Shown one piece after another: positions 1 to 64,000 of a DNA stretch of 64,000 nt. The DNA is taken from assembly GCA_017542485.1 (NCBI GenBank), contig JAFXXC010000033.1:1-64000 (forward strand), given 5' to 3'. Numbering within the stretch: position 1 is the stretch's first letter; each line of letters begins with the position of its first letter. The DNA comes from Acholeplasmatales bacterium. Its GTDB lineage: Bacteria > Bacillota_I > Bacilli_A > Acholeplasmatales > Anaeroplasmataceae. The notes under the pieces were generated by a model, which saw only the letters and a list, made by a program, of their open reading frames with translations, did not search any database and was not told the DNA's origin. The position numbers and the translations under genes were made by a program.

Positions 1-163
1 TATGTTTACCATCTTCACTATTAACAGTATATTCTATATTACCATCTTCTAGTTCTTTTGGATTTATTACTTCATCTCCATTAAATAAATAATTATTAAA
101 GATACTTGCGAAACGTTCATTATTACTTAAGACTTTCTTTAATATTAAATCTTTTTTCCCCAT
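1..163 (-). CDS. Rpn-family nuclease/transposase-like protein, N-terminal part only
   Basis: This gene starts at an ATG at 161-163 behind a strong ribosome site (AGGAGGTG at 169-176) and runs off the left edge, leaving 54 codons. The visible peptide begins MGKKDLILKKVLSNNERFA and continues with FNNYLFNGDEVINPKEL. That layout (short basic start, FA..FN.ylF.G...I.pe.L) is the usual N terminus of the Rpn/PD-(D/E)XK recombination-promoting nuclease or putative transposase proteins of clostridia and other gut Firmicutes. The catalytic part lies outside the window, so activity cannot be judged. The family call rests on pattern memory of the first 50 residues only. Confidence 0.55.
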   Translation of the reverse strand, partial: MGKKDLILKKVLSNNERFASIFNNYLFNGDEVINPKELEDGNIEYTVNSEDGKH

Positions 164-267
164 TTTCACACCTCCTATCTACATTCAGTTTTTTTCTAAT
201 ACACTAAATAATAGACAAGAGAATATGAAAATTAACCAAAAATTTTTATGAAAATGTCGTTTTCATT

Positions 268-296
268 AAAAAATCCAGTTTTCGTCAAAACTGGAC
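268..296 (-). terminator. Rho-independent terminator of the Lrp gene
   Basis: Read on the minus strand, TCCAGTTTT, a four-base loop and AAAACTGGA form a 9-bp stem followed by TTTTTT. It sits just downstream of the Lrp/AsnC stop codon. Confidence 0.85.
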
Positions 297-303
297 TTAA
301 TTA

Positions 304-771
304 TTAATCTAAAGGCATCAAATTTGTCTTCTTTTCTGTTGCTACAACGATAGATGTTTCAACATTGCTTACAGCAGCTATTGATAATAATTTATCAAAT
401 ATGAAATCACGATAATACTGGAAGCTCTTTGCAACAATTTTTAATAAGAAGGCTTGAGCACCTGTAATAGTATAGCACTCTATTACTTCTGGAATTTTAT
501 TAACTTCAGCAATAAAATTACTTGATGTCTCTCTATTTAATGGTTGCATTGCAACTTTAGCAAAACAAGTAATATCATAACCTAAAATTCTCTCATCAAC
601 CATTGCAGTATATTGTTTAATAACTTTTTGTTCTTTTAAATTCTTTACTCTTAATAAACAAGAACTAGGTGCAAGTCCAATCTTCTTTGATAAATCAATA
701 TTAGATATAGACGCATCTTCTTGTAAATACTTAATTATCTTCTTATCATAATCATCCAATGTTATAGCCAT
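304..771 (-). CDS. Lrp/AsnC-family transcriptional regulator
   Basis: A 155-residue DNA-binding regulator of the feast/famine family, which usually senses an amino acid. Residues 6-55 form the AsnC-type winged helix (DDYDKKIIKYLQEDASISNIDLSKKIG, then SSCLLRVKNLKEQKVI) and residues 65-145 the RAM ligand-binding domain, with ECYTITGAQAFLLKI in its core. Length is normal for the family. The ribosome site GGGAGGC lies seven bases before the ATG, and a good promoter sits about 30 bases further up. The gene is downstream of, and transcribed separately from, the threonine aldolase operon. A role in amino-acid metabolism is therefore plausible but not shown. Confidence 0.92.
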   Translation of the reverse strand: MAITLDDYDKKIIKYLQEDASISNIDLSKKIGLAPSSCLLRVKNLKEQKVIKQYTAMVDERILGYDITCFAKVAMQPLNRETSSNFIAEVNKIPEVIECYTITGAQAFLLKIVAKSFQYYRDFIFDKLLSIAAVSNVETSIVVATEKKTNLMPLD

Positions 772-802
772 TTCAAATGCCTCCCATAATTATTGTATTA
801 TT

Positions 803-831
803 ATTCTATCACTAAAAACATTGTAAGTCAA
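803..831 (-). promoter_or_regulatory. Sigma-A type promoter of the Lrp gene
   Basis: On the minus strand TTGACT (826-831) and TAGAAT (803-808) are separated by 17 bp, ahead of the Lrp start at 771. Confidence 0.6.
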
Positions 832-846
832 AGATTATACGATAAA

Positions 847-878
847 ATGCCAAATTTTTTGTTAAAAATTCGGCACTT
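847..878 (-). terminator. Terminator of the LRAT-ROK-zinc ribbon-aldolase operon
   Basis: An imperfect hairpin (TGCCGAATTTTT against AAAAATTTGGCA) lies directly after the threonine aldolase stop codon. It is flanked by T runs on both sides, so it may work in both directions. Confidence 0.65.
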
Positions 879-884
879 TTTTCT

Positions 885-1901
885 TTATATTAATTCTTTT
901 ATTCTACTAACTAACTCTAACACATGTTTTTTCTCTGTTGTAAATGATGTAACAAATCGAATTACAGATTCAGTTTCACCCTTTATCCAATATTCATATG
1001 CAAAATCTTTATATAATTCTTCCAAAATCCTATTTGGTAAAATAACAAATACCTGATTAGTTACAGATTTACTATAAAACTTAAGCCCTAACTTAGTTAA
1101 TTCTTCAACTAATAAATTAGCACATTCATTCTCTTTTTTTCCTATTTCAATATATCTATTGCCTTCCATCAATACTTCAAAAGGTATACTTGTAACAAAA
1201 CCCTTAGCTATCATTCCACCAAAATGCTTAATATAATAATTAAATTCTTTCTTTAACTCGTCATTATTAATTACTAATGCTTCACCAAAGTAGCTTCCAC
1301 ATTTTGTTCCACCTATATAAAACATATCAGTATACTTACCATAATCACTAAAAGTAATATCACTTGCTGCCAAAGCACTTGCAAGTCTAGCTCCATCTAA
1401 ATACAAATATAAATTATTCTTTTTACAATAATCATATATTTCTTTTAGCTCAATTAGATTATATACACTACCTACTTCCGTACTATTTGAAATATAAACC
1501 ATCCTAGGCTTAACCATATGATGATCAGTATGTGTTTTAATTATCTCATCAATACCTGATATATTAATTTTGCCATCAATATTCTTACAATATAATATCT
1601 TATGTCCTAAACCCTCAATAGCTCCAGTTTCATGAACATTAATATGACCACTATCACAAGCAATAACAGCCTCATATGGCTTTAAGACACTTCCTATAGC
1701 TATCATATTTGTAATAGTACCACCAGCTATAAAATAAATATCAGAATCTCTTTTTATCTTTTCTTTTATTAACCTTTTTGCATTAAGAGTATGGACGTCC
1801 TCTCCATAGCCAATATTCTGCTCATTACTGCACTCAATTAATTTATCTATTACTTCTTTAATAGCAATAGACGAATAATCATTTCTAAAACTATATCCCA
1901 T
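885..1901 (-). CDS. ltaE: Low-specificity threonine aldolase (PLP-dependent)
   Basis: A 338-residue fold-type I PLP enzyme of the threonine aldolase/beta-eliminating lyase family, which splits L-threonine or allo-threonine to glycine and acetaldehyde. Visible features are FRNDYSS at the N terminus, the GYGED loop (about 31-35), GGTITNMIA (about 60-68), the HINVHETGAIEG cofactor-stacking region, LYLDGARLASAL (Asp for the PLP nitrogen), and GGTKCGS with the Schiff-base lysine at about Lys200. It is the last gene of a four-gene operon, 8 bp after the zinc-ribbon gene. Exact substrate preference cannot be read from sequence; some relatives act on beta-hydroxy amino acids more broadly. Confidence 0.87.
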   Translation of the reverse strand: MGYSFRNDYSSIAIKEVIDKLIECSNEQNIGYGEDVHTLNAKRLIKEKIKRDSDIYFIAGGTITNMIAIGSVLKPYEAVIACDSGHINVHETGAIEGLGHKILYCKNIDGKINISGIDEIIKTHTDHHMVKPRMVYISNSTEVGSVYNLIELKEIYDYCKKNNLYLYLDGARLASALAASDITFSDYGKYTDMFYIGGTKCGSYFGEALVINNDELKKEFNYYIKHFGGMIAKGFVTSIPFEVLMEGNRYIEIGKKENECANLLVEELTKLGLKFYSKSVTNQVFVILPNRILEELYKDFAYEYWIKGETESVIRFVTSFTTEKKHVLELVSRIKELI

Positions 1902-1909
1902 ATATTCTC

Positions 1910-2605
1910 CTAAAACTTACTATAAGACATTAACTTAACATTACTAGGAATGTTTTCCTTTAATACACTATAAAACCTAAACTGAGGTCTTATAGTCAAT
2001 ATAGTAGTGATATTATAATTACTATTAATATATTTTTTTATTATTTCCTTAATAAATTCACTATCAGCAGAATCAGTCTTCCATATTGCTAATATATCTC
2101 CACTAAAATAACTATAATAAATGAAATATAAACACTTGTCTATAGTTACCAAATCAAAACATACTCTGATTTCACCAAACTTATCATTCATATCTCTATA
2201 TGCATCTAATATAGCCTTATCATAATCACAATCTACATAACTCTTAACCTTATTACCAATAATATCAATATTCCTATCAGAAATCTCAATATCACTATCA
2301 GCTAAAATATCACATATTCTATCCCTTGTATAACCCTTACACTTATAATAATCAATCATACAACATACTTTTGCAGAATAAGTATATCCTTTAAATGCTA
2401 ATTTTAAAGCAGTTAATGAAAAATACAAATAATCATTACACTTAGGGCATTTATATCCCATATTTTTAATTCTAAAAACCTTACCTGAAGAAAACTGTAC
2501 ACCTCTATTACTTACAGTATAAACATACTTTAAATTATTCCCACATTTAGGACATACCATTATCTCAGGCTTATAAACCTTTACAGCCTTAGGCTTTATT
2601 TTCAT
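1910..2605 (-). CDS. Zinc-ribbon protein, possibly derived from a DDE transposase
   Basis: A 231-residue protein of no firmly recognised family. Residues 18-21 (CPKC) and about 53-56 (CPKC) form a four-cysteine zinc ribbon. A helical segment with GYTRDRICDILADSDIEIS follows, which looks like a helix-turn-helix. The C-terminal part has alternating hydrophobic strands (VCFDLVTIDKCLYFIYYSYF, then GDILAIWKTDSADSEFIKEI) that recall the RNase H-like core of IS6/IS1-type transposases. I do not see the three acidic residues at their expected places, so an active transposase is unlikely. Its start overlaps the end of the ROK gene by 4 bp and it is followed 8 bp later by ltaE, so it is a settled operon member. 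Confidence 0.55.
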   Translation of the reverse strand: MKIKPKAVKVYKPEIMVCPKCGNNLKYVYTVSNRGVQFSSGKVFRIKNMGYKCPKCNDYLYFSLTALKLAFKGYTYSAKVCCMIDYYKCKGYTRDRICDILADSDIEISDRNIDIIGNKVKSYVDCDYDKAILDAYRDMNDKFGEIRVCFDLVTIDKCLYFIYYSYFSGDILAIWKTDSADSEFIKEIIKKYINSNYNITTILTIRPQFRFYSVLKENIPSNVKLMSYSKF

Positions 2606-3483
2606 AAATAACTAGCCCCTATCATGCCAGCATCATTTCCAAGCTTAGCTAACTTAATCTTAGTATCCTTAGTTGCATAGAAACTATATTTATCATAATA
2701 TTTCTTAATACAATCAGTTAATATGCTGCCACACTTACTAACTCCTCCACCAATATAAAAACACTCACAATCAACTACTACAGCCAAATTTGCCAAAGCC
2801 TTTGCTAAATACTCACTTACCATATTTAAAACAAATACACCTAATTGATCTCCTTCTTTAGCACAATCAAAAACATCCTTTGCACTCATTTCAGCCGGTA
2901 TTTTAGTTTCAAATTCACTATAATACTTTTTAGCAAGTCTTACTATACCTGTAGCACTTGTTACAGTTTCTAAACAACCTGACAATCCACATCCGCACTT
3001 AAAATTATGAATATGATCAATAAACATATGTCCGATCTCGCCACATGCACAATTTACTCCATCAACTACCTTGCCATCATAAACATAGCCACCACCTACA
3101 CCAGTTCCAAGTGTAATAAAGTAGCTAGATTTAACATTATCAGTATCACAAATAGCTTCACCTAATGCAGCACAATTTGCATCATTTGATGCCTTAATTC
3201 TAACATTAGGAAAATACTTCTTACTAATTACATTTAAATCAATACCACTAATAGCTATATTAGGCATTTTAACAATATAATTATCTCTAACTATACCAGG
3301 AATACCAAAACCAATAGATTCTAATTCAATATTATTCTTTTTAGTATATTCAACTATTTTACTAAAAATATCATCAAATAGCGTTTCTTTCTTAGTAACA
3401 ATACTAAAAGAATCAACAATTTTCTTTCCCTCAACAAATCCTAATTTTACTGTTGTACCACCAACATCAACACCACATCTCAT
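2602..3483 (-). CDS. ROK-family sugar kinase (glucokinase-like)
   Basis: A 293-residue ROK protein that probably phosphorylates a hexose such as glucose or an amino sugar. It shows the first phosphate loop GVDVGGTTVKLG (3-14), a conserved ASNDANCAALGEA block with the catalytic Asp, the second glycine loop TLGTGVGGG, and the ROK zinc signature GEIGH then CGCGLSGCLE. There is no N-terminal helix-turn-helix, so it is an enzyme, not a repressor. It overlaps both neighbours by 4 bp (ATGA), which implies translational coupling. Free glucose released by the GH1 and GH94 enzymes further along could be its substrate, but the specificity is inferred. Confidence 0.88.
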   Translation of the reverse strand: MRCGVDVGGTTVKLGFVEGKKIVDSFSIVTKKETLFDDIFSKIVEYTKKNNIELESIGFGIPGIVRDNYIVKMPNIAISGIDLNVISKKYFPNVRIKASNDANCAALGEAICDTDNVKSSYFITLGTGVGGGYVYDGKVVDGVNCACGEIGHMFIDHIHNFKCGCGLSGCLETVTSATGIVRLAKKYYSEFETKIPAEMSAKDVFDCAKEGDQLGVFVLNMVSEYLAKALANLAVVVDCECFYIGGGVSKCGSILTDCIKKYYDKYSFYATKDTKIKLAKLGNDAGMIGASYL

Positions 3484-3884
3484 TGAAATAACCCCCTAAA
3501 TAAATTCATAATATCATCAACTTGATTACTCTTACTAACTCCAAAAGCACACATATTAGAAAAATGCTCACAATTATTATTAATTAAATTATAAGTACCC
3601 AAACCGCTTCCTAATTTGCTCTTAGCATAACTAACAATTTCAATAGGACTTTTCTTATTCTTTAATTCATCATCACTATATACCCTAACTTCTAACTCTC
3701 CACCCTTTAAAAACACATCAAGTGTTGTACAAATAATTAACGCATTTTCTGGTGATACCTCACTACCAGTAGGAGCGGCGAACTGATATACATGCTCATC
3801 ATCCTCATATATACCATGATGATAATATAGCCCTCTATTAACTCTTATTTGACTACCATATTCTGGTTTAATTTTATCCCACAT
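3480..3884 (-). CDS. LRAT/NC-domain (NlpC/P60-superfamily) protein
   Basis: A 134-residue protein of the lecithin:retinol acyltransferase-like (NC) branch of the NlpC/P60 papain-like superfamily. The catalytic His is in YHHGIY (about His23) and the Cys is in NNNCEHFSN (about Cys105), the order typical of the circularly permuted fold. There is no signal peptide, so it appears cytoplasmic. It is the first gene of the operon and carries the operon promoter just upstream. Bacterial members have acyltransferase, amidase or thioesterase roles in a few cases; here the substrate is unknown. A GAGGT ribosome site precedes the ATG. Confidence 0.8.
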   Translation of the reverse strand: MWDKIKPEYGSQIRVNRGLYYHHGIYEDDEHVYQFAAPTGSEVSPENALIICTTLDVFLKGGELEVRVYSDDELKNKKSPIEIVSYAKSKLGSGLGTYNLINNNCEHFSNMCAFGVSKSNQVDDIMNLFRGLFQ

Positions 3885-3909
3885 ATAAATCGTACCTCAA
3901 CCAATAATA

Positions 3910-3938
3910 ATTATATTCTTATACAATAAGAAATTCAA
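3910..3938 (-). promoter_or_regulatory. Promoter with inverted repeat in the spacer, upstream of the LRAT operon
   Basis: On the minus strand TTGAAT (3933-3938) and TATAAT (3910-3915) are 17 bp apart. The spacer itself is an inverted repeat, TTCTTA-N5-TAAGAA (3916-3932), a possible operator. Confidence 0.6.
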
Positions 3939-3967
3939 CACAATTAGGAAAAACTAACACAAAATAA

Positions 3968-3997
3968 ATAAAAGTTTTGAAATCAACCAAAACTTTA
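3968..3997 (-). terminator. Terminator left behind a degraded minus-strand gene
   Basis: AAAGTTTTG (3971-3979) pairs with CAAAACTTT (3988-3996), followed on the minus strand by TTTATTTATTTTG. It lies upstream of the LRAT gene, where no intact minus-strand gene ends, and directly after the short open segment ending at 4003. Confidence 0.5.
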
Positions 3998-4002
3998 ACT
4001 TT

Positions 4003-4230
4003 CTATTCAGCCACTAATAATTTATAAAGTTCTATTTTCTTTATCTTTCTTGATTCAAGGTAGCTTCTTACATCAGCCTTAGTTTCATTGTCTACTGCGA
4101 CTACACCAGAACAGATAAATTTGTGGCTGAAACAACACTTGAAAAGTCAATTATAAAATTAGGTATATCCAAATATAAACTCATTGAAGAATTACCTCAA
4201 TATTTAGAAAAGAGACTAAAAGAAAAATGA
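4003..4230. pseudogene. Gene-poor interval with coding-like remnants
   Basis: The 374-bp gap between LRAT and trpB holds no intact gene. On the minus strand an open segment ending at 4003 reads GVVAVDNETKADVRSYLES and then KIKKIELYKLLVAE, has no usable start, and is followed by a good terminator. On the plus strand an open segment ending at 4230 reads KLGISKYKLIEELPQYLEK. Both look more like coding sequence than like random AT-rich DNA, but they overlap, so at most one is a real remnant. I do not recognise either family. Confidence 0.25.
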
Positions 4231-4257
4231 TACTTTCGAAAAAGTATCATTTTCACA
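4229..4257 (-). terminator. Terminator of trpB
   Basis: TGATACTTT and AAAGTATCA form a stem around a short loop immediately after the trpB stop. T-rich flanks on both sides make it possibly bidirectional. Confidence 0.8.
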
Positions 4258-4258
4258 T

Positions 4259-5506
4259 TTATAAATTGATATTATGCTTTTCTAACCAATCAAGACCATA
4301 TTTTTCAATAACATAGTCCATATCCTTATCACCACGTCCTGATAAGTTTACTAAAATAGTGCCTGTCTTCTTAGTAGTTCTTGCAAGCTTCATAGCATAA
4401 GCAACTGCGTGTGATGACTCAATTGCAGGGATAATACCCTCTAAACGAGATAATGTGAAGAATGCCTCAAGTGCTTCATCATCAGTTACTGTATCATATT
4501 TTACTCTACCAATATCATGTAGGAATGCATGTTCGGGTCCTACAGATGGATAATCAAGTCCTGAAGCTACTGAATAAACTAAATCAGGCTCTCCATTTTC
4601 ATCCTTTAACATTAATGAATTGAATCCATGCATAATTCCTTCAGTACCGAATGTAATAGACGCTGCGTGGTTTCCTCTTTCCTTACCACGTCCTAGTGGC
4701 TCAACACCTATAATCTCAACTTGATCATTAACAAAAGGAATAAACATGCCTGCAGAATTTGATCCACCACCAACACATGCACATACTACATCAGGTAACA
4801 ATCCTGTCATTTCCTTAAATTGATCACGAGCTTCAATACCAACTACTGATTGGAAATCTCTAACCATCAATGGAAATGGATGTGGTCCAACAACAGAACC
4901 TATACAATAAATACAATCCTTATATTCCTTTAAATATGCATTAAATGCAGCATCAACAGCTTCCTTTAAAGTCTGTTGACCATCAGTAACCTCAACTACA
5001 TTAGCTCCCAATAAACGCATTCTAGATACATTTGGTGCTTGTTTTTTTACATCAACAGCACCCATATAAATATCGCACTCTAATCCAAAATAAGCTGCCG
5101 CTGTAGCTAAAGCAACACCATGCTGTCCAGCACCTGTTTCAGCTATAATTTTCTTCTTACCCATATATTTAGCTAATAAGCCTTCACCCATACAATGGTT
5201 AAGCTTATGAGCGCCTGTATGATTTAAATCTTCTCTCTTTAAATAAATTTGTGCGCCACCACAATATTTTGATAATCTTTCGCAATGATATACAGGAGTT
5301 GGTCTTCCTTGAAACTCTTTTCTTATTCTTCTTAATTCATTAATAAACTGTGAAGAATGACAAATGGTTTGATAAGCATTTGTTATTTCCTCAAAGGCAG
5401 GCTTTAATTCATCAGGAATATAAGCTCCTCCATAATTCTTAAAAAAACCATTCTCATCAGGATAATTCTTTAAATATGTTTCAAAATCTACATTATCAAT
5501 TTTCAT
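4259..5506 (-). CDS. trpB: Tryptophan synthase beta subunit, orphan copy
   Basis: A PLP enzyme that joins indole and L-serine to make L-tryptophan. I place the start at the ATG at 5504-5506 ([11 protein letters not shown]), because GGAGGA lies 5 bases before it and an upstream in-frame ATG has no such site. The protein has 415 residues, near the usual 390-410. The PLP lysine is about Lys101 in [37 protein letters not shown] (phosphate loop) and [14 protein letters not shown] are typical of the TrpB1 branch. No trpA or other trp gene is in the window, so it may salvage indole or pair with a distant TrpA. It follows the unknown 400-residue gene by 11 bp. Confidence 0.93.
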
Positions 5507-5517
5507 AATATCCTCCA

Positions 5518-6720
5518 TTAACATACCATATTTTGGTAATAATATATCTCTCCTTGAATTATTGCTAGATTTATTTCTTTATTAAAAACTTCACTTAATT
5601 TAATCTCATATTGACTAATATTCATATTCATTTGATTACTAATCATACCAAGCACAACCTCAGGTATTCTAGAATATTCAATATCTCTATGATTCTCAGC
5701 TCTAGTCAATAGCTTCTTAAACATAGTCTTTAAGCCTGTATTCCTATGCTCACCAGTTTCCATATTAACATCAAGCTTCATATGCTCAATTTGATGCCAA
5801 TTAGCTAAACCTAATAATAATTCCTTTATCTCAGGCATTACTTGCTTTAAGTCATATTCACAGCTTTCTAATGATGCACTACCTTGATAATATAAATAGT
5901 CTAATTTACATAACTCAGCTAATAATCCATATAAAGCTTTTAAATTTAAAACCCAATTATTAATAGCATATACTTGTTTTTCATATTTAGGATAATTATC
6001 CTTAATATCCTTAATTTCTTCACTAATACTAATAATAGCTTGTTTTAATAATTGAATACCAACTGAAATATGATTCTCTATTTGACTAATTCTTTCTCTT
6101 CTTCTATTATCATCAGAAATAATCTCATCACTAAATTTAGTAGTCTTATCAATAAATAACGATATTTCATCTATCTTAGACTTATATTCATTAGATAAGA
6201 AACTATTAATAGATAACACTTCACTATTAATCTTATCAAGATCATTCTTTACTTCATTAACAATATAACTTGATGCTATATTAGCAGAAGCTACAATAGC
6301 TTCAGCGTTAGATGATCTTTTATTATTCTTATAATTTTCATCTAAATATTTAGCTATTTGCTTTGCTAAAGGAACATCATTATTAACCTCGACATCATTT
6401 AAATTAACATCGCTACTACTAACATTCTTCTTAGCATTATCAAGCTTACCACTAACCTTTGGTAAAGAAACTACATAAGATTTATCTTTATTATTTGTCA
6501 ATAAATTTCCAACCTCAGGTAACATATTAACTATTCTAGTTATTACTTCCTTATTATTAAGCTTAACAGCATTATCAATTTCGATATCTTTATCACTAAT
6601 TTCTTTAATATTTAATTTTAATTCTTCGTTTAAATTAGAATTTTCATTCTCAACAAGACTTTTTTCTTTTAAAACTGTCTTGTCTTTTTTCTTTCTTCTA
6701 AAAATAGAAAAAATTGACAT
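5518..6720 (-). CDS. Uncharacterised coiled-coil protein next to SNF2 helicase
   Basis: A 400-residue protein I do not recognise. It starts with a hydrophobic-basic stretch ([14 protein letters not shown]) that could touch the membrane, followed by about 110 residues rich in Asn, Lys, Glu and Ser that look disordered. From about 150 to 290 it is helical with heptad-like spacing. A more conserved-looking C-terminal block contains [39 protein letters not shown] and a final helix. No catalytic motif stands out. It lies 86 bp after the SNF2 helicase gene and 11 bp before trpB. A role with the helicase is only suggested by position. Confidence 0.7.
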
Positions 6721-6806
6721 CTATAACATTCCTTTCGGGGTCACTACTTCCTACATTATACTATATTTAATACAAAAAAACACATATTATTTTTATTAAA
6801 AAATAA

Positions 6807-8984
6807 TTATTCTTGATTTTCACTATCCACTTCTAATTCAGTTTCTTTTTTATTTTTAATTCTTTCAATTTCTTCTTCCATAATTTCACCAAATGTCTTA
6901 TCATCAACCTCAATATTATCAGATTCTGCCGCGATAGACTTATCAGCGAATTCATCAAATATCTTCTGCTTTTCCTTTAAAACATCAATAAGTTTTTCAT
7001 CAATAGTATTTTCGCATAATAATCTATATACTAAGACATTCCTTGATTGTCCCATTCTATATGCACGCGCTACTGCCTGATTTTCAATTGATGGTTTAAA
7101 TTGTGGTTCACAAAAAATAACAACACTCGCAGATTGAATATTTAATCCTGTACCTCCAGATTGTATCTGAGCTAATAAAACACTACCCGCTTTTGCATTA
7201 TTAAATTCATCAATAATAGTTTGTCTTTTCTCAACAGGAACAGATCCATTAATAGGCTCACTACATCTTTCACCTAAAAATTCTTTAATTTTATTAATAG
7301 TATCTAAGAAGAAAGAAAATACAATTATCTTTCTTTCTTCGCCTTCAGCTTCCATTACTAATTCTTTTAATCTATTAGCTTTAGATGATTTTTCTAAATC
7401 ATCAATATTCCAAGACATTCTTCTTGCTAAATGATATTTCTTAGATAATACAGATTCCTCATATATCTTTTCTTCTTCTTTACCTAATTCACACCATTCT
7501 TCTGTTTCTATTAAATCAGGTAATTCTGTTAAAACATCAGCTCTTTTTCTTCTATAATATACACTTGCAACATTTTCTCTAAACTGTGGCGCACTTGATA
7601 AATACGCATAATTCTTAACATCCTTTGCTACAGCTGGTTGTAATAACTTAATTAAATTAATCATCTCTTCAACATTATTCTCTATTGCAGTACCAGTCAT
7701 AAATAATACTCTTCTTGACTTTTTACACAATTCTCTAACATTTCTACTTCTTTTCGCATCAGGATTCTTAATATAATGTGCTTCATCTACAATAAGCATT
7801 CCAAAAACAAAATCCTCAGGTAATGTTAAAAATTGAGTTGTCTCAAATGTTGTAACTCCAACTCCGCCATATTTTAACCATTCATTAAATGACTTATCAC
7901 GACTAGAACCATGAATCTTAGTTACTCTTAAATCACTATGTTTAACTATTTCTCTACACCAATTGGTTAAAACACTTGCTGGAGCGACTACTAAAAATCT
8001 TTTCGCTCCTCCATTTCTTAAAGAAACCATAGTGGCTATAGCCTGTACAGTTTTACCCAAACCCATCTCATCTCCGAGTAAAACTCTTTCTTGTTTTAAA
8101 ATATATTTAACTCCCCATTCTTGATATTTTCTTAAACTACAATTAAGTCCAGTTAAATCATATTTTACTTCTTCAACATCCTTAGCTAATTCCTCAGGTA
8201 ACCCATATAAAGAATCACTATTACCTAATAAACCAGGATTTATATTTTCAAGGATATTATAAAACTTAACACTTTCCTTACTAAATAAATTCCAAGCATC
8301 TTCAACACTAATCTTATAATAACTATTAATCTCTTTTACTATCTCATTAACTCTATTACCATAAAATCCATCAAGCATACTTTTTAATTCAAAATATGCC
8401 TTATCAGCGCTATTCTTCTTATCCTTATTAGAAAACATCCATTTAATAGAATTTAATGACACTTCTAAATTATCAATTAATTCATTAATTCTTTTATTAT
8501 TGTCATTATATAAATCATTAGCTTCACTTATTAATTCTTCACTTTTAATTAACCCAGCAACCCATCTAACAAGTGAACTTGACCATTCAGTTTTCTTATC
8601 AATACTTAGTTTTAATTTAAAATTCTCTTTAGTAGTATTATAAAATTCAGTAGCTGTATCTTTAATAATACCTGCAGTTTCATCACTAATACCCTTAATT
8701 CTAACTAATCTTTCCTTTTTAACCATATAAATATCAGCCATAGTTAAAAAACCATTATCTCTTAATGTCTTAGTTCTAATACCACGTTTAGTACTATTAA
8801 TTTCCTCTACAGGCACTCCACGTAAAATATTCATAACCTCATCTAATGTAAAATTAAGAGCACTATTCTTAATATTCTTATTATATACATTAGGTAATTT
8901 AATACATTGCAATAATAAATCTAAATTCTTCTTATGCTTTTCTATTATTAATTTTGCATCGCTTTTACTATATTCTTTAGCCAT
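6807..8984 (-). CDS. SNF2/Swi2-family helicase with N-terminal helix-hairpin-helix region
   Basis: A 725-residue ATP-dependent DNA translocase. The SNF2 N-terminal lobe begins near residue 280 (LRKYQEWGVKYIL), with Walker A GDEMGLGKTVQAI and the DEAH box LIVDEAHYIKNPDAKRSR, then LFMTGTAIENN (motif III). The helicase C-terminal lobe has SGGTGLNIQSA and the arginine-finger motif ENQAVARAYRMGQ. Before the motor, residues 50-105 contain NSTKRGIRTKTLRDNG and RIKGISDETAGIIKD, the pattern of a helix-hairpin-helix DNA-binding unit. Bacterial SNF2 proteins act in transcription recycling (RapA) or in defence modules; neither is specifically supported here. Confidence 0.9.
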   Translation of the reverse strand: MAKEYSKSDAKLIIEKHKKNLDLLLQCIKLPNVYNKNIKNSALNFTLDEVMNILRGVPVEEINSTKRGIRTKTLRDNGFLTMADIYMVKKERLVRIKGISDETAGIIKDTATEFYNTTKENFKLKLSIDKKTEWSSSLVRWVAGLIKSEELISEANDLYNDNNKRINELIDNLEVSLNSIKWMFSNKDKKNSADKAYFELKSMLDGFYGNRVNEIVKEINSYYKISVEDAWNLFSKESVKFYNILENINPGLLGNSDSLYGLPEELAKDVEEVKYDLTGLNCSLRKYQEWGVKYILKQERVLLGDEMGLGKTVQAIATMVSLRNGGAKRFLVVAPASVLTNWCREIVKHSDLRVTKIHGSSRDKSFNEWLKYGGVGVTTFETTQFLTLPEDFVFGMLIVDEAHYIKNPDAKRSRNVRELCKKSRRVLFMTGTAIENNVEEMINLIKLLQPAVAKDVKNYAYLSSAPQFRENVASVYYRRKRADVLTELPDLIETEEWCELGKEEEKIYEESVLSKKYHLARRMSWNIDDLEKSSKANRLKELVMEAEGEERKIIVFSFFLDTINKIKEFLGERCSEPINGSVPVEKRQTIIDEFNNAKAGSVLLAQIQSGGTGLNIQSASVVIFCEPQFKPSIENQAVARAYRMGQSRNVLVYRLLCENTIDEKLIDVLKEKQKIFDEFADKSIAAESDNIEVDDKTFGEIMEEEIERIKNKKETELEVDSENQE

Positions 8985-9027
8985 AATACCACCAAATCTC
9001 TTTACTCAATAATACCATATTTTAAGA

Positions 9028-9051
9028 TAAAAGGACACAATAAATGTGTCC
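9028..9051 (-). terminator. Terminator of lipase-like lipoprotein gene
   Basis: GGACAC and GTGTCC form a stem with a 7-base loop, followed on the minus strand by TTTTATC. The hairpin starts inside the TAG stop codon of the gene. Confidence 0.8.
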
Positions 9052-10706
9052 TAAGCCTTATATTCATAATTCTTAAATAAAACATAATTAATTATTGGAT
9101 AATGCATTCCAATCATTCTAATTACATTAGCCTTTTTTTCTTGATTCATAGCGATACTTACTATTGTTCCTCTTGATGCTAATATATTAGGAATCTTATT
9201 ACAAACTTTTAACAAATCATTATCATCATATTTGATACCATCATTATCCAAGAATGGCTTTATATAATCATGAATACCATTAGGTGTAAATAATAACATA
9301 GCTAAATCCATCATTCCCTTGCTAGTTACATCAGCCATAATAGCCACTCTAGTAACAGGCTTAATACCAAATACTATTTTCATAATAAATTGTATTTCAT
9401 CACCAAAATTATCAACAAATGTATCTCTATCCTTTATTTCACAATCAACATAATCACCATAAGTATCTGTATACATAAAAATATTGTCAATTATGTAATT
9501 ACTGTGCTCATCTTCATTAGTATAATCACTACTTGATGTAAATTTATTAATTACAAAACCATTATCAAATGTATTTAATAATTCATCAATCTTATCACTA
9601 TAAATATTAATATCAATTCCACACCTAGCAAAACCAAAACTATCAGGAACTATCTTTGTAATAATATCTGCATTATTTACAATATTAAATACATTCTTAT
9701 ATTCCTTAGCATTTTCCTTTAACATACCCTTAGGTGCTTCAAATGTATATGCATATACATTCTTATCTAAAGTTATCTTATCAGTAGCACTTAATACCTT
9801 ATCAGCAAGTAAATTAGCAACAGCTCCACCACGTGAATAACCTGTTAATAATAACTTAACATTATTTGTTACTTTATTATCATTTACATATTTTTTTAAT
9901 GCATCAAATACAATACCAGCACTTCTATCAAAATCATAATGATTACCAGTCTTACCTACATTAAAATTACCAGCCCATTCTTGACCATAATCAAATCCCT
10001 TAACACTCGCAACAAATAAATCACTTTTATCTAATTCCTTATGAGCAAATGTAAAACATATTCCATCATATTCTTCTTCACTAGGCAAATTCTTAACATT
10101 ATCAAAATTAAATCCTTTAAAGAAATCTAATGTAGTCTTACTACCATTATTAACAAATGATGAACCCATCGCAAACATTGCAATATCCTTATCATAAACA
10201 TCAGAATCATGGTTAAATGCTTTTTCATTAAACATAAATGGTTCATTATATGTCTTACCATTACCACTTAATATAGATGAAATACTAACATTAATAGGCT
10301 TAATCCAACCAGCCTTTAATGTAATATTACTATTAATGGTTGTATCAAAACTAAACCTATGTCCATTTAAATACCAACCATCAAAAGTATAACCATCCTT
10401 TATAGGATCATTAACTTTATTTACACTTCCATCCGCACTTTTTGAAGGAGAAATAGCACTTCCTCCTTGAGTATCATATGTAATAGTATATTCCTCTTTT
10501 GTGCTTGTTGTAGTTGTTGGAGTTGATGTAGGAGTCCTACTAGGTGTTGGAGTAACACTTGCAGGAATTTCAGCACTTGTTTCTTTATCATTTCTTTCAT
10601 ATGTAGGAGCTAAACTCATATCACAAGATGCTAACAAACTAACACCAATTGCAAGTCCCATAACACCTACAAAACCCTTTAATAACTTTTTCTTCAAAGT
10701 AATCAC
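9051..10706 (-). CDS. Surface lipoprotein with Listeria-Bacteroides repeat and lipase-like domain
   Basis: A 551-residue exported lipoprotein. The signal peptide ends in the lipobox LLASC, with the lipidated Cys at about 28. A Pro/Thr-rich linker (TPTPSRTPTSTPTTTTSTK) follows. Residues about 70-135 are a Listeria-Bacteroides/Flg_new repeat (TITYDTQGGSAISP, GYTFDGWYLNG, ITLKAGW), a wall-associated beta-grasp module. From about 200 the protein resembles a class 3 lipase: LLLTGYSRGGAVANLLADKV carries the nucleophile elbow GxSxG, and ADIITKIVPD fits a following Asp. The likely role is hydrolysis of an ester substrate outside the cell; the substrate is unknown. It has its own terminator and stands alone. 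Confidence 0.82.
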   Translation of the reverse strand: MITLKKKLLKGFVGVMGLAIGVSLLASCDMSLAPTYERNDKETSAEIPASVTPTPSRTPTSTPTTTTSTKEEYTITYDTQGGSAISPSKSADGSVNKVNDPIKDGYTFDGWYLNGHRFSFDTTINSNITLKAGWIKPINVSISSILSGNGKTYNEPFMFNEKAFNHDSDVYDKDIAMFAMGSSFVNNGSKTTLDFFKGFNFDNVKNLPSEEEYDGICFTFAHKELDKSDLFVASVKGFDYGQEWAGNFNVGKTGNHYDFDRSAGIVFDALKKYVNDNKVTNNVKLLLTGYSRGGAVANLLADKVLSATDKITLDKNVYAYTFEAPKGMLKENAKEYKNVFNIVNNADIITKIVPDSFGFARCGIDINIYSDKIDELLNTFDNGFVINKFTSSSDYTNEDEHSNYIIDNIFMYTDTYGDYVDCEIKDRDTFVDNFGDEIQFIMKIVFGIKPVTRVAIMADVTSKGMMDLAMLLFTPNGIHDYIKPFLDNDGIKYDDNDLLKVCNKIPNILASRGTIVSIAMNQEKKANVIRMIGMHYPIINYVLFKNYEYKA

Positions 10707-10749
10707 CTTCTTTATTCTATTATATATTTATTAATCATTGTAATCAACA

Positions 10750-10797
10750 AAAAAGGGTTACCCCTCTAATTGAGGTAATCCTTTTTATATGTCCATA
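10750..10797 (-). terminator. Terminator of the giant lipoprotein gene
   Basis: GGATTACCTC and GAGGGGTAACCC pair around a short AT-rich loop, with TTTTTTG after the stem on the minus strand and TTTTTATAT on the plus strand. It serves the gene ending at 10799. Confidence 0.85.
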
Positions 10798-10798
10798 A

Positions 10799-13700
10799 TT
10801 ATAAATATGGATCGATTTGATTTAGAATCATATTATCAACTTCAGATTTTCTATTATTAGCTTCACCCTTAGTCTTAGCATTGAATGTGGCTATACCATT
10901 ATTATAAGAAATTAATGAACCTTCCTTATAAATATTCAATAATCTTCTAAACAATTCCTTCTTAGCTCCTTCTTGATCAGTAGCTTCTAAAGCTTCAATA
11001 TTAGTTTGAGAAATTGTCTTAGCTAATATTTCAGATATGTAAGTTGAAATATTATTTAATATATTATGTTCAGTTACTGCAAAGTGTGTATAAACACCGA
11101 TTTCTTCTTCGCCCTTTGCATAATAAGAATTATATTCAGCTATAGACTTCTTTTCTACTGTGAAATCATCATATGCATGAATCTTTTCTTTAATAGTATC
11201 AAGTCTTGATGGAGACTGATCACTGTTTTCACCATAAAGTTCACCAAGATCTTCAGCAGTATAAATCGTATCAATCAAATAACAGTCAGCAGCTAATTTA
11301 CTATCTGCACTTTCAGTTTTAATTCTTAAAGCATTAACTGTATATGCATGAGTATATCTTAAATCCATTAAGGCCTTATCATCTGTAAGTATTCCTTGAG
11401 CTGTAGCCAAGTCTTTAGCCTTAATATAAGCATTAATATGTCTACTCTTTGTAAGTTCATCTTCTTGATAATCTTCTGCATCTAAAATACCGTCAACCTT
11501 ATCTTTATCAGCATTCTTTTCTTCTGTAGTTAACTTAGTTAATGCATCTATAGCATCTCTTTGATCCTTAGCATAAGCTCTTGCCTTATTAAATTCATTA
11601 ACTAATTTTAATGTTAAATCAATTGCAGCTACATCTGCATCATAGATTGCAGTAATAGCATCTTCATCAGTAATAGTTGTAGTACCAGCTGCATCTAAAT
11701 ATTCACTCTTTACAACGAAACTAATAATTCTATTATTTGTATCTGAAACATCTTGTAATCTTAATGAAGAATAATTCTTAACTTGGAAATATTCAGTACC
11801 TGATACCCATTCAGTAGCTAAAACATAAGTTAATCCGCTCTTTACAAAATATGTACCAGCATTGAATGTTTCTTCTGTAATTTCAGTACCCTTAGATTCG
11901 AATACTAAGAACTTTTCTTCTGCGTATGCCCATGCTTCATTTAACATAGTAGCACGGAATACTACTAAATCAATTGCAGCTTTTTCAGTTTCTAATGTCG
12001 TATCAGAATCATAAACTTCAACATCATCAACAACATTAACTACATCATCTAAGAAATCATTAATCTTCAAACATGCATCAATATATCCATTGAATTCTGT
12101 TATTTCTGCATCAGTTAAATACTTTAAGTAGCCAGAAGCTGTACTATCTGTATTTTGAACATGACTTGCTTTTGCATACTCACAAGCCTTATCAAAGTTA
12201 ACTGCATTGTATACAGTTAAATCGATGAAATCCTTACCATTAGAGAATATTTCTGCCCATTCTTCAACAGATGTAACATTTTCAGCTATAGTATCAAATG
12301 AAGCAATATATCCATCAGTCTCATGATCATATTGGTCAATGAAAGCATCCTGATCATCACCGCTCATATTTGTTAAATTCCTAATTATATTATTAATAAA
12401 TGGAGACTTAGCAAAATATAATGCTGTAGAACTATATGTACCACTTGTGATAGGAGTAAAGTTATATGGTTGTGAATCAGTTCCTTCGCCTTCACGTTTA
12501 TATAATGAACCATCAGTTGTAAATGTATTTTCTGTTACCTTAACTCCATAATAATCTAATCTTACATAATTATATAATTCATTATATACATAAACGCGTG
12601 TATATAGAGAAAATATATAATCCCTACTATCATCCATTAATTCATCAACTACTTGTCTTGTAGTCTTAGATTCATTAGTATCAGTAGTAGAATCATCTTC
12701 AACTGCTTCACAGTCTAATAAAGCCTCTACATATAAATCATTATCATTATCTTTATATTGACCTACCATTATACTATATACTAAATCAGTCTCATCCTTA
12801 AGTGCAGTATGCTTATTATGATTATAAATATCATAAATTTGTACACCAGAATCAAATACAAATTTCATCATCTGATAATATGCCTTTGTTTCATATAACA
12901 ATAATGCCATTGCTTCTAAATCACCAGATTTATCATCTTTATCACCAGTATATTCAGTAGCTCCTGCTTCACCATATTGCTGAGTTAATTCTTCTAACAT
13001 TCTCTTGAATGCTTCAGTATGAGTTTCAGGTGTCTCTCCTTGTTCAACAGCCTTATAAGCAAATTCCTTATAATAATTATCAAAATCTCTAACATTTTCA
13101 ATCATTTCTGAGAATTGATTATATCCTGAGCCTAAATCAGTATAAATACTTGAAGTTGCAATAGCTTCTGTACTAAGACCAAAGAAATGATCTGCAATCT
13201 CAGCTTCATATTCTTTTGCAACCTTAGTCACATTATTATATTTAATAGCTTCTTCACGATATAATACAACTTCATTTTCATCATCTTTATATTGAATATC
13301 AGCTACAGTATCCTTTAATTCAACTGCTCTAAGAGTAGCATCAGCAAATGTTTCTGTTTCATCAACTTCAGTTGTAGTAGAATCATCAACACCTAATTCA
13401 AAATCAATAGTATAATTATCAATATCAGGAACAGATTCAATTAATTCAACAAACCATTCTTTTGCAGTCTTTGTAACATTTCCACGTTTAATATTATCAG
13501 TTAAATTCTTATATGTATCTGTATTAATACCCTCTGTACCACTAACAGCATTCTTTGTATAACCACAAATACGATTATATTCAATTGCTTGTTCTAGATA
13601 TAAATCTATAATAGCCTTATCTAATTTTAATCTTAAACCATCAGTTTCAGTAGCAACAATAACTGCATTATGCTTATCATTAAATTCATATTCAGGTGCA

Positions 13701-15610
13701 TTATCAGCATCTAATTCTAAATAATCATCAAAATCAAGATCAAATCTATCACCTAATATAGTCTTTTCATTAGGTGTAATATTTAATAATGCTTTAACAT
13801 TAGTCTTCATTTGAGCTGCATAACTCATTCCTGCATTATATCCATATCCACGTCTTACAACTAAATCAATCAATTCTAAATCAGCTGAATATACTTCAGT
13901 TAAAGCTTCAGAACTTGTAGGTGTAACTTCAGCATTTAAATAAGTAGCAGGATCAATTTCATCATCAATTATTGCAAATAATAAGTCTTTATAACCATCT
14001 TCATTACTAGTTAAATATTTACCAGCTGTAGCGCCATCTACAGATGATATTGCTTCTATCATCTTCTTAGATTCTTCTTCATATTTATAACTAGAATTTA
14101 ATGTAGAACCAATTAGTAACCACTTATGAAGTTCATCAATAAGAGAATCTAAATAATCATCTCTTTCTGCTCTAGTAGTTTCAGATGTTATTTCTAATTC
14201 ATAATTAACATCTAGTACTCTACTAACAATATAATCAAATGATTCTGTATTCTTGCCAGTACCAATTACCTCAATAACACCATCAGATGAATCTATATCT
14301 GATACCATAGCTTCACCTGTATAACCGCTATGATCACTACTTAAATATTCTAATTCAGATACTGATGCCTTAATAAGTTCCTTATAAATAATGAACTTAG
14401 CTTCATCATTAAAGCTCATTAATAAATCACGATATACTTCATAAATTCTTTCAATCTCAGTGATTTCAGTTCCTTCAGCGTAATATTCAATCTCTTGAGT
14501 ATCACCATTTTCAAATGCTTCAATTGCTTCATCAGAAGCATATCTATCTGTATCAGTAACAATATATGGAGCTTGCTCAATTAAATATAATTTAGCTTTA
14601 CCTTCCTCAAAATATACTTGCATATCATGTGACCATTGACCTGCAACCTTAGTAAATACTTCGTCTAATAAAGCTTTAATCTCATCTGAATCATAAATAT
14701 CATCTGCAGGAGTTTGAGTATCTTTTCCTTTGTAATTATAAGCAGTAACTTTTGCCAAAGCATAAGCAGCTTGTGCTCTAAATTCAGCAATTGTTCTATC
14801 AAAATCAGTATAAAGCTTTGTTAAATTATAAATAGCCTTTACCTTTAAGTTGATAATTTCATTACTATTAAATCTAGCCCATCTATCTTCCATGAATCTG
14901 ATACGACCAAAAATAGTTCCTTCAACAAAATTTAGATTTGGATCATATGTAGCCATATCATTTTTATCACCAATCATATCGCTAAGCTTTTTGATTTCGC
15001 TATCTAAATAAGCTTTTGTTGTAGGATCTGCCTCTAATTCATCTAAACGTGCATCTAAAGCATTAACCTGATTTTCTAATTCTTCTTTTGTAGCTAATGT
15101 TTCAACAACAGCCTCTAAAGAATTAATTTTTCCTTCGATTGTAACAAAGCGTGACTTTAACTCTGTTCCATCTCCCTTTAATACTGTTTCAATAGCAGTA
15201 ATACGATCCTTTATAGCATTATCAACTTCATCAACAGCACTTTTTAAATCAGCAACCTGTGCCTTAGTAGCTAATGTTTCAGCAAGTGTCTCTAAAGCAT
15301 CAATACTTGCTGTTAATTCAGTATCTAATTCTTCCATTGCAGCATCAAAAGCAGCTTGTGCTTCACTATCAGCTGCCAATAATTCAAGTTTTAAATCAGC
15401 AACCTGCTTAGTAATTGATTTAGCTAATTCAGTGTCAGCTGCCTCTAATTTAGCCTTCAATTCAGCAATTGAAGTATTCGCTTTTTCGATATTAGCCTGA
15501 TTTTCTGCTATCTTAGTTTTATTAGCATTAATTTCATCAGTATCACAGCTTACAAGTGTTGCTGCCAAACCTACGGCAGCAAAAGGAATAAGTAATTTTT
15601 TAAGTTTCAT
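10799..15610 (-). CDS. Giant acidic repeat lipoprotein (1603 residues)
   Basis: A very large exported lipoprotein; no known family is recognised. The signal peptide MKLKKLLIPFAAVGLAATL ends in the lipobox LVSC. Residues about 25-240 form a long coiled coil of ANIEKANTSIAELKAKLEA type. The rest is helical, rich in Asp, Glu, Tyr and Thr, and contains at least six diverged copies of a motif with IDL, a conserved Asn about ten residues on and YA shortly after (for example FIDLTVYNAVNFDKACEYAK and AIDLTLKLVNEFNKARAYAK). The strong ribosome site AGGAGG precedes the ATG. It may be a surface scaffold or adhesin, but that is only inference. No sortase signal or enzyme motif is visible. Confidence 0.85.
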   Translation of the reverse strand: MKLKKLLIPFAAVGLAATLVSCDTDEINANKTKIAENQANIEKANTSIAELKAKLEAADTELAKSITKQVADLKLELLAADSEAQAAFDAAMEELDTELTASIDALETLAETLATKAQVADLKSAVDEVDNAIKDRITAIETVLKGDGTELKSRFVTIEGKINSLEAVVETLATKEELENQVNALDARLDELEADPTTKAYLDSEIKKLSDMIGDKNDMATYDPNLNFVEGTIFGRIRFMEDRWARFNSNEIINLKVKAIYNLTKLYTDFDRTIAEFRAQAAYALAKVTAYNYKGKDTQTPADDIYDSDEIKALLDEVFTKVAGQWSHDMQVYFEEGKAKLYLIEQAPYIVTDTDRYASDEAIEAFENGDTQEIEYYAEGTEITEIERIYEVYRDLLMSFNDEAKFIIYKELIKASVSELEYLSSDHSGYTGEAMVSDIDSSDGVIEVIGTGKNTESFDYIVSRVLDVNYELEITSETTRAERDDYLDSLIDELHKWLLIGSTLNSSYKYEEESKKMIEAISSVDGATAGKYLTSNEDGYKDLLFAIIDDEIDPATYLNAEVTPTSSEALTEVYSADLELIDLVVRRGYGYNAGMSYAAQMKTNVKALLNITPNEKTILGDRFDLDFDDYLELDADNAPEYEFNDKHNAVIVATETDGLRLKLDKAIIDLYLEQAIEYNRICGYTKNAVSGTEGINTDTYKNLTDNIKRGNVTKTAKEWFVELIESVPDIDNYTIDFELGVDDSTTTEVDETETFADATLRAVELKDTVADIQYKDDENEVVLYREEAIKYNNVTKVAKEYEAEIADHFFGLSTEAIATSSIYTDLGSGYNQFSEMIENVRDFDNYYKEFAYKAVEQGETPETHTEAFKRMLEELTQQYGEAGATEYTGDKDDKSGDLEAMALLLYETKAYYQMMKFVFDSGVQIYDIYNHNKHTALKDETDLVYSIMVGQYKDNDNDLYVEALLDCEAVEDDSTTDTNESKTTRQVVDELMDDSRDYIFSLYTRVYVYNELYNYVRLDYYGVKVTENTFTTDGSLYKREGEGTDSQPYNFTPITSGTYSSTALYFAKSPFINNIIRNLTNMSGDDQDAFIDQYDHETDGYIASFDTIAENVTSVEEWAEIFSNGKDFIDLTVYNAVNFDKACEYAKASHVQNTDSTASGYLKYLTDAEITEFNGYIDACLKINDFLDDVVNVVDDVEVYDSDTTLETEKAAIDLVVFRATMLNEAWAYAEEKFLVFESKGTEITEETFNAGTYFVKSGLTYVLATEWVSGTEYFQVKNYSSLRLQDVSDTNNRIISFVVKSEYLDAAGTTTITDEDAITAIYDADVAAIDLTLKLVNEFNKARAYAKDQRDAIDALTKLTTEEKNADKDKVDGILDAEDYQEDELTKSRHINAYIKAKDLATAQGILTDDKALMDLRYTHAYTVNALRIKTESADSKLAADCYLIDTIYTAEDLGELYGENSDQSPSRLDTIKEKIHAYDDFTVEKKSIAEYNSYYAKGEEEIGVYTHFAVTEHNILNNISTYISEILAKTISQTNIEALEATDQEGAKKELFRRLLNIYKEGSLISYNNGIATFNAKTKGEANNRKSEVDNMILNQIDPYL

Positions 15611-15797
15611 TTTCCAACCCTCCTAGTTAACTTTAATTAATATTAAATTTTTAAGTGTTAAAAATTGCTTTTAAAAACCAAAAAGAATATTTTTCAAAAA
15701 CATATTTTAAACGACTTGTTATTAATTAAAATAGAATACCTTATCGTTATGATAACACAAATTTATTTATTTTTCAATATACCAAACTATCAAAAGA

Positions 15798-15822
15798 AAA
15801 TGGATGCACTATCATGCATCCC
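15798..15822 (-). terminator. Terminator overlapping the stop of the XRE gene
   Basis: GGATGCA (15802-15808) and TGCATCC (15815-15821) form the stem and the TGA stop codon of the XRE gene lies in the loop. ATTTTCTTTTG follows on the minus strand. Confidence 0.75.
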
Positions 15823-16102
15823 CATTACCATCATCTTTAATAAATGATAAATTCTTCTTATAATTCAATTTATTATCCTTATACTTCTCTTCTAAATCAA
15901 CAAATAATATCTCACTAGGATCAATATTATATACTTCACTAACCTTCATAATTGTAGACAACCTACAATCAGCATTCTTATTAATTAAATTATGTATAGC
16001 TTGTCTAGATACACCTAATATCCTAGATAACTCAGCTTGAGTGATAATAGTATTATCAGTCAAATACTTAATATTCTTATTGAAATATATTTCTTTTGTC
16101 AT
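15812..16102 (-). CDS. XRE-family helix-turn-helix protein
   Basis: A 96-residue DNA-binding protein of the Cro/CI type. The helix-turn-helix is ITQAELSRILGVSRQAIHNL followed by INKNADCRLSTIMKVSEVYNID, and the C-terminal tail is short and charged. I start it at the ATG at 16100-16102, which overlaps the stop codon of the upstream lipoprotein gene as TAATG, with AAAGGAAC about 11 bases upstream. A longer in-frame start at 16123 lies inside that gene. The overlap suggests translational coupling with a small lipoprotein, an unusual pairing of regulator and surface protein. Confidence 0.82.
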   Translation of the reverse strand: MTKEIYFNKNIKYLTDNTIITQAELSRILGVSRQAIHNLINKNADCRLSTIMKVSEVYNIDPSEILFVDLEEKYKDNKLNYKKNLSFIKDDGNGDA

Positions 16103-16350
16103 TAGAATATTGTTCCTTTCCATTCTTCTCCATCATCATAATCACCTACAGGGGATGATGTTGATGTTTCAGGTGTAGTAGTTGTTTCTGACGATGTTGA
16201 AGGTGTTGTATTTTCTTTTGTTGTAGTTTCAGTATTAGGATTAGTACTTGGTTCAATAGTAGAATTAGAATTTGTAGTACTAGTATTTGGTTTATTACAG
16301 CTTGTTAATATAAATGTACAAAACAATAATAGTATAATTATTTTTTTCAA
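16102..16350 (-). CDS. Small Ser/Thr-rich lipoprotein
   Basis: An 82-residue lipoprotein with a TTG start; AAGGT lies about nine bases upstream. The signal peptide ends in the lipobox FILTSC at about Cys18, and nearly all of the mature part is a low-complexity Thr/Ser/Asn/Pro linker ending in GDYDDGEEWKGTIF. There is no folded domain, so it looks like a stalk cut back from a larger surface protein, or a spacer-only lipoprotein. Its stop overlaps the start of the XRE gene. The weak start codon makes expression level uncertain. Confidence 0.65.
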   Translation of the reverse strand: MKKIIILLLFCTFILTSCNKPNTSTTNSNSTIEPSTNPNTETTTKENTTPSTSSETTTTPETSTSSPVGDYDDGEEWKGTIF

Positions 16351-16369
16351 AATATCACTTACCTTTACA

Positions 16370-16396
16370 AAAATAGGATGCCTAAAAAGACATCCA
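16370..16396 (-). terminator. Terminator after the small peptide gene
   Basis: GGATG (16376-16380) and CATCC (16391-16395) pair around a 10-base loop, with TATTTTTG following on the minus strand. Confidence 0.65.
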
Positions 16397-16407
16397 AATT
16401 TTATATT

Positions 16408-16536
16408 TTATAAATCTTCGCCTTCGGGATTATCAGTTAAAATATTAAATGGTTCATTACTAGGTCCTGAAATAGCAATTACATCTTCTAATTCTATATC
16501 TTCATCTTCAATGAATGGTTTAGTATATTCTCTCAT
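16408..16536 (-). CDS. 42-residue acidic peptide, possible peptide precursor
   Basis: A short gene, easily missed. The ATG at 16534-16536 has an excellent ribosome site (AGGAGGATTAGG) and the frame is closed by TAA at 16408, right before a terminator. The peptide begins MREYTKPFIEDEDIELEDV, then IAISGPSNEP, and ends in an acidic tail PEGEDL. The pattern (aromatic-x-KP-x-I, an acidic stretch, then DVI followed by S-G) is like small orphan peptides found beside exported-protein genes in many Firmicutes and, more loosely, like leaders of modified peptides. It lies 11 bp after the secreted-protein gene, so the two are co-transcribed. Function unknown. Confidence 0.7.
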   Translation of the reverse strand: MREYTKPFIEDEDIELEDVIAISGPSNEPFNILTDNPEGEDL

Positions 16537-16547
16537 TCCTAATCCTC

Positions 16548-17426
16548 CTAAGCAACAACTGTTGTAAATGTTGACGGCAATACTATATCATCTCTATTAA
16601 CTATAGCAGCCGAATCATCTGTAAAAGTCACAACAAATCTACAATTTGATAAAGATTTATTTTGATATGCGGTCTTATTAATATTATTTAATTGGAAAAC
16701 AACATACATTGTATCATCAGCCACTGCTTTTACTATATTTTCACCACTTACAATACTCTTATATAATTTATTAACTATAACAGTTCTTTCTGTTTCATTA
16801 AACGAAAAATTAAACTCCATTGATTTGATATTGGTATAATCACCATAAGCAACTCCGTCTATTGTTCCAATAAAACGTAACTTGTTTGAATCAGACGCTT
16901 CTTCTTCATTATACTGTGCATCAAAAGTCAAAGTTGTGCTTGATGCCATTAATCCTTCAACACTTGAAGTTGTAGTATAAACAATAGATGTAAAACCAGA
17001 TGCGTTCACAAAAGTAATAGTAGTGTTAGCAGCAACATTATCTACAATAAAACTACCTGTGCCGCTTGAAGCAATATATCCACTAGTTGAATTTTCACCA
17101 ACCTTGATAGTTTTTTTGTTTGACGTTGTTCTATAATTAACTGTTATATTGCCTGTTTTCTTTAAAGTAACAACACAAGAAGTATTATGCGTTGACATTA
17201 ATGATTCAGAAGAAGAATCATAACTCCACTTTTTATTAGTATCAAAACCAAATACTGTTGTATTAAATCCCCCTGTTACTTGTCCGCTAGTTACAACCAA
17301 ATCAGATGCTTTTAATTCAACACTATAATATGAGGTAGGTTCTGCTTTTACTCCACCAAAGATACAAGCAAACACTAATGCGATTGCACCTATAAATGAT
17401 GCAATAAATAATTTTATTTTTTTCAT
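16548..17426 (-). CDS. Secreted protein of unknown function
   Basis: A 292-residue exported protein. A type I signal peptide (MKKIKLFIASFIGAIALVFA, cleavage probably after VKA) has no lipobox. The mature part is rich in Ser, Thr, Val and Asn with strand-like alternation (for example NITVNYRTTSNKKTIKVGEN), as in beta-sandwich surface domains, then a second half with LRFIGTIDGVAYGDYTNIKS and CRFVVTFTDD. No wall anchor or enzyme motif is seen. The following 42-codon gene is in the same transcript. A GTAAACGCTTAC site upstream (17471-17482) suggests sugar-dependent control shared with the cellodextrin locus. Confidence 0.78.
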   Translation of the reverse strand: MKKIKLFIASFIGAIALVFACIFGGVKAEPTSYYSVELKASDLVVTSGQVTGGFNTTVFGFDTNKKWSYDSSSESLMSTHNTSCVVTLKKTGNITVNYRTTSNKKTIKVGENSTSGYIASSGTGSFIVDNVAANTTITFVNASGFTSIVYTTTSSVEGLMASSTTLTFDAQYNEEEASDSNKLRFIGTIDGVAYGDYTNIKSMEFNFSFNETERTVIVNKLYKSIVSGENIVKAVADDTMYVVFQLNNINKTAYQNKSLSNCRFVVTFTDDSAAIVNRDDIVLPSTFTTVVA

Positions 17427-17470
17427 TATTTTCTTTTTCCTTTCTTTTCCTTGTTATAATAAACATTTTA

Positions 17471-17482
17471 GTAAACGCTTAC
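17471..17482. promoter_or_regulatory. Operator or cre-like site upstream of the secreted protein gene
   Basis: GTAAACGCTTAC is a near-perfect palindrome matching the core of CcpA/LacI-family operators. A very similar TGTAAACGCTTTT lies in the promoter of the sugar-binding protein gene at 25793. Confidence 0.5.
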
Positions 17483-17502
17483 CATACAATAAAAATTCTA
17501 GC

Positions 17503-17520
17503 ATATATATATATATATAT
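17503..17520. repeat. (AT)9 dinucleotide repeat
   Basis: Nine AT units lie upstream of the secreted protein gene. Such a tract can vary in length and could change promoter behaviour, but no promoter element within it is clear. Confidence 0.8.
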
Positions 17521-17577
17521 CAAGCATATTTTTACATTTTTGTAAGTTTTTATATTTACATATGCTTTTAAAGGATA

Positions 17578-17603
17578 AAAAGAAAAGGTGTCTTACGACA
17601 CCA
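17578..17603 (-). terminator. Terminator of the small membrane protein gene
   Basis: GGTGTC and GACACC pair around TTAC, followed by TTTTCTTTTT on the minus strand. Confidence 0.85.
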
Positions 17604-17611
17604 TAAATCTC

Positions 17612-18004
17612 TTATTCTTCTAATACTATATTTTTACTCATACTGTGTTCTATTAACATTAATATTCCTGCTATTATATTACATAATAACAGTACTAATA
17701 TTGATAAAACTATACTAGGGCTTTTCTTCTTAAAATATATTACAGTAAATATTATTGAAAATACAGTATATACTGCAAAACCAACACCCATTAATATATA
17801 AGCTAATATAACAAAGAATCCAACAGTCGCACCAGCAATAGCTCCTCCTACTGCAGATCCATTCTCAGCACCTTGCTCCGCACTCTTTTGTGCTGCATCT
17901 CCTCCAACATTTGGACCATATACAAATGCCCAAATAGTTAATCCAATACCAGCTAGAATAGTTAATATTAATAATATTTTAATAGTAATTCTTAAACCCT
18001 TCAT
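17612..18004 (-). CDS. Small membrane protein of unknown function
   Basis: A 130-residue integral membrane protein with three to four hydrophobic segments (about 8-28, 52-75, 78-95 and 98-120). A glycine/alanine-rich stretch (GSAVGGAIAGATVGFF) leads into the second segment and is typical of tight helix packing. The C terminus is charged (SMSKNIVLEE). No family is recognised. A ribosome site AGGTGA lies 7 bases before the ATG. It stands alone between two terminated genes. Confidence 0.7.
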   Translation of the reverse strand: MKGLRITIKILLILTILAGIGLTIWAFVYGPNVGGDAAQKSAEQGAENGSAVGGAIAGATVGFFVILAYILMGVGFAVYTVFSIIFTVIYFKKKSPSIVLSILVLLLCNIIAGILMLIEHSMSKNIVLEE

Positions 18005-18077
18005 AAACTCACCTAAATAATAAATAATTTTAACGTCAACTAATTTACTACTATTTTAAATATATTTCAAGTAATAA

Positions 18078-18542
18078 TTAAGAATATAATTTACTATCAT
18101 ATTCCTTCATTTTCTCTAACCAGTTTTCTTTTTCTTCTTTAAATAAGAATTCTGTATAATCGTACGTTTCTTTATTTATGTATTTATTCTCATATAAGTA
18201 TTTATAAAAATATCTAAATGTAGCTATAAATTCCTTCATACTATTTACATTTGCGAATGTACATTTATGAATAAAGAAATAACTAAAAAAATCATTTAAT
18301 GAATCTGCACTATTAAATAAACTATATACATATTCTCTTGTTAAATAATTATTTAAAAAGAAAACTATATTATCAATATGTTTATTAATAGTTTTTTCTT
18401 TTAATTTATTATTCTTTAAATAATCACTAAACTTATCTATATATCTTTGATTAAAATCAAATATCTTATTTAAATTTTCTTCATTTCCATTTTCTTTAGC
18501 ATTTTTATATAATTCTTTGATTAATTCAAATTCATTATCCAT
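18078..18542 (-). CDS. Core-binding (SAM-like) domain protein without a recombinase domain
   Basis: A 154-residue helical protein. I start it at the ATG at 18540-18542 (MDNEFELIKELY), which has AAAGAGGG upstream; a longer frame begins with a non-ATG codon. The central part, YIDKFSDYLKNNKLKEKTI then NKHIDNIVFFLNNYL and MKEFIATFRYFYKYLYE, resembles the N-terminal SAM-like DNA-binding domain of tyrosine recombinases. The catalytic domain with its Arg-His-Arg-Tyr residues is absent. Stand-alone proteins of this type occur in many Firmicutes with no known role. It could be a solo DNA-binding protein. Confidence 0.6.
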   Translation of the reverse strand: MDNEFELIKELYKNAKENGNEENLNKIFDFNQRYIDKFSDYLKNNKLKEKTINKHIDNIVFFLNNYLTREYVYSLFNSADSLNDFFSYFFIHKCTFANVNSMKEFIATFRYFYKYLYENKYINKETYDYTEFLFKEEKENWLEKMKEYDSKLYS

Positions 18543-18572
18543 AACAACACCCTCTTTACTCAATTATAGCAC

Positions 18573-18600
18573 AAAAGACAGACTTTTTAATCTGTCTTTT
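18573..18600 (-). terminator. Terminator of the GH5 gene
   Basis: AAAAGACAGA and TCTGTCTTTT pair around a short AT loop, directly after the GH5 stop. It is symmetric and probably works both ways. Confidence 0.85.
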
Positions 18601-18608
18601 ATCAGTTA

Positions 18609-19643
18609 CTATAAATACTTAATTAATTCACTATAGATATCACTATAATGATCATCTATAATACCAAAGTCCATTCTCTTATAGCTCCATACAGCTCTTC
18701 CAATACCATAATAATTAAACATATGATTGATATCTTTAAACCAATTCAAAGTAGACTTAGTATCAGCTCTATCAATAACTCCATATTCACCACAATATAA
18801 AGCTACATTATACTTCTCTGCACATTCTACAGCCTCTTTAAATAAATTAATAAAGAAATTATCCTTTAGTAGTTTTAAAGCATTATCACTATCCCCTAAA
18901 GTACCATTTGGTATAGATGGTACAATATTAGATATTTCTCTATACTTTTCTTCATCTACAGGATATGGCATTCTAAAATCATGTGGCATCTTATCAACCC
19001 AATAAGCACCCTGATGTGAAAATGCCATAGGCTCATAACAGTGAATATTAAATACAATATTACTATCATAAGGCTTAGGTAATAACTTAACTGCCTTTAC
19101 ACTAGAATAGCCTACACCACCATATAAAATTTTAACATTAGGTGCGTTCTTTCTAATTACCTTAATACATTTTAAAGCAAGCTTATTCCATGAATCACTA
19201 AATTTAAAATCAGTAACCTCATTTAACATTTCAAACATCATCATATCACTATACTTGCTATATCTTTTAGATAACCTATCCCAAATATCTAAAAATAAAC
19301 TAGTTAGTTCAGGATTATCAAAAAATCCACTTGAATATTCAAAATCATCAAATACATATCCAGGTGCTTTATGTAAATCAAGTACTACATTTAATTTATG
19401 TTCCTTACACCATTTAATACATAAATCAATATACTTATAACCAATAGGATTATCACATTTCTTCTTTTCATCATAAATATTCTCAAAATCAACAGGTAAT
19501 CTTAAATGATCACATCCCATACTCTTTATTCTTTTAATATCTTCTTCTTTAATAAAAGAATCTAAATGTTCAACCTTTAAACTACCCTGTGATAACCATC
19601 CACCTAAATTAACTCCCTTAATATAACCATCAAGCTTAATCAT
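18609..19643 (-). CDS. Intracellular GH5-family beta-glucanase
   Basis: A 344-residue glycoside hydrolase of family 5 (TIM barrel, retaining). It shows GVNLGGWL near the start, HLRLPVDF, VVLDLHKAPG, the acid/base Glu in FEMLNEV (about Glu142), the HCYEPMAFSHQGAYW substrate-binding block and the nucleophile in YCGEYGV (about Glu286). There is no signal peptide, so it must act on short beta-glucan oligosaccharides brought in by the neighbouring ABC transporter. Its start overlaps the end of the epimerase gene by 8 bp. Whether it prefers cello-, laminari- or gluco-manno-oligosaccharides cannot be read from sequence. Confidence 0.88.
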   Translation of the reverse strand: MIKLDGYIKGVNLGGWLSQGSLKVEHLDSFIKEEDIKRIKSMGCDHLRLPVDFENIYDEKKKCDNPIGYKYIDLCIKWCKEHKLNVVLDLHKAPGYVFDDFEYSSGFFDNPELTSLFLDIWDRLSKRYSKYSDMMMFEMLNEVTDFKFSDSWNKLALKCIKVIRKNAPNVKILYGGVGYSSVKAVKLLPKPYDSNIVFNIHCYEPMAFSHQGAYWVDKMPHDFRMPYPVDEEKYREISNIVPSIPNGTLGDSDNALKLLKDNFFINLFKEAVECAEKYNVALYCGEYGVIDRADTKSTLNWFKDINHMFNYYGIGRAVWSYKRMDFGIIDDHYSDIYSELIKYL

Positions 19644-20643
19644 TTTCCACCCCGAAATAATATTCTATAGTCTCATCATATCTACTATCATGCCTTAATA
19701 TATCTTTCTTATTGCTTAAGAAATTACTATTTATAGTATTAGGATGATACATGCATTCTAAACATACTGCATAATATGGTGTAGCTACCTTATTATTATT
19801 CATTATTTCTTCTCCTGTATAATTACAAGTATAAACAACAACTACAGGATAAGTTGTTTTTACCTTTAAAACTCTACCTGATTTTTTTTCAGATAATATG
19901 ATATTATCTTTATCTAATCCACACTCATCAAATATATAAGGATAATCATAACCATTAGTATTTTTAATTATTTCTTCTGATTTAATATAATCTCCTATCT
20001 TATGTCCATCCTTAAATGAATAAATCTTATCACAATAAACTATTTCTTTTGGTAATAGTTTCTCTATTTTTTCCATTTTAGACGCGTTTATATATAAATT
20101 ATGATCAAAGATATTATCTTTTGCATTACCACTTAAATTAAAATAACTATGATTAGATAAATTTAATAATGTGTCTTCATCACATTTAGCTAAATATCTT
20201 ACAGTTAATTTATTTACCGTATTATATAGTCTATAAATAACCATTAATTCCAAATTACCAGGATATCCTGATTCCTTATCTTTAGAATAATAACTAAAAT
20301 CAACCTCAGTATAATCATCACATATCTTCTTAATATGACTAAAATCCTTGAAGCTTAATCCCTCTTTGCCACCATGTAATCCATTAGGATCATCTGAATT
20401 AATAATATATTCTTTGCCATTTAGCTTAAATTTACTACCAGCTATTCTTCCACCTGTTCTACCTATTGTTTTACCATAATAGCTATTATCATATGGAAAT
20501 ATAGTTTGACTTTTTATTGTATATAAAATTGATTCATTGTTATTATCCTTATCTGGTGTTTTTATATCGTAAATAGACGCACCAACACTACAAAGTGTTA
20601 CCATTGTCCCAAATGAATTACTCATTTCAATATATGAAGTCAA
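19636..20643 (-). CDS. galM: Aldose 1-epimerase (mutarotase)
   Basis: This enzyme interconverts alpha and beta anomers of sugars released inside the cell. Typical features are TIGRTGGRIAGSKFKLNGKE, GLHGGKEGLSF (catalytic His), LNLSNHSYFNLSG (second His) and a C-terminal VCLECMYHPNTIN with the catalytic Glu. I start it at the TTG at 20641-20643, just after GGGGGTG. The apparent ATG 33 bases upstream lies inside the terminator hairpin of the preceding ABC gene and is unlikely to be used. With this start the protein has 335 residues, normal for GalM. It overlaps GH5 by 8 bp. Confidence 0.88.
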   Translation of the reverse strand: MTSYIEMSNSFGTMVTLCSVGASIYDIKTPDKDNNNESILYTIKSQTIFPYDNSYYGKTIGRTGGRIAGSKFKLNGKEYIINSDDPNGLHGGKEGLSFKDFSHIKKICDDYTEVDFSYYSKDKESGYPGNLELMVIYRLYNTVNKLTVRYLAKCDEDTLLNLSNHSYFNLSGNAKDNIFDHNLYINASKMEKIEKLLPKEIVYCDKIYSFKDGHKIGDYIKSEEIIKNTNGYDYPYIFDECGLDKDNIILSEKKSGRVLKVKTTYPVVVVYTCNYTGEEIMNNNKVATPYYAVCLECMYHPNTINSNFLSNKKDILRHDSRYDETIEYYFGVEND

Positions 20644-20667
20644 ATTTATACACCCCCAATTATTATA

Positions 20668-20690
20668 AAAGCGCATTATGGTAATGCGCC
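20668..20690 (-). terminator. Terminator between the ABC ATPase and galM
   Basis: GCGCATTA and TAATGCGC pair around CCA, followed by TTTTAT on the minus strand. It ends the transporter transcript, so galM-GH5 may depend on read-through or a weak promoter of their own. Confidence 0.85.
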
Positions 20691-20700
20691 TTATTAATTA

Positions 20701-22224
20701 TTATACTGATAAATCTTCTTTAGGTTCTTCTACCTTTGGCTCTTCAACCTTTGTTTCAGCTTCTTGAGCTTTAGCCTTTTCTTTAGCTTCAGCTTCTCTT
20801 TGGGCAACGGCTCTAGGATCTTCCATTACTTCCTCATCTATAAATTCAAGATTTCTATCATTATAATTTGAGAATAAATGGATTAGATTTCCATCAAATC
20901 CTAATTTAATATTTTGACCAACATAGTCAACATATCCACCAAGTGTAGGAACAATTACAATTGCATCCTTACCCTTAACAGTCATATGTAAATGAACTGA
21001 AGGACCCATTAACTCTGAAACATCTACTGAACCTTCGATACCTTCGTTTCCTACAATCATATGATCTGGTCTTACGCCCACAGTGATTGCTTGAGGTTCA
21101 ACATTATTTTTAGATAATCTTGCTTGCTTTTCAGGAGATAATTCAACTTTATAATCATCTACCTTAGCAAAATACTTACCATTTTCTAATAATAATTCAC
21201 CTTCAAAATAATTCATTTGTGGTGTACCGATAAATCCTGAAACAAATTTATTTCTTGGATGGTCAAATACTTCTTGTGGAGTACCTATTTGTTGAACGAA
21301 ACCATCCTTCATAACAACAATTCTATCACCTAATGTCATAGCTTCAACCTGATCATGTGTTACATAGATAAATGTTGTATTAATTTTCTTTCTAAGCTTA
21401 ATAATTTCAGCACGCATTTGATTACGTAATTTTGCATCTAGGTTAGATAATGGTTCATCCATTAATAAAACCTTAGGATTTCTAACTACTGCACGTCCAA
21501 TTGCTACTCTTTGTCTTTGACCACCTGATAAGTTTTTAGGCTTTCTGTCTAAGTAATCAGTGATATTAAGCATTTCAGCAACTTGCATGATTTTGAACTT
21601 TCTCATGCCAGATGACATCTTAGCAAAATAAGAAACCTCACCTGCTGCAATTTTATTTTCACATTCTTTAATTCTGTCTTTACATTCATTAATCTTATTA
21701 TCTAAAGACTCTATTTTGCTAGCATTTTTTGAATCACCAGCTAATTCATTTTTTTCATTTTGATATTCTTCAATTTGATAATTTAAATAATCAATTTCAA
21801 ACTGATAAGTTATGTTTTGAGGAAGAATCTTTAATGGATATGCCATATTTTGCTCAACTGTCATATGTGGATATAACGCATATGATTGGAATACCATTGC
21901 AATATCTCTATCCTTTGGTTCGATTGAATTTACAATCTTACCATCAATAAGTAATTCACCTTCAGTTATTTCTTCAAGTCCAGCAACCATACGAAGTGTA
22001 GTAGATTTACCACATCCAGATGGACCAACTAATACGATAAATTCACCATCAGCGATATCAATATTTGAACTTTGAACAGCAATAACACCTCTATCAGTTA
22101 TTTGTAAATTATGTTTTCTGACTCTTGGAGCAACCTTTTTACCAAATAAACCAAAATATTTTCTTTTAGGCTTATCAATAAAAGGATAAATTTTTACTAT
22201 ATTTTTTAATTGTACTTCAGCCAT
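20701..22224 (-). CDS. Sugar ABC transporter ATPase (MsmK/UgpC type) with coiled-coil insertion
   Basis: The 507-residue ATPase of the carbohydrate uptake system; the family is usually about 360-380. Walker A is GPSGCGKSTT, the Q-loop FQSYALYPHMTV, the signature LSGGQRQRVAIGRA, Walker B VLLMDEPLSNLD and the H-loop VTHDQ. The C-terminal regulatory OB-folds follow (IGVRP-like TVGVRPDHM). Two insertions explain the length: about 30 residues near position 15-45 (KPKRKYFGLFGKKVAPRVRK) and about 75 residues of charged coiled coil between the Q-loop and signature (KIESLDNKINECKDRIKEC). There is also a Lys/Glu/Ala tail. It is the last gene of the transporter operon, 17 bp after the permease. Confidence 0.93.
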   Translation of the reverse strand: MAEVQLKNIVKIYPFIDKPKRKYFGLFGKKVAPRVRKHNLQITDRGVIAVQSSNIDIADGEFIVLVGPSGCGKSTTLRMVAGLEEITEGELLIDGKIVNSIEPKDRDIAMVFQSYALYPHMTVEQNMAYPLKILPQNITYQFEIDYLNYQIEEYQNEKNELAGDSKNASKIESLDNKINECKDRIKECENKIAAGEVSYFAKMSSGMRKFKIMQVAEMLNITDYLDRKPKNLSGGQRQRVAIGRAVVRNPKVLLMDEPLSNLDAKLRNQMRAEIIKLRKKINTTFIYVTHDQVEAMTLGDRIVVMKDGFVQQIGTPQEVFDHPRNKFVSGFIGTPQMNYFEGELLLENGKYFAKVDDYKVELSPEKQARLSKNNVEPQAITVGVRPDHMIVGNEGIEGSVDVSELMGPSVHLHMTVKGKDAIVIVPTLGGYVDYVGQNIKLGFDGNLIHLFSNYNDRNLEFIDEEVMEDPRAVAQREAEAKEKAKAQEAETKVEEPKVEEPKEDLSV

Positions 22225-22241
22225 TTTCTGATACCTCTCTT

Positions 22242-23129
22242 TTAACCTTTAACTGATCCACTTGTCATACCTTTGATGATAGACTTAGATAAGAATAAAT
22301 ACACAAATAATACTGGGAAAATTGACAAGAATATAGCCATATAAACTTGACCCATATCAAATTTCGTATAATCAGCACTTCTTAAAGCTGAAAGCATAAT
22401 TGGAAGTGTTTGATGATCTTCATTAGTAAGTAATAATGATGGTAAATATAAGTTGTTCCATGAAGCAACAAATGAGAAAATCAATTGAACTGCTAAAGCA
22501 GGCTTCATAACTGGCAAAACAATTCTATTAAATGTCATAAATTCGTTTGAACCATCCATTCTTGATGCTTCTACAAGCTCAAGAGGAAGTGTAGCTCTTA
22601 AATGTTGAATCATATAGAAGAATGTTGCAGGTGCTGCAATACCAGGAACAATTAAAACCCAGAATTGGTTCTTTAACTGCATTTGATTACATAATTGGAA
22701 GAAACCTACTGATGCGACTTGAGAAGGAATCATCATAATAGCTAAGATGAAAGCTTCTGCTGCTTTTTTCATTTTAAAATCGTAGGCGTATACACCATAT
22801 GCACAAAGTGCTGAGAAATATGTTGTTAATACTGCAGATAAAGTTGCAATAACAATTGAGTTCCACATTCCTTTACCAATATTTGTTTGATGAACTAAAT
22901 TTTCAAAATTTTCGAAAAAATGAGTTGAAGGAAGCATTGTGAATCCTTCTTTTAACTGTTGATGATTTCTAGTAGCATTAACAAACAACAAATAGAAAAA
23001 GAATAAACATAGAATTGTTAGAAAAATCATAATTGTATAAACAATGACTTTTTGAATTATTAATTTTGTTCTTGCCGAACGATTTTCTTTTTCACCGAAA
23101 TCGGCATTAAGACTCATTTTATTTTCCAT
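22242..23129 (-). CDS. Sugar ABC transporter permease (MalG-like)
   Basis: A 295-residue inner permease subunit with six hydrophobic segments after a charged N-terminal 25 residues. The cytoplasmic EAA loop that docks on the ATPase reads EASRMDGSNEFMTFNRIVLP, close to the family consensus EAA---G-------I-LP. The C terminus is KSIIKGMTSGSVKG, typical of MalG-type permeases. AAGGAGG lies before the ATG. It follows the MalF-like gene by 11 bp and is followed by the ATPase, so the three are translated from one message. The substrate is inferred from neighbouring GH1, GH5 and GH94 genes to be cello- or other beta-gluco-oligosaccharides. Confidence 0.93.
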   Translation of the reverse strand: MENKMSLNADFGEKENRSARTKLIIQKVIVYTIMIFLTILCLFFFYLLFVNATRNHQQLKEGFTMLPSTHFFENFENLVHQTNIGKGMWNSIVIATLSAVLTTYFSALCAYGVYAYDFKMKKAAEAFILAIMMIPSQVASVGFFQLCNQMQLKNQFWVLIVPGIAAPATFFYMIQHLRATLPLELVEASRMDGSNEFMTFNRIVLPVMKPALAVQLIFSFVASWNNLYLPSLLLTNEDHQTLPIMLSALRSADYTKFDMGQVYMAIFLSIFPVLFVYLFLSKSIIKGMTSGSVKG

Positions 23130-23140
23130 ATTTTTCCTCC

Positions 23141-24109
23141 TTATCTATCGTCTTTCTTAGTTATAGATTTAAATACTAGAATACTCAATACAGCAGTTAT
23201 TATAAACAATACAACGGCTATCGCTCCAGAAACTCCATAATTTGAGTTTCCTTTCAAGTTTTCATTTAAAAGCATAACCAATGTCTTAGTTGACTTATTA
23301 GGGTTTCCAGTTCCAGCTGATAATACCTGTGGAACGTCGAACATTTGTAAACCACCTATCATAGATGTGATTAATACATAGACAAGAATTGGTTTTAATA
23401 ATGGTAGAGTAATATCAAAGAATACTCTTGTTGATGATGCTCCATCAACTCTTGCTGATTCGAATAGACTTTCATCTATACCCATAATACCAGCCATTAA
23501 TAGAATTGTTGTATTACCAAACCACATTAAGAAATTCATAAATGCAACCAATGATCTAGTTGACCATGGGTATGTTCCTATAAAATCGATTCCTTCTTCT
23601 GCTACATCGCCTATTATTCCCATAGCAGACAATATTTGATTAACCGGACCAACTGTATTAAATACAGCAAAGAATAAGAATGCAAATGCAGATGCCATGA
23701 TTAAGTTAGGCATATAGAATACTGATTTAAAGAAACCTGCGCCTTTTATATTTAATCTTGTACTTGTAAAGAACAATGCCAACAATAACGATAATAATAG
23801 TTGGACAACAGCTCCCATTACCCACATTATTATGGTATTCCATAAACAATTTAATATAACCATTTGACCGTTAGAATTTAACGTGAACAAGTCAACATAA
23901 TTTTTAAAACCAACAAATTCTGGTCCATATGTATCCAAGCCTAATTCATAATAATCAAAGAAACTATAGATGATTGTTGTAATCTGTGGATATAAAGTAA
24001 AAATTAAATATATTGCGAAAAATGGAAGTATGAAAATATAACCCCATTTCGCATAACTCACTACTTTACTTTTAGTTTTTTTCTGGTTGGAATCTACTGT
24101 TTTTTCCAT
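23141..24109 (-). CDS. Sugar ABC transporter permease (MalF-like)
   Basis: A 322-residue permease with six membrane segments; the first begins after a Lys-rich N terminus (KWGYIFILPFFAIYLIFTLY). The EAA loop is ESARVDGASSTRVFFDITLP. It pairs with the MalG-like subunit to form the channel. AAGGAGGATATTCAC precedes the ATG. A strong hairpin lies between the binding-protein gene and this gene, so the permeases are likely made at a lower level than the binding protein. Length and topology are normal for the family. Confidence 0.93.
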   Translation of the reverse strand: MEKTVDSNQKKTKSKVVSYAKWGYIFILPFFAIYLIFTLYPQITTIIYSFFDYYELGLDTYGPEFVGFKNYVDLFTLNSNGQMVILNCLWNTIIMWVMGAVVQLLLSLLLALFFTSTRLNIKGAGFFKSVFYMPNLIMASAFAFLFFAVFNTVGPVNQILSAMGIIGDVAEEGIDFIGTYPWSTRSLVAFMNFLMWFGNTTILLMAGIMGIDESLFESARVDGASSTRVFFDITLPLLKPILVYVLITSMIGGLQMFDVPQVLSAGTGNPNKSTKTLVMLLNENLKGNSNYGVSGAIAVVLFIITAVLSILVFKSITKKDDR

Positions 24110-24151
24110 ATGTGAATATCCTCCTTATGAAAAAACTATAAACTTTTATGA

Positions 24152-24180
24152 AAAATGTGGCGGGAGAACCCGTCACATTT
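24152..24180 (-). terminator. Partial terminator after the binding-protein gene
   Basis: ATGTGACGGG and CCCGCCACAT form a stem of about 10 bp with one mismatch and a short loop, followed by TTTTTC. Within an operon this arrangement usually sets higher expression of the binding protein than of the permeases. Confidence 0.75.
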
Positions 24181-24227
24181 CCCATATTTTAATATGAATT
24201 ATTACTTTTAATAATTTAATCTTAAAA

Positions 24228-25577
24228 CTAGTCTACTTTAACAGTATTATTAGTCTTAGTCTTTACATATTCTTTGAAGTTATTTAATGCTTCTGCCTTA
24301 GTAGGTGTTGCCTTACCAGCCTTAATTGCCTTTAAGTACTCACCAAATTCAGTTTGTAAACCTTCGTTACAATATTGATCATAAATAGTTTGATTTTGGA
24401 ACTTAATCTTCTTTGCACCTTCTAGATATAATGCAGTATCATTTTGTCCACCTAAGAAACCATTACCTTGACCCTTATCTGACCACTCTTTGTTAACACT
24501 TTGATAGTTAACGAATTGTGATTCTTTAGAAGCTAAGTTATAGCATACGTCATGATCATTAATGAATGCGTTCATTGTCTTTGCAACTAAATTATCATTA
24601 TCTCCACCTGTAGCAGCTAATAACCAAGTACCGCCCCAGAAGTAAGCAGCTGGACCTTCAACTAGACCCCAGTCACCATATGTATCGATATGATCATCTG
24701 GATTATCCATACAGAAGTTATAATACCAAGCTGGTCCGAAGAAGCATAATGTCTTACCTGTTTTATTCATTTGTAATGGCTTTTCACCATTCTCGCCCCA
24801 AATACCATCAGTTAATGTATAACCATTTTGAATGAATGATTCAGCTTGATTCATCCATGCAGTAATTTGATCATCGATTTGTAATTTATTGTTTGAATCA
24901 ATCCAAGGCTTAGAAACATTGTTAGAGAATGCACGATAAGTTTCAGCAAATGAAGCTGTCATATAATAGCCTTTTGCTTTTGCTTCAGCAGCTACTGCAT
25001 TGAACTTAGTCCAATCAGAAATCTTTGTTTGAACTGTAGCTGGATCATCAGTACCCCATAAATCTTTAGCAATTGATCTTCTATAAATTACACCTGCTGG
25101 ACAGCATTGGAATGAAACACCCTTACAAACGCCCTTTGAATCAGATGCAGCTTCTTTAGTATAAGTATAAATGTTATCGAAATTAGTAACGCCGATTTCA
25201 GTTACATCTCTAGTGTACTTTGAGTTAGTATACTTTAAAATGTAATCAGCTTCTGCTAAGAACATATCGATCTTATCTTCTTCTTTTGCACCTTCATTTG
25301 CTTTTAATGCAGCGTCTAATGCTTCCTGATAAGCACCATCTTTTGAAGGAACTGTAGAGAACTTAACAACCTTACCATCCATATGATAAGTGCTCTTTCC
25401 AGCAGCCTTTTCATCAGATACATATTTTTCGAAGAAACCCCTAAATTCTTCGTTCCAAACCATAATGTGGAAGATTTCACCATCGTTATTTTGCTTTGCT
25501 CCACATGATGCAAGAGATGTTGCTGCAACTCCTGCTAATGCTGCAACTGCAGCTAACCCTAAAACTTTCTTTTTCAT
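24228..25577 (-). CDS. Sugar ABC transporter substrate-binding lipoprotein
   Basis: A 449-residue extracellular solute-binding protein (family 1) anchored by lipid. The signal peptide ends with the lipobox SLASC, Cys about 24. The mature protein begins with a charged linker, then FHIMVWNEEFRGFFEKYV, the first strand and helix of the fold. Aromatic residues suited to stacking on sugar rings (KPWIDSNNK, FFGPAWYYNF, AYFWGGTWLLAATGG) are frequent. It is the first gene of the transport operon and has the promoter and operator cluster upstream. The likely ligand is a beta-gluco-oligosaccharide. Confidence 0.92.
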   Translation of the reverse strand: MKKKVLGLAAVAALAGVAATSLASCGAKQNNDGEIFHIMVWNEEFRGFFEKYVSDEKAAGKSTYHMDGKVVKFSTVPSKDGAYQEALDAALKANEGAKEEDKIDMFLAEADYILKYTNSKYTRDVTEIGVTNFDNIYTYTKEAASDSKGVCKGVSFQCCPAGVIYRRSIAKDLWGTDDPATVQTKISDWTKFNAVAAEAKAKGYYMTASFAETYRAFSNNVSKPWIDSNNKLQIDDQITAWMNQAESFIQNGYTLTDGIWGENGEKPLQMNKTGKTLCFFGPAWYYNFCMDNPDDHIDTYGDWGLVEGPAAYFWGGTWLLAATGGDNDNLVAKTMNAFINDHDVCYNLASKESQFVNYQSVNKEWSDKGQGNGFLGGQNDTALYLEGAKKIKFQNQTIYDQYCNEGLQTEFGEYLKAIKAGKATPTKAEALNNFKEYVKTKTNNTVKVD

Positions 25578-25636
25578 CTTTTTTCCAATTCTCCTTTTTT
25601 AATTTTCAATTCTTTTTTCTGGGTTCTTTCCTTTTG

Positions 25637-25650
25637 CTTAATCGTTTAAG
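25637..25650. promoter_or_regulatory. Operator-like site in the leader of the binding-protein gene
   Basis: CTTAATCGTTTAAG is a near-palindrome similar to the sites at 25815 and 28493. It lies between the promoter and the gene, so a bound repressor could block elongation. Confidence 0.5.
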
Positions 25651-25769
25651 TAAAGGAATAAAATTTTAACCAATCTTTTTATTTTCAAGTCCTTTTGAGT
25701 TACAAGAAGAGTTTTCGTTTTATGATTTTCGGACCTGAAAATGTATGCGAATTGGTTTTTACTACTTAT

Positions 25770-25798
25770 ATGATATCAAAAACAAAGCCATTTGTAAA
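25770..25798 (-). promoter_or_regulatory. Promoter of the sugar ABC transporter operon
   Basis: On the minus strand TTTACA (25793-25798) and TATCAT (25770-25775) are separated by 17 bp. The -35 box overlaps an operator-like TGTAAACGCTTTT. Confidence 0.6.
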
Positions 25799-25844
25799 CG
25801 CTTTTTTTAAAAAAACTTAAACGTTTTTGGAAAAACGCTTACAG
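25793..25844. promoter_or_regulatory. Cluster of three LacI/CcpA-type operators
   Basis: TGTAAACGCTTTT (25793-25805), ACTTAAACGTTTTTG (25815-25829) and AAAAACGCTTACAG (25831-25844, inverted) sit at and just upstream of the transporter promoter. They are the main content of the 332-bp gap between the GH1 gene and the binding-protein gene. Confidence 0.6.
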
Positions 25845-25909
25845 TGGTATAAAATTTTTAGATTGCTATTTATTATTAATAAATAAAACCCTCTTTTTTC
25901 TATTATTTT

Positions 25910-27262
25910 TTATGAAAAAATTTTTTTATTTTTTATAATTTTTTTGTAAAAATAGAAAGAATCCTTTTTGATTCTACAATTATTTTGATAGTCTATGTAT
26001 ATCAATCCGAATCTCTTCCTCAACCCATTATTCCACTCAAAATTATCAAGTAAACTCCAAACATAATATCCCTTAACATCAATTATTTTTGATACTTTCT
26101 CTAATTCCATTAAATATCTTTCAATATAATCTATTCTTTCTGGGTCATGTACTTTTCCATCTAAAGATATTACATCATTATTACAAAAACCATTTTCACT
26201 TATTATGATTGGTTTTTTATATCTTTCATATAAATATTTAGGACCATAATAAAGAGCCTCTGGTACTACCTGTAACCAGCCAATATTTCCTTCTGGATAT
26301 CCTTTATAAAAATCTTCTTTTACTAAATTATTGTTTTCATCTAATGAATAATAATTACCTGAATAAAAGTTTTGGTATATAAAATCGACAGGTTGACTAA
26401 TTAAGTCTAAATCTTCTTTTGTAATATTTGGAAGGACATCACTAAATATTTCATAATATTCTTTTGGATAATCTCCTAAAAAAACAGGATCCATATAAAT
26501 TGATACTGTATTTGGATATTCATAATCTCTTTTTAATTCAAAATATTTTTCATAACATTTTTCCTCAAGTAACTCATTTTCTCTATCTTTTGGTACCATA
26601 GGTCTTGAACAAGGTGCTATACTTACTGTTGAATTTTTGATATTATTTCTAATTACTTTTACAGCCTTACCATGACATTTTAATAAATTATGTATTGCTT
26701 GTAACATTTCTTTATCAGTATAGATAGTACCAGGAGCATGCGCACCTACTCTATGTCCCAATTGCATAATGCATTGTGGTTCATTAATTGTAATATAATC
26801 TGATACTAAACCATCTAAATACTTAGTTACTACATCTGTATAATATGCAAAATAATCAGATATTTCATCATTTAAAAATCCACCCTTATCCTCTAACCAT
26901 TGTGGCATATCCCAATGATATAATGTAACTAATGGCTTTATATTAGCTTTAGCTAATTCTTGTGATAACTTTTTATAATATTCTAATCCCTTTATGTTAG
27001 GTTTATTATTCTCTGTTATTACTCTTGACCAAGCTATAGAAAATCTATAAGAATCAACGTTTAATTCTTTCAATGCTTTAATATCTTCTTTGTATCTCTT
27101 ATAACTTCCACATACTACACTACCATCACTACCATCATCTATTTTTCCTGGAATTTTTGTAAAAGTATCCCAAATAGATTCACATTTACCATCAGAATCA
27201 ATATAACCTTCTATTTGATATGAAGCAGTGGAACATCCAAATATAAAATCTTTATTAAACAT
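25910..27262 (-). CDS. GH1 beta-glucosidase or 6-phospho-beta-glucosidase
   Basis: A 450-residue family 1 glycoside hydrolase, full length. Motifs: FIFGCSTASYQIEG at the N terminus, YRFSIAWSRV, LYHWDMPQWLED, the acid/base Glu in TINEPQC (about Glu161), the nucleophile in IISENGF (about Glu356) and VWSLLDNFEWNNGLRKRFGL. The start is the ATG at 27260-27262 behind AGGAGGACAT; an ATG 36 bases further up lies in the lacI terminator. The NFEWNNG motif near the end resembles true glucosidases more than the phospho type, and an ABC rather than a PTS transporter is nearby, so a beta-glucosidase is more likely. It lies between the LacI gene and the transporter. Confidence 0.93.
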   Translation of the reverse strand: MFNKDFIFGCSTASYQIEGYIDSDGKCESIWDTFTKIPGKIDDGSDGSVVCGSYKRYKEDIKALKELNVDSYRFSIAWSRVITENNKPNIKGLEYYKKLSQELAKANIKPLVTLYHWDMPQWLEDKGGFLNDEISDYFAYYTDVVTKYLDGLVSDYITINEPQCIMQLGHRVGAHAPGTIYTDKEMLQAIHNLLKCHGKAVKVIRNNIKNSTVSIAPCSRPMVPKDRENELLEEKCYEKYFELKRDYEYPNTVSIYMDPVFLGDYPKEYYEIFSDVLPNITKEDLDLISQPVDFIYQNFYSGNYYSLDENNNLVKEDFYKGYPEGNIGWLQVVPEALYYGPKYLYERYKKPIIISENGFCNNDVISLDGKVHDPERIDYIERYLMELEKVSKIIDVKGYYVWSLLDNFEWNNGLRKRFGLIYIDYQNNCRIKKDSFYFYKKIIKNKKIFS

Positions 27263-27280
27263 ATGTCCTCCTAAAAAATA

Positions 27281-27304
27281 AAGACAATGGCTTCCCATTG
27301 TCTA
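27281..27304 (-). terminator. Terminator of the lacI-type gene
   Basis: AGACAATGG (27282-27290) and CCATTGTCT (27295-27303) pair around CTTC, followed on the minus strand by TTATTTTTT. It separates the regulator from GH1. Confidence 0.85.
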
Positions 27305-27309
27305 ATTAA

Positions 27310-28323
27310 TTATTGGTTTAAATCCTTAACAGTTTGACCAATTTGTAATCCACCCTTTACTGATACTCTTTCAGCAATTGCTGTTTTAGGGTGTTCGATT
27401 AAATCTACCAACATTCTAGTAGCCTGAATTCCAATTTCGATTGAATTTTGTACATAAGTAGTAATAACTGGTCTTATTAATCTTGATAATTTAATACCAT
27501 CGTATCCTACAATACTTATATCATCAGGTATTTTTAATCCTTGTTTTTCAATTTCTGTAACGCCACCTAGTAATGAATAGTCATCTGGATACATTATTAC
27601 AGTTGGTCTTTCTCGAAGTGATAATAATTCTCTTGTTGCAACACCACTTACTTGAGGAAGGTGATACCTTCCTTTTTTCATAAAATCATCACTTACTTCT
27701 ATACCATGTTCAGCACATGCTCTATAGAAGCTAGTAATTCTCTTTTGAGTAACTGATGTATCATCACCTGAAATAAATGCAATTTTTCTATGTCCCATTT
27801 TAACTAAATAGTCAACAATATCTCTAACACCTTGAATATTATCAGATATTACTGATGATCTATCATTAAAAACATAATCTATTGTAACTGTAGGAATTTC
27901 ACTTTCAACTAACTTAATAACCTCAGGATCCTTAAAATCAACAGAGGCAATAATTACACCATCAACATTACGATATTTAGCATGTTCATAAAATGTTAAT
28001 TGATTCATACCAAAATGGTGAGATATGAAAGTAATATCATATCCTAGCTTTTCACTTTCATCCTTAATAGAGTTAAGCATTGATGCAAAATATTCATGCT
28101 CTAATCCAGAACTTGTTTCGTCAACAAATAAAACTCCGATATTATAACTTCTATTAGTTTTTAAAAGTCTTGCAGAAGCGTTTGGCACATATCCCATCTC
28201 TTTTGCAACATTTCTTATATATTCTGCTGTCTTTGGATTTAAATCTGATTTACCATGAAGTGCCTTACTTACTGAAGCTATAGATAAACCGCACTTATCT
28301 GCAATATCTTTTATTTTTACCAT
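27310..28323 (-). CDS. LacI-family transcriptional regulator of the cellodextrin locus
   Basis: A 337-residue repressor. The N-terminal headpiece IKDIADKCGLSIASVSKALH and the hinge helix VPNASARLLKTNRSYNIGVL are canonical, and the rest is a periplasmic-binding-protein-like sugar sensor (VDGVIIASVDF, GHRKIAFISGD, SIVGYDGIKLSRLIRPVITT). It is divergent from the GH94 gene and precedes GH1. Operator-like sites lie in its own leader (28344), upstream of GH94 (28493) and at the transporter promoter (25793-25844), which suggests it controls all of these and itself. The inducer is probably a beta-glucoside. Confidence 0.93.
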   Translation of the reverse strand: MVKIKDIADKCGLSIASVSKALHGKSDLNPKTAEYIRNVAKEMGYVPNASARLLKTNRSYNIGVLFVDETSSGLEHEYFASMLNSIKDESEKLGYDITFISHHFGMNQLTFYEHAKYRNVDGVIIASVDFKDPEVIKLVESEIPTVTIDYVFNDRSSVISDNIQGVRDIVDYLVKMGHRKIAFISGDDTSVTQKRITSFYRACAEHGIEVSDDFMKKGRYHLPQVSGVATRELLSLRERPTVIMYPDDYSLLGGVTEIEKQGLKIPDDISIVGYDGIKLSRLIRPVITTYVQNSIEIGIQATRMLVDLIEHPKTAIAERVSVKGGLQIGQTVKDLNQ

Positions 28324-28343
28324 AATATCACCTGGTCTTTCAT

Positions 28344-28403
28344 TCGTAAACGATTTAGTGAATAGATACTTTAATTATATGTTATTGATTCAAAAAATGT
28401 CAA
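28344..28403 (-). promoter_or_regulatory. lacI promoter with downstream operator
   Basis: On the minus strand a consensus TTGACA (28398-28403) and TATAAT (28374-28379) are 18 bp apart. TTCGTAAACGATTTAG at 28344-28359 lies in the transcribed leader and fits autoregulation. Confidence 0.7.
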
Positions 28404-28450
28404 TAACTTTAAGGTATTTAAAAATTTTTCACAAAAAAATAAAAATAATA

Positions 28451-28507
28451 TTGATTTTCAAAAAAATCCTTTATATAATAAATTGAAGAGTTACTTAAAC
28501 GTTTTCG
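28451..28507 (+). promoter_or_regulatory. GH94 promoter and operator
   Basis: TTGATT (28451-28456) and TATAAT (28474-28479) are 17 bp apart. ACTTAAACGTTTTCG (28493-28507) follows the start of transcription, the same motif as at 25815. Confidence 0.7.
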
Positions 28508-28540
28508 TTGATAAATTATGGATATTGAAGGGAAGTAAAT

Positions 28541-30964
28541 ATGAAATTTGGACATTTTGATGACAAAGAATACGAATATGTAATTACAAATTACAACACT
28601 CCTCTTCCATGGATCAACTACTTTGGACAGGATGGCTTCTTTAGCCTTATGAGTAACACATGCGGCGGTTATATGTTCTATAAAGATGCTAAGCTTAGAC
28701 GTATAACTAGATTTAGATATAATAACGTTCCAAGAGACTATGGTGGACGCTACTATTATATCAATGACAATGGTGTTATTTGGAACCCAGGATTCCTTCC
28801 TATGAAAACAAAACTTGATAGCTATAAATGTAGACATGGACTTGGATATAGCGTATTTGAGAGTGAAAAAAATGATTTGAAGTGTGAATTATTATGTTTC
28901 GTTCCTTTAAAGGATTTATGTGAAATAAATCAATTGACACTTACAAATAACAGTAATAAAACAAAAAATATTACACTTCATGGTGTAATTGAATGGTGTT
29001 TATGGAATGCCGTAGATGATCAAACTAATTTCCAAAGAAATTGGAATATTGGTGAGGTTGAAATTGATGATAAAACTATTTATCACAAAACAGAATATAG
29101 AGAAAGACGTAATCATTATTCTTTCTATCACACTAATATAGCTCATGATGGATATGATTCTGATTTAGATACATTTATTGGATTATATAATTCATGGTGT
29201 GATCCTTCTGCTGTTTTAAATAAAACATCATATAATACTAAAGCTTCAGGTTGGTCACCTATTGCTTCACATATGTTTAATCTAGAAATTAAACCAGGTG
29301 AATCAAAGACTATTATTTTCCAAACAGGATATATTGAAAATCCTGAAGATGAAAAATTTGAAAAACTTCATGTAATTAATAAGACTAGAGCTTACGAATT
29401 ACAGAAAAAATATGAAACTAAAGAACAAGTATTAAAAGCATTTAAAGAATTAAAAGATAAATGGGTAACATTACTTTCTACATTACATGTTGAATCTGAT
29501 AATGATAAATTTGACCGTATGGTTAATATTTGGAATCAATATCAATGTATGGTTACATTCAATATGTCTAGATCTGCTTCATATTATGAAAGTGGTACAG
29601 GACGTGGAATGGGCTTTAGAGATAGTTGCCAAGATTTATTAGGATTCTTACATTTAATACCTGAAAAATCTAGAGAGCGTATTAAGGATATTGCCTCAAT
29701 TCAATTTGAGGATGGTTCTACTTACCATCAATATCAACCACTTACAAAACGTGGTAATGCAGATATCGGTGGTGGATTTAATGATGACCCATTATGGTTA
29801 ATCGCCGCAGTAAGTCAATATATAAAAGAAACTGGCGATTATACAATCCTTAATGACCCAACTCCATTTAATAATAAAGAGGGTTCTGAAAAGCCATTAA
29901 TTGACCACTTAAGAGCTTCTCTTAATTATATAATCACCCACAAGGGTCCACATGGACTCCCATTAATTGGTAGAGCTGACTGGAATGATTGTCTAAATCT
30001 TAACTGCTTCTCAAAAACGCCAGGTGAATCATTCCAGACTGCTTCTAACTTCGAATCAGGTAAAGCTGAAAGTGTATTTATTGCAGGTATGTTTGTTCTA
30101 TACGGAAAAGAGTTTTCTACCATCCTTAAGAATATTGGCTTAGATGAAGAATCAGCCAATATTCTTAAAGAAGTTAAGAGTGTTGAAGACGCAACAATCA
30201 AATATGGTTGGGATGGAGAATGGTTCGTTAGAGCATATGATGCATTTGAACATAAAGTTGGTAGTCATGAATGTGAGGATGGTCAAATTTTCGTTGAACC
30301 ACAAGGCTTCTGTACAATGGCAAAAATTGGAGAGAGTTTAGGATACGGAAAGAAAGCCTTAGATTCAGTCGAAAAATTATTAACAAATGACTATGGTGTA
30401 GAAATTCTACATCCTTGCTACAAAGAATATCACATTGAGCTTGGTGAAGTATCATCATACCCAATGGGATATAAAGAAAATGGTTCTGTATTCTGCCATA
30501 ATAATCCATGGATTGTTATCGCAAATACAGTAATTGGTAATAACGAAAGAGCATTTGACGTTTATAAACGTAATTGTCCTGCATACTTAGAGGAGGTTTC
30601 AGAAATACATAAGACTGAACCATTCGTATATTCTCAAACTATTGCAGGTAGAGATGCTCAAAATTATGGAGAAGCTAAAAACAGCTGGTTAACTGGTACT
30701 GCTTCTTGGACAATGTACGCAGCTAGCCAAGCAATTTTAGGTATTAAACCAGATTACGATGGTTTAATGATTGATCCACATCTACCAAAAGAAATTAAGC
30801 ACGCTAAAGTGACAAGAATCTTTAGAGGTGTTACATACAATATTACAATTAATAATAATTCAACAGGTAAATATCAAATGACTGTTGAAGGTAAAAATGT
30901 TGATGGAAAGGTTATACCTTTCAATAAAAAAGATGGTACCGTACAGGTTATTGTTTCATTATAA
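28541..30964 (+). CDS. GH94 cellobiose phosphorylase
   Basis: An 807-residue phosphorylase, the usual length for cellobiose phosphorylase. It splits cellobiose with phosphate to glucose 1-phosphate and glucose in the cytoplasm. The N terminus MKFGHFDDKEYEYVITNYN and the block LPWINYFGQDGFFSLMSN are typical. Other motifs are GRGMGFRDSCQDLLGF, the general acid region GRADWNDCLNL (Asp about 483) and ESVFIAGMF. GAAGGGAAG precedes the ATG. It is transcribed against the direction of replication and divergently from lacI. Cellodextrin phosphorylase is an alternative, but those proteins are usually longer. Confidence 0.93.
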   Translation: MKFGHFDDKEYEYVITNYNTPLPWINYFGQDGFFSLMSNTCGGYMFYKDAKLRRITRFRYNNVPRDYGGRYYYINDNGVIWNPGFLPMKTKLDSYKCRHGLGYSVFESEKNDLKCELLCFVPLKDLCEINQLTLTNNSNKTKNITLHGVIEWCLWNAVDDQTNFQRNWNIGEVEIDDKTIYHKTEYRERRNHYSFYHTNIAHDGYDSDLDTFIGLYNSWCDPSAVLNKTSYNTKASGWSPIASHMFNLEIKPGESKTIIFQTGYIENPEDEKFEKLHVINKTRAYELQKKYETKEQVLKAFKELKDKWVTLLSTLHVESDNDKFDRMVNIWNQYQCMVTFNMSRSASYYESGTGRGMGFRDSCQDLLGFLHLIPEKSRERIKDIASIQFEDGSTYHQYQPLTKRGNADIGGGFNDDPLWLIAAVSQYIKETGDYTILNDPTPFNNKEGSEKPLIDHLRASLNYIITHKGPHGLPLIGRADWNDCLNLNCFSKTPGESFQTASNFESGKAESVFIAGMFVLYGKEFSTILKNIGLDEESANILKEVKSVEDATIKYGWDGEWFVRAYDAFEHKVGSHECEDGQIFVEPQGFCTMAKIGESLGYGKKALDSVEKLLTNDYGVEILHPCYKEYHIELGEVSSYPMGYKENGSVFCHNNPWIVIANTVIGNNERAFDVYKRNCPAYLEEVSEIHKTEPFVYSQTIAGRDAQNYGEAKNSWLTGTASWTMYAASQAILGIKPDYDGLMIDPHLPKEIKHAKVTRIFRGVTYNITINNNSTGKYQMTVEGKNVDGKVIPFNKKDGTVQVIVSL

Positions 30965-30982
30965 TTTTTTCTCTTTCTTAGG

Positions 30983-31010
30983 AATGGCACAGAATTAATC
31001 TGTGCCATTT
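30983..31010 (+). terminator. Terminator of the GH94 gene
   Basis: GGCACAGA and TCTGTGCC pair around ATTAA, followed by ATTTCTTATTCTTT. Confidence 0.85.
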
Positions 31011-31027
31011 CTTATTCTTTAAAAAAA

Positions 31028-31050
31028 TCAGTTGCCCTTTAGGCAACTGA
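31028..31050 (-). terminator. Terminator of the alarmone/partner-switching operon
   Basis: TCAGTTGCC and GGCAACTGA pair around a short loop, with ATTTTTTT following on the minus strand. It is directly after the phosphatase gene. Confidence 0.85.
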
Positions 31051-31058
31051 CTAAAATA

Positions 31059-32945
31059 TTATTTTTTAAATTTCTTTAATGTTAATACATTTTGATTATT
31101 TACATATTCATAATCTACTTCATCCATTATTTTCTTAACCATATAAATACCTAAACCACCAATTTCTCTTTCCTCACTTGAGGCAGTGATATTAGGATCT
31201 GCCTTTTCTAATGGATTAAATGGCTTTCCATTATCTTTAAATACAAATGTGACATAATCACCATGTCTTGATAAGGTAATTTCTACAGTACCTTTTTCTT
31301 TTTCTTTATCATATGCATAATTTGCAACATTAACAAATACTTCTTCTAATGCTGTATTTATCATAATAATATCTCTATTAGAGAATTCTAACAATCTTAA
31401 CAATTGAGATGAATACTCAAATAAATTATCTAATTCCTTAACGTCAGCTTCGAAAATTCTACTTTCAGTAATATTTATTTCATAATTAAAGCTATACATC
31501 AAAATAGTTATATCATCAAATTGTTCTGTATCAATAGAATGATTAGCTACGCTTTTTCTTAAATTTAATACAAAATCTCTTGGTGTTAAATCTTTATATT
31601 TATTAGAGAAATTTAATAATCTTTCTTCTCCATATAATTCATTATTTATATTGTGTGCTTCAGTTACACCATCTGTATATAATAATATCTTATCACCAAT
31701 TTTTAAATTAATTGTATTCTCAGTATAATTACATTCCTCAAAAGCACCTAAAACAACATTAGGCTTATCATTTAAATACTCTGCCTTACCATCCTTAACA
31801 ATTAATATTTTATTATGTCCAGCATTTGTATATTTTAATTCACCAGTATATAAATTCAAAATACCTAACCAGCATGTAACAAAAATATTTGCCTCATTAT
31901 TACTACATAAAGCTACATTACATCCCTTCATAATATGTGCTGTATCTCTTTTAAATGATAAAGTTAATGATTTAATTAAGGCTTCAGTTTTCATCATAAA
32001 TAACGCAGCTGGAATACCTTTACCACTAACATCACCAATAACTAATGCTAAATGTGATTCATCAATATAAAAATAATCATAAAAATCTCCACCGATTTCC
32101 TTTGCAGGAATCATTAAACCAAATATATTATCTTTATTTGCATCATTTAATGTTTTTGGTAATACACTTGTTTGTATTGACTTTGCAACATTAAGCTCAG
32201 ATTTCATCTTTTGCTTTTCTTTTACTCTTGATGATTCTTCTATTAATAATCTTAATGATCTTCTTGATATAGAAAAACAAACAAATGAAATAATAGTTAA
32301 TATAAACCATCTAGGAACATAATAATACAAAAATGCTTTTAAAAATCTATTATCTCCACTTTCCTTTAATTGATCTAACCAAGCTACTCTTTGTTGATAT
32401 GTTGCTTCATCAACTAATACTTCTACACCATTTACATTAATTGTATTAGCACCATTTAATAAATTAGAATCCCATTCACCTAACAACATACCCATAAATA
32501 TTGCAATAAACATTAATATTGTTGTTATTAAATAAGTGAAAAGCGATGCCTTAGGACTAAAATAATGATTAGCAAGTATTATACATGTTGCCCACATTAA
32601 TATTCCATGCTTTGGCAAAATTACATTTAATCCAAAGGTAACTAATATAAATTGTATTAACAAAAAATATTTAAATGCAGGTCGTTCGATTAGTTTAGTC
32701 TTTGTATAAATAATTGATGATAATAATATAACAAATAATATAGGAAAAAATATATTAACTAATCTTAAAGTACGATCTGGTACTTTAAATACACCTACAA
32801 TATATAAAATCCATACAATTATTATAATAAAAGAAGAAAATAAACATCCTTTAGCTAATCCCTTATTCGCATCTACTTCATTTTGCTTGTAGATTTTCAT
32901 ATTTAATTTTAATTGTTCATTTTTTAAATCTTCTACTATACCCAT
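31059..32945 (-). CDS. Membrane SpoIIE/RsbU-type phosphatase fused to RsbW-like kinase domain
   Basis: A protein of about 628 residues. Six or seven membrane segments (about 20-240) are followed by a PP2C/SpoIIE phosphatase domain with EIGGDFYDYF, IGDVSGKGIPAALFM, YTDGVTEA and QFDDITILMY, all metal-binding Asp present. The last 140 residues are a GHKL ATPase of the anti-sigma kinase type (N box NTALEEVFVNVANYAYD, G1 FKDNGKPFNP, G2 GGLGIYMVKKIMDEV). It could both phosphorylate and dephosphorylate a STAS protein such as the one encoded first in this operon. I use the ATG just after the upstream stop; two earlier ATGs at 32966 and 32957 are also possible. Confidence 0.88.
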   Translation of the reverse strand: MGIVEDLKNEQLKLNMKIYKQNEVDANKGLAKGCLFSSFIIIIVWILYIVGVFKVPDRTLRLVNIFFPILFVILLSSIIYTKTKLIERPAFKYFLLIQFILVTFGLNVILPKHGILMWATCIILANHYFSPKASLFTYLITTILMFIAIFMGMLLGEWDSNLLNGANTINVNGVEVLVDEATYQQRVAWLDQLKESGDNRFLKAFLYYYVPRWFILTIISFVCFSISRRSLRLLIEESSRVKEKQKMKSELNVAKSIQTSVLPKTLNDANKDNIFGLMIPAKEIGGDFYDYFYIDESHLALVIGDVSGKGIPAALFMMKTEALIKSLTLSFKRDTAHIMKGCNVALCSNNEANIFVTCWLGILNLYTGELKYTNAGHNKILIVKDGKAEYLNDKPNVVLGAFEECNYTENTINLKIGDKILLYTDGVTEAHNINNELYGEERLLNFSNKYKDLTPRDFVLNLRKSVANHSIDTEQFDDITILMYSFNYEINITESRIFEADVKELDNLFEYSSQLLRLLEFSNRDIIMINTALEEVFVNVANYAYDKEKEKGTVEITLSRHGDYVTFVFKDNGKPFNPLEKADPNITASSEEREIGGLGIYMVKKIMDEVDYEYVNNQNVLTLKKFKK

Positions 32946-32946
32946 A

Positions 32947-33522
32947 TTAAATACCATTAAAAACATCTTCTACTAAACTTTTAAATTCAATATAAGCATC
33001 TGTTTCCTCTAATCCTTCAAAACATTTTGTAAGCTCTGTATATCTCCATTTATGTAATTTTGGATCAGTTTCATGAAATCTTAACCAAAAACTATCACCA
33101 CATGTTTTAAAATCTGTTCTAATTGATCTCATATTAGATAACTTATCACCTAAAGCAACTATTTTACAATCCAAATTAGCATTCTTTAACCTATCAATAC
33201 CCATTTGTCTTGTTTCTACCCAATTCATCTTATCATAATTTGGAAAACTATTATTTGATTCAAATAAAACAATATCAGCTACTCTTTTACCAAATTCTTT
33301 TTTAATATCTTCATATGTTACATCAGTATCTTCAATTAAATCATGCATAGCTGCCGCAGCTAATAATTCATTATCGCTTGTTATGCTAGCAACAATACAC
33401 ATAGCCTCCATAGGATGAACTATATAAGGTATTTTTTTTAGTTTTCTTTCAGTATTTTTATGATGATTTACAGCAAATATTATGGCTCTATCAACAAAAT
33501 TAGTGTCAAAATACTCATTCAT
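32947..33522 (-). CDS. MESH1-like HD-domain alarmone hydrolase
   Basis: A 191-residue stand-alone HD hydrolase of the RelA/SpoT (ppGpp 3'-pyrophosphohydrolase) type. Metal and catalytic residues are present: His20-His21, PYIVHPMEA (His36), MHDLIEDT (His60-Asp61, Glu64-Asp65), and VALGDKLSNMRSI with the second Asp. It would remove pyrophosphate from (p)ppGpp or a related nucleotide. The start chosen is the ATG at 33520-33522, within the last codons of the synthetase gene, with GGAG nine bases upstream; a TTG at 33537 is the alternative. Direct coupling to the synthetase gene means the two are made together. Confidence 0.87.
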   Translation of the reverse strand: MNEYFDTNFVDRAIIFAVNHHKNTERKLKKIPYIVHPMEAMCIVASITSDNELLAAAAMHDLIEDTDVTYEDIKKEFGKRVADIVLFESNNSFPNYDKMNWVETRQMGIDRLKNANLDCKIVALGDKLSNMRSIRTDFKTCGDSFWLRFHETDPKLHKWRYTELTKCFEGLEETDAYIEFKSLVEDVFNGI

Positions 33523-34612
33523 CACTATCATCTCCAACCTTAATCAAACCCATACTTCTACCTATTTTAGTAAGTCTGGCTGCTGTTCTTTCATTAACTT
33601 TACGTTGACCATAAATAGTATCTAATAAAATCTTTACTACATTTTCACCCATATCTTTAGATAGTATATAAACTATACATAAAGCTAATGGTCCCGTAAC
33701 AGTAGTAATAATATCAATATCTTTTCCATCAAATTGTCTAATAGCAAATTCATATGCTAAATCAGAATATTCTCTAACAAAATCATCTAATTGCTTTAAT
33801 GTTTTAAATCCAAAAGACTTAAATACCATTAAGAAATTTGATAAAGAAGCTTCTTCAATTTCCATATTTCCAATAGTAGCTATACGTTTATTTAATTCAC
33901 CAAATCCTTCATTTTCAATATAAGCATTATATGAATCACCATTTAATTCAACATCCTCAAGCTTACCATTTCTGACAATTTGTCTTACTCTTCTTCTATA
34001 ATCTTCAATGCTATTTCTTAATTGACAGAAAGAATCATCTGCTATTTCTAATAATCCGGCTAATCTATTAAATGCTCTTAAATATTCTTTAGGTATTTCA
34101 ATATCGCTCTTATATCCTGTATCATGTTGAATAGATGCCCATGAATGTTGTAAAGTTGTTCTTAATTGAATTTCAAATTTTATTTTATTAATATTTTCAT
34201 CATTAGGATCATAATACATTTCCTTAGGTATTCTACAAATATAATGAAGTGATGAATATCCAAATTGATCAACATTATGCATTTTTCTCTTATCAATAGA
34301 ATTTTCCCAATCTATATCAAAACTTGATTCAACCTTAGCAGCGTATTTATCTACTTCATCCATATAGAATGTTACTACTCTAGCCCCAACAATATCCGTA
34401 ATATCAAAAATAGACTGATATTTATATCCCTTAAGCTCTAATTTTCCGGCTAATGATTTCTCAGTCTTTATTCTTGATTCAACACTATTTACAATAGTTC
34501 CAAAATATCTAACATATTGATGAAGTTCCTTCATTATAATGTCTTGCATCTTTGAAAATGTAGTTTGCATCTGACGATACTGTTCCATTATCATTTCACA
34601 ATGTAAATCCAT
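33515..34612 (-). CDS. RelA/SpoT-type alarmone synthetase, stand-alone
   Basis: A 365-residue protein with a RelA/SpoT nucleotidyltransferase domain at about 25-210 that would transfer pyrophosphate from ATP to GDP/GTP. Motifs: RIKTEKSLAGKLELKGY (basic ATP-binding), DITDIVGARVV (metal Asp), FGYSSLHYICR (Tyr that stacks on G), and EIQLRTTLQHSWASIQHD (catalytic Glu). There is no HD, TGS or ACT domain. The C-terminal 150 residues are helical and unlike the usual small synthetases RelP/RelQ. GGGAG precedes the ATG, 4 bp after the STAS gene. The paired hydrolase downstream recalls toxic small-alarmone-synthetase systems with a hydrolase antidote. Confidence 0.88.
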   Translation of the reverse strand: MDLHCEMIMEQYRQMQTTFSKMQDIIMKELHQYVRYFGTIVNSVESRIKTEKSLAGKLELKGYKYQSIFDITDIVGARVVTFYMDEVDKYAAKVESSFDIDWENSIDKRKMHNVDQFGYSSLHYICRIPKEMYYDPNDENINKIKFEIQLRTTLQHSWASIQHDTGYKSDIEIPKEYLRAFNRLAGLLEIADDSFCQLRNSIEDYRRRVRQIVRNGKLEDVELNGDSYNAYIENEGFGELNKRIATIGNMEIEEASLSNFLMVFKSFGFKTLKQLDDFVREYSDLAYEFAIRQFDGKDIDIITTVTGPLALCIVYILSKDMGENVVKILLDTIYGQRKVNERTAARLTKIGRSMGLIKVGDDSDE

Positions 34613-34616
34613 AATA

Positions 34617-34919
34617 TTACTCCCTAATATTTAAAAATGTAGAAAAACCGGTCATATCAAAAACTTCCATAACCTCATCCTTTGGACTTAAAACAAATAA
34701 TTTACCATTATTACTTGTCATTTGCTTATGGAACATTAATATAATTCTTAATCCTGCACTAGATATATAATCTAAATCTTTTAAATCCAAATTTAATTCC
34801 TTTACTCCATCAAGACTATTTTTAATAGAACCTTCAAGTTCAGGAGCTGTATTTGTATCTAATCTTCCAGCAACACGCACATATAACTTATTTTCAATTA
34901 ATTCTACATTAACATCCAT
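34617..34919 (-). CDS. STAS-domain anti-anti-sigma factor (RsbV/SpoIIAA-like)
   Basis: A 100-residue single STAS domain. RVAGRLDTNTAPELE and LDLKDLDYISSAGLRIILMF are the conserved parts; the Ser in DYISSAGLR is the residue phosphorylated by RsbW/SpoIIAB kinases. In partner switching the unphosphorylated form frees a sigma factor from its anti-sigma. No sigma factor or separate anti-sigma gene is in the window, so the final target is unknown. It is the first gene of the operon with the alarmone enzymes and the phosphatase/kinase fusion. Confidence 0.9.
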   Translation of the reverse strand: MDVNVELIENKLYVRVAGRLDTNTAPELEGSIKNSLDGVKELNLDLKDLDYISSAGLRIILMFHKQMTSNNGKLFVLSPKDEVMEVFDMTGFSTFLNIRE

Positions 34920-34931
34920 AATGTACCTCCT

Positions 34932-34953
34932 ACATTTTATTTAAAATAAAATG
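34932..34953. promoter_or_regulatory. AT palindrome in the leader of the STAS operon
   Basis: CATTTTATTT and AAATAAAATG are 10-bp arms around a single A, just upstream of the ribosome site AGGAGGTAC. It may be an operator or simply an AT-rich coincidence. Confidence 0.35.
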
Positions 34954-35009
34954 ATTAATTTAGTTAATTTTAGCATAAACATTATTTTTTTACAATAAAA
35001 CCAAAATAA

Positions 35010-35031
35010 AATGCTTGGTCTTCCAAGCATT
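35010..35031 (-). terminator. Terminator of the ArsR-type gene
   Basis: AATGCTTGG and CCAAGCATT pair around TCTT, followed by TTATTTTGG on the minus strand. Confidence 0.85.
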
Positions 35032-35038
35032 TCATTAA

Positions 35039-35344
35039 TTATTCAGTAACGTGATCAAAAGCTGTCTCAACTACAGTTTTAATATGATCATCAGCTAATG
35101 TATAATATACTTCTTTTCCTTCTTTTTTACTATTTATTAATCGTGCTTGTCTTAACAATGCCAACTGATGTGATACTGCAGATTTAGTCATATTAAGCTT
35201 TAATGCAATATCATTTACACACATTGTAGTATTATTATCAATTAATAATAATATTTTTAATCTAGTTGGATCACCTAATATTTTAAAGAATTCACACATA
35301 TCTTTTATTTCATTTTTATATTTTTCAAAATAATCGTCTTGCAC
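35039..35344 (-). CDS. ArsR/SmtB-family transcriptional repressor
   Basis: A 101-residue winged-helix regulator. LKILGDPTRLKILLLI-type helix (FFKILGDPTRLKILLLIDN), a CVNDIALKLNMTKSAVSHQL recognition helix and the wing KKEGKEVYYTL are typical. The protein has a Cys in MCVNDIA and one in DMCEFF, so metal or redox sensing is possible, but no complete CxC metal site is clear. I start it at the GTG at 35342-35344, 6 bases after GGAGGTG; a TTG further up lies in the operator. A perfect 20-bp inverted repeat covers the leader. No transporter gene is adjacent, so its target besides itself is unknown. Confidence 0.88.
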   Translation of the reverse strand: MQDDYFEKYKNEIKDMCEFFKILGDPTRLKILLLIDNNTTMCVNDIALKLNMTKSAVSHQLALLRQARLINSKKEGKEVYYTLADDHIKTVVETAFDHVTE

Positions 35345-35356
35345 AATTACACCTCC

Positions 35357-35376
35357 AGTTGAATTGTTATTCAACT
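35357..35376. promoter_or_regulatory. ArsR-type operator, perfect 8-4-8 inverted repeat
   Basis: AGTTGAAT-TGTT-ATTCAACT lies between the likely promoter and the ribosome site of the ArsR gene. TGAA/TTCA arms are characteristic of ArsR/SmtB operators, so autoregulation is likely. Confidence 0.75.
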
Positions 35377-35390
35377 AATATTTTATAATT

Positions 35391-35415
35391 AAAACCCTTA
35401 TAAATCAAGGGTTTT
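35391..35415 (-). terminator. Terminator of the two-component operon
   Basis: AAAACCCTT and AAGGGTTTT pair around a 7-base loop directly after the histidine kinase stop. Confidence 0.8.
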
Positions 35416-35418
35416 AGC

Positions 35419-36744
35419 TTAATTTTCAATAATAAATGATACACCAACAGGTTCTTCATTTCTAACAGATAAATTCATATTAAAGAAATTAACTGTTTTT
35501 TGAACAATACTCATACCTAAACCAAATTGACCTTTACTTCCCTTTTCATATGGCTTAAATACATTATTAATAAACTGTTCATCTATATGCTCGCCATCAT
35601 TATAAATTCTTAATCTATTTTCTCTTAAAATTATCTCTATTTTACTATTAGCATATCTTTTTGCATTATCAATAATATTACTTACAACAGTAGTCCAATT
35701 TTCTCTATATCCTTTAAAATTAATATTTTCATCTAAATCTAATATGAATTCTAACTTTGTTTGATACTTGTATGATAACACTACCTCATTAATAATATCA
35801 TTCATATTAACATCTTCAAATTCACCATTTTTCTCAAGATATTCTAATGAATTATATTGCAATAATCTATTAACCTTATTCTTCAAAATATCTGCTTGTT
35901 CAATAATAACACTTAATTGTTCAGGTGATTCAACACCATCCTGAATTGCTTCTGCATATGATTTTATTACAGCAATAGGTGTTTTAAAATCATGACTTAG
36001 ATTTTGTAACATATCTTGCTTAGTATGCTCATTCTTATCGATTTCTATTCTCATTCTTTCAACAGAACGTGATAATTCTCCTATCTCATCTAAAGAATCA
36101 TCAACATATTTTTCTTCATATTTATTTTTAGGCAAATTCAATATATGATCCTGTAAATTATGAATTCTTTTTGCAAATCTATAATTCCATATATACAAAA
36201 TAACAATAGTAATTAATACTATACCTAAAAATAATAACATTAATCTTAAAGATACATTACTAATAAGACCTCTAGTATAAACTGTATCAGTAAACATAAT
36301 AGTATAATTATTAAAATCATCTCTTACTTGACATACATAATATACTTTACCATATTTTGTTGTAACAGAGCCTTGTGCTCTAAAATCCCTAAGACCATTA
36401 TTTGATTCATTTCTTGTTTCTTTAACTTCATTAATTAGTGAAACTAATTCTTCTTCAGCAATATATTTAGTATAAAGATCAGTTGATACCTGAAATATAT
36501 TTCCATTTTTATATATTAAATATCCAATATTCATATCAGGAAAACTCTTTGGTTTTTCATCCCTATTTTGTGGTCCAAAATCATCATTTAATATATATGA
36601 ATAAGTTGATAATCTTGAATAAACCTCATTTTCTGCAACACCATAAACAGTTGAAAATGTAACAACTGCAAATAAAGATGATGCTATTAACATTATAAAT
36701 ACAAAAATGGTAATTAATTGCCCAGAAATACTTAATTTTTTCAT
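35419..36744 (-). CDS. Sensor histidine kinase
   Basis: A 441-residue membrane sensor. Two membrane helices (about 8-28 and 162-184) enclose an extracellular sensor of about 130 residues, followed by a HAMP region and the phosphorylated His in LQNLSHDFKTPIAVI. The ATP-binding domain has VVSNIIDNAKRYA (N box) and GQFGLGMSIVQKTV (G2 box). It overlaps the response regulator gene by 4 bp. The signal sensed is not evident; the sensor lacks a recognisable PAS or Cache motif. Confidence 0.92.
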   Translation of the reverse strand: MKKLSISGQLITIFVFIMLIASSLFAVVTFSTVYGVAENEVYSRLSTYSYILNDDFGPQNRDEKPKSFPDMNIGYLIYKNGNIFQVSTDLYTKYIAEEELVSLINEVKETRNESNNGLRDFRAQGSVTTKYGKVYYVCQVRDDFNNYTIMFTDTVYTRGLISNVSLRLMLLFLGIVLITIVILYIWNYRFAKRIHNLQDHILNLPKNKYEEKYVDDSLDEIGELSRSVERMRIEIDKNEHTKQDMLQNLSHDFKTPIAVIKSYAEAIQDGVESPEQLSVIIEQADILKNKVNRLLQYNSLEYLEKNGEFEDVNMNDIINEVVLSYKYQTKLEFILDLDENINFKGYRENWTTVVSNIIDNAKRYANSKIEIILRENRLRIYNDGEHIDEQFINNVFKPYEKGSKGQFGLGMSIVQKTVNFFNMNLSVRNEEPVGVSFIIEN

Positions 36745-37412
36745 ACTAATAATCTATATCCAAATCCATAAATAGTCTCAACATTTAAATTAGGCATCTT
36801 TTGTCTTAATCTTCTCATTAAATCATCTACTACTCTATCACTACCAAAATAATCATTTCCCCATACATTATCTAATATTTGATCTCTTGAGAACGCCTTT
36901 GTTTTATTTTCCAATAAAAAATATAATAAATCATATTCTTTGCTTGTTAAATTAATATTTTGGCCATTTTCTGTTACAATTCTCTTATCAAAATCAATAA
37001 CATAACCATTAAATTCTAATATATTAGCACTTTCAGAATTAGATTCTCTATAACTTCTAGTTAATAAATTCTTTACTCTTAACATTAATTCTCTAATAGA
37101 ATAAGGTTTACTAACATAATCGTCACTACCAAGCTCTAATCCCATTACCTTATCTATATCTTGATCACGTGCAGATGTAAAAATAATAGGCTTAGCCTCA
37201 TTTTTCTTTCTAATTTCTTTAATTAAATCATATCCTGTAACAATACCAGGTAACATAATGTCTAATATCCAAAGATGTATTGAATCATCAATATTCTCCA
37301 TCGCATCCTCACCATTATTAAACACTACTACACTATAACCTTCATTTTTTAAATATTTTTCGACTAAAGAAGCCAAATTCTTTTCATCTTCAACTACTGC
37401 TATTTTAAACAT
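36741..37412 (-). CDS. OmpR/PhoB-family response regulator
   Basis: A 223-residue regulator. The receiver domain has the acidic pair in VVEDEKNLA, the phospho-acceptor Asp in LWILDIMLPG, the Thr/Ser in IFTSARD and the Lys in VSKPYSIREL. The C-terminal winged helix (about 125-223) has NLTSKEYDLLYFLLEN and SDRVVDDLMRRLRQKM with YGFGYRLLV at the end. It is the first gene of the two-gene operon with the histidine kinase. Target genes cannot be read from the window. Confidence 0.94.
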   Translation of the reverse strand: MFKIAVVEDEKNLASLVEKYLKNEGYSVVVFNNGEDAMENIDDSIHLWILDIMLPGIVTGYDLIKEIRKKNEAKPIIFTSARDQDIDKVMGLELGSDDYVSKPYSIRELMLRVKNLLTRSYRESNSESANILEFNGYVIDFDKRIVTENGQNINLTSKEYDLLYFLLENKTKAFSRDQILDNVWGNDYFGSDRVVDDLMRRLRQKMPNLNVETIYGFGYRLLV

Positions 37413-37500
37413 AGTAACACCTTCTTATCCTTTATTATACATAATAATTTAAAATATTAGAATAAATAAGTATAAATTATGTGAAATTTAGGCAAAAGAA

Positions 37501-37522
37501 AAGCCATAGCTAGGCTATGGCA
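37501..37522 (-). terminator. Terminator of rpoE (delta)
   Basis: GCCATAG and CTATGGC pair around a short loop, followed on the minus strand by TTTTCTTTTG. Confidence 0.85.
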
Positions 37523-37528
37523 CATTGA

Positions 37529-38077
37529 TTAGTCTTCGTATAAGTCCTCGTAATCATCCATAATTTTGTTATACTTATCTTCATCGTCATCACTATAGTT
37601 ATCTTCATCTTCATCTTCGTCAGATTCTTCATCTTCAACATATTTGTCGTCTTCATCATCCAACTCGTCTTCGTCTTCATCACTATAGTTATCTTCATCT
37701 TCTTCATCGTCAGATTCTTCATCTTCTTCGTCTTCGTCATCCTCATAATCATCTGATGTAGAATCATCTAACTCGTCTTCATCTTCATCAACAGTTTCAT
37801 CTTCATACTCTTCATCTTTAGAAATGAATGATGAACCATCCTTATCAAATTGATCTAATGATTGACGACTCTTTAAATCCCAATTATCATCACCCATGTA
37901 TACGAATTTTGATGATATTGTAATATCTGTATATAATTTAGCAGCGATAGTTCCATCAGGATCACTAATACCTTTTTTTGCAAGTGTTTCCTCAATCAAA
38001 GTATAAATATTGATTGGACCATCTAAGCTCTCCATAATTTCTAATGAAATTTCAATTAAAGACATTTGGTTTTCCAT
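37529..38077 (-). CDS. rpoE: RNA polymerase delta subunit
   Basis: A 182-residue Gram-positive RNA polymerase accessory subunit. The first 95 residues are the HARE-HTH fold (SLIEISLEIMESLDGPINIY, SKFVYMGDDNWDLKS). From about 105 onward the protein is almost only Asp, Glu, Ser and Tyr, the acidic tail that competes with nucleic acids for polymerase. The tail is coded by imperfect tandem repeats, including two near-identical blocks with CACTATAGTTATCTTCATC at about 37590 and 37680. AGGAGGGC lies before the ATG. It helps recycle polymerase and respond to changes in nucleotide level. Confidence 0.92.
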   Translation of the reverse strand: MENQMSLIEISLEIMESLDGPINIYTLIEETLAKKGISDPDGTIAAKLYTDITISSKFVYMGDDNWDLKSRQSLDQFDKDGSSFISKDEEYEDETVDEDEDELDDSTSDDYEDDEDEEDEESDDEEDEDNYSDEDEDELDDEDDKYVEDEESDEDEDEDNYSDDDEDKYNKIMDDYEDLYED

Positions 38078-38092
38078 AAATAATTGCCCTCC

Positions 38093-38110
38093 TAAAATAG
38101 CGCTATTTTA
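38093..38110. promoter_or_regulatory. 18-bp perfect palindrome upstream of rpoE
   Basis: TAAAATAGCGCTATTTTA overlaps the ribosome-site region of rpoE. It could form a hairpin in the leader or bind a dimeric regulator; there is no direct evidence for either. Confidence 0.4.
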
Positions 38111-38189
38111 TTTTACTTAAAATAACATAATTTTTCAAGTAAATTATTAAAAAACAGCATAAAATGATTAAAAATAACATTTTTAATAC

Positions 38190-38546
38190 TTAAAAAAACT
38201 TTATTTTAATCAAATGTTCTGATATTTTATCACTATCGATATATAAATCATAACTTAAAAAGAAGATATTGTTACTTAAAGATAATTCTTTTGTTTTGAT
38301 AGTAAACATAACAGATAAACCCATATTATTTTCATAAATTCCTTGAGTAACATTGTCCTTATCAAACCAAAAATCCATTGTAATATTGCCTTCTCTTTTT
38401 ATTCTAGATATAGTACCAATAGTCAATGATACTTTTGTATTTTCAGCTGATTTATCATCAAATATAAATGTGTCGCATTGTCTTTCGTACGAAGACATAT
38501 AGTGCACTTCATTTTTTGAATCATCTATACTATAGAACTCTAACAT
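38190..38546 (-). CDS. DUF1934 family protein (YwiB-like)
   Basis: A 118-residue small beta-barrel protein of the DUF1934 family, known in Bacillota close to rpoE and argS. The chain alternates strands (CDTFIFDDKSAENTKVSLTI, ISRIKREGNITMDFWFD, GLSVMFTIKTKEL, IFFLSYDLYID). Function is unknown; the fold is lipocalin-like in the family. I start it at the ATG at 38544-38546, just after the recR stop, with GGAG eight bases upstream. A longer frame beginning inside recR is less likely. Confidence 0.72.
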   Translation of the reverse strand: MLEFYSIDDSKNEVHYMSSYERQCDTFIFDDKSAENTKVSLTIGTISRIKREGNITMDFWFDKDNVTQGIYENNMGLSVMFTIKTKELSLSNNIFFLSYDLYIDSDKISEHLIKIKFF

Positions 38547-38547
38547 A

Positions 38548-39150
38548 TCAATACTCCGTACGACCTTCAAAAGCCTTTAAAATTGTCATTTCATCTGAAT
38601 ATGATAAGTCCCCACCAACAGGTAAACCATGAGCTAAACGAGTAACTTTAATATTATATTCATTTAATAATTCACGAATATATCTAGCTGTTGTTTCTCC
38701 CTCTAAAGTAGCATTTGTCGCTAAAATAACCTCAGATATCTCACCATTTTTTACTTTTTCTATTAATGAATCTATATTTAAATCATCAATGCCTATTCCC
38801 TTTGAAAATGATATTACACCATTTAATACATGGTATATTCCATTATATTCTCCAACACTTTCAATCTTATACAAATCCTTAATAGATTCTACTACTAATA
38901 TTTGATCATGTTTACGAGTTTCATCACTACAAATTGAACATAATCCAGATTCAGTAATGTTTCCGCAGCACGGACAAACACTAATATCCTTATGCATAGA
39001 TATTAATGCATTTGAAAAATCTGTAATGTCCTCTTCTGGCATTTTTGTAAAAGTATATAATGCATAACGTTCAGCTGTTTTTCTTCCAACTCCAGGCAAT
39101 TTTGAAAATGATTCAATTAGATTTTCTAAAGCACTTGGATATTTTTTCAT
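38548..39150 (-). CDS. recR: Recombination mediator protein RecR
   Basis: A 200-residue protein that with RecF/RecO loads RecA at gaps. It shows the helix-hairpin-helix SKLPGVGRKTAERYAL, the four-Cys zinc finger CPCCGNITESGLCSIC and a Toprim domain (ILVVESIKDLY, EVILATNATLEGE, ARGLPVGGDL-like AHGLPVGGDLSYSDE). Length is normal. Its start overlaps the ybaB stop as TAATG, so the two are translationally coupled, in the usual dnaX-ybaB-recR order. Confidence 0.97.
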   Translation of the reverse strand: MKKYPSALENLIESFSKLPGVGRKTAERYALYTFTKMPEEDITDFSNALISMHKDISVCPCCGNITESGLCSICSDETRKHDQILVVESIKDLYKIESVGEYNGIYHVLNGVISFSKGIGIDDLNIDSLIEKVKNGEISEVILATNATLEGETTARYIRELLNEYNIKVTRLAHGLPVGGDLSYSDEMTILKAFEGRTEY

Positions 39151-39449
39151 TAGAAGCCAAAGCCACCAAGTCCGCCGCCGAAACCACCTAATAATTTATT
39201 AGATTCAGCATCTATTTTCTTACCAGCATCATTAATTGCTAAAACAATCATATCTTCTACCATTTCTTTATCATCAGATAAAGCTTCTGGGTCAATATGA
39301 ATGGCTACTACTTCATGGTTTCCTTTTACTTCAGCTGTAACAACTCCACCACCAGCAGTTCCAGTAAATACAGTTTGTTCTAACTTTTCTTGTGCCTCCA
39401 TCATTTGTTTTTGCATCTTACGAAGCTTAATCATTTGTTGTTGATTCAT
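39150..39449 (-). CDS. YbaB/EbfC-family nucleoid-associated protein
   Basis: A 99-residue DNA-binding dimer, typical of the family. MIKLRKMQKQMMEAQEKLEQ forms the long N-terminal helix, followed by GVVTAEVKGNHEVVAIHID and a Gly/Phe-rich end GGFGGGLGGFGF. It starts 1 bp after dnaX, with GGAGGATAAATAAA overlapping the dnaX stop, and is coupled to recR. The family binds DNA without strong sequence preference and influences gene expression and repair. Confidence 0.95.
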   Translation of the reverse strand: MNQQQMIKLRKMQKQMMEAQEKLEQTVFTGTAGGGVVTAEVKGNHEVVAIHIDPEALSDDKEMVEDMIVLAINDAGKKIDAESNKLLGGFGGGLGGFGF

Positions 39450-39450
39450 T

Positions 39451-41232
39451 TTATTTATCCTCCATTATTTCTATATTATCACCTAATAGTTCTTTTGCAG
39501 CATCTATTAAGGTATCTTCTTCATTTTTTACAATAGTAGTTGGTACTACCCTTCTTTTTACATTAATCCTAATATTTTCAAGTTTAGGCTTTAAATTATC
39601 TTTGCTATATTTATTTTTGTAATCTAAAGCAATTTTACTCCATGTATCATGAGTAATGCATATATAATCATTTAATGTATCACTATATTCACTCAATACT
39701 TCCATTATTTTGACATAATTTTCATATTTCATAATTCTATTACAGAATCCCATATCAGCAAATTCTACTAAAAATGAAGTAGAACTAGCTGCACAAATTT
39801 TACCACGAACTAAAATTTGAAAATCAACAATATCTGCATATTTTATTGCAATATCATTCCATATTTTTTGTAATTTTTCTTTATCTTGTTTAGTAGCGCT
39901 GTATAAAATATTTTCAATATCATGAATGTTTATTTCATCAGGATAATCGATTTTTTCTTCTACCTGAGCTGTTTTTTCCTCTTTGTGTATAGGTTCTACT
40001 CTTAAATTATTAATTTCTTCACTACTTTTGAAGATAGGTTCTTTCTTTTCAGTCTTAACTTCAACCTGAACTTGATTAGGTCTTTTATATAATTCCTCAA
40101 CTGAATGTTCTAATGATTCAATTCGTTCAGTAATATTTGCCTCTTCAATTATTTGTACATCGCTCATTTTTAGAATTGCAAGTTCTAAATATGCACGTTT
40201 TTGAGTACTAAATTTCATTTGATTTAATGAATCATTTAGTATATCTACCCATTTATATATAGCAGATTTAGTTATTAATCCAGCAACATTCTTAAAATTT
40301 TCATTTTGATACATTAATTTATCAACAATAACAGCTTTATTCTTATACATTAAAGTATCTCTTAGGAAAAGAATAAGATCATTAAGAATTCTAGGAACCT
40401 CTTTTCCTTCGTCAACCATACTATTTGCAAGCTCAATACATTTTATTGAATCACCATTATATGCATAACCAATTAAATCTATCAATTTTAAATATGATAT
40501 GTTCCCACTTACTGCTAAAACATCATCTAAAGTAATTTCTGGGTTAACACTATAACTTATACATTGATCAAATAATGAAAGTGCATCACGCATTCCGCCT
40601 TCAGCTGATTGAGCAATTTGATATAGTGCTTCATCAGTAATTTTAATATTTTCTTCATCAGCAACTATCCTTAATCTCTTCAACATATCCTCAATAGAAA
40701 TTGTCTGAAAATCGAATCTTTGACAACGAGAAAGGATTGTACTTAATAGTTTATGTGGTTCAGTAGTACATAGTATAAATATTACATGAGCAGGTGGTTC
40801 TTCAAGTGTTTTTAGTAAAGCATTAAATGCTTGTACAGAAAGCATATGAACCTCATCTATAATATAAACCTTATATTTACCTTGTGAAGGTAAGAATTTA
40901 GCAGTTTCTCTTAAGGCTCTAATATCATCAGCACCATTATTTGAAGCAGCATCTATCTCAACTACATCAGAAATCATTCCCTGAGTAATTCCTTTACACA
41001 TTTCGCATTCACAACATGGTTCAATAGTAGGTCCATTTTCACAATTCATGGCTTTAGCCATGATTTTTGCTAAAGTTGTCTTACCTGTACCTCTAGGTCC
41101 ACAAAATAAGTAAGCATGGGCAACCTTATTCATTTTTATAGCATTTTGTAGTGTTTTTATTATATGTTGTTGTCCTACAACCTCAGAAAACTTTTGTGGT
41201 CTGTAGGCTCTATATAACGCAACATAAGCCAT
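39451..41232 (-). CDS. dnaX: DNA polymerase III gamma/tau subunit
   Basis: A 593-residue clamp-loader subunit. The AAA+ domain has Walker A FCGPRGTGKTTLAK, a four-Cys zinc module (CENGPTIEPCCECEMC), Walker B IDEVHMLS, and sensor 1 LCTTEPHKLLSTILSRCQRF with the SRC motif. The C-terminal 200 residues are the tau extension that contacts the polymerase and helicase. No slippery frameshift run is obvious, so a shorter gamma form is not supported here. It is first in the dnaX-ybaB-recR-DUF1934 run. The SRP RNA gene often found upstream in Bacillota is not seen. Confidence 0.97.
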   Translation of the reverse strand: MAYVALYRAYRPQKFSEVVGQQHIIKTLQNAIKMNKVAHAYLFCGPRGTGKTTLAKIMAKAMNCENGPTIEPCCECEMCKGITQGMISDVVEIDAASNNGADDIRALRETAKFLPSQGKYKVYIIDEVHMLSVQAFNALLKTLEEPPAHVIFILCTTEPHKLLSTILSRCQRFDFQTISIEDMLKRLRIVADEENIKITDEALYQIAQSAEGGMRDALSLFDQCISYSVNPEITLDDVLAVSGNISYLKLIDLIGYAYNGDSIKCIELANSMVDEGKEVPRILNDLILFLRDTLMYKNKAVIVDKLMYQNENFKNVAGLITKSAIYKWVDILNDSLNQMKFSTQKRAYLELAILKMSDVQIIEEANITERIESLEHSVEELYKRPNQVQVEVKTEKKEPIFKSSEEINNLRVEPIHKEEKTAQVEEKIDYPDEINIHDIENILYSATKQDKEKLQKIWNDIAIKYADIVDFQILVRGKICAASSTSFLVEFADMGFCNRIMKYENYVKIMEVLSEYSDTLNDYICITHDTWSKIALDYKNKYSKDNLKPKLENIRINVKRRVVPTTIVKNEEDTLIDAAKELLGDNIEIMEDK

Positions 41233-41242
41233 ATTTTCACCC

Positions 41243-42001
41243 CTATCCTACATAGTAAATATATTTAATATTATCCTTATAACAATGATAATATGAGATA
41301 TGACAATCGCTAGAAACTAATAGATCATAAATGGTAGTCCAATAGCCATTTTTATTAAAATCAATTCCAACTGATTTAAATGATTTTGATATTAAATCAC
41401 TACAGTATGATTTGTTCACAATATCGAAGGTAAATGAATAATTATATGGATCACCAAGTAATGAAAAACAATTTGAAATAACTTCATCCTTCATTTTTTC
41501 ATCCATATTATTTCCCCTTACAACAATTACCTCATCGTAAGTAGATTGATAAGTCCAATAATATCTATCTGCAATTCTACTTAAGTTTTCTCCACCCTCT
41601 AATCCTGTCGCTTCAATACTATCAGAAAGTTTTGCATTAATATTATAGTCTTTATAATAATCTATGGCTAAAGAAGAATGTCCACCTGCAAAAAAAGTAA
41701 TAAATTCTTCAACAAATGGAATACCTATATTAGATTTTTTAGCAACTAATACATCGGCCTTAGCTCCTGGATAAATTTTACCATTAATATTTGTATATCC
41801 TAATTCTTCGCCAGTTTCAATTTTATAAAATTTAACAGAAGAAGAAGATAACTCTTCTTGATATACGCCTTTATTTTTAAAATTTTCAATTCTTATATCA
41901 GAAATTATATGCTGAGTAATAGTATTTGCCATCCAACCTAATACAATAAATATTAAAATTGTAGATATACAAAATAAAACCTTTTTAACCAAATTTCTCA
42001 T
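41243..42001 (-). CDS. YiiX/NlpC-P60-like cysteine peptidase family protein, membrane-anchored
   Basis: A 252-residue protein with one N-terminal membrane helix (VLFCISTILIFIVLGWMA), the rest outside the cell. The catalytic pattern is that of permuted NlpC/P60 (YiiX/YycO-like): His in FAGGHSSLAIDYYK (about 109), and Cys in NKSYCSDLISKSFKSVG (about 202). The family cuts peptides or amides, often in cell-wall material. It sits 10 bp upstream of dnaX in an operon otherwise made of replication and repair genes, which is unusual. Substrate unknown. Confidence 0.75.
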   Translation of the reverse strand: MRNLVKKVLFCISTILIFIVLGWMANTITQHIISDIRIENFKNKGVYQEELSSSSVKFYKIETGEELGYTNINGKIYPGAKADVLVAKKSNIGIPFVEEFITFFAGGHSSLAIDYYKDYNINAKLSDSIEATGLEGGENLSRIADRYYWTYQSTYDEVIVVRGNNMDEKMKDEVISNCFSLLGDPYNYSFTFDIVNKSYCSDLISKSFKSVGIDFNKNGYWTTIYDLLVSSDCHISYYHCYKDNIKYIYYVG

Positions 42002-42080
42002 ATTATTATTTTATCACATCAATATCTAATTGTGAAATAATATAACATAAATTTTTATTTTTTTATTTTTATATAATAAA

Positions 42081-42100
42081 AATACCGGTTACCCGGTATT
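42081..42100 (-). terminator. Terminator of the rnpA-yidC-jag run
   Basis: AATACCGG and CCGGTATT pair around a 4-base loop and TTTTATTATAT follows on the minus strand. Confidence 0.85.
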
Positions 42101-42104
42101 TCAA

Positions 42105-42704
42105 TTATCTTGGTTTAACAACGATAGCTCTATTCTCGCCTTCACCCTCAGATTCAGTATAAACATCACGCCAATCTGATAATTTTTCATGAATAATACG
42201 ACGTTCAAATGAATTCATAGGTTGAAGTTTAACAGGAGTCTTTGTACTTGCAACCTCTTTAGCTGTTTTTGTAGCTAAAATTTCAAGTTGTCTAGCACGA
42301 TTACTCTTGTATCCGCCAATATCTAAAGTTACAACAATATGATCTTTAGTATAAGAAGATATAAGGTTACGTAGAAGAATTTGTAATGCTTCTAATGTTT
42401 TTCCTTTAACACCAATTAATAAAGAATTCTCATATGAATCAATTATATAATGAATTTGTTCTTCACCATTAACTGATCTTGCTTCAATTTGATAACCAAT
42501 ATTTAATGATTTTAATATATTCTCAAGATATTTTTTGCCTTCAAGAGTTAAATTAACATCTATTAATGCTTCACAATTTAATCCTTCTGGAAGTTCACCT
42601 AAAATATTTACAAATATTTTATCACTGGAAATATGTAATCTTTTTACAGCTTCTTCTAAAGCCTCTTCTTGAGTTTTTGCAATAAATTCAACTTTCTTTT
42701 GCAT
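42105..42704 (-). CDS. jag: RNA-binding protein Jag/KhpB (SpoIIIJ-associated)
   Basis: A 199-residue RNA-binding protein. The Jag N-terminal domain (VEFIAKTQEEALEEAVKRL) is followed by a KH-II domain (IDSYENSLLIGVKGKTLEAL) and an R3H domain (MNSFERRIIHEKLSDWRD). It acts with KhpA and is linked to cell division and envelope control in other Firmicutes. AGGAGGAAAAT precedes the ATG. It follows yidC by 13 bp, the standard order. Confidence 0.94.
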   Translation of the reverse strand: MQKKVEFIAKTQEEALEEAVKRLHISSDKIFVNILGELPEGLNCEALIDVNLTLEGKKYLENILKSLNIGYQIEARSVNGEEQIHYIIDSYENSLLIGVKGKTLEALQILLRNLISSYTKDHIVVTLDIGGYKSNRARQLEILATKTAKEVASTKTPVKLQPMNSFERRIIHEKLSDWRDVYTESEGEGENRAIVVKPR

Positions 42705-42717
42705 ATTTTCCTCCTAA

Positions 42718-43716
42718 TTAAAATTCTTTAGCATTTTTTGCTTGAAGTTTATAATATTTACGATCATTTAATAATCTACCAATTTGTGATTGTGCAATTT
42801 GGTATACAGCACCAATTAACCAATAAATACCTAATGTAGTATTAGATAATGCCATAAATCCAAATACAACATTCATAATAATCATAACCCACTTCATTTG
42901 GTTAGCTTGTTGATTCTTTTGATTTTTATCTTGTGGTCTTTGCTTTTGATACTTAGGTGGACGTTGACTAAGCTTTTGTTGTAATATTGTAATTCCTACA
43001 AATAATACTGCAACTAAAGCTGAGAAGAATTTATCCCATCCACTTGTAGCATTGAAGAAAGAAGTGTTCATTTCAAAGAATCCAAATACTTTTGTGTCTG
43101 CTAAAGCAAATTCACCTTGGTATGTTGTTGTAATAGCACCATTAATCTTAGTTGATCCAACAGCATTTACTCTTTGTACAACTTCATACATTGCCATGAA
43201 AATTGGGAATTGAAGAATCATAGTTCCAAAACAGCCTAATGGATTTACTTTATATTTTTTATAAAGCTTCATCATTTCAGCTTGCATCATTTGTTGTGAT
43301 CTAGGATCTTGTCTACCTTGATATTTTCTTTGAATCTTAGCCATTTCTGGTTGCATTAATTGCATTTTAAGACTCATACCATTTTGCTTAGAATAAATAG
43401 GCCATGCTATTGTTCTTACAATAATAGTAGTAAAGAAGATACCCCAGAAGAATGATTCACCTAATCCACGTCCAATATTTGAACAAATCCAAGCAACAGG
43501 CCAGCTTAATACGTTAATAGGCCATCCCCAGAATGTACTCCAAAATCCGCCATCCTTGCTATTCCAAATATCACTCCAATCCTGAGGATATGTAGTATAT
43601 ATTTTAGAATACCAATTTTGTGCATTAATACGACAACTTGATAAAGTAATTAGAGCAACAACCATTACTAAAGCGAAAATGAATTTATATTTATGCTTAG
43701 ATAAAAATTTATTCAT
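42718..43716 (-). CDS. yidC: Membrane protein insertase YidC/OxaA
   Basis: A 332-residue insertase. The N-terminal signal ends in a lipobox, ITLSSC, so it is a lipoprotein as in other Gram-positive YidC proteins. Five membrane segments follow, with the conserved hydrophilic cytoplasmic loop rich in Met and Lys (QLMQPEMAKIQRKYQGRQD) and FGTMILQFPIFMAMYEVVQ. The extracellular insertion (about 200-235) with TKINGAITTTYQGEFA is slightly long. It overlaps rnpA by 8 bp. Confidence 0.95.
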   Translation of the reverse strand: MNKFLSKHKYKFIFALVMVVALITLSSCRINAQNWYSKIYTTYPQDWSDIWNSKDGGFWSTFWGWPINVLSWPVAWICSNIGRGLGESFFWGIFFTTIIVRTIAWPIYSKQNGMSLKMQLMQPEMAKIQRKYQGRQDPRSQQMMQAEMMKLYKKYKVNPLGCFGTMILQFPIFMAMYEVVQRVNAVGSTKINGAITTTYQGEFALADTKVFGFFEMNTSFFNATSGWDKFFSALVAVLFVGITILQQKLSQRPPKYQKQRPQDKNQKNQQANQMKWVMIIMNVVFGFMALSNTTLGIYWLIGAVYQIAQSQIGRLLNDRKYYKLQAKNAKEF

Positions 43717-44062
43717 GCTTTTCTCCTTGTAATAAATTAAGTTTTTTAAATAAATATGCTAATTCCTTATATATAATATTGTAATCAACATTACAAATAG
43801 AAGGTTTAGCAATAATAAATACATCTACATTAATGTCTAAATTAATATTTAAATTTGATAGAGCAGCCGTAATTTTTCTTTTATATTTATTTCTTACAAC
43901 CGCATCACCAATTTTTTTACCTACACTAATCGCATATCTAAAATGACTGGTTTCTTCGTTAATTCTTTTATAAACTGAAAAATATTGATTTGATTTATAA
44001 ATCTTATTTTTTAGTATTAATTCAATTTCTTGATTTTTTTTTACGCGATATTCTTTTTTCAT
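43709..44062 (-). CDS. rnpA: Ribonuclease P protein component
   Basis: A 117-residue protein partner of the RNase P RNA, which matures tRNA 5' ends. The conserved block SVGKKIGDAVVRNKYKRKI contains the RNR-like basic motif. The ribosome site is weak, and a strong hairpin terminator lies between rpmH and this gene, so rnpA is likely made at a much lower level than L34. Confidence 0.94.
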   Translation of the reverse strand: MKKEYRVKKNQEIELILKNKIYKSNQYFSVYKRINEETSHFRYAISVGKKIGDAVVRNKYKRKITAALSNLNINLDINVDVFIIAKPSICNVDYNIIYKELAYLFKKLNLLQGEKHE

Positions 44063-44084
44063 AAATGTACCAAATTAACAAAAA

Positions 44085-44120
44085 AGTACTATCATTTTTT
44101 TAAATTGTTCTGATAGTACT
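44085..44120 (-). terminator. Terminator/attenuator between rpmH and rnpA
   Basis: AGTACTATCA (44085-44094) and TGATAGTACT (44111-44120) form a perfect 10-bp stem with TTTTTTG after it on the minus strand. Confidence 0.85.
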
Positions 44121-44146
44121 AGTTATGTCAATTTATAAATATTAAA

Positions 44147-44281
44147 TTAAACAGTTAATTGCTTTCTGCCCTTTTGACGTCTACGAGCTAAAACTTTTCT
44201 ACCATTCTTTGTAGCCATTCTTGCTCTAAAACCATGAGTAACTTTTCTTTTTCTCTTATTAGGTTGATAAGTTCTTTTCAT
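44147..44281 (-). CDS. rpmH: 50S ribosomal protein L34
   Basis: A 44-residue ribosomal protein, too short for many gene finders. The sequence begins [20 protein letters not shown] and continues [20 protein letters not shown], the universal L34 pattern. AGGCAGGTAATT lies upstream of the ATG. It is normally next to dnaA at the origin; here it is about 4 kb away because of the peptidase/lipoprotein pair and the IS110 element. Confidence 0.97.
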
Positions 44282-44357
44282 TATAATTACCTGCCTTTCT
44301 TTAAGAAACCATGCTCGTTTATTCTATCAAAAACAAAAATTAATGTCAAGTTTTATT

Positions 44358-45053
44358 TTATAATGTTATACTAATCTCATTGAATTTTACGCTTATTACT
44401 CTATTATTATAATCAATAGTAGTTGTGTATACATTATGAACATCTTTATGACCATTTAATATTTCTTCAGATATTATCGTAATTTTTTTATTATCTTTAT
44501 CTATAATTATATAATCAGTAAATTTTGAATAAAAATTATTCATATATTCAAATGTAAAATCATCAAATATTTTATTATATTCTGAATTACTGTATTCATT
44601 AGGTGGAAGTGGTATAGCATAATTTAAATTTAAAGAATATGGTGCTTCATCCATTCTATATTTAACATAAATAAAATTATTTAATACTTTAAGACAATAA
44701 CAATCATTTTTTTCAAACTTACTACTACAAATATAAAAATAGTTATTATTACAAAAATATAAATTTTCCTCTTTAATATCACTCTCTACTATTTTTATTT
44801 TTTCATTATTATAATATACATCACCATCAACATTAAAATACTCTAAGGTAGCTAATAGAGTATTTCCTCCATCTAAATCATTTTTAATTTTACTAATATT
44901 ATTACCAGTTAATGTAATTTCAGTAGAAGTAGAAGTATTATACCAATTTTGCCATTTTGATTTAATTTCTTTTAATTCTAATGATTGAGTACAAGAGGTA
45001 AAAATAATTAATAAGAAAATAAACATTACAATATTTTTTAACTTGCTTCGCAT
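44358..45053 (-). CDS. Lipoprotein of unknown function, paired with cysteine peptidase
   Basis: A 231-residue lipoprotein. The signal peptide KNIVMFIFLLIIFTSC ends in the lipobox FTSC. The mature chain is rich in Asn, Tyr and Ile with no family I recognise; LNNFIYVKYRMDEAPYSL and KKITIISEEILNGHK are its clearest structured parts. GGGGTG is 8 bases before the ATG. It overlaps the end of the upstream cysteine-peptidase gene by 16 bp, so it is co-translated and may be its partner or substrate at the cell surface. Confidence 0.72.
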   Translation of the reverse strand: MRSKLKNIVMFIFLLIIFTSCTQSLELKEIKSKWQNWYNTSTSTEITLTGNNISKIKNDLDGGNTLLATLEYFNVDGDVYYNNEKIKIVESDIKEENLYFCNNNYFYICSSKFEKNDCYCLKVLNNFIYVKYRMDEAPYSLNLNYAIPLPPNEYSNSEYNKIFDDFTFEYMNNFYSKFTDYIIIDKDNKKITIISEEILNGHKDVHNVYTTTIDYNNRVISVKFNEISITL

Positions 45054-45964
45054 ATGTAAGTCACCCCACTTAAAAGTTCCACATTAAAAAATGAATAATT
45101 GTTTTCATATAATGATGGAGGAAGAACCCCGTTCACATTTGCCCAGTCATCTAATGTATCTATCATACCATTATTTACACCAACAAAACACAAATCTAAA
45201 TCAACTTCTGGGTAATCTTCCTCCTCAACAGGAGCTGAATCATCAATATAATATATGTGTTTAATATAATATCCAGCAATAGTCATAGCATGTCCAACTC
45301 CATTACTACTAGTTATATGTGCAATTGCTGGCAAACAATTATTGTAAGCAGTTGATAAAACACTTACGAAATTAGTTGTTGTATAACTTGCATAATAATT
45401 AACGTTATAATTATCAAATAAAGTATTTAAATAATAACAACAATACTCCCTTGGTGCAGAACCACCTGTCCAACCACATTGAATATATGCATTAGTAACA
45501 TCATAAAAAACATTCATTGAATCATATATGTTATTATTTAATTGTGGACTATAAACTATATCCCCAGTACTAACCATATATCTAATAGCCATAGTAACAG
45601 CAGTAGGTTGACATATTCCACTTGTCAGTCCTATCTTATCATAATCGTTTATAATATTGTCATGATTTAAATCATGCATTAAATTACCTAAACGATTATA
45701 ATCATCTCTGAGGGTACTTTGATGAATATTTTGTGTAGCTAATAACGCATAATTATGTTCAGTTGTATAATAAAAATTAGGGTATGAACCAAATCTCCAC
45801 TCAATATAATCATCTACATCATCCATTGTATTAAATTCTAAGTCAACCCAAGTATAATCACCATCTTCATCACCAATTATTGGTTTTAACTGATTATTAA
45901 ATTTTAAAATAAATATTAAAAATACAAATAATAACAATTCAATAGATAAACTCATTTTTTTCAT
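45038..45964 (-). CDS. Secreted papain-like (C39/C10-type) cysteine peptidase
   Basis: A 308-residue exported protein with an uncleaved-looking N-terminal hydrophobic segment (LSIELLLFVFLIFILKF). The central part has a papain-like dyad: Cys in SGICQPTAVTMAIRYM (about 118) and His in NGVGHAMTIAGYYI (about 229), followed by VDLDLCFVGVNNG where the Asn usually lies. The pattern fits peptidase C39-like or streptopain-like families. The candidate left end of the IS110 element touches its start codon, so its native promoter was probably displaced. Expression may now depend on the element. Confidence 0.7.
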   Translation of the reverse strand: MKKMSLSIELLLFVFLIFILKFNNQLKPIIGDEDGDYTWVDLEFNTMDDVDDYIEWRFGSYPNFYYTTEHNYALLATQNIHQSTLRDDYNRLGNLMHDLNHDNIINDYDKIGLTSGICQPTAVTMAIRYMVSTGDIVYSPQLNNNIYDSMNVFYDVTNAYIQCGWTGGSAPREYCCYYLNTLFDNYNVNYYASYTTTNFVSVLSTAYNNCLPAIAHITSSNGVGHAMTIAGYYIKHIYYIDDSAPVEEEDYPEVDLDLCFVGVNNGMIDTLDDWANVNGVLPPSLYENNYSFFNVELLSGVTYICEAS

Positions 45965-46019
45965 ATAAAACCTAGTATAATCAAATTGTACTTAAGATTA
46001 TACATCCTCCTTCATAAAG

Positions 46020-46258
46020 AGTATTGTTTATAGTTACGAGTACAACATAACTTTTATATCATCCTTTTTAGATGTTATAATTCTTATAAGCACTGTAGTC
46101 TGTTACATTTATATCACCTACAGGAGTCATAAGACTCTCTGGTTAATTGAGGTTTCAGCTACAGTCTTTTCTTTTATATGGTTATAAGTTGGTTACAGCT
46201 CTACTTGTTAGATGTCTGGTTATAAGGAACTAGGTTACGTTAAGAAAAGTACTGTAGG
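46020..46258 (+). ncRNA. Candidate bridge RNA of the IS110 element
   Basis: The noncoding left part of the element is predicted to fold. GAGTC/GACTC form a hairpin (46124-46137), and CTACAGTCTTTTCTT (46159-46173) pairs with AAGAAAAG-T-ACTGTAG (46242-46257), closing a 68-base internal region. Within or at that region TTTTATATGGTTA (46172-46184) is exactly complementary to 47467-47479 at the right end, and ACTAGGTT (46229-46236) to 45969-45976 at the left end. In IS110 elements such loops guide donor and target recognition. A second TTTTATAT occurs at 46052. The exact ends of the RNA are unknown. Confidence 0.5.
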
Positions 46259-46296
46259 TAGCACCAGTGCCAAAATATAATAAGGAGGCTGACATT

Positions 46297-47409
46297 ATGA
46301 TTTATGTTGGAATTGACGTCGCCAGTCAAAAACACGATTACTATATGATTAGTGATCAAGGCGAAATATATACCTCTCGTTCTATAACTATTCCTAACAA
46401 TAACGAGGGATATAAAAAACTCCACAAATCAATCCAAGAATTTTGTGGAGCAACTAAAGATTCTAAAGTTCGTATAGGACTAGAGTCTACTGGATTTTAT
46501 CATAAGAACATTGTTTCATATCTTCTCGCACAAGATTATGAAGTTATGATTATTAATCCAATACTAATTCATTTAGACAAGAAATCACATAAGGTACACA
46601 TTCAAAAGAATGATAACTTAGACGCAATAGCAATATGTGATTATCTTCAAGATCGTAAAACAGTCTTCAAGCCCTATACAACTATATCTTATCACACTGA
46701 CGCCTTAAAAGCATTATCTCGTGATAGATTTACTTTAGTTGAAGAATTAAGATTAGCTAAAATTAATATTTATAAGCTATTAACACAGCTATTTCCTGAA
46801 TATTTGAAGCTTTTTAGTAATGTTTATCAAGGTTCAGCTCTTGATATCATAACGAAATATCCCAGTCCATCTAGACTAACTAAAGCACACGAAAAGACTA
46901 TCTCTTCTATGATTCATGGTAAATGCCAAGTTAAAGCTAAAGATGTGATTTCGGCAGCTAAATCATCGATTGGAATCAAAGATGAATACCTTACGTTTCA
47001 ACTCATTCAAGGAATCAAAAGACTTAATTCTATTCAATCTGAAATAAATGAATATAACGAGCAAATCAAAACTTACGTTGAAATGATAAATCCGAACATA
47101 TTAACCATTTCAGGTATAAGTTACATTACTGCGGGTCTTATACTTGGTGAAATAGGCGATATTAGTAATTTCAAGAATTCAGAGCACCTAATATCTTATG
47201 CAGGATTAGATGTTAAAATCTATGAATCTGGTAAATATAAAGCAAAGTTCTTAAGTATATCTAAGAAGGGTTCTACATATTTGAGATATGCCTTATACCA
47301 AGCAGCCAAGGTATGTTGGATACACGACCCAATGTTTCATGAATACTACCTCAAGAAACAAGCCGAGAATAAACATTACTATGTAATATTAGGACACATA
47401 GAAAAGTAA
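46297..47409 (+). CDS. IS110-family transposase with premature C-terminal stop
   Basis: A 370-residue serine/DEDD recombinase of IS110 type, starting at the ATG at 46297 behind AAGGAGG. The DEDD RuvC-like part has YVGIDVASQKHDYYM, RIGLESTGFYH and NDNLDAIAICDYL. The C-terminal Transposase_20 domain has LTISGISYITAGLILGEIGD, SYAGLDVKIYESGKYK and ISKKGSTYLRYALYQAAK with the catalytic Ser. Family members continue past GHIEK. Here a TAA stop comes next and the same frame then reads LTKVIYSVLKNNKPYSPQI to a second stop at 47467-47469, so about 20 residues were probably lost by one base change (such as AAA to TAA). It may be inactive. Confidence 0.9.
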   Translation: MIYVGIDVASQKHDYYMISDQGEIYTSRSITIPNNNEGYKKLHKSIQEFCGATKDSKVRIGLESTGFYHKNIVSYLLAQDYEVMIINPILIHLDKKSHKVHIQKNDNLDAIAICDYLQDRKTVFKPYTTISYHTDALKALSRDRFTLVEELRLAKINIYKLLTQLFPEYLKLFSNVYQGSALDIITKYPSPSRLTKAHEKTISSMIHGKCQVKAKDVISAAKSSIGIKDEYLTFQLIQGIKRLNSIQSEINEYNEQIKTYVEMINPNILTISGISYITAGLILGEIGDISNFKNSEHLISYAGLDVKIYESGKYKAKFLSISKKGSTYLRYALYQAAKVCWIHDPMFHEYYLKKQAENKHYYVILGHIEK

Positions 47410-47479
47410 TTAACTAAGGTTATCTATTCTGTTTTAAAGAATAACAAACCTTATTCTCCACAAATTTAACCATATAAAA

Positions 47480-48315
47480 TTTTCAAAGATCTAGATATAT
47501 ACAATAAATTTAACTTATCTTCAATTTTTAAAAAATCCATAAATTGAGGATTTTTCGTCTTGGAGTTATTTTACTATAAATAAATATTTCAGTATTTTTC
47601 AATTATCTCTTGATTTATTTATAGTTGGCTCAATTTTATTTTTATTTAAAGATAATAACATATTATATAAATAAAGATGTAATATTTGTGGTAATTATAG
47701 CATATTAAATAATAATATTCAATTTTATCAAATGAAATATTACATAATTAAATGTGGATAACTTTTGAAAATTTTCACTAAATATCTAATAAAAATAATG
47801 AAAATTTTTCTTAAAACATTATTCAATTACATCTAAAATTATACAAAAAATAATGAATAAAATTTTAAAAATAATTCTTGACAAAATCGTTTTAGGATGC
47901 TTGTTGATAAATTGTATTAAAATTTCAAACAAATTTTATCAAAATGTATATAAATTAATTAAAAATAGCTTAGGTAAGCCATTTATTTAATATTTTAATA
48001 TTTTACAATTATAGTTGTAAACATAAAATTGTTATTAATTTTTCTTTAAATGTGGATAACTTTTCAACGTATTTATTAACCTGTGAAAAGTTGTTAAAAT
48101 TAAAAAAATCGCACCACTATAGCATTAATTAAAAAAGTTATCCACAATTATAACCTTTATAAATCCACATTTTTCAAAGTTATCCACAATTTTTGTGGAA
48201 AAGTTTTTATTTATTCTTTATTTTTTTGTGATATCATTTTAGTTGAAAATTTGATGTGTTAATAATAAAACACTTCTATTACTATATTATAATATTATGT
48301 TTGGGGTTAGATAAA
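47480..48315. other. Origin region upstream of dnaA with DnaA boxes
   Basis: About 840 bp without genes, more than 80% A+T. DnaA boxes (TTATCCACA or its complement) are at 47753-47761, 48051-48059, 48138-48146 and 48180-48188, with weaker ones near 48163 (AAATCCACA) and 48194 (TTTGTGGAA). Long A/T tracts lie between them. Box orientation changes in the middle (two complement, then two direct). This is the incAB-like half of a Bacillus-type bipartite origin; the unwinding half is beyond dnaA. Confidence 0.85.
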
Positions 48316-49650
48316 ATGCAAAATTATCAGGAATTATGGAATGATGTTAAATCAGTTTTAAAGGATAAGTTATCTGAAGAAACATTTAACAATACATTTG
48401 GTGAAGTAAAAAAAGTATATAAAGAAGAAAATGGAACTTTATATATAATTGTACCATCAGTATATATCAAAGCTACTATTAATACAGTTCATTATAAAAA
48501 TATATCTAATATAATAGATGAATTAAGTACTAAAAAATTAAGAGCAAAATTTGTATTAGAAGATGAAGTAAAAGAAGATAATAAAATTATTACTAATAAA
48601 CCTGCTTTAATTATTAATAATTTAAATCAAAATTTTACTTTTGAATCATTTGTATTAGGTGCTTCTAATAGAGCAGCTTATTTGGCTGCCTCAAGAGTAG
48701 CTGAAAATCCAGGATCTGCTTTTAAATCAAGCTTTAATCCATTATATATTTTTGGTGGAGTTGGTTTAGGTAAGACTCATTTAATGCAAGCTATAGGTAA
48801 TTATATACAAGATACAAACGAAAATTTTAAAATTCTATATATTCAAGCATATGATTATTATACTGAATATTCTAAAGCTTCAAGAGATAAGAATTGGGAT
48901 GCTTTTGAAGAAAAATATAGTAATATAGATGTTTTATTAATTGATGATATTCAAATGCTTGAAGGTAAAAAAGAAACACAAACACAATTCTTTCAATTAT
49001 TTAATGACATGATATTAAATGGTAAACAAGTTGTTGTAACATCTGATAGACCAGCTGATAAATTAAATAATTTTATGGATAGATTATATACAAGATTTCA
49101 AGATGGTGATATTGAAAATATCAATCAACCAGATTTACCACAAAGAATTAATATTTTAAAAAGAAAAGTTGCTGAACAAACTACTAAAAACGTACCTGAC
49201 GATGTTTTAAATTTTATTGCAGAAACATTTACTAATAATGTAAGGGAATTACAGGGTGCTTTAACAAGAGTATTAAATTATTCTGAGTTTTTTAATCAGG
49301 ATATTAATTTAGAAATGGCAAAAGAATCACTTGATGTATTAATTAAAGCTAATAAAGCTAATAGTGATAATGACTATCAAAATTGTTTATCTGTTATAGC
49401 TAATTGGTATAATATTAGTGTTGCGGATATATTAGGTGCCTCACGTGCTAATAAAGTAGTATTACCAAGACATATAGCAATGTATATATTAAAAACAAAA
49501 TATGAATTATCATATTCTAAAATTGGTAGCATATTAAATGGTAGAGATCACTCAACTATTATTAATGGTTGTAATAAAATAGAAAATGATTTAAAAAATA
49601 ATCAAGAATTAATAGTTAAGTCTGTTGAAGCAATATTAAAAAAGTTATAA
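48316..49650 (+). CDS. dnaA: Chromosomal replication initiator DnaA
   Basis: A 444-residue AAA+ initiator. Domain I begins MQNYQELWNDVKSVLKD. Domain III has Walker A FGGVGLGKTHLMQ, Walker B VLLIDDIQMLEGK and the box VII arginine region NVRELQGALTRVLNY. Domain IV has the DnaA signature VADILGASRANKVVLPRHIA and RDHSTIINGCNKIE, which reads the DnaA box. I start it at the ATG at 48316-48318 (GGGG upstream); a longer GTG frame adds a hydrophobic stretch foreign to DnaA. The linker domain II is short. Confidence 0.97.
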   Translation: MQNYQELWNDVKSVLKDKLSEETFNNTFGEVKKVYKEENGTLYIIVPSVYIKATINTVHYKNISNIIDELSTKKLRAKFVLEDEVKEDNKIITNKPALIINNLNQNFTFESFVLGASNRAAYLAASRVAENPGSAFKSSFNPLYIFGGVGLGKTHLMQAIGNYIQDTNENFKILYIQAYDYYTEYSKASRDKNWDAFEEKYSNIDVLLIDDIQMLEGKKETQTQFFQLFNDMILNGKQVVVTSDRPADKLNNFMDRLYTRFQDGDIENINQPDLPQRINILKRKVAEQTTKNVPDDVLNFIAETFTNNVRELQGALTRVLNYSEFFNQDINLEMAKESLDVLIKANKANSDNDYQNCLSVIANWYNISVADILGASRANKVVLPRHIAMYILKTKYELSYSKIGSILNGRDHSTIINGCNKIENDLKNNQELIVKSVEAILKKL

Positions 49651-49729
49651 TTAAAACTGTTTATAATATGTTTATTTTTAACAATTATTATGCTATAATA
49701 AAATAGTGTAGTTAAGTCATTTTTCATAG

Positions 49730-49769
49730 TTATCCACACTATCCACAGACGTTATTACTAATACTATTA
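49730..49769 (+). promoter_or_regulatory. Origin unwinding element: two DnaA boxes, GC step and DnaA-trios
   Basis: TTATCCACA (49730-49738) and CTATCCACA (49739-49747) abut, then GACG, then TTATTACTAATACTATTA (49752-49769), followed by an A/T tract. This closely matches the basal unwinding system of Bacillus subtilis between dnaA and dnaN, in which the trios hold DnaA on single-stranded DNA. Confidence 0.75.
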
Positions 49770-49802
49770 AAATTTATTATTTAATTTTTTTTGGAGGTCA
49801 AA

Positions 49803-50945
49803 ATGAATATTACAATTGATCGTGAGGTACTACTTGAAAATTTAAATATTATTTCAAGAGGATTACCATTAAAATCACCAATGCCTATTCTAACAGGAAT
49901 TAAGCTTTATGCTACTGATGTTGATTTATTTTTAACATCTTCTAATTCTGATATTTCAGTTGAAGTAAGAATTAATGATCAATCATTAGTAATTGATGAA
50001 GCAGGTTCAACAGTTATTCCTGGTAGATATTTTATAGATATTATTAAGAAATTAAATTCTAGAAAGATTAATTTATATTTATCTGATAATAAAATATTAA
50101 TAATTAAAGCAGATCGTGGTGAATATAAATTACACATAATGAGTGCTTTAGATTATCCTAAAATTGATTTTGTACCTCTTGAAGATCCATTAACAATAGA
50201 ATCTGATTTATTAAAAGAATTAATTAAATCAACAGCATTCGCAACAGCACAAAATGAAAAGAAACCTATTTTAACAGGTGTTAATTTTAAAAATACTAGT
50301 GGTGAATTAGTTGTTACTGCAACAGATTCTTTTAGATTATCTCAAAAAATAACAACAATTAATAATGAATATAAAGATTTTAATATTACTATACCTTCAA
50401 AATCATTAGATGAATTATTAAAGGCTATTGATAATTATGAAGAAAATTTAAATTTATATTTTTCACAAAATAAATTATTAGTTGTTTATAAGAATGTTTG
50501 TTTCCAAACAAGATTATTAGATGGTAATTTTCCTGATACTTCAAGATTAATACCACAAACATTCCCGATTACTGTTAAATTTAATAAAGATGAATTAATA
50601 GAAGTAGTAGAGAGAGTGTCTTTATTTTCACCTAGAGATAAGGAAAGAGATAAAGAAATTACATATTCTATTATAAAATTAACTATTAGAAATGATAGAA
50701 CAGTAGAATTATCTACAAATAATGCTACAGTTGGTGGAGCTAATGAAGATATTATTCCAACTGAAGTAATTGCAACAAATCCAATTACAATTGCATTTTC
50801 ATCTAGATATTTAATTGAAGCATTAAAGAGTTTTATGTCTTCTGAAGTATCTTTATATTTAACTGCAGAAGTAAGACCATTTGTAATTAAGGGAGAAAGA
50901 GATTTTAATCTTACTCAATTAATTTTACCTGTAAGAATGGATTAA
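49803..50945 (+). CDS. dnaN: DNA polymerase III beta sliding clamp
   Basis: A 380-residue ring-forming clamp. Three similar domains are visible; family landmarks are SRGLPLKSPMPILTGIKL, VTATDSFRLSQKI and the C-terminal QLILPVRM. I start it at the ATG at 49803, 8 bases after GGAGG. A TTG-initiated frame 12 bases longer is unlikely. It has its own terminator and so is not in an operon with the ABC exporter downstream. Confidence 0.97.
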   Translation: MNITIDREVLLENLNIISRGLPLKSPMPILTGIKLYATDVDLFLTSSNSDISVEVRINDQSLVIDEAGSTVIPGRYFIDIIKKLNSRKINLYLSDNKILIIKADRGEYKLHIMSALDYPKIDFVPLEDPLTIESDLLKELIKSTAFATAQNEKKPILTGVNFKNTSGELVVTATDSFRLSQKITTINNEYKDFNITIPSKSLDELLKAIDNYEENLNLYFSQNKLLVVYKNVCFQTRLLDGNFPDTSRLIPQTFPITVKFNKDELIEVVERVSLFSPRDKERDKEITYSIIKLTIRNDRTVELSTNNATVGGANEDIIPTEVIATNPITIAFSSRYLIEALKSFMSSEVSLYLTAEVRPFVIKGERDFNLTQLILPVRMD

Positions 50946-50961
50946 TATATTATAAAAATGA

Positions 50962-50990
50962 TTCACAACTTTTTGTTGTGAATTTATTTG
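50962..50990 (+). terminator. Terminator of dnaN
   Basis: TTCACAAC (50962-50969) and GTTGTGAA (50975-50982) pair around TTTTT, followed by TTTATTTG. Confidence 0.85.
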
Positions 50991-51009
50991 TATATAAAAG
51001 GAGAATAAT

Positions 51010-51786
51010 ATGATTGTTTTAAGAGATGTTAATAAAATTTATGGTAAAGGAGAAGGTGCAGTACATGCCCTTAAAGATGCTAATTTAGTTATCGAAGATG
51101 GTAAATTTACTGCAATCTTAGGTAAATCTGGTTCAGGTAAATCTACATTAATGAATATTATAGGTGCTTTAGATTCACCTACATCAGGTACTATTGAATC
51201 TAATGGAGTTATTTTAAATGAATTAGATAAAAATGAATTGGCAAAATATCGTAATAAAACTACTGGATTTGTTTTTCAATCATTTTATCTTGAGCCAACA
51301 TTTACTGTTTTGGAAAATGTAGCAATGCCTTTAACAATAGCTGGAATGAATAAAAAGGAAAGAGAATTAAAAGCTACAAAAATAATAGAAGAATTAGGAT
51401 TGTCAGAAAAAATAAATAAAAAAGCATCTGAATTATCAGGTGGACAAAAACAAAGAGTATCTATTGCACGTGCATTAGTACATGACCCTGATATTGTGCT
51501 TGCAGATGAACCAACAGGAAATCTTGATAGTCAAAATGGTGCTGAGGTAATGGCATTACTTAAAAAAATTGTTGAAAAAGGTAAATCAGTTATATTAGTT
51601 ACACATAATATGGAAGATGCAAAAAATGCAGATAATATTATAGAAATAAAAGATGGTGTAGCTACTGCTAAATATATGAATGGTAAATATGATAATTTAT
51701 TTGAACATAAAACATATATTGTTGAAGAAAATAATAAAAAAGAAATTGGTGAAAGTGTAGAAAATAAAGTAGAAGAGGTAAAATAA
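51010..51786 (+). CDS. MacB/LolD-type ABC transporter ATPase
   Basis: A 258-residue ATPase of the mechano-transmitter ABC class. Walker A LGKSGSGKSTLMNIIGALD, Q-loop FQSFYLEPTFTVLENV, signature LSGGQKQRVSIARAL, Walker B IVLADEPTGNLDS and H-loop VTHNMEDAK are present. The final 40 residues are acidic and specific to this protein. It works with the two permeases that follow (1-bp overlap with the first). The operon exports or senses something at the membrane, perhaps a peptide, rather than importing nutrients. Confidence 0.94.
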   Translation: MIVLRDVNKIYGKGEGAVHALKDANLVIEDGKFTAILGKSGSGKSTLMNIIGALDSPTSGTIESNGVILNELDKNELAKYRNKTTGFVFQSFYLEPTFTVLENVAMPLTIAGMNKKERELKATKIIEELGLSEKINKKASELSGGQKQRVSIARALVHDPDIVLADEPTGNLDSQNGAEVMALLKKIVEKGKSVILVTHNMEDAKNADNIIEIKDGVATAKYMNGKYDNLFEHKTYIVEENNKKEIGESVENKVEEVK

Positions 51787-53102
51787 TGAAATTTGTAGAT
51801 AGATATAAAATATCATTACATAATATCAGTAATAATAAATCTAGATCTATATTAACTACAATAATTGTTTATATTATTTCTTTTTTAATTATGGCAATAA
51901 TGTGTATTGCAATAACATATTATGTTAATCAAAATAAGATTATTTATAAATATTATGAGACAGTCGGTGAAACTAATATTTCATATAATAATTATAATGG
52001 TGATAAACAAGGAAAGAAATTTAATAAAGATTTATATGTAACATATAAGAATGTTATTGATAAGCATAGTAAAGATATTAATTATATAGAATATTCAATA
52101 AATAATATGTATGATGTTGGATTAACTGATTATAGTTATCCAATCAAATTAAATATTATTGAAGGTACTGGTATTAACAAATCAATAAAAAATAGTAATA
52201 AAATATATGTTTCAAGTAATTATGTTAGTCAATATTATAATAATTATGGAAAACAGTTAAGTGTAGGATCTAAATTTATATATAATTATTCATATTCACC
52301 AAATAATAAAACTTATGAAAATGAAGAAATTGAATTAGAAATCGCTGGTATTTATAAAGCAGAAAAGAAGAATAATTACAATATAAAAAATGTTTATATT
52401 GATTGTGAATATGTATTAAATAATTTTAAATATTCATCTATTTCATCTTTTAATATTGAATATAATATTGATAAGATAAGCTTTGATTCTTCTAGATTTA
52501 AAAATGAATTAAAATCATTATATGAAGAAATAAAAGAAATAATGCCATTATCATATAATAGATATACTAATGGAAATAATGAAGTTGTTGAAAAAGAATA
52601 TGAATCTGTTAATTGTAGTGTATTAGAGGATTTAAAGATGTATGTAATAATTGGTTATGTTATTTTAGGATTTGCTGGCTTTTTAGCAATAGTCCTAATG
52701 TTATTATCAATTGGTTCTTTAGCTAATACTATTGTTATTTCTGTAAATAAAAATAAAAAATTTATTGGTTTAATGAAGGCATTAGGTTTAAATGAAAGAG
52801 ATTTAAAATCCACAATTAAATATGAATCTATGACAACAATTATAATTGGTGTTTTATTAGCTTTTGGTTCTTTATATATAATTAAAGCACCATTGACAAG
52901 TATATCTAGTGGTATATTAGAAAGTACTTTTACTATGTATTTAGCTAAAATAAAGGATTATGCAATAATAATGGAGATTCCTATTTATGTTCCTATATTA
53001 ACTATAATATTCTTCATATTATTTACATTATTATTCTCAAAATCAAGTATGTCTAAAATTTCAAAAACAGACCCTATGGCTGTTATAAGTGAGGTGTCAT
53101 AG
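51786..53102 (+). CDS. FtsX/MacB-type ABC permease, first subunit
   Basis: A 438-residue permease. One N-terminal membrane helix (SILTTIIVYIISFLIMAIM) is followed by an extracellular domain of about 230 residues rich in Asn, Tyr and Lys, then three C-terminal helices (for example YVIIGYVILGFAGFLAIVLM and the FtsX-typical KFIGLMKALGLNERDLKSTI). The layout is that of a MacB-like half-transporter. It overlaps the ATPase stop by 1 bp and the next permease follows directly. Confidence 0.88.
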   Translation: MKFVDRYKISLHNISNNKSRSILTTIIVYIISFLIMAIMCIAITYYVNQNKIIYKYYETVGETNISYNNYNGDKQGKKFNKDLYVTYKNVIDKHSKDINYIEYSINNMYDVGLTDYSYPIKLNIIEGTGINKSIKNSNKIYVSSNYVSQYYNNYGKQLSVGSKFIYNYSYSPNNKTYENEEIELEIAGIYKAEKKNNYNIKNVYIDCEYVLNNFKYSSISSFNIEYNIDKISFDSSRFKNELKSLYEEIKEIMPLSYNRYTNGNNEVVEKEYESVNCSVLEDLKMYVIIGYVILGFAGFLAIVLMLLSIGSLANTIVISVNKNKKFIGLMKALGLNERDLKSTIKYESMTTIIIGVLLAFGSLYIIKAPLTSISSGILESTFTMYLAKIKDYAIIMEIPIYVPILTIIFFILFTLLFSKSSMSKISKTDPMAVISEVS

Positions 53103-53103
53103 T

Positions 53104-54747
53104 ATGAAATTTAATGATTATAGAAGATTAGCTGGAATAAGCTTAAAATCACGTAAAAAGACAACTAAAACAACTGTTAGAGGAATATCATTTGGTTTAA
53201 TATTAATAATGCCTGTATTATTTATATTTATGGCATTTTATATTGGATTAAATCAAGAGGTTGATAAGGATAAAAATTTAAGAACATTCAATATTGGATT
53301 TTCATCTAATGTTACTGATCAAAGTAATGCATCATTTGTTTCAACAAAAGAATTTGATAATGTTTTAAGTATTAATGGTGTTGATGAATATGTTAAATAT
53401 CAAAAATATATTATAACTAGTAAAAATTCATCAGGAGAGAAAAAATTAAATATTAATGTTAAATATGATGGTAAAGAATATAACGATATTTTTATGGCAG
53501 AAAATAAAATTAATTCATATTCTGATGTATCATCATCTTTCATATTTTATGATGTTGAGAATTCTAAAAATAAAAATATATTATTGTCTAATGATAATAA
53601 TGCTATTTTAGCTGGAAAAGCATTTAATGAGAATACTAAAGGTGAAATAATGATTTCATCTAGACTAGCTGAGATATTAAATAAAAATTATGATGAATTA
53701 ATAGGTAAGAATATATCATTAGATATCGGTTTAATGAATGGATATAGTTTAACTACATCTAAGACACAAAGAACTGAAGAAAATGAATTTAACTTATATA
53801 ATGGTGTTTATTTACCAATGTTTAGTAATTATAAAATTATAGGTGTATTTAATAGTGAAATAAATAATCAAACATATAGAATGAATAGATCAAATCCTCA
53901 GGATGAATTAATATGGTTTACATATGGTTCTTTATATAATGATAAAGATGAAGCTAATATGGGTATGCCTGTTAGTATTGAAGATGATAATGGATATTAT
54001 CAAACTTGTTATTATTATCCTTCAACAAATTTAGCAAGTTATTCAGAAACTGCTACAGAAAATGGTTATGTATTTTTACCAGTAGGTGCTGGTATTGATA
54101 TGGAAAGTATGTCATATGGTAATTTATATTATAAAGAATATGGATTATATTTATCATTTGATAGTTTTAGTTCTGCAAATAATGCTACATCAATAATTGA
54201 TAATTATATTAAGAATACTTCAACAAATGAAGAAAAATATCTTAATACAAGTTATCAAAGTGAAATGTTTTATATGTATCAAATATTCTATAAAGTATTT
54301 ATGTATTTATGTATCGCGTTAGCAATATTTGGTGGAGTAATATTCTTTGCTACATTATTGAATTTATATAATACAATTGAGTATTCTGTTCAAACTAGAA
54401 AGAATTATCTTGGATTATTAAGAGCTATTGGTATGAAGAATAATAGTATTACAAAATTGTATTTTGTTGAAATATTAAAGACATTTACTAAGAGTTATAT
54501 TTGGACTATTATTTTTGGTGGATTAATTTGTTTTGGTATTTATTTTGGATTTAATATGGCTATGAAAACTGATGCTGCTAAAATAATTACAAATATTATT
54601 AAATTAGAATTAAATCCAGTATATATTCCTATTTCATTTATTATTTTAGTTGTGTTTGATACAATTATTGCATTAACATTCTCTTTAATAGCATGTTATA
54701 AGGTATCACATAAGCCACTTCTTGAAGTATTAATTGATGATAAATAG
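53104..54747 (+). CDS. FtsX/MacB-type ABC permease, second subunit
   Basis: A 547-residue permease with the same plan: one helix at about 28-48 (GLILIMPVLFIFMAFYIGL), a large external domain of about 340 residues, and three helices at the end, with YLGLLRAIGMKNNSITKLYF and the last helix before KVSHKPLLEVLIDD. I start it at the ATG at 53104 just after the stop of the first permease (GAGGTG upstream). Two unequal permeases plus one ATPase suggest a heterodimer. The external domain is larger than usual. Confidence 0.88.
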   Translation: MKFNDYRRLAGISLKSRKKTTKTTVRGISFGLILIMPVLFIFMAFYIGLNQEVDKDKNLRTFNIGFSSNVTDQSNASFVSTKEFDNVLSINGVDEYVKYQKYIITSKNSSGEKKLNINVKYDGKEYNDIFMAENKINSYSDVSSSFIFYDVENSKNKNILLSNDNNAILAGKAFNENTKGEIMISSRLAEILNKNYDELIGKNISLDIGLMNGYSLTTSKTQRTEENEFNLYNGVYLPMFSNYKIIGVFNSEINNQTYRMNRSNPQDELIWFTYGSLYNDKDEANMGMPVSIEDDNGYYQTCYYYPSTNLASYSETATENGYVFLPVGAGIDMESMSYGNLYYKEYGLYLSFDSFSSANNATSIIDNYIKNTSTNEEKYLNTSYQSEMFYMYQIFYKVFMYLCIALAIFGGVIFFATLLNLYNTIEYSVQTRKNYLGLLRAIGMKNNSITKLYFVEILKTFTKSYIWTIIFGGLICFGIYFGFNMAMKTDAAKIITNIIKLELNPVYIPISFIILVVFDTIIALTFSLIACYKVSHKPLLEVLIDDK

Positions 54748-54757
54748 GAGGTAGAGT

Positions 54758-56986
54758 ATGAGAAGATTAAAATATTTATTTATTGTTATATTTTCTATAT
54801 TTTTGTTAACAGCATGCTCTAATTCTTCTAAAAATGGTCCTAGAACAATTGAATTGAGTGTTGATTCAGAAATTATTCCTACTTTTACTGCTAATTATGG
54901 TAGTGGTACTTATGATGAAGTAAATAAGAAATATACACATAATGTAGACTTTGTTAAGAATTTATATATTTATTTATCAAAAGAAAATTATAAAACAGAA
55001 ATTGTTGAAATAAAGGCAACTGAAATGGTTGATAGTATTATCAAAAAAGATGTTAAATTTGGTAATAGAATTCCTTGTAGTGTTAAGCTTACATTTGGTG
55101 AAGTAGAGGATATAAGTGATATTACTTATGATACTAATTATGTCATCAATCCAGTTATTAAAAATAATGTATTATCATTTGAATATCCTGATAAAAATGA
55201 TGAAAGAGAATTAATATTTAAGAAAAGTGGTTATAAAGATATTAAATTATCGTTAACTAAAGAAAATATGATTTCAGGGTCATATGATGTTACATTACCA
55301 TTATTAACTGCAGATGAGATAGCTGTTACATTTGTTGGTGGTTATGAGTATGGTAATTATCAATATTTAGTTTGTGATATGAATAATAATATTGTTTCTA
55401 GTGGAACATATAGTAGTAGAGGTAAGAAATATGTTTTGTTAGGTAAAGAAAAGGAATATTATTTTGTAAATAAAAACAATAATAATGTTATTAAATTACC
55501 AAAAGGTGAAGATTATATTATAAGTTTTAATGAAGAAGAAAATAGAAATAATATATTTATTGATTTTAGAGGAGATTTCTTTGGTAATGTAATAATTGTT
55601 AATAAAGAAAAAAATCAAATTATAAATAATAATTATGTAAATAGTATCGATAATTTAATGTTAATTATTTACAATAATAATGATGAAAAAGTTAAGGTAA
55701 TTGAGGATTTAAAATCAAAACTTGTAATGGAGAATAATGATAAATCAGATAATACAAGATATGTATATAATTATAATAATGATGATTTTAGTGAATTTGA
55801 TATTGAAGGTAAAGTTGTTAGTAAGATAAATGGTGAAGAAATTAATGATTATAATTTTAATGAAGTAACATTTGATTATATTAAGATTGAAGATAACAAA
55901 TTAAAATTTAGTGGAAAATCATTATATTCAGCTTCATGTTCTGTTAATTTAGTTGATAAAAATAATAATATTGTCACTAAAATAAATACATATATAAACA
56001 GTATTATGAAAGATTCATATATATCAGGTATTGATGAATCAACAGGTAAACCTATGGCTTATTCATTCCCATTATTCATTAAAGATTTAATTTATAATAG
56101 CGTTCAGCATAATTATACTTATCCTGATCAAATTGTAGATACTACAAAGACATATGTTAAAATAATTGATTCTGATTTTAATAATATGTATGTTAATTTA
56201 GTAGATAAGAAGGGTAATAGGGTAGAAAGAACAGATAGTGGTTATTATGAGGTAACTGTTGATACTACATATACATATTCTGATTATAATAGTAAAGAAC
56301 AAGCTAGAAGAGAAATAACTATTACAGAAGATGATATTAATAATGGATTTGTTGTTATTGGAGAATTAAATGTAAATACTATAATTATTAATGTTCCAAG
56401 CAATTTAAAAATAAGTATTGATAGTTATTCTAGTTTGTTATTAACAAAAGAATCTAATACTCAATATAAATTATTAGCAAGAATAGATGTTAACAATGCA
56501 TATTTAAGAATTAGTAATAAATATGTAACAATTAGTCATAATTTTAATATAAGTGATATAGATACTATAGATATTAATCAATTTATAGCTAGACCAATCA
56601 ATTTATATAGTTTATATTATGATAGTAGTGATGGTAATAATGGTATATGGTATTATTATCCAGTTGATTATTCTAATTCAGAGATTAATAAAGTACAGAT
56701 ATGTGGAGAAAATTATACAGCTAATTGTATTTTTGATGAAAATTTAGATGCAAATATAGTAGATGTATGTAAAACATCACCTTATATAATTATCAAAGTA
56801 TCAAATGAAATATATGTTCAAGATTATGTAGATTCTATTTTTGTAGATGGATATAATTATTATTTCATTTCAAATAGTAAAACAAAAGTAACAATTGATG
56901 GTAATTCAATTGATATTCCTACTGATGGTGAGTACTTTATTTATAATGGTAGCACATTAGTTAAAACGAATTTAAAATTTGAATAA
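54758..56986 (+). CDS. Large lipoprotein encoded with the MacB-type exporter
   Basis: A 742-residue lipoprotein. The signal peptide RLKYLFIVIFSIFLLTAC ends in the lipobox LLTAC at about Cys20. The mature part is strand-rich, low in Ala and very high in Asn, Asp, Ile and Tyr, with several similar beta-sandwich-like stretches; no known domain is recognised. It starts 10 bp after the second permease, with AGGAGGTAG before the ATG, and ends at a terminator. It likely works outside the membrane with the exporter, comparable in place to a MacA- or YknX-like partner, but it does not resemble those. Confidence 0.8.
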   Translation: MRRLKYLFIVIFSIFLLTACSNSSKNGPRTIELSVDSEIIPTFTANYGSGTYDEVNKKYTHNVDFVKNLYIYLSKENYKTEIVEIKATEMVDSIIKKDVKFGNRIPCSVKLTFGEVEDISDITYDTNYVINPVIKNNVLSFEYPDKNDERELIFKKSGYKDIKLSLTKENMISGSYDVTLPLLTADEIAVTFVGGYEYGNYQYLVCDMNNNIVSSGTYSSRGKKYVLLGKEKEYYFVNKNNNNVIKLPKGEDYIISFNEEENRNNIFIDFRGDFFGNVIIVNKEKNQIINNNYVNSIDNLMLIIYNNNDEKVKVIEDLKSKLVMENNDKSDNTRYVYNYNNDDFSEFDIEGKVVSKINGEEINDYNFNEVTFDYIKIEDNKLKFSGKSLYSASCSVNLVDKNNNIVTKINTYINSIMKDSYISGIDESTGKPMAYSFPLFIKDLIYNSVQHNYTYPDQIVDTTKTYVKIIDSDFNNMYVNLVDKKGNRVERTDSGYYEVTVDTTYTYSDYNSKEQARREITITEDDINNGFVVIGELNVNTIIINVPSNLKISIDSYSSLLLTKESNTQYKLLARIDVNNAYLRISNKYVTISHNFNISDIDTIDINQFIARPINLYSLYYDSSDGNNGIWYYYPVDYSNSEINKVQICGENYTANCIFDENLDANIVDVCKTSPYIIIKVSNEIYVQDYVDSIFVDGYNYYFISNSKTKVTIDGNSIDIPTDGEYFIYNGSTLVKTNLKFE

Positions 56987-56994
56987 TTGTTAAA

Positions 56995-57030
56995 ATACCC
57001 CTAAATTAAGTTTTAAGGGGTATTTTTTTA
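56995..57030 (+). terminator. Terminator of the ABC exporter operon
   Basis: AATACCCCT and AGGGGTATT form a stem with a 12-base loop, followed by TTTTTTT. Confidence 0.9.
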
Positions 57031-57095
57031 ATTTTTATCAATTATACATAGAAATTACTAATATTATAAAAAAATGCAAAATTTCGCAATTTTAA

Positions 57096-57124
57096 TTGTG
57101 TTTATTGTCTCTATATGATATAAT
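57096..57124 (+). promoter_or_regulatory. Promoter of the yaaA-recF-gyrB-gyrA operon
   Basis: TTGTGT (57096-57101) and TATAAT (57119-57124) are 17 bp apart. The box TATAAT is preceded by TGA, not an extended -10. Confidence 0.6.
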
Positions 57125-57146
57125 CATATAGAAATGGGGTTTTTTT

Positions 57147-57349
57147 ATGAAGAGCTTAAAAATTACTACTGAGTACATTACTTTACAGCAATTATTAAAA
57201 ATTGAGAATGTTATTTCATCTGGAGGAGAAGCTAAATATTTCTTAGCAGAAAATGAAGTATTTGTTAATGGTGAGAAAGAAAATAGAAGAGGTAAGAAGT
57301 TATATCCAGGTGATATTGTTAAAGTATTGGGAAAAGAATTTAAGATTGA

Positions 57350-57353
<4 letters not shown>
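57147..57353 (+). CDS. yaaA: S4-domain protein YaaA (RlbA)
   Basis: A 68-residue S4-type RNA-binding protein found between dnaN and recF in Bacillota. TLQQLLKIENVISSGGEAKYF and LYPGDIVKVLGKEFKIE are typical. A role in ribosome or RNA binding is presumed for the family. Its stop overlaps the recF start (ATGA), so recF depends on its translation. Confidence 0.92.
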
Positions 57354-60398
<3,045 letters not shown>

Positions 60399-60408
60399 GA
60401 GGTAGGAA

Positions 60409-62976
60409 ATGGCAACTAATGAAAAAGACCTTGAGTTTGAAAAAGCTTTAGAGGAAAGAAAAGAAGATAGTGTTGAATTATTAGATGTTAACACTAAGAT
60501 GAAGACTTCATTTTTAAATTATGCGATGAGTGTAATTATTGCCCGTGCTCTACCTGATGCAAGAGATGGATTAAAGCCTGTACAAAGAAGAATACTTTAT
60601 GGTATGAATGAACTTAAGGTATTTTCTAATGTACAACATAAGAAGAGTGCTCGTATTGTCGGTGATGTAATGGGTAAATATCACCCACATGGTGACTCTT
60701 CAATTTATGAAGCTATGGTTAGAATGGCTCAAGACTTCAGTTATCGTTATCCACTTGTAGATGGACATGGTAACTTTGGTAATATCGATGGTGATGGCGC
60801 TGCCGCTATGCGTTATACAGAAGCAAGAATGTCTAAAATTGCTATGGAAATGCTTAGAGATATTGATAAGAATACTGTTGATTTTGTTGAAAATTATGAC
60901 GCAACAGAAATAGAACCTACATTACTTCCTGCAAGAATACCAAATTTACTTGTTAATGGTACTACAGGTATCGCAGTAGGTATGGCTACTAATATTCCAC
61001 CACATAATTTAGGTGAGGTAATTGATGGTTGTGTTGCATTAATTGAAAATCCTGAATTAACTAGTGAAGATTTAATGCAATATATTAAAGGACCAGATTT
61101 TCCAACTGGTGGTTTAATTTTAGGTAGAGAAGGTTTATATAATGCATATACAACTGGTAATGGATCTATAATTATTAGAAGTAAAGCACATATAGATGAA
61201 TTAGATAACGGTAAATATGAAATTGTAGTTACTGAAATACCATATGGTATTAATAAGACTAGAATTATGGAGCGTATTGCTCAAGTAGCTAAGGATAAGA
61301 TTATTGATGGTATTACAGATTTACGTGATGAATCATCAATGGCTGGTTTAAGAATTGTTATTGAATTAAGAAGAGATGTAAATCCAGATGTTATTTTAAA
61401 TATGCTATATAAATATACACAGCTACAATCAAGCTATGGTATGAATATGGTATGCTTAGTTGATAATAGACCAGTAGCTATTACGCTTCATGATGCACTT
61501 GATGTTTATATTAAGCATCAAATTGATGTTATTACTAGAAGAACTGAATTCGATTTAAAGCGTGATTTAGATAGAATTCATATTTTAGAAGGTTTATTAA
61601 TCGCTCATGATAATATTGATGAAGTAATTCATTTAATTAGAAATACAAAAGATGGTACTGAAAAGCAAAAACTAATGGATAGATTTGAGTTAGATGACGT
61701 TCAAGCTCAAGCTATATTAGATATGCGTTTACAAAGATTATCTGGTATGAATTATGATAAGCTTGTAGAAGAAAGATTAAGCTTATTAAATGAAGTTGAA
61801 TATTTTAAAGAAATTTTAGCAAATCCAGCTAAGAAGAATGAAATATTAATCAATGAAATGCTTGAAATTAAGGGTAGATTTAATGATGAAAGACATAGTG
61901 AAATTGCATTAAATCAAGAAATTGATATTTCTAACGAGGATTTAATTTCAAGAGAAAATGTTATTGTTACTGTAACATCATTAGGATATGTTAAGAGAAT
62001 GAAAAGATCTGAATATCGTGCTCAAAACCGTGGTGGTGTTGGTATGACTGGTATGAAGACTCATAAGGATGATGATATTAGATTTGCATTACCTTTGTTT
62101 ACACATGATTACATTATGTATTTCACTAATAAGGGTAGAGTATATACTACAAAGGGATATCAAATTCCTGAAGGAAATAGAACATCTAAGGGTATTCCAC
62201 TTGTTAATATTTTAAATTTACAGGATGATGAACATTTACAGGCAATGTGTACTGTAGAAGATTATAAGGACGCTGATAAGGCAAGTGATCAATATTTATT
62301 CTTTGTTACAAAGAAGGGTACAGTAAAGAGAACAAACCTATCATTATTTAGAAATATTAGACAAAATGGTATTATCGCTATTACATTAGACGAGGGTGAT
62401 GAATTATATCGTGTAATGTTAACAGATGGTACTAGAGATATTGTTTTAGCTGCATCAAATGGTAAAGCAATTCACTTTAAAGAGGATGATGTTAGAGCAA
62501 TTGGACGTAATGGTGCCGGTGTTCGTGGTATGATGTTAGGTGAAGGCGATGAAATTGTTGGTGTAGCTGTTGTTACAGAAGAAAAGCCAGATATTTTAGT
62601 ATTATCAGCTAATGGTTATGGAAAGAAAACTGATATTAACGAATATAGACTTCAAACACGTGGTGGTATGGGTGTTAAGGCAATGAATACTACAGATAAA
62701 ACTGGTAAGCTTGTTGCATTAGATTCTGTATCAGATAATGATGACCTTTTAGTTACTACAAAGCAAGGCGTTGTTATTAGATGTCATGTTGAAGATATTT
62801 CAAGAACATCACGTGCTACACAGGGTGTAAAAATAATTACTCTTAAGGATAATCATCAAATAGCTTCTGTTGCTGTATTTGATAGAGAAGATGATGAAGA
62901 GGAAGTAGAAAATACAAATACACAAGAAGCAAAAGATGTAGTAGAAGTAAAAGAAAATGTGGAGGCAAATGAATAA
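60409..62976 (+). CDS. gyrA: DNA gyrase subunit A
   Basis: An 855-residue cutting and wrapping subunit. The catalytic Tyr is in [15 protein letters not shown]. The quinolone region reads [13 protein letters not shown], the usual sensitive form for Gram-positive bacteria. The C-terminal beta-pinwheel has the GyrA box in [12 protein letters not shown], so it is gyrase and not ParC. The last 45 residues are an acidic tail ([13 protein letters not shown]). AGGAGGTAGGAA precedes the ATG. Its stop overlaps the next gene by 1 bp. Confidence 0.97.
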
Positions 62977-63377
62977 TGAAATTTTGTCCAAAATGTGGAG
63001 CTGAATGCGAGGATAATGCATCATTTTGTTCCATCTGTGGAAATAAGTTACCTGAATCAGGATTTAGACCAAACAATGCATTTGAGGAAAATGGAGAAAA
63101 TAGTCAAAGTAGTAGGAATTATAATAATTCATACAATAATGATTCAGAAACTGATCAAGGAAGAACATTTGGTATTTTATCACTAGTATTTGGAATCATT
63201 GGTATTAATTTATTAGGTATTATATTTGGTATTATCGGTATATCAAAAAGTAAAGATAGTTCATCAAAGGCAATGAGTATTGTTGGATTAGCTATATCAA
63301 TAATACATATAATTGTTCAAGTGATAATTATAATATTGGCATATAAAGGAATTATAAGCGGATATTTCTATATTTAA
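62976..63377 (+). CDS. Zinc-ribbon membrane protein (DUF4190-like)
   Basis: A 133-residue protein. A zinc ribbon with CPKCGAECEDNASFCSICGN at the start is followed by an Asn/Ser-rich linker and two C-terminal membrane helices (FGILSLVFGIIGINLLGIIF and IVGLAISIIHIIVQVIII) separated by GIIGISKSKDSSSKAMS, the pattern of DUF4190 proteins. Function is unknown. Its ATG overlaps the gyrA stop (TAATG), so it is translated with gyrase, an odd partner. Confidence 0.82.
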   Translation: MKFCPKCGAECEDNASFCSICGNKLPESGFRPNNAFEENGENSQSSRNYNNSYNNDSETDQGRTFGILSLVFGIIGINLLGIIFGIIGISKSKDSSSKAMSIVGLAISIIHIIVQVIIIILAYKGIISGYFYI

Positions 63378-63382
63378 TTTGT

Positions 63383-63416
63383 ATATGGTAGGCAAACGGT
63401 TGTCTACCATATTTTT
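63383..63416 (+). terminator. Terminator of the gyrase operon
   Basis: TATGGTAGGCAA and TTGTCTACCATA pair around ACGG (one mismatch), followed by TTTTTATTA. Confidence 0.9.
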
Positions 63417-63478
63417 ATTACTTAATTTTATGTTTATATTGATAAATATAAAAAACGCTATCATTGTATAATATTAGA

Positions 63479-63506
63479 TTGTTTTTAATATTCAATATGG
63501 TATAAT
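63479..63506 (+). promoter_or_regulatory. Promoter of prs
   Basis: TTGTTT (63479-63484) and TATAAT (63501-63506) are separated by 16 bp, about 40 bases before the prs start. Confidence 0.65.
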
Positions 63507-63546
63507 CTAGGTAGATTTTTAATAAATATTAGGAGGAATTTTTCTC

Positions 63547-64000
63547 ATGTCTATCTTATTGGGAAAGAAAGTTAAAATTTTTAGTTTATCATCAAATGTT
63601 GAGCTTGCTGAAGAGATTGCTGATGCTGTAGGTATTCCACTATCAAGCTGCGATGTATTACATTTTGCTGATGGTGAGGTTAATGTACAAATTAATGAAA
63701 CAGTTAGAGGTCATCATATATTTGTAATTCAACCAACAAGTGCACCAGTTAATGACCATTTAATGGAATTATTAATTATGTGTGATGCCCTAAAGCGTGC
63801 ATCTGCTAGATCAATTAATATTGTTATTCCATATTATGGTTATAGCCGTCAGGATAGAAAGGCAAGAAGCCGTCAACCAATTAGTGCTAAGTTAGTTGCT
63901 GATTTATTACAAACTGCTGGTGCTGATAGAATTATTTGTATGGATATCCATGCTGCACAAATTCAAGGTTTCTTCAATATTCCTGTTGATAACTTTATGG
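63547..64000 (+). CDS. prs: Ribose-phosphate pyrophosphokinase, N-terminal half (cut by window edge)
   Basis: This enzyme makes PRPP from ribose 5-phosphate and ATP for nucleotide, His and Trp synthesis. The visible 151 residues show [38 protein letters not shown], the ATP-binding [20 protein letters not shown] and [23 protein letters not shown] precedes the ATG at 63547. The PRPP-binding loop lies beyond the window. Confidence 0.96.

What the first reader, a model, noticed from the sequence alone, without database searches (positions are those of the whole stretch)
31059..34919. Alarmone synthetase and hydrolase as split, overlapping genes inside a partner-switching operon
Seen: STAS protein, RelA-type synthetase (catalytic motifs present, no HD/TGS/ACT), overlapping MESH1-like HD hydrolase, then membrane SpoIIE-type phosphatase fused to an RsbW-like kinase domain, all 1-8 bp apart or overlapping. 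Known: bifunctional Rel normally holds both activities in one chain; toxic small alarmone synthetases can be paired with a hydrolase antidote; partner switching uses STAS/kinase/phosphatase sets. Inference: this operon may couple a membrane-sensed signal to nucleotide alarmone level through the STAS protein, or be a toxin-antidote-like pair under such control. I have not met this four-gene combination as a described system.
Basis: partly seen in the sequence, partly recalled or inferred. Interest (0 to 1): 0.7.

Follow-up and report, generated by a model that had tools for sequence, protein, structure and literature searches.

The report
Phospho-switch operon carrying stress-alarmone enzymes
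In uncultured gut bacteria, a membrane sensor and protein on/off switch of the kind that normally controls gene-reading factors is encoded together with the enzymes that make and destroy a stress-signal nucleotide, suggesting a direct route from an outside signal to the growth brake.

Summary
On the minus strand, between two terminators, lie STAS (100 aa), a RelA/SpoT synthetase (365 aa), an HD hydrolase (191 aa) and a membrane SpoIIE phosphatase fused to an RsbW-like kinase (628 aa). Gaps are 4 bp, an 8-bp overlap and 1 bp. All catalytic and phospho-acceptor motifs are intact. The set is not a split Rel: the same genome has an intact 732-aa Rel. The synthetase belongs to a long-SAS family (phrog_9640) seen elsewhere as a lone gene on phages, plasmids and chromosomes; I found it beside a STAS gene only in this Acholeplasmatales lineage. 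Orthologues occur in 12 genomes of two families; STAS is adjacent in all but one. Two have STAS-synthetase-kinase only. In one genome the synthetase has lost every partner and has about 2.5-3.5 times as many unique changes as the window's copy, while flanking genes do not. A relative encodes an HD hydrolase fused to STAS. Best reading: a partner-switching system whose output is an alarmone synthetase, analogous to SiaABCD for c-di-GMP. The toxin-antidote reading is disfavoured. No activity or binding has been shown. I found no published description in the held library.

The parts
34617..34919 (-). STAS protein (anti-anti-sigma type, 100 aa) with invariant SSAGLR phospho-acceptor site
   Evidence: PF01740 1.7e-17, TIGR00377 1.1e-22 above its cut-off; S53, S54 invariant in 11 orthologues; profile hits SpoIIAA/RsbV structures
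33515..34612 (-). RelA/SpoT-type synthetase (365 aa) with its own C-terminal helical domain (about residues 205-358)
   Evidence: PF04607 3.9e-16; phrog_9640 8.3e-63; R47, K49, S53, K57, D73, R78, Y119, H123, E147, Q149, R151, H163, K168 invariant even against phage and plasmid relatives; fold search finds RelQ/RelP first
32947..33522 (-). small alarmone hydrolase, HD_4 family (191 aa), start ATG 33522
   Evidence: PF13328 9.4e-16; profile hits solved small HD hydrolases 7qoe 1.1e-29 and Lmo0812 1.1e-25, ahead of Rel 1.3e-21; R26, H36, H60, D61, E64, D65, D126, N130 invariant in 7 orthologues
31059..32945 (-). membrane SpoIIE/PP2C phosphatase fused to RsbW-like HATPase_c_2 kinase (628 aa), start ATG 32945
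   Evidence: PF07228 9.2e-48, PF13581 1.6e-22; at least four hydrophobic segments in residues 28-158; GGD, GDVSGKG, YTDG, FDDITI, ALEE, GGLGI motifs present
34967..34995 (-). probable promoter with extended -10 (TTGTAA-17-TAAAAT, TG before -10)
   Evidence: such matches are not above chance by number; a similar TGnTAnnAT element precedes STAS in 10 of 11 loci, and a near-identical one precedes the partner-less synthetase of G023
31026..31052 (-). terminator after the operon
   Evidence: 12-pair stem plus T run
35005..35036 (-). terminator of the upstream ArsR gene, separating it from the operon
   Evidence: 14-pair stem plus T-rich tail

Best explanation
A partner-switching signalling module whose output is an alarmone synthetase instead of a sigma factor. 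Inferred working: the membrane SpoIIE/kinase protein senses an unknown signal and sets the phosphorylation state of the STAS protein, its kinase domain phosphorylating the STAS serine and its PP2C domain removing the phosphate. Unphosphorylated STAS switches the synthetase on, either by binding it directly (as SiaC does to the diguanylate cyclase SiaD) or by pulling an inhibiting kinase domain off it (as RsbV does for RsbW/SigB). The small HD hydrolase in the same transcript clears the alarmone and resets the system. Shown here: gene content, intact motifs, conservation and co-evolution. Inferred: biochemistry, direction of control, identity of the nucleotide ((p)ppGpp most likely).
For: Single transcription unit bounded by terminators. 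STAS is 2-6 bp upstream of the synthetase in 11 of 12 genomes from two families. Two genomes of another family have STAS-synthetase-kinase with no phosphatase domain and no HD, so kinase and STAS are the core partners. HD and the phosphatase domain are present together (7 genomes; in an eighth the contig ends inside HD) or absent together (4). In G023, sister to the window (100/98), the synthetase stands alone behind a matching promoter and has 46-57 unique changes against 16-21 in the window (p 1e-4 to 3e-6), while neighbouring LacI (window:G023 21:26, 23:23, 16:22) is not accelerated and CBP shows a weak excess with only one of three outgroups (35:38, 26:46, 35:37): the partners constrain the synthetase. 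An HD hydrolase is fused to STAS in a kinase-PP2C operon of G007, and its nearest small HD relatives are this operon's HDs. Same-lineage switches are joined to other enzymes and transporters: STAS-APH fusions, a MATE-HATPase fusion. Precedent: STAS-type proteins control diguanylate cyclases SiaD, HsbD and BgrR (PMC8457831).
Against: No binding, phosphorylation or enzymatic data; no predicted complex. The G023 synthetase survives with catalytic residues intact without STAS or kinase beside it, so these are not absolutely required. G022 keeps STAS-synthetase with no kinase beside it. G023 is one lineage on a fragmented MAG and its contig begins just upstream. Genomes are incomplete (the window's is 75%). 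The kinase could also act on an unlinked target.
Confidence: 0.55

Rival explanations
1. The same switch gates the enzyme, but the enzyme does not make (p)ppGpp: it makes (p)ppApp or pyrophosphorylates tRNA, giving a switch-controlled growth arrest or defence effector.
For: The synthetase groups with a long-SAS family carried on prophages, an inovirus and small plasmids, typical of defence or toxic SAS; PADLOC candidate family PDC-S33 matches its synthetase domain, though it matches the ordinary RelQ-like SAS of this genome better. Some small hydrolases also remove (p)ppApp (PMC7644958).
Against: The nearest solved structures by profile are RelP and RelQ (56-47 bits); CapRel scores 17 bits and FaRel2 (8PU4) is not hit at E up to 10. 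The family is also a lone chromosomal gene, mostly beside hprK-lgt, in other genomes of the class.
Confidence: 0.17
2. STAS, kinase and phosphatase control an unlinked target such as a sigma factor, and the synthetase and hydrolase are merely co-transcribed.
For: Kinases of this class usually bind sigma factors; the window genome holds several sigma factors, including a 295-aa sigma-70-like one.
Against: No sigma gene was seen in or beside the loci. In the STAS-synthetase-kinase genomes the only sigma genes found are RpoD-size and ~185-aa ones. The synthetase lies between STAS and kinase in all loci that have the kinase, and its evolutionary rate rises when they are lost.
Confidence: 0.17
3. 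A toxin-antidote pair: the synthetase is a toxin and the HD hydrolase its enzymatic antitoxin, like FaRel/aTfaRel.
For: Overlapping synthetase and HD genes; precedent of a small alarmone hydrolase antitoxin in the Cellulomonas marina faRel operon (PMC11782079).
Against: Four genomes keep the synthetase with intact catalytic motifs and no HD; one of these (G023) is sister to the window, so the HD was lost there. HD tracks the phosphatase domain rather than the synthetase. The operon sits beside the same CBP gene in six loci, not in an island.
Confidence: 0.08
4. An ordinary bifunctional Rel split by a frameshift or a decayed gene.
For: Rel normally holds both activities in one chain.
Against: Intact 732-aa Rel in the same genome; gene order synthetase-HD is the reverse of Rel; the HD is nearer to small hydrolases than to Rel; the arrangement is conserved in at least 7 genomes.
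Confidence: 0.01

Closest known systems
SiaABCD of Pseudomonas aeruginosa (and HptB-HsbR-HsbA/HsbD, BgrSTUWV/BgrR)
   Same: Membrane PP2C phosphatase, kinase and STAS-like protein in one operon with a nucleotide second-messenger synthase; the unphosphorylated partner activates the synthase (PMC8457831)
   Different: There the output is a GGDEF diguanylate cyclase and SiaC is DUF1987; here it is a RelA/SpoT synthetase with a true STAS, phosphatase and kinase are fused, and a matching hydrolase is in the operon
RsbU/RsbV/RsbW-SigB and SpoIIE/SpoIIAA/SpoIIAB-SigF partner switches
   Same: Same three protein classes with intact motifs
   Different: No sigma factor in the locus; enzymes take its place
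Small alarmone synthetases RelP/RelQ
   Same: Synthetase fold and catalytic motifs
   Different: Separate branch of the tree; extra 160-aa C-terminal domain; partner-switch operon
phrog_9640 long SAS family (phages, inovirus, small plasmids)
   Same: Same family over residues 8-282, 8.3e-63; EIQxRTxLQHxWAxIxHDxGYK-like signature
   Different: Relatives examined are lone genes with no STAS, HD or kinase alongside
FaRel/aTfaRel toxSAS operon with small alarmone hydrolase
   Same: Synthetase next to a small alarmone hydrolase (PMC11782079)
   Different: No dedicated protein antitoxin; HD dispensable; partner-switch genes present
Mesh1/small alarmone hydrolases
   Same: HD motif residues invariant; solved small HD hydrolases are the best profile hits
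   Different: Embedded in a partner-switch operon; a relative is fused to STAS

Membership tests
Partner-switching system | STAS protein with phosphorylatable Ser/Thr | tested here: met
   SSAGLR invariant in 11 STAS orthologues; phosphorylation itself not shown
Partner-switching system | HATPase_c_2 kinase of RsbW/SpoIIAB type | tested here: met
   PF13581 1.6e-22; N and G box motifs intact
Partner-switching system | PP2C/SpoIIE phosphatase with metal-binding aspartates | tested here: met
   PF07228 9.2e-48; GGD, GDVSGKG, YTDG, FDDITI; absent in the two STAS-synthetase-kinase loci
Partner-switching system | Reversible binding of a target controlled by STAS phosphorylation | not testable with these tools
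   No interaction assay; only genetic linkage, fusions and rate change
Partner-switching system | Sigma factor target encoded in the locus (classical form) | tested here: not met
   No sigma gene in the loci; RpoD- and ECF-size sigma genes elsewhere
Small alarmone synthetase (RSH) | RelA_SpoT domain with catalytic residues, no HD/TGS/ACT in the chain | tested here: met
Small alarmone synthetase (RSH) | Pyrophosphate transfer to GDP/GTP | not testable with these tools
   Needs an enzyme assay
RelP/RelQ subgroup | Falls in the RelP/RelQ branch | tested here: not met
   Synthetase clade (100/100) lies with long SAS of mobile elements (99/96, with L025), apart from RelP/RelQ and RelQ-like chromosomal SAS (87/85)
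phrog_9640 long SAS | Profile match over synthetase domain and start of C-terminal domain | tested here: met
   8.3e-63, residues 8-282
toxSAS toxin-antitoxin (FaRel, FaRel2, CapRel) | Closest solved relatives are toxSYNTH domains | tested here: not met
   CapRel 17 bits, FaRel2 not hit; RelP/RelQ 47-56 bits
toxSAS toxin-antitoxin (FaRel, FaRel2, CapRel) | Obligatory linked antitoxin | tested here: not met
   HD absent from 4 of 12 genomes that keep the synthetase; in G023 no partner is left in the locus
toxSAS toxin-antitoxin (FaRel, FaRel2, CapRel) | Toxic when expressed alone | not testable with these tools
   Needs expression in a laboratory strain
SiaABCD | GGDEF output and DUF1987 partner | tested here: not met
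   RelA_SpoT and STAS instead
Small alarmone hydrolase (Mesh1-like) | HD_4 domain with metal and catalytic residues | tested here: met
   R26, H36, H60, D61, E64, D65, D126, N130 invariant; 7qoe 1.1e-29
Long bifunctional Rel | HD-synthetase-TGS-ACT in one chain | tested here: not met
   Separate genes in reverse order; own Rel of 732 aa elsewhere

The most novel reading that the evidence does not exclude
A phosphorylation-driven partner switch that acts directly on an alarmone synthetase and hydrolase, i.e. a sensory route into the stringent response that bypasses ribosome and Rel, in a lineage (Acholeplasmatales relatives) that has repeatedly rewired partner switches from sigma factors to enzymes and transporters (STAS-synthetase, HD-STAS, STAS-APH, MATE-kinase).
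Probability: 0.45. Interest if true: 0.75.

Novelty: new variant of a known kind. Interest (0 to 1): 0.62.

Why it matters
Control of small alarmone synthetases is usually discussed in terms of transcription, nucleotide allostery or antitoxins (my own knowledge). A membrane sensor that switches a synthetase and a hydrolase through a phosphorylated STAS protein would be a new post-translational input to the stringent response. It would extend to alarmones a logic so far seen for c-di-GMP cyclases, and show how an enzyme family common on phages and plasmids was built into a host signalling system.

Tried and rejected
Split ordinary Rel: rejected, intact Rel in the genome. HD as obligatory antidote: disfavoured by loci lacking it. 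Anti-phage defence gene: PADLOC PDC-S33 matches only the synthetase domain and matches the ordinary SAS of this genome better. C-terminal domain in distant genomes: a marginal G258 hit proved to be a chance match in an AroE-AroK gene. STAS next to long SAS elsewhere in the phylum: none of eight loci; 'phylum' here is the tool's sampled group, and other phyla could not be sampled because no genome handle was available. Pfam on the membrane domain: nothing. Full-length fold search: C-terminal domain without match, viral library uninformative. Relative-rate result for G022 is not clean, since its CBP is also fast. Paper searches for STAS or partner switching with alarmone synthetases gave nothing relevant. 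An aromatic-x-x-aromatic motif (Y228..Y231) after the synthetase domain recalls the YXXY motif that blocks toxSAS enzymes (PMC11782079), but it is short and I did not test it.
Full report
Observation. STAS 34919-34617; synthetase 34612-33515 (4-bp gap); HD 33522-32947 (ATG at 33522, 8-bp overlap); SpoIIE-kinase 32945-31059 (ATG at 32945, 1-bp gap). Terminator-like hairpins at 35036-35005 and 31052-31026 isolate them as one unit. A TTGTAA-17-TAAAAT element with extended -10 lies about 48 nt before STAS, and similar TGnTAnnAT elements precede STAS in 10 of 11 loci. The promoter scan as a whole is not above chance, so its support is the conservation.

Organism. The window lies in an unnamed 1.69-Mb draft genome, 75% complete. 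Two same-genus genomes have contigs of the same lengths as public contigs titled Acholeplasmatales bacterium (goat reticulum) and Bacillales bacterium UBA7004. The genome also has an intact 732-aa Rel and a RelQ-like SAS, so the set is neither a split Rel nor the only alarmone enzymes.

The proteins. Catalytic motifs are intact throughout. Synthetase: R47, K49, S53, K57, D73, R78, Y119, H123, E147, Q149, R151, H163 and K168 are invariant even against phage and plasmid relatives. HD: R26, H36, H60, D61, E64, D65, D126 and N130 invariant, with solved small HD hydrolases as best structural relatives, ahead of Rel. STAS: SSAGLR invariant. SpoIIE-kinase: PP2C and kinase motifs present, with at least four hydrophobic segments in front. 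The synthetase adds a C-terminal helical domain of about 160 residues, modelled with confidence, without structural match.

Origin of the synthetase. It matches phrog_9640 at 8.3e-63. Relatives are lone genes in an IMG/VR prophage, a Bacteroides phage-plasmid, a 3.5-kb Klebsiella plasmid, a Vibrio inovirus and a Mycobacterium abscessus prophage, and lone chromosomal genes, mostly beside hprK-lgt, in another family of the class. In the tree these mobile relatives group with the operon synthetases apart from RelP/RelQ and the chromosomal RelQ-like SAS. CapRel is a weak and FaRel2 no profile hit. None of the loci examined outside the lineage has a STAS neighbour.

Conservation. Orthologues occur in 10 of 27 genomes of the genus and 2 of 3 of family f2, and by the C-terminal domain in no other genome of the class and phylum samples. 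Seven genomes have the full four-gene set; in G011 it is split over two contigs, and an eighth (G006) is cut at a contig end inside HD. G055 and G059 have STAS-synthetase-kinase, the kinase being a stand-alone 138-142 aa protein, with no HD and no phosphatase. G022 has STAS-synthetase only. G023 has the synthetase alone. HD and the phosphatase domain are present or absent together. In six loci the operon lies next to the same CBP gene.

Rate test. G023 is the sister of the window's synthetase (100/98). It lost STAS, HD and SpoIIE-kinase but keeps a matching promoter. With three outgroups its synthetase has 55, 57 and 46 unique changes against 21, 17 and 16 in the window (p 1e-4, 3e-6, 1e-4). 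Its neighbours are not consistently accelerated (G023:window): CBP 38:35, 46:26, 37:35; LacI 26:21, 23:23, 22:16. So the synthetase loses constraint when its partners go, as expected if they touch or control it. This is the strongest evidence here that the operon is a functional unit; it rests on one clean lineage and on a contig that starts 411 bp before the gene.

Related switches in the same lineage. G007 has kinase, PP2C, STAS-APH and an HD hydrolase fused to STAS (HD_4 6.7e-15, STAS 1.3e-9); apart from itself its best matches among 120 genomes are this operon's HDs. G002 has STAS-APH beside a SpoIIE-kinase with the same membrane domain. The window's own genome has a MATE transporter fused to an RsbW-like domain beside STAS and SpoIIE-kinase. 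Partner switches in this lineage are thus repeatedly joined to enzymes and transporters.

Mechanism. The best-supported model is a partner switch acting on the synthetase, with HD as reset enzyme. Partner-switch control of a nucleotide second-messenger synthase is known for diguanylate cyclases SiaD, HsbD and BgrR (PMC8457831). For SiaD, the unphosphorylated partner binds and activates, and kinase action prevents it. Both that scheme and the RsbV/RsbW scheme predict that phosphatase activity raises synthetase activity. Direct binding, sign and product are inferred. HD as antidote is disfavoured because the synthetase is kept without it. I found no paper joining STAS or partner switching with a small alarmone synthetase in the held library; subscription papers are largely not held.

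Verdict. It is a new variant of a known kind, partner switching, with a new output, and awaits simple biochemistry.

Noticed in passing
L098:5921-10002 (G007:C8): Operon of RsbW-like kinase, PP2C phosphatase, STAS fused to an APH-type phosphotransferase, and an HD alarmone hydrolase fused to STAS.
   Followed up: partly
L115:4896-9114 (own genome, contig C41): MATE transporter fused to an RsbW-like HATPase_c_2 domain, next to STAS and a SpoIIE-kinase protein, downstream of a large ORF that looks like a peptide-synthetase condensation protein; similar sets in L111 and L112.
   Followed up: partly
L101:5331-7961, also L100, L102-L109: STAS and SpoIIAB-like kinase genes directly followed by spoVAC, spoVAD and spoVAE-like genes, without a sigma-F gene, in family f1; L099 (family f4) has a sigma-like gene in between.
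   Followed up: partly
L113:6462-9499 (G002:C120): STAS-APH fusion followed by a SpoIIE-kinase with the same membrane domain as the window's: a sister switch with a phosphotransferase in place of the alarmone enzymes.
   Followed up: partly
L120:436-1572; L121:2971-3981; L118:3989-5062; L117:1401-2465; L122:2974-3993: Lone long SAS genes (phrog_9640-like) on a 3.5-kb Klebsiella plasmid, a Vibrio inovirus, a Bacteroides phage-plasmid and two prophages: candidates for phage-exclusion or toxic SAS genes.
   Followed up: partly
L044:9156-10229: A MASE6-GGDEF diguanylate cyclase lies directly upstream of the STAS-synthetase-kinase set in G055 only.
   Followed up: no
L172-L176, L178, L179: A long SAS gene follows hprK and lgt in several genomes of family f17 of the same class, a conserved chromosomal setting without partners.
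   Followed up: no
window 37529-38077: HARE-HTH (RNA polymerase delta-like) protein with a long acidic Asp/Glu tail of low-complexity sequence.
   Followed up: no
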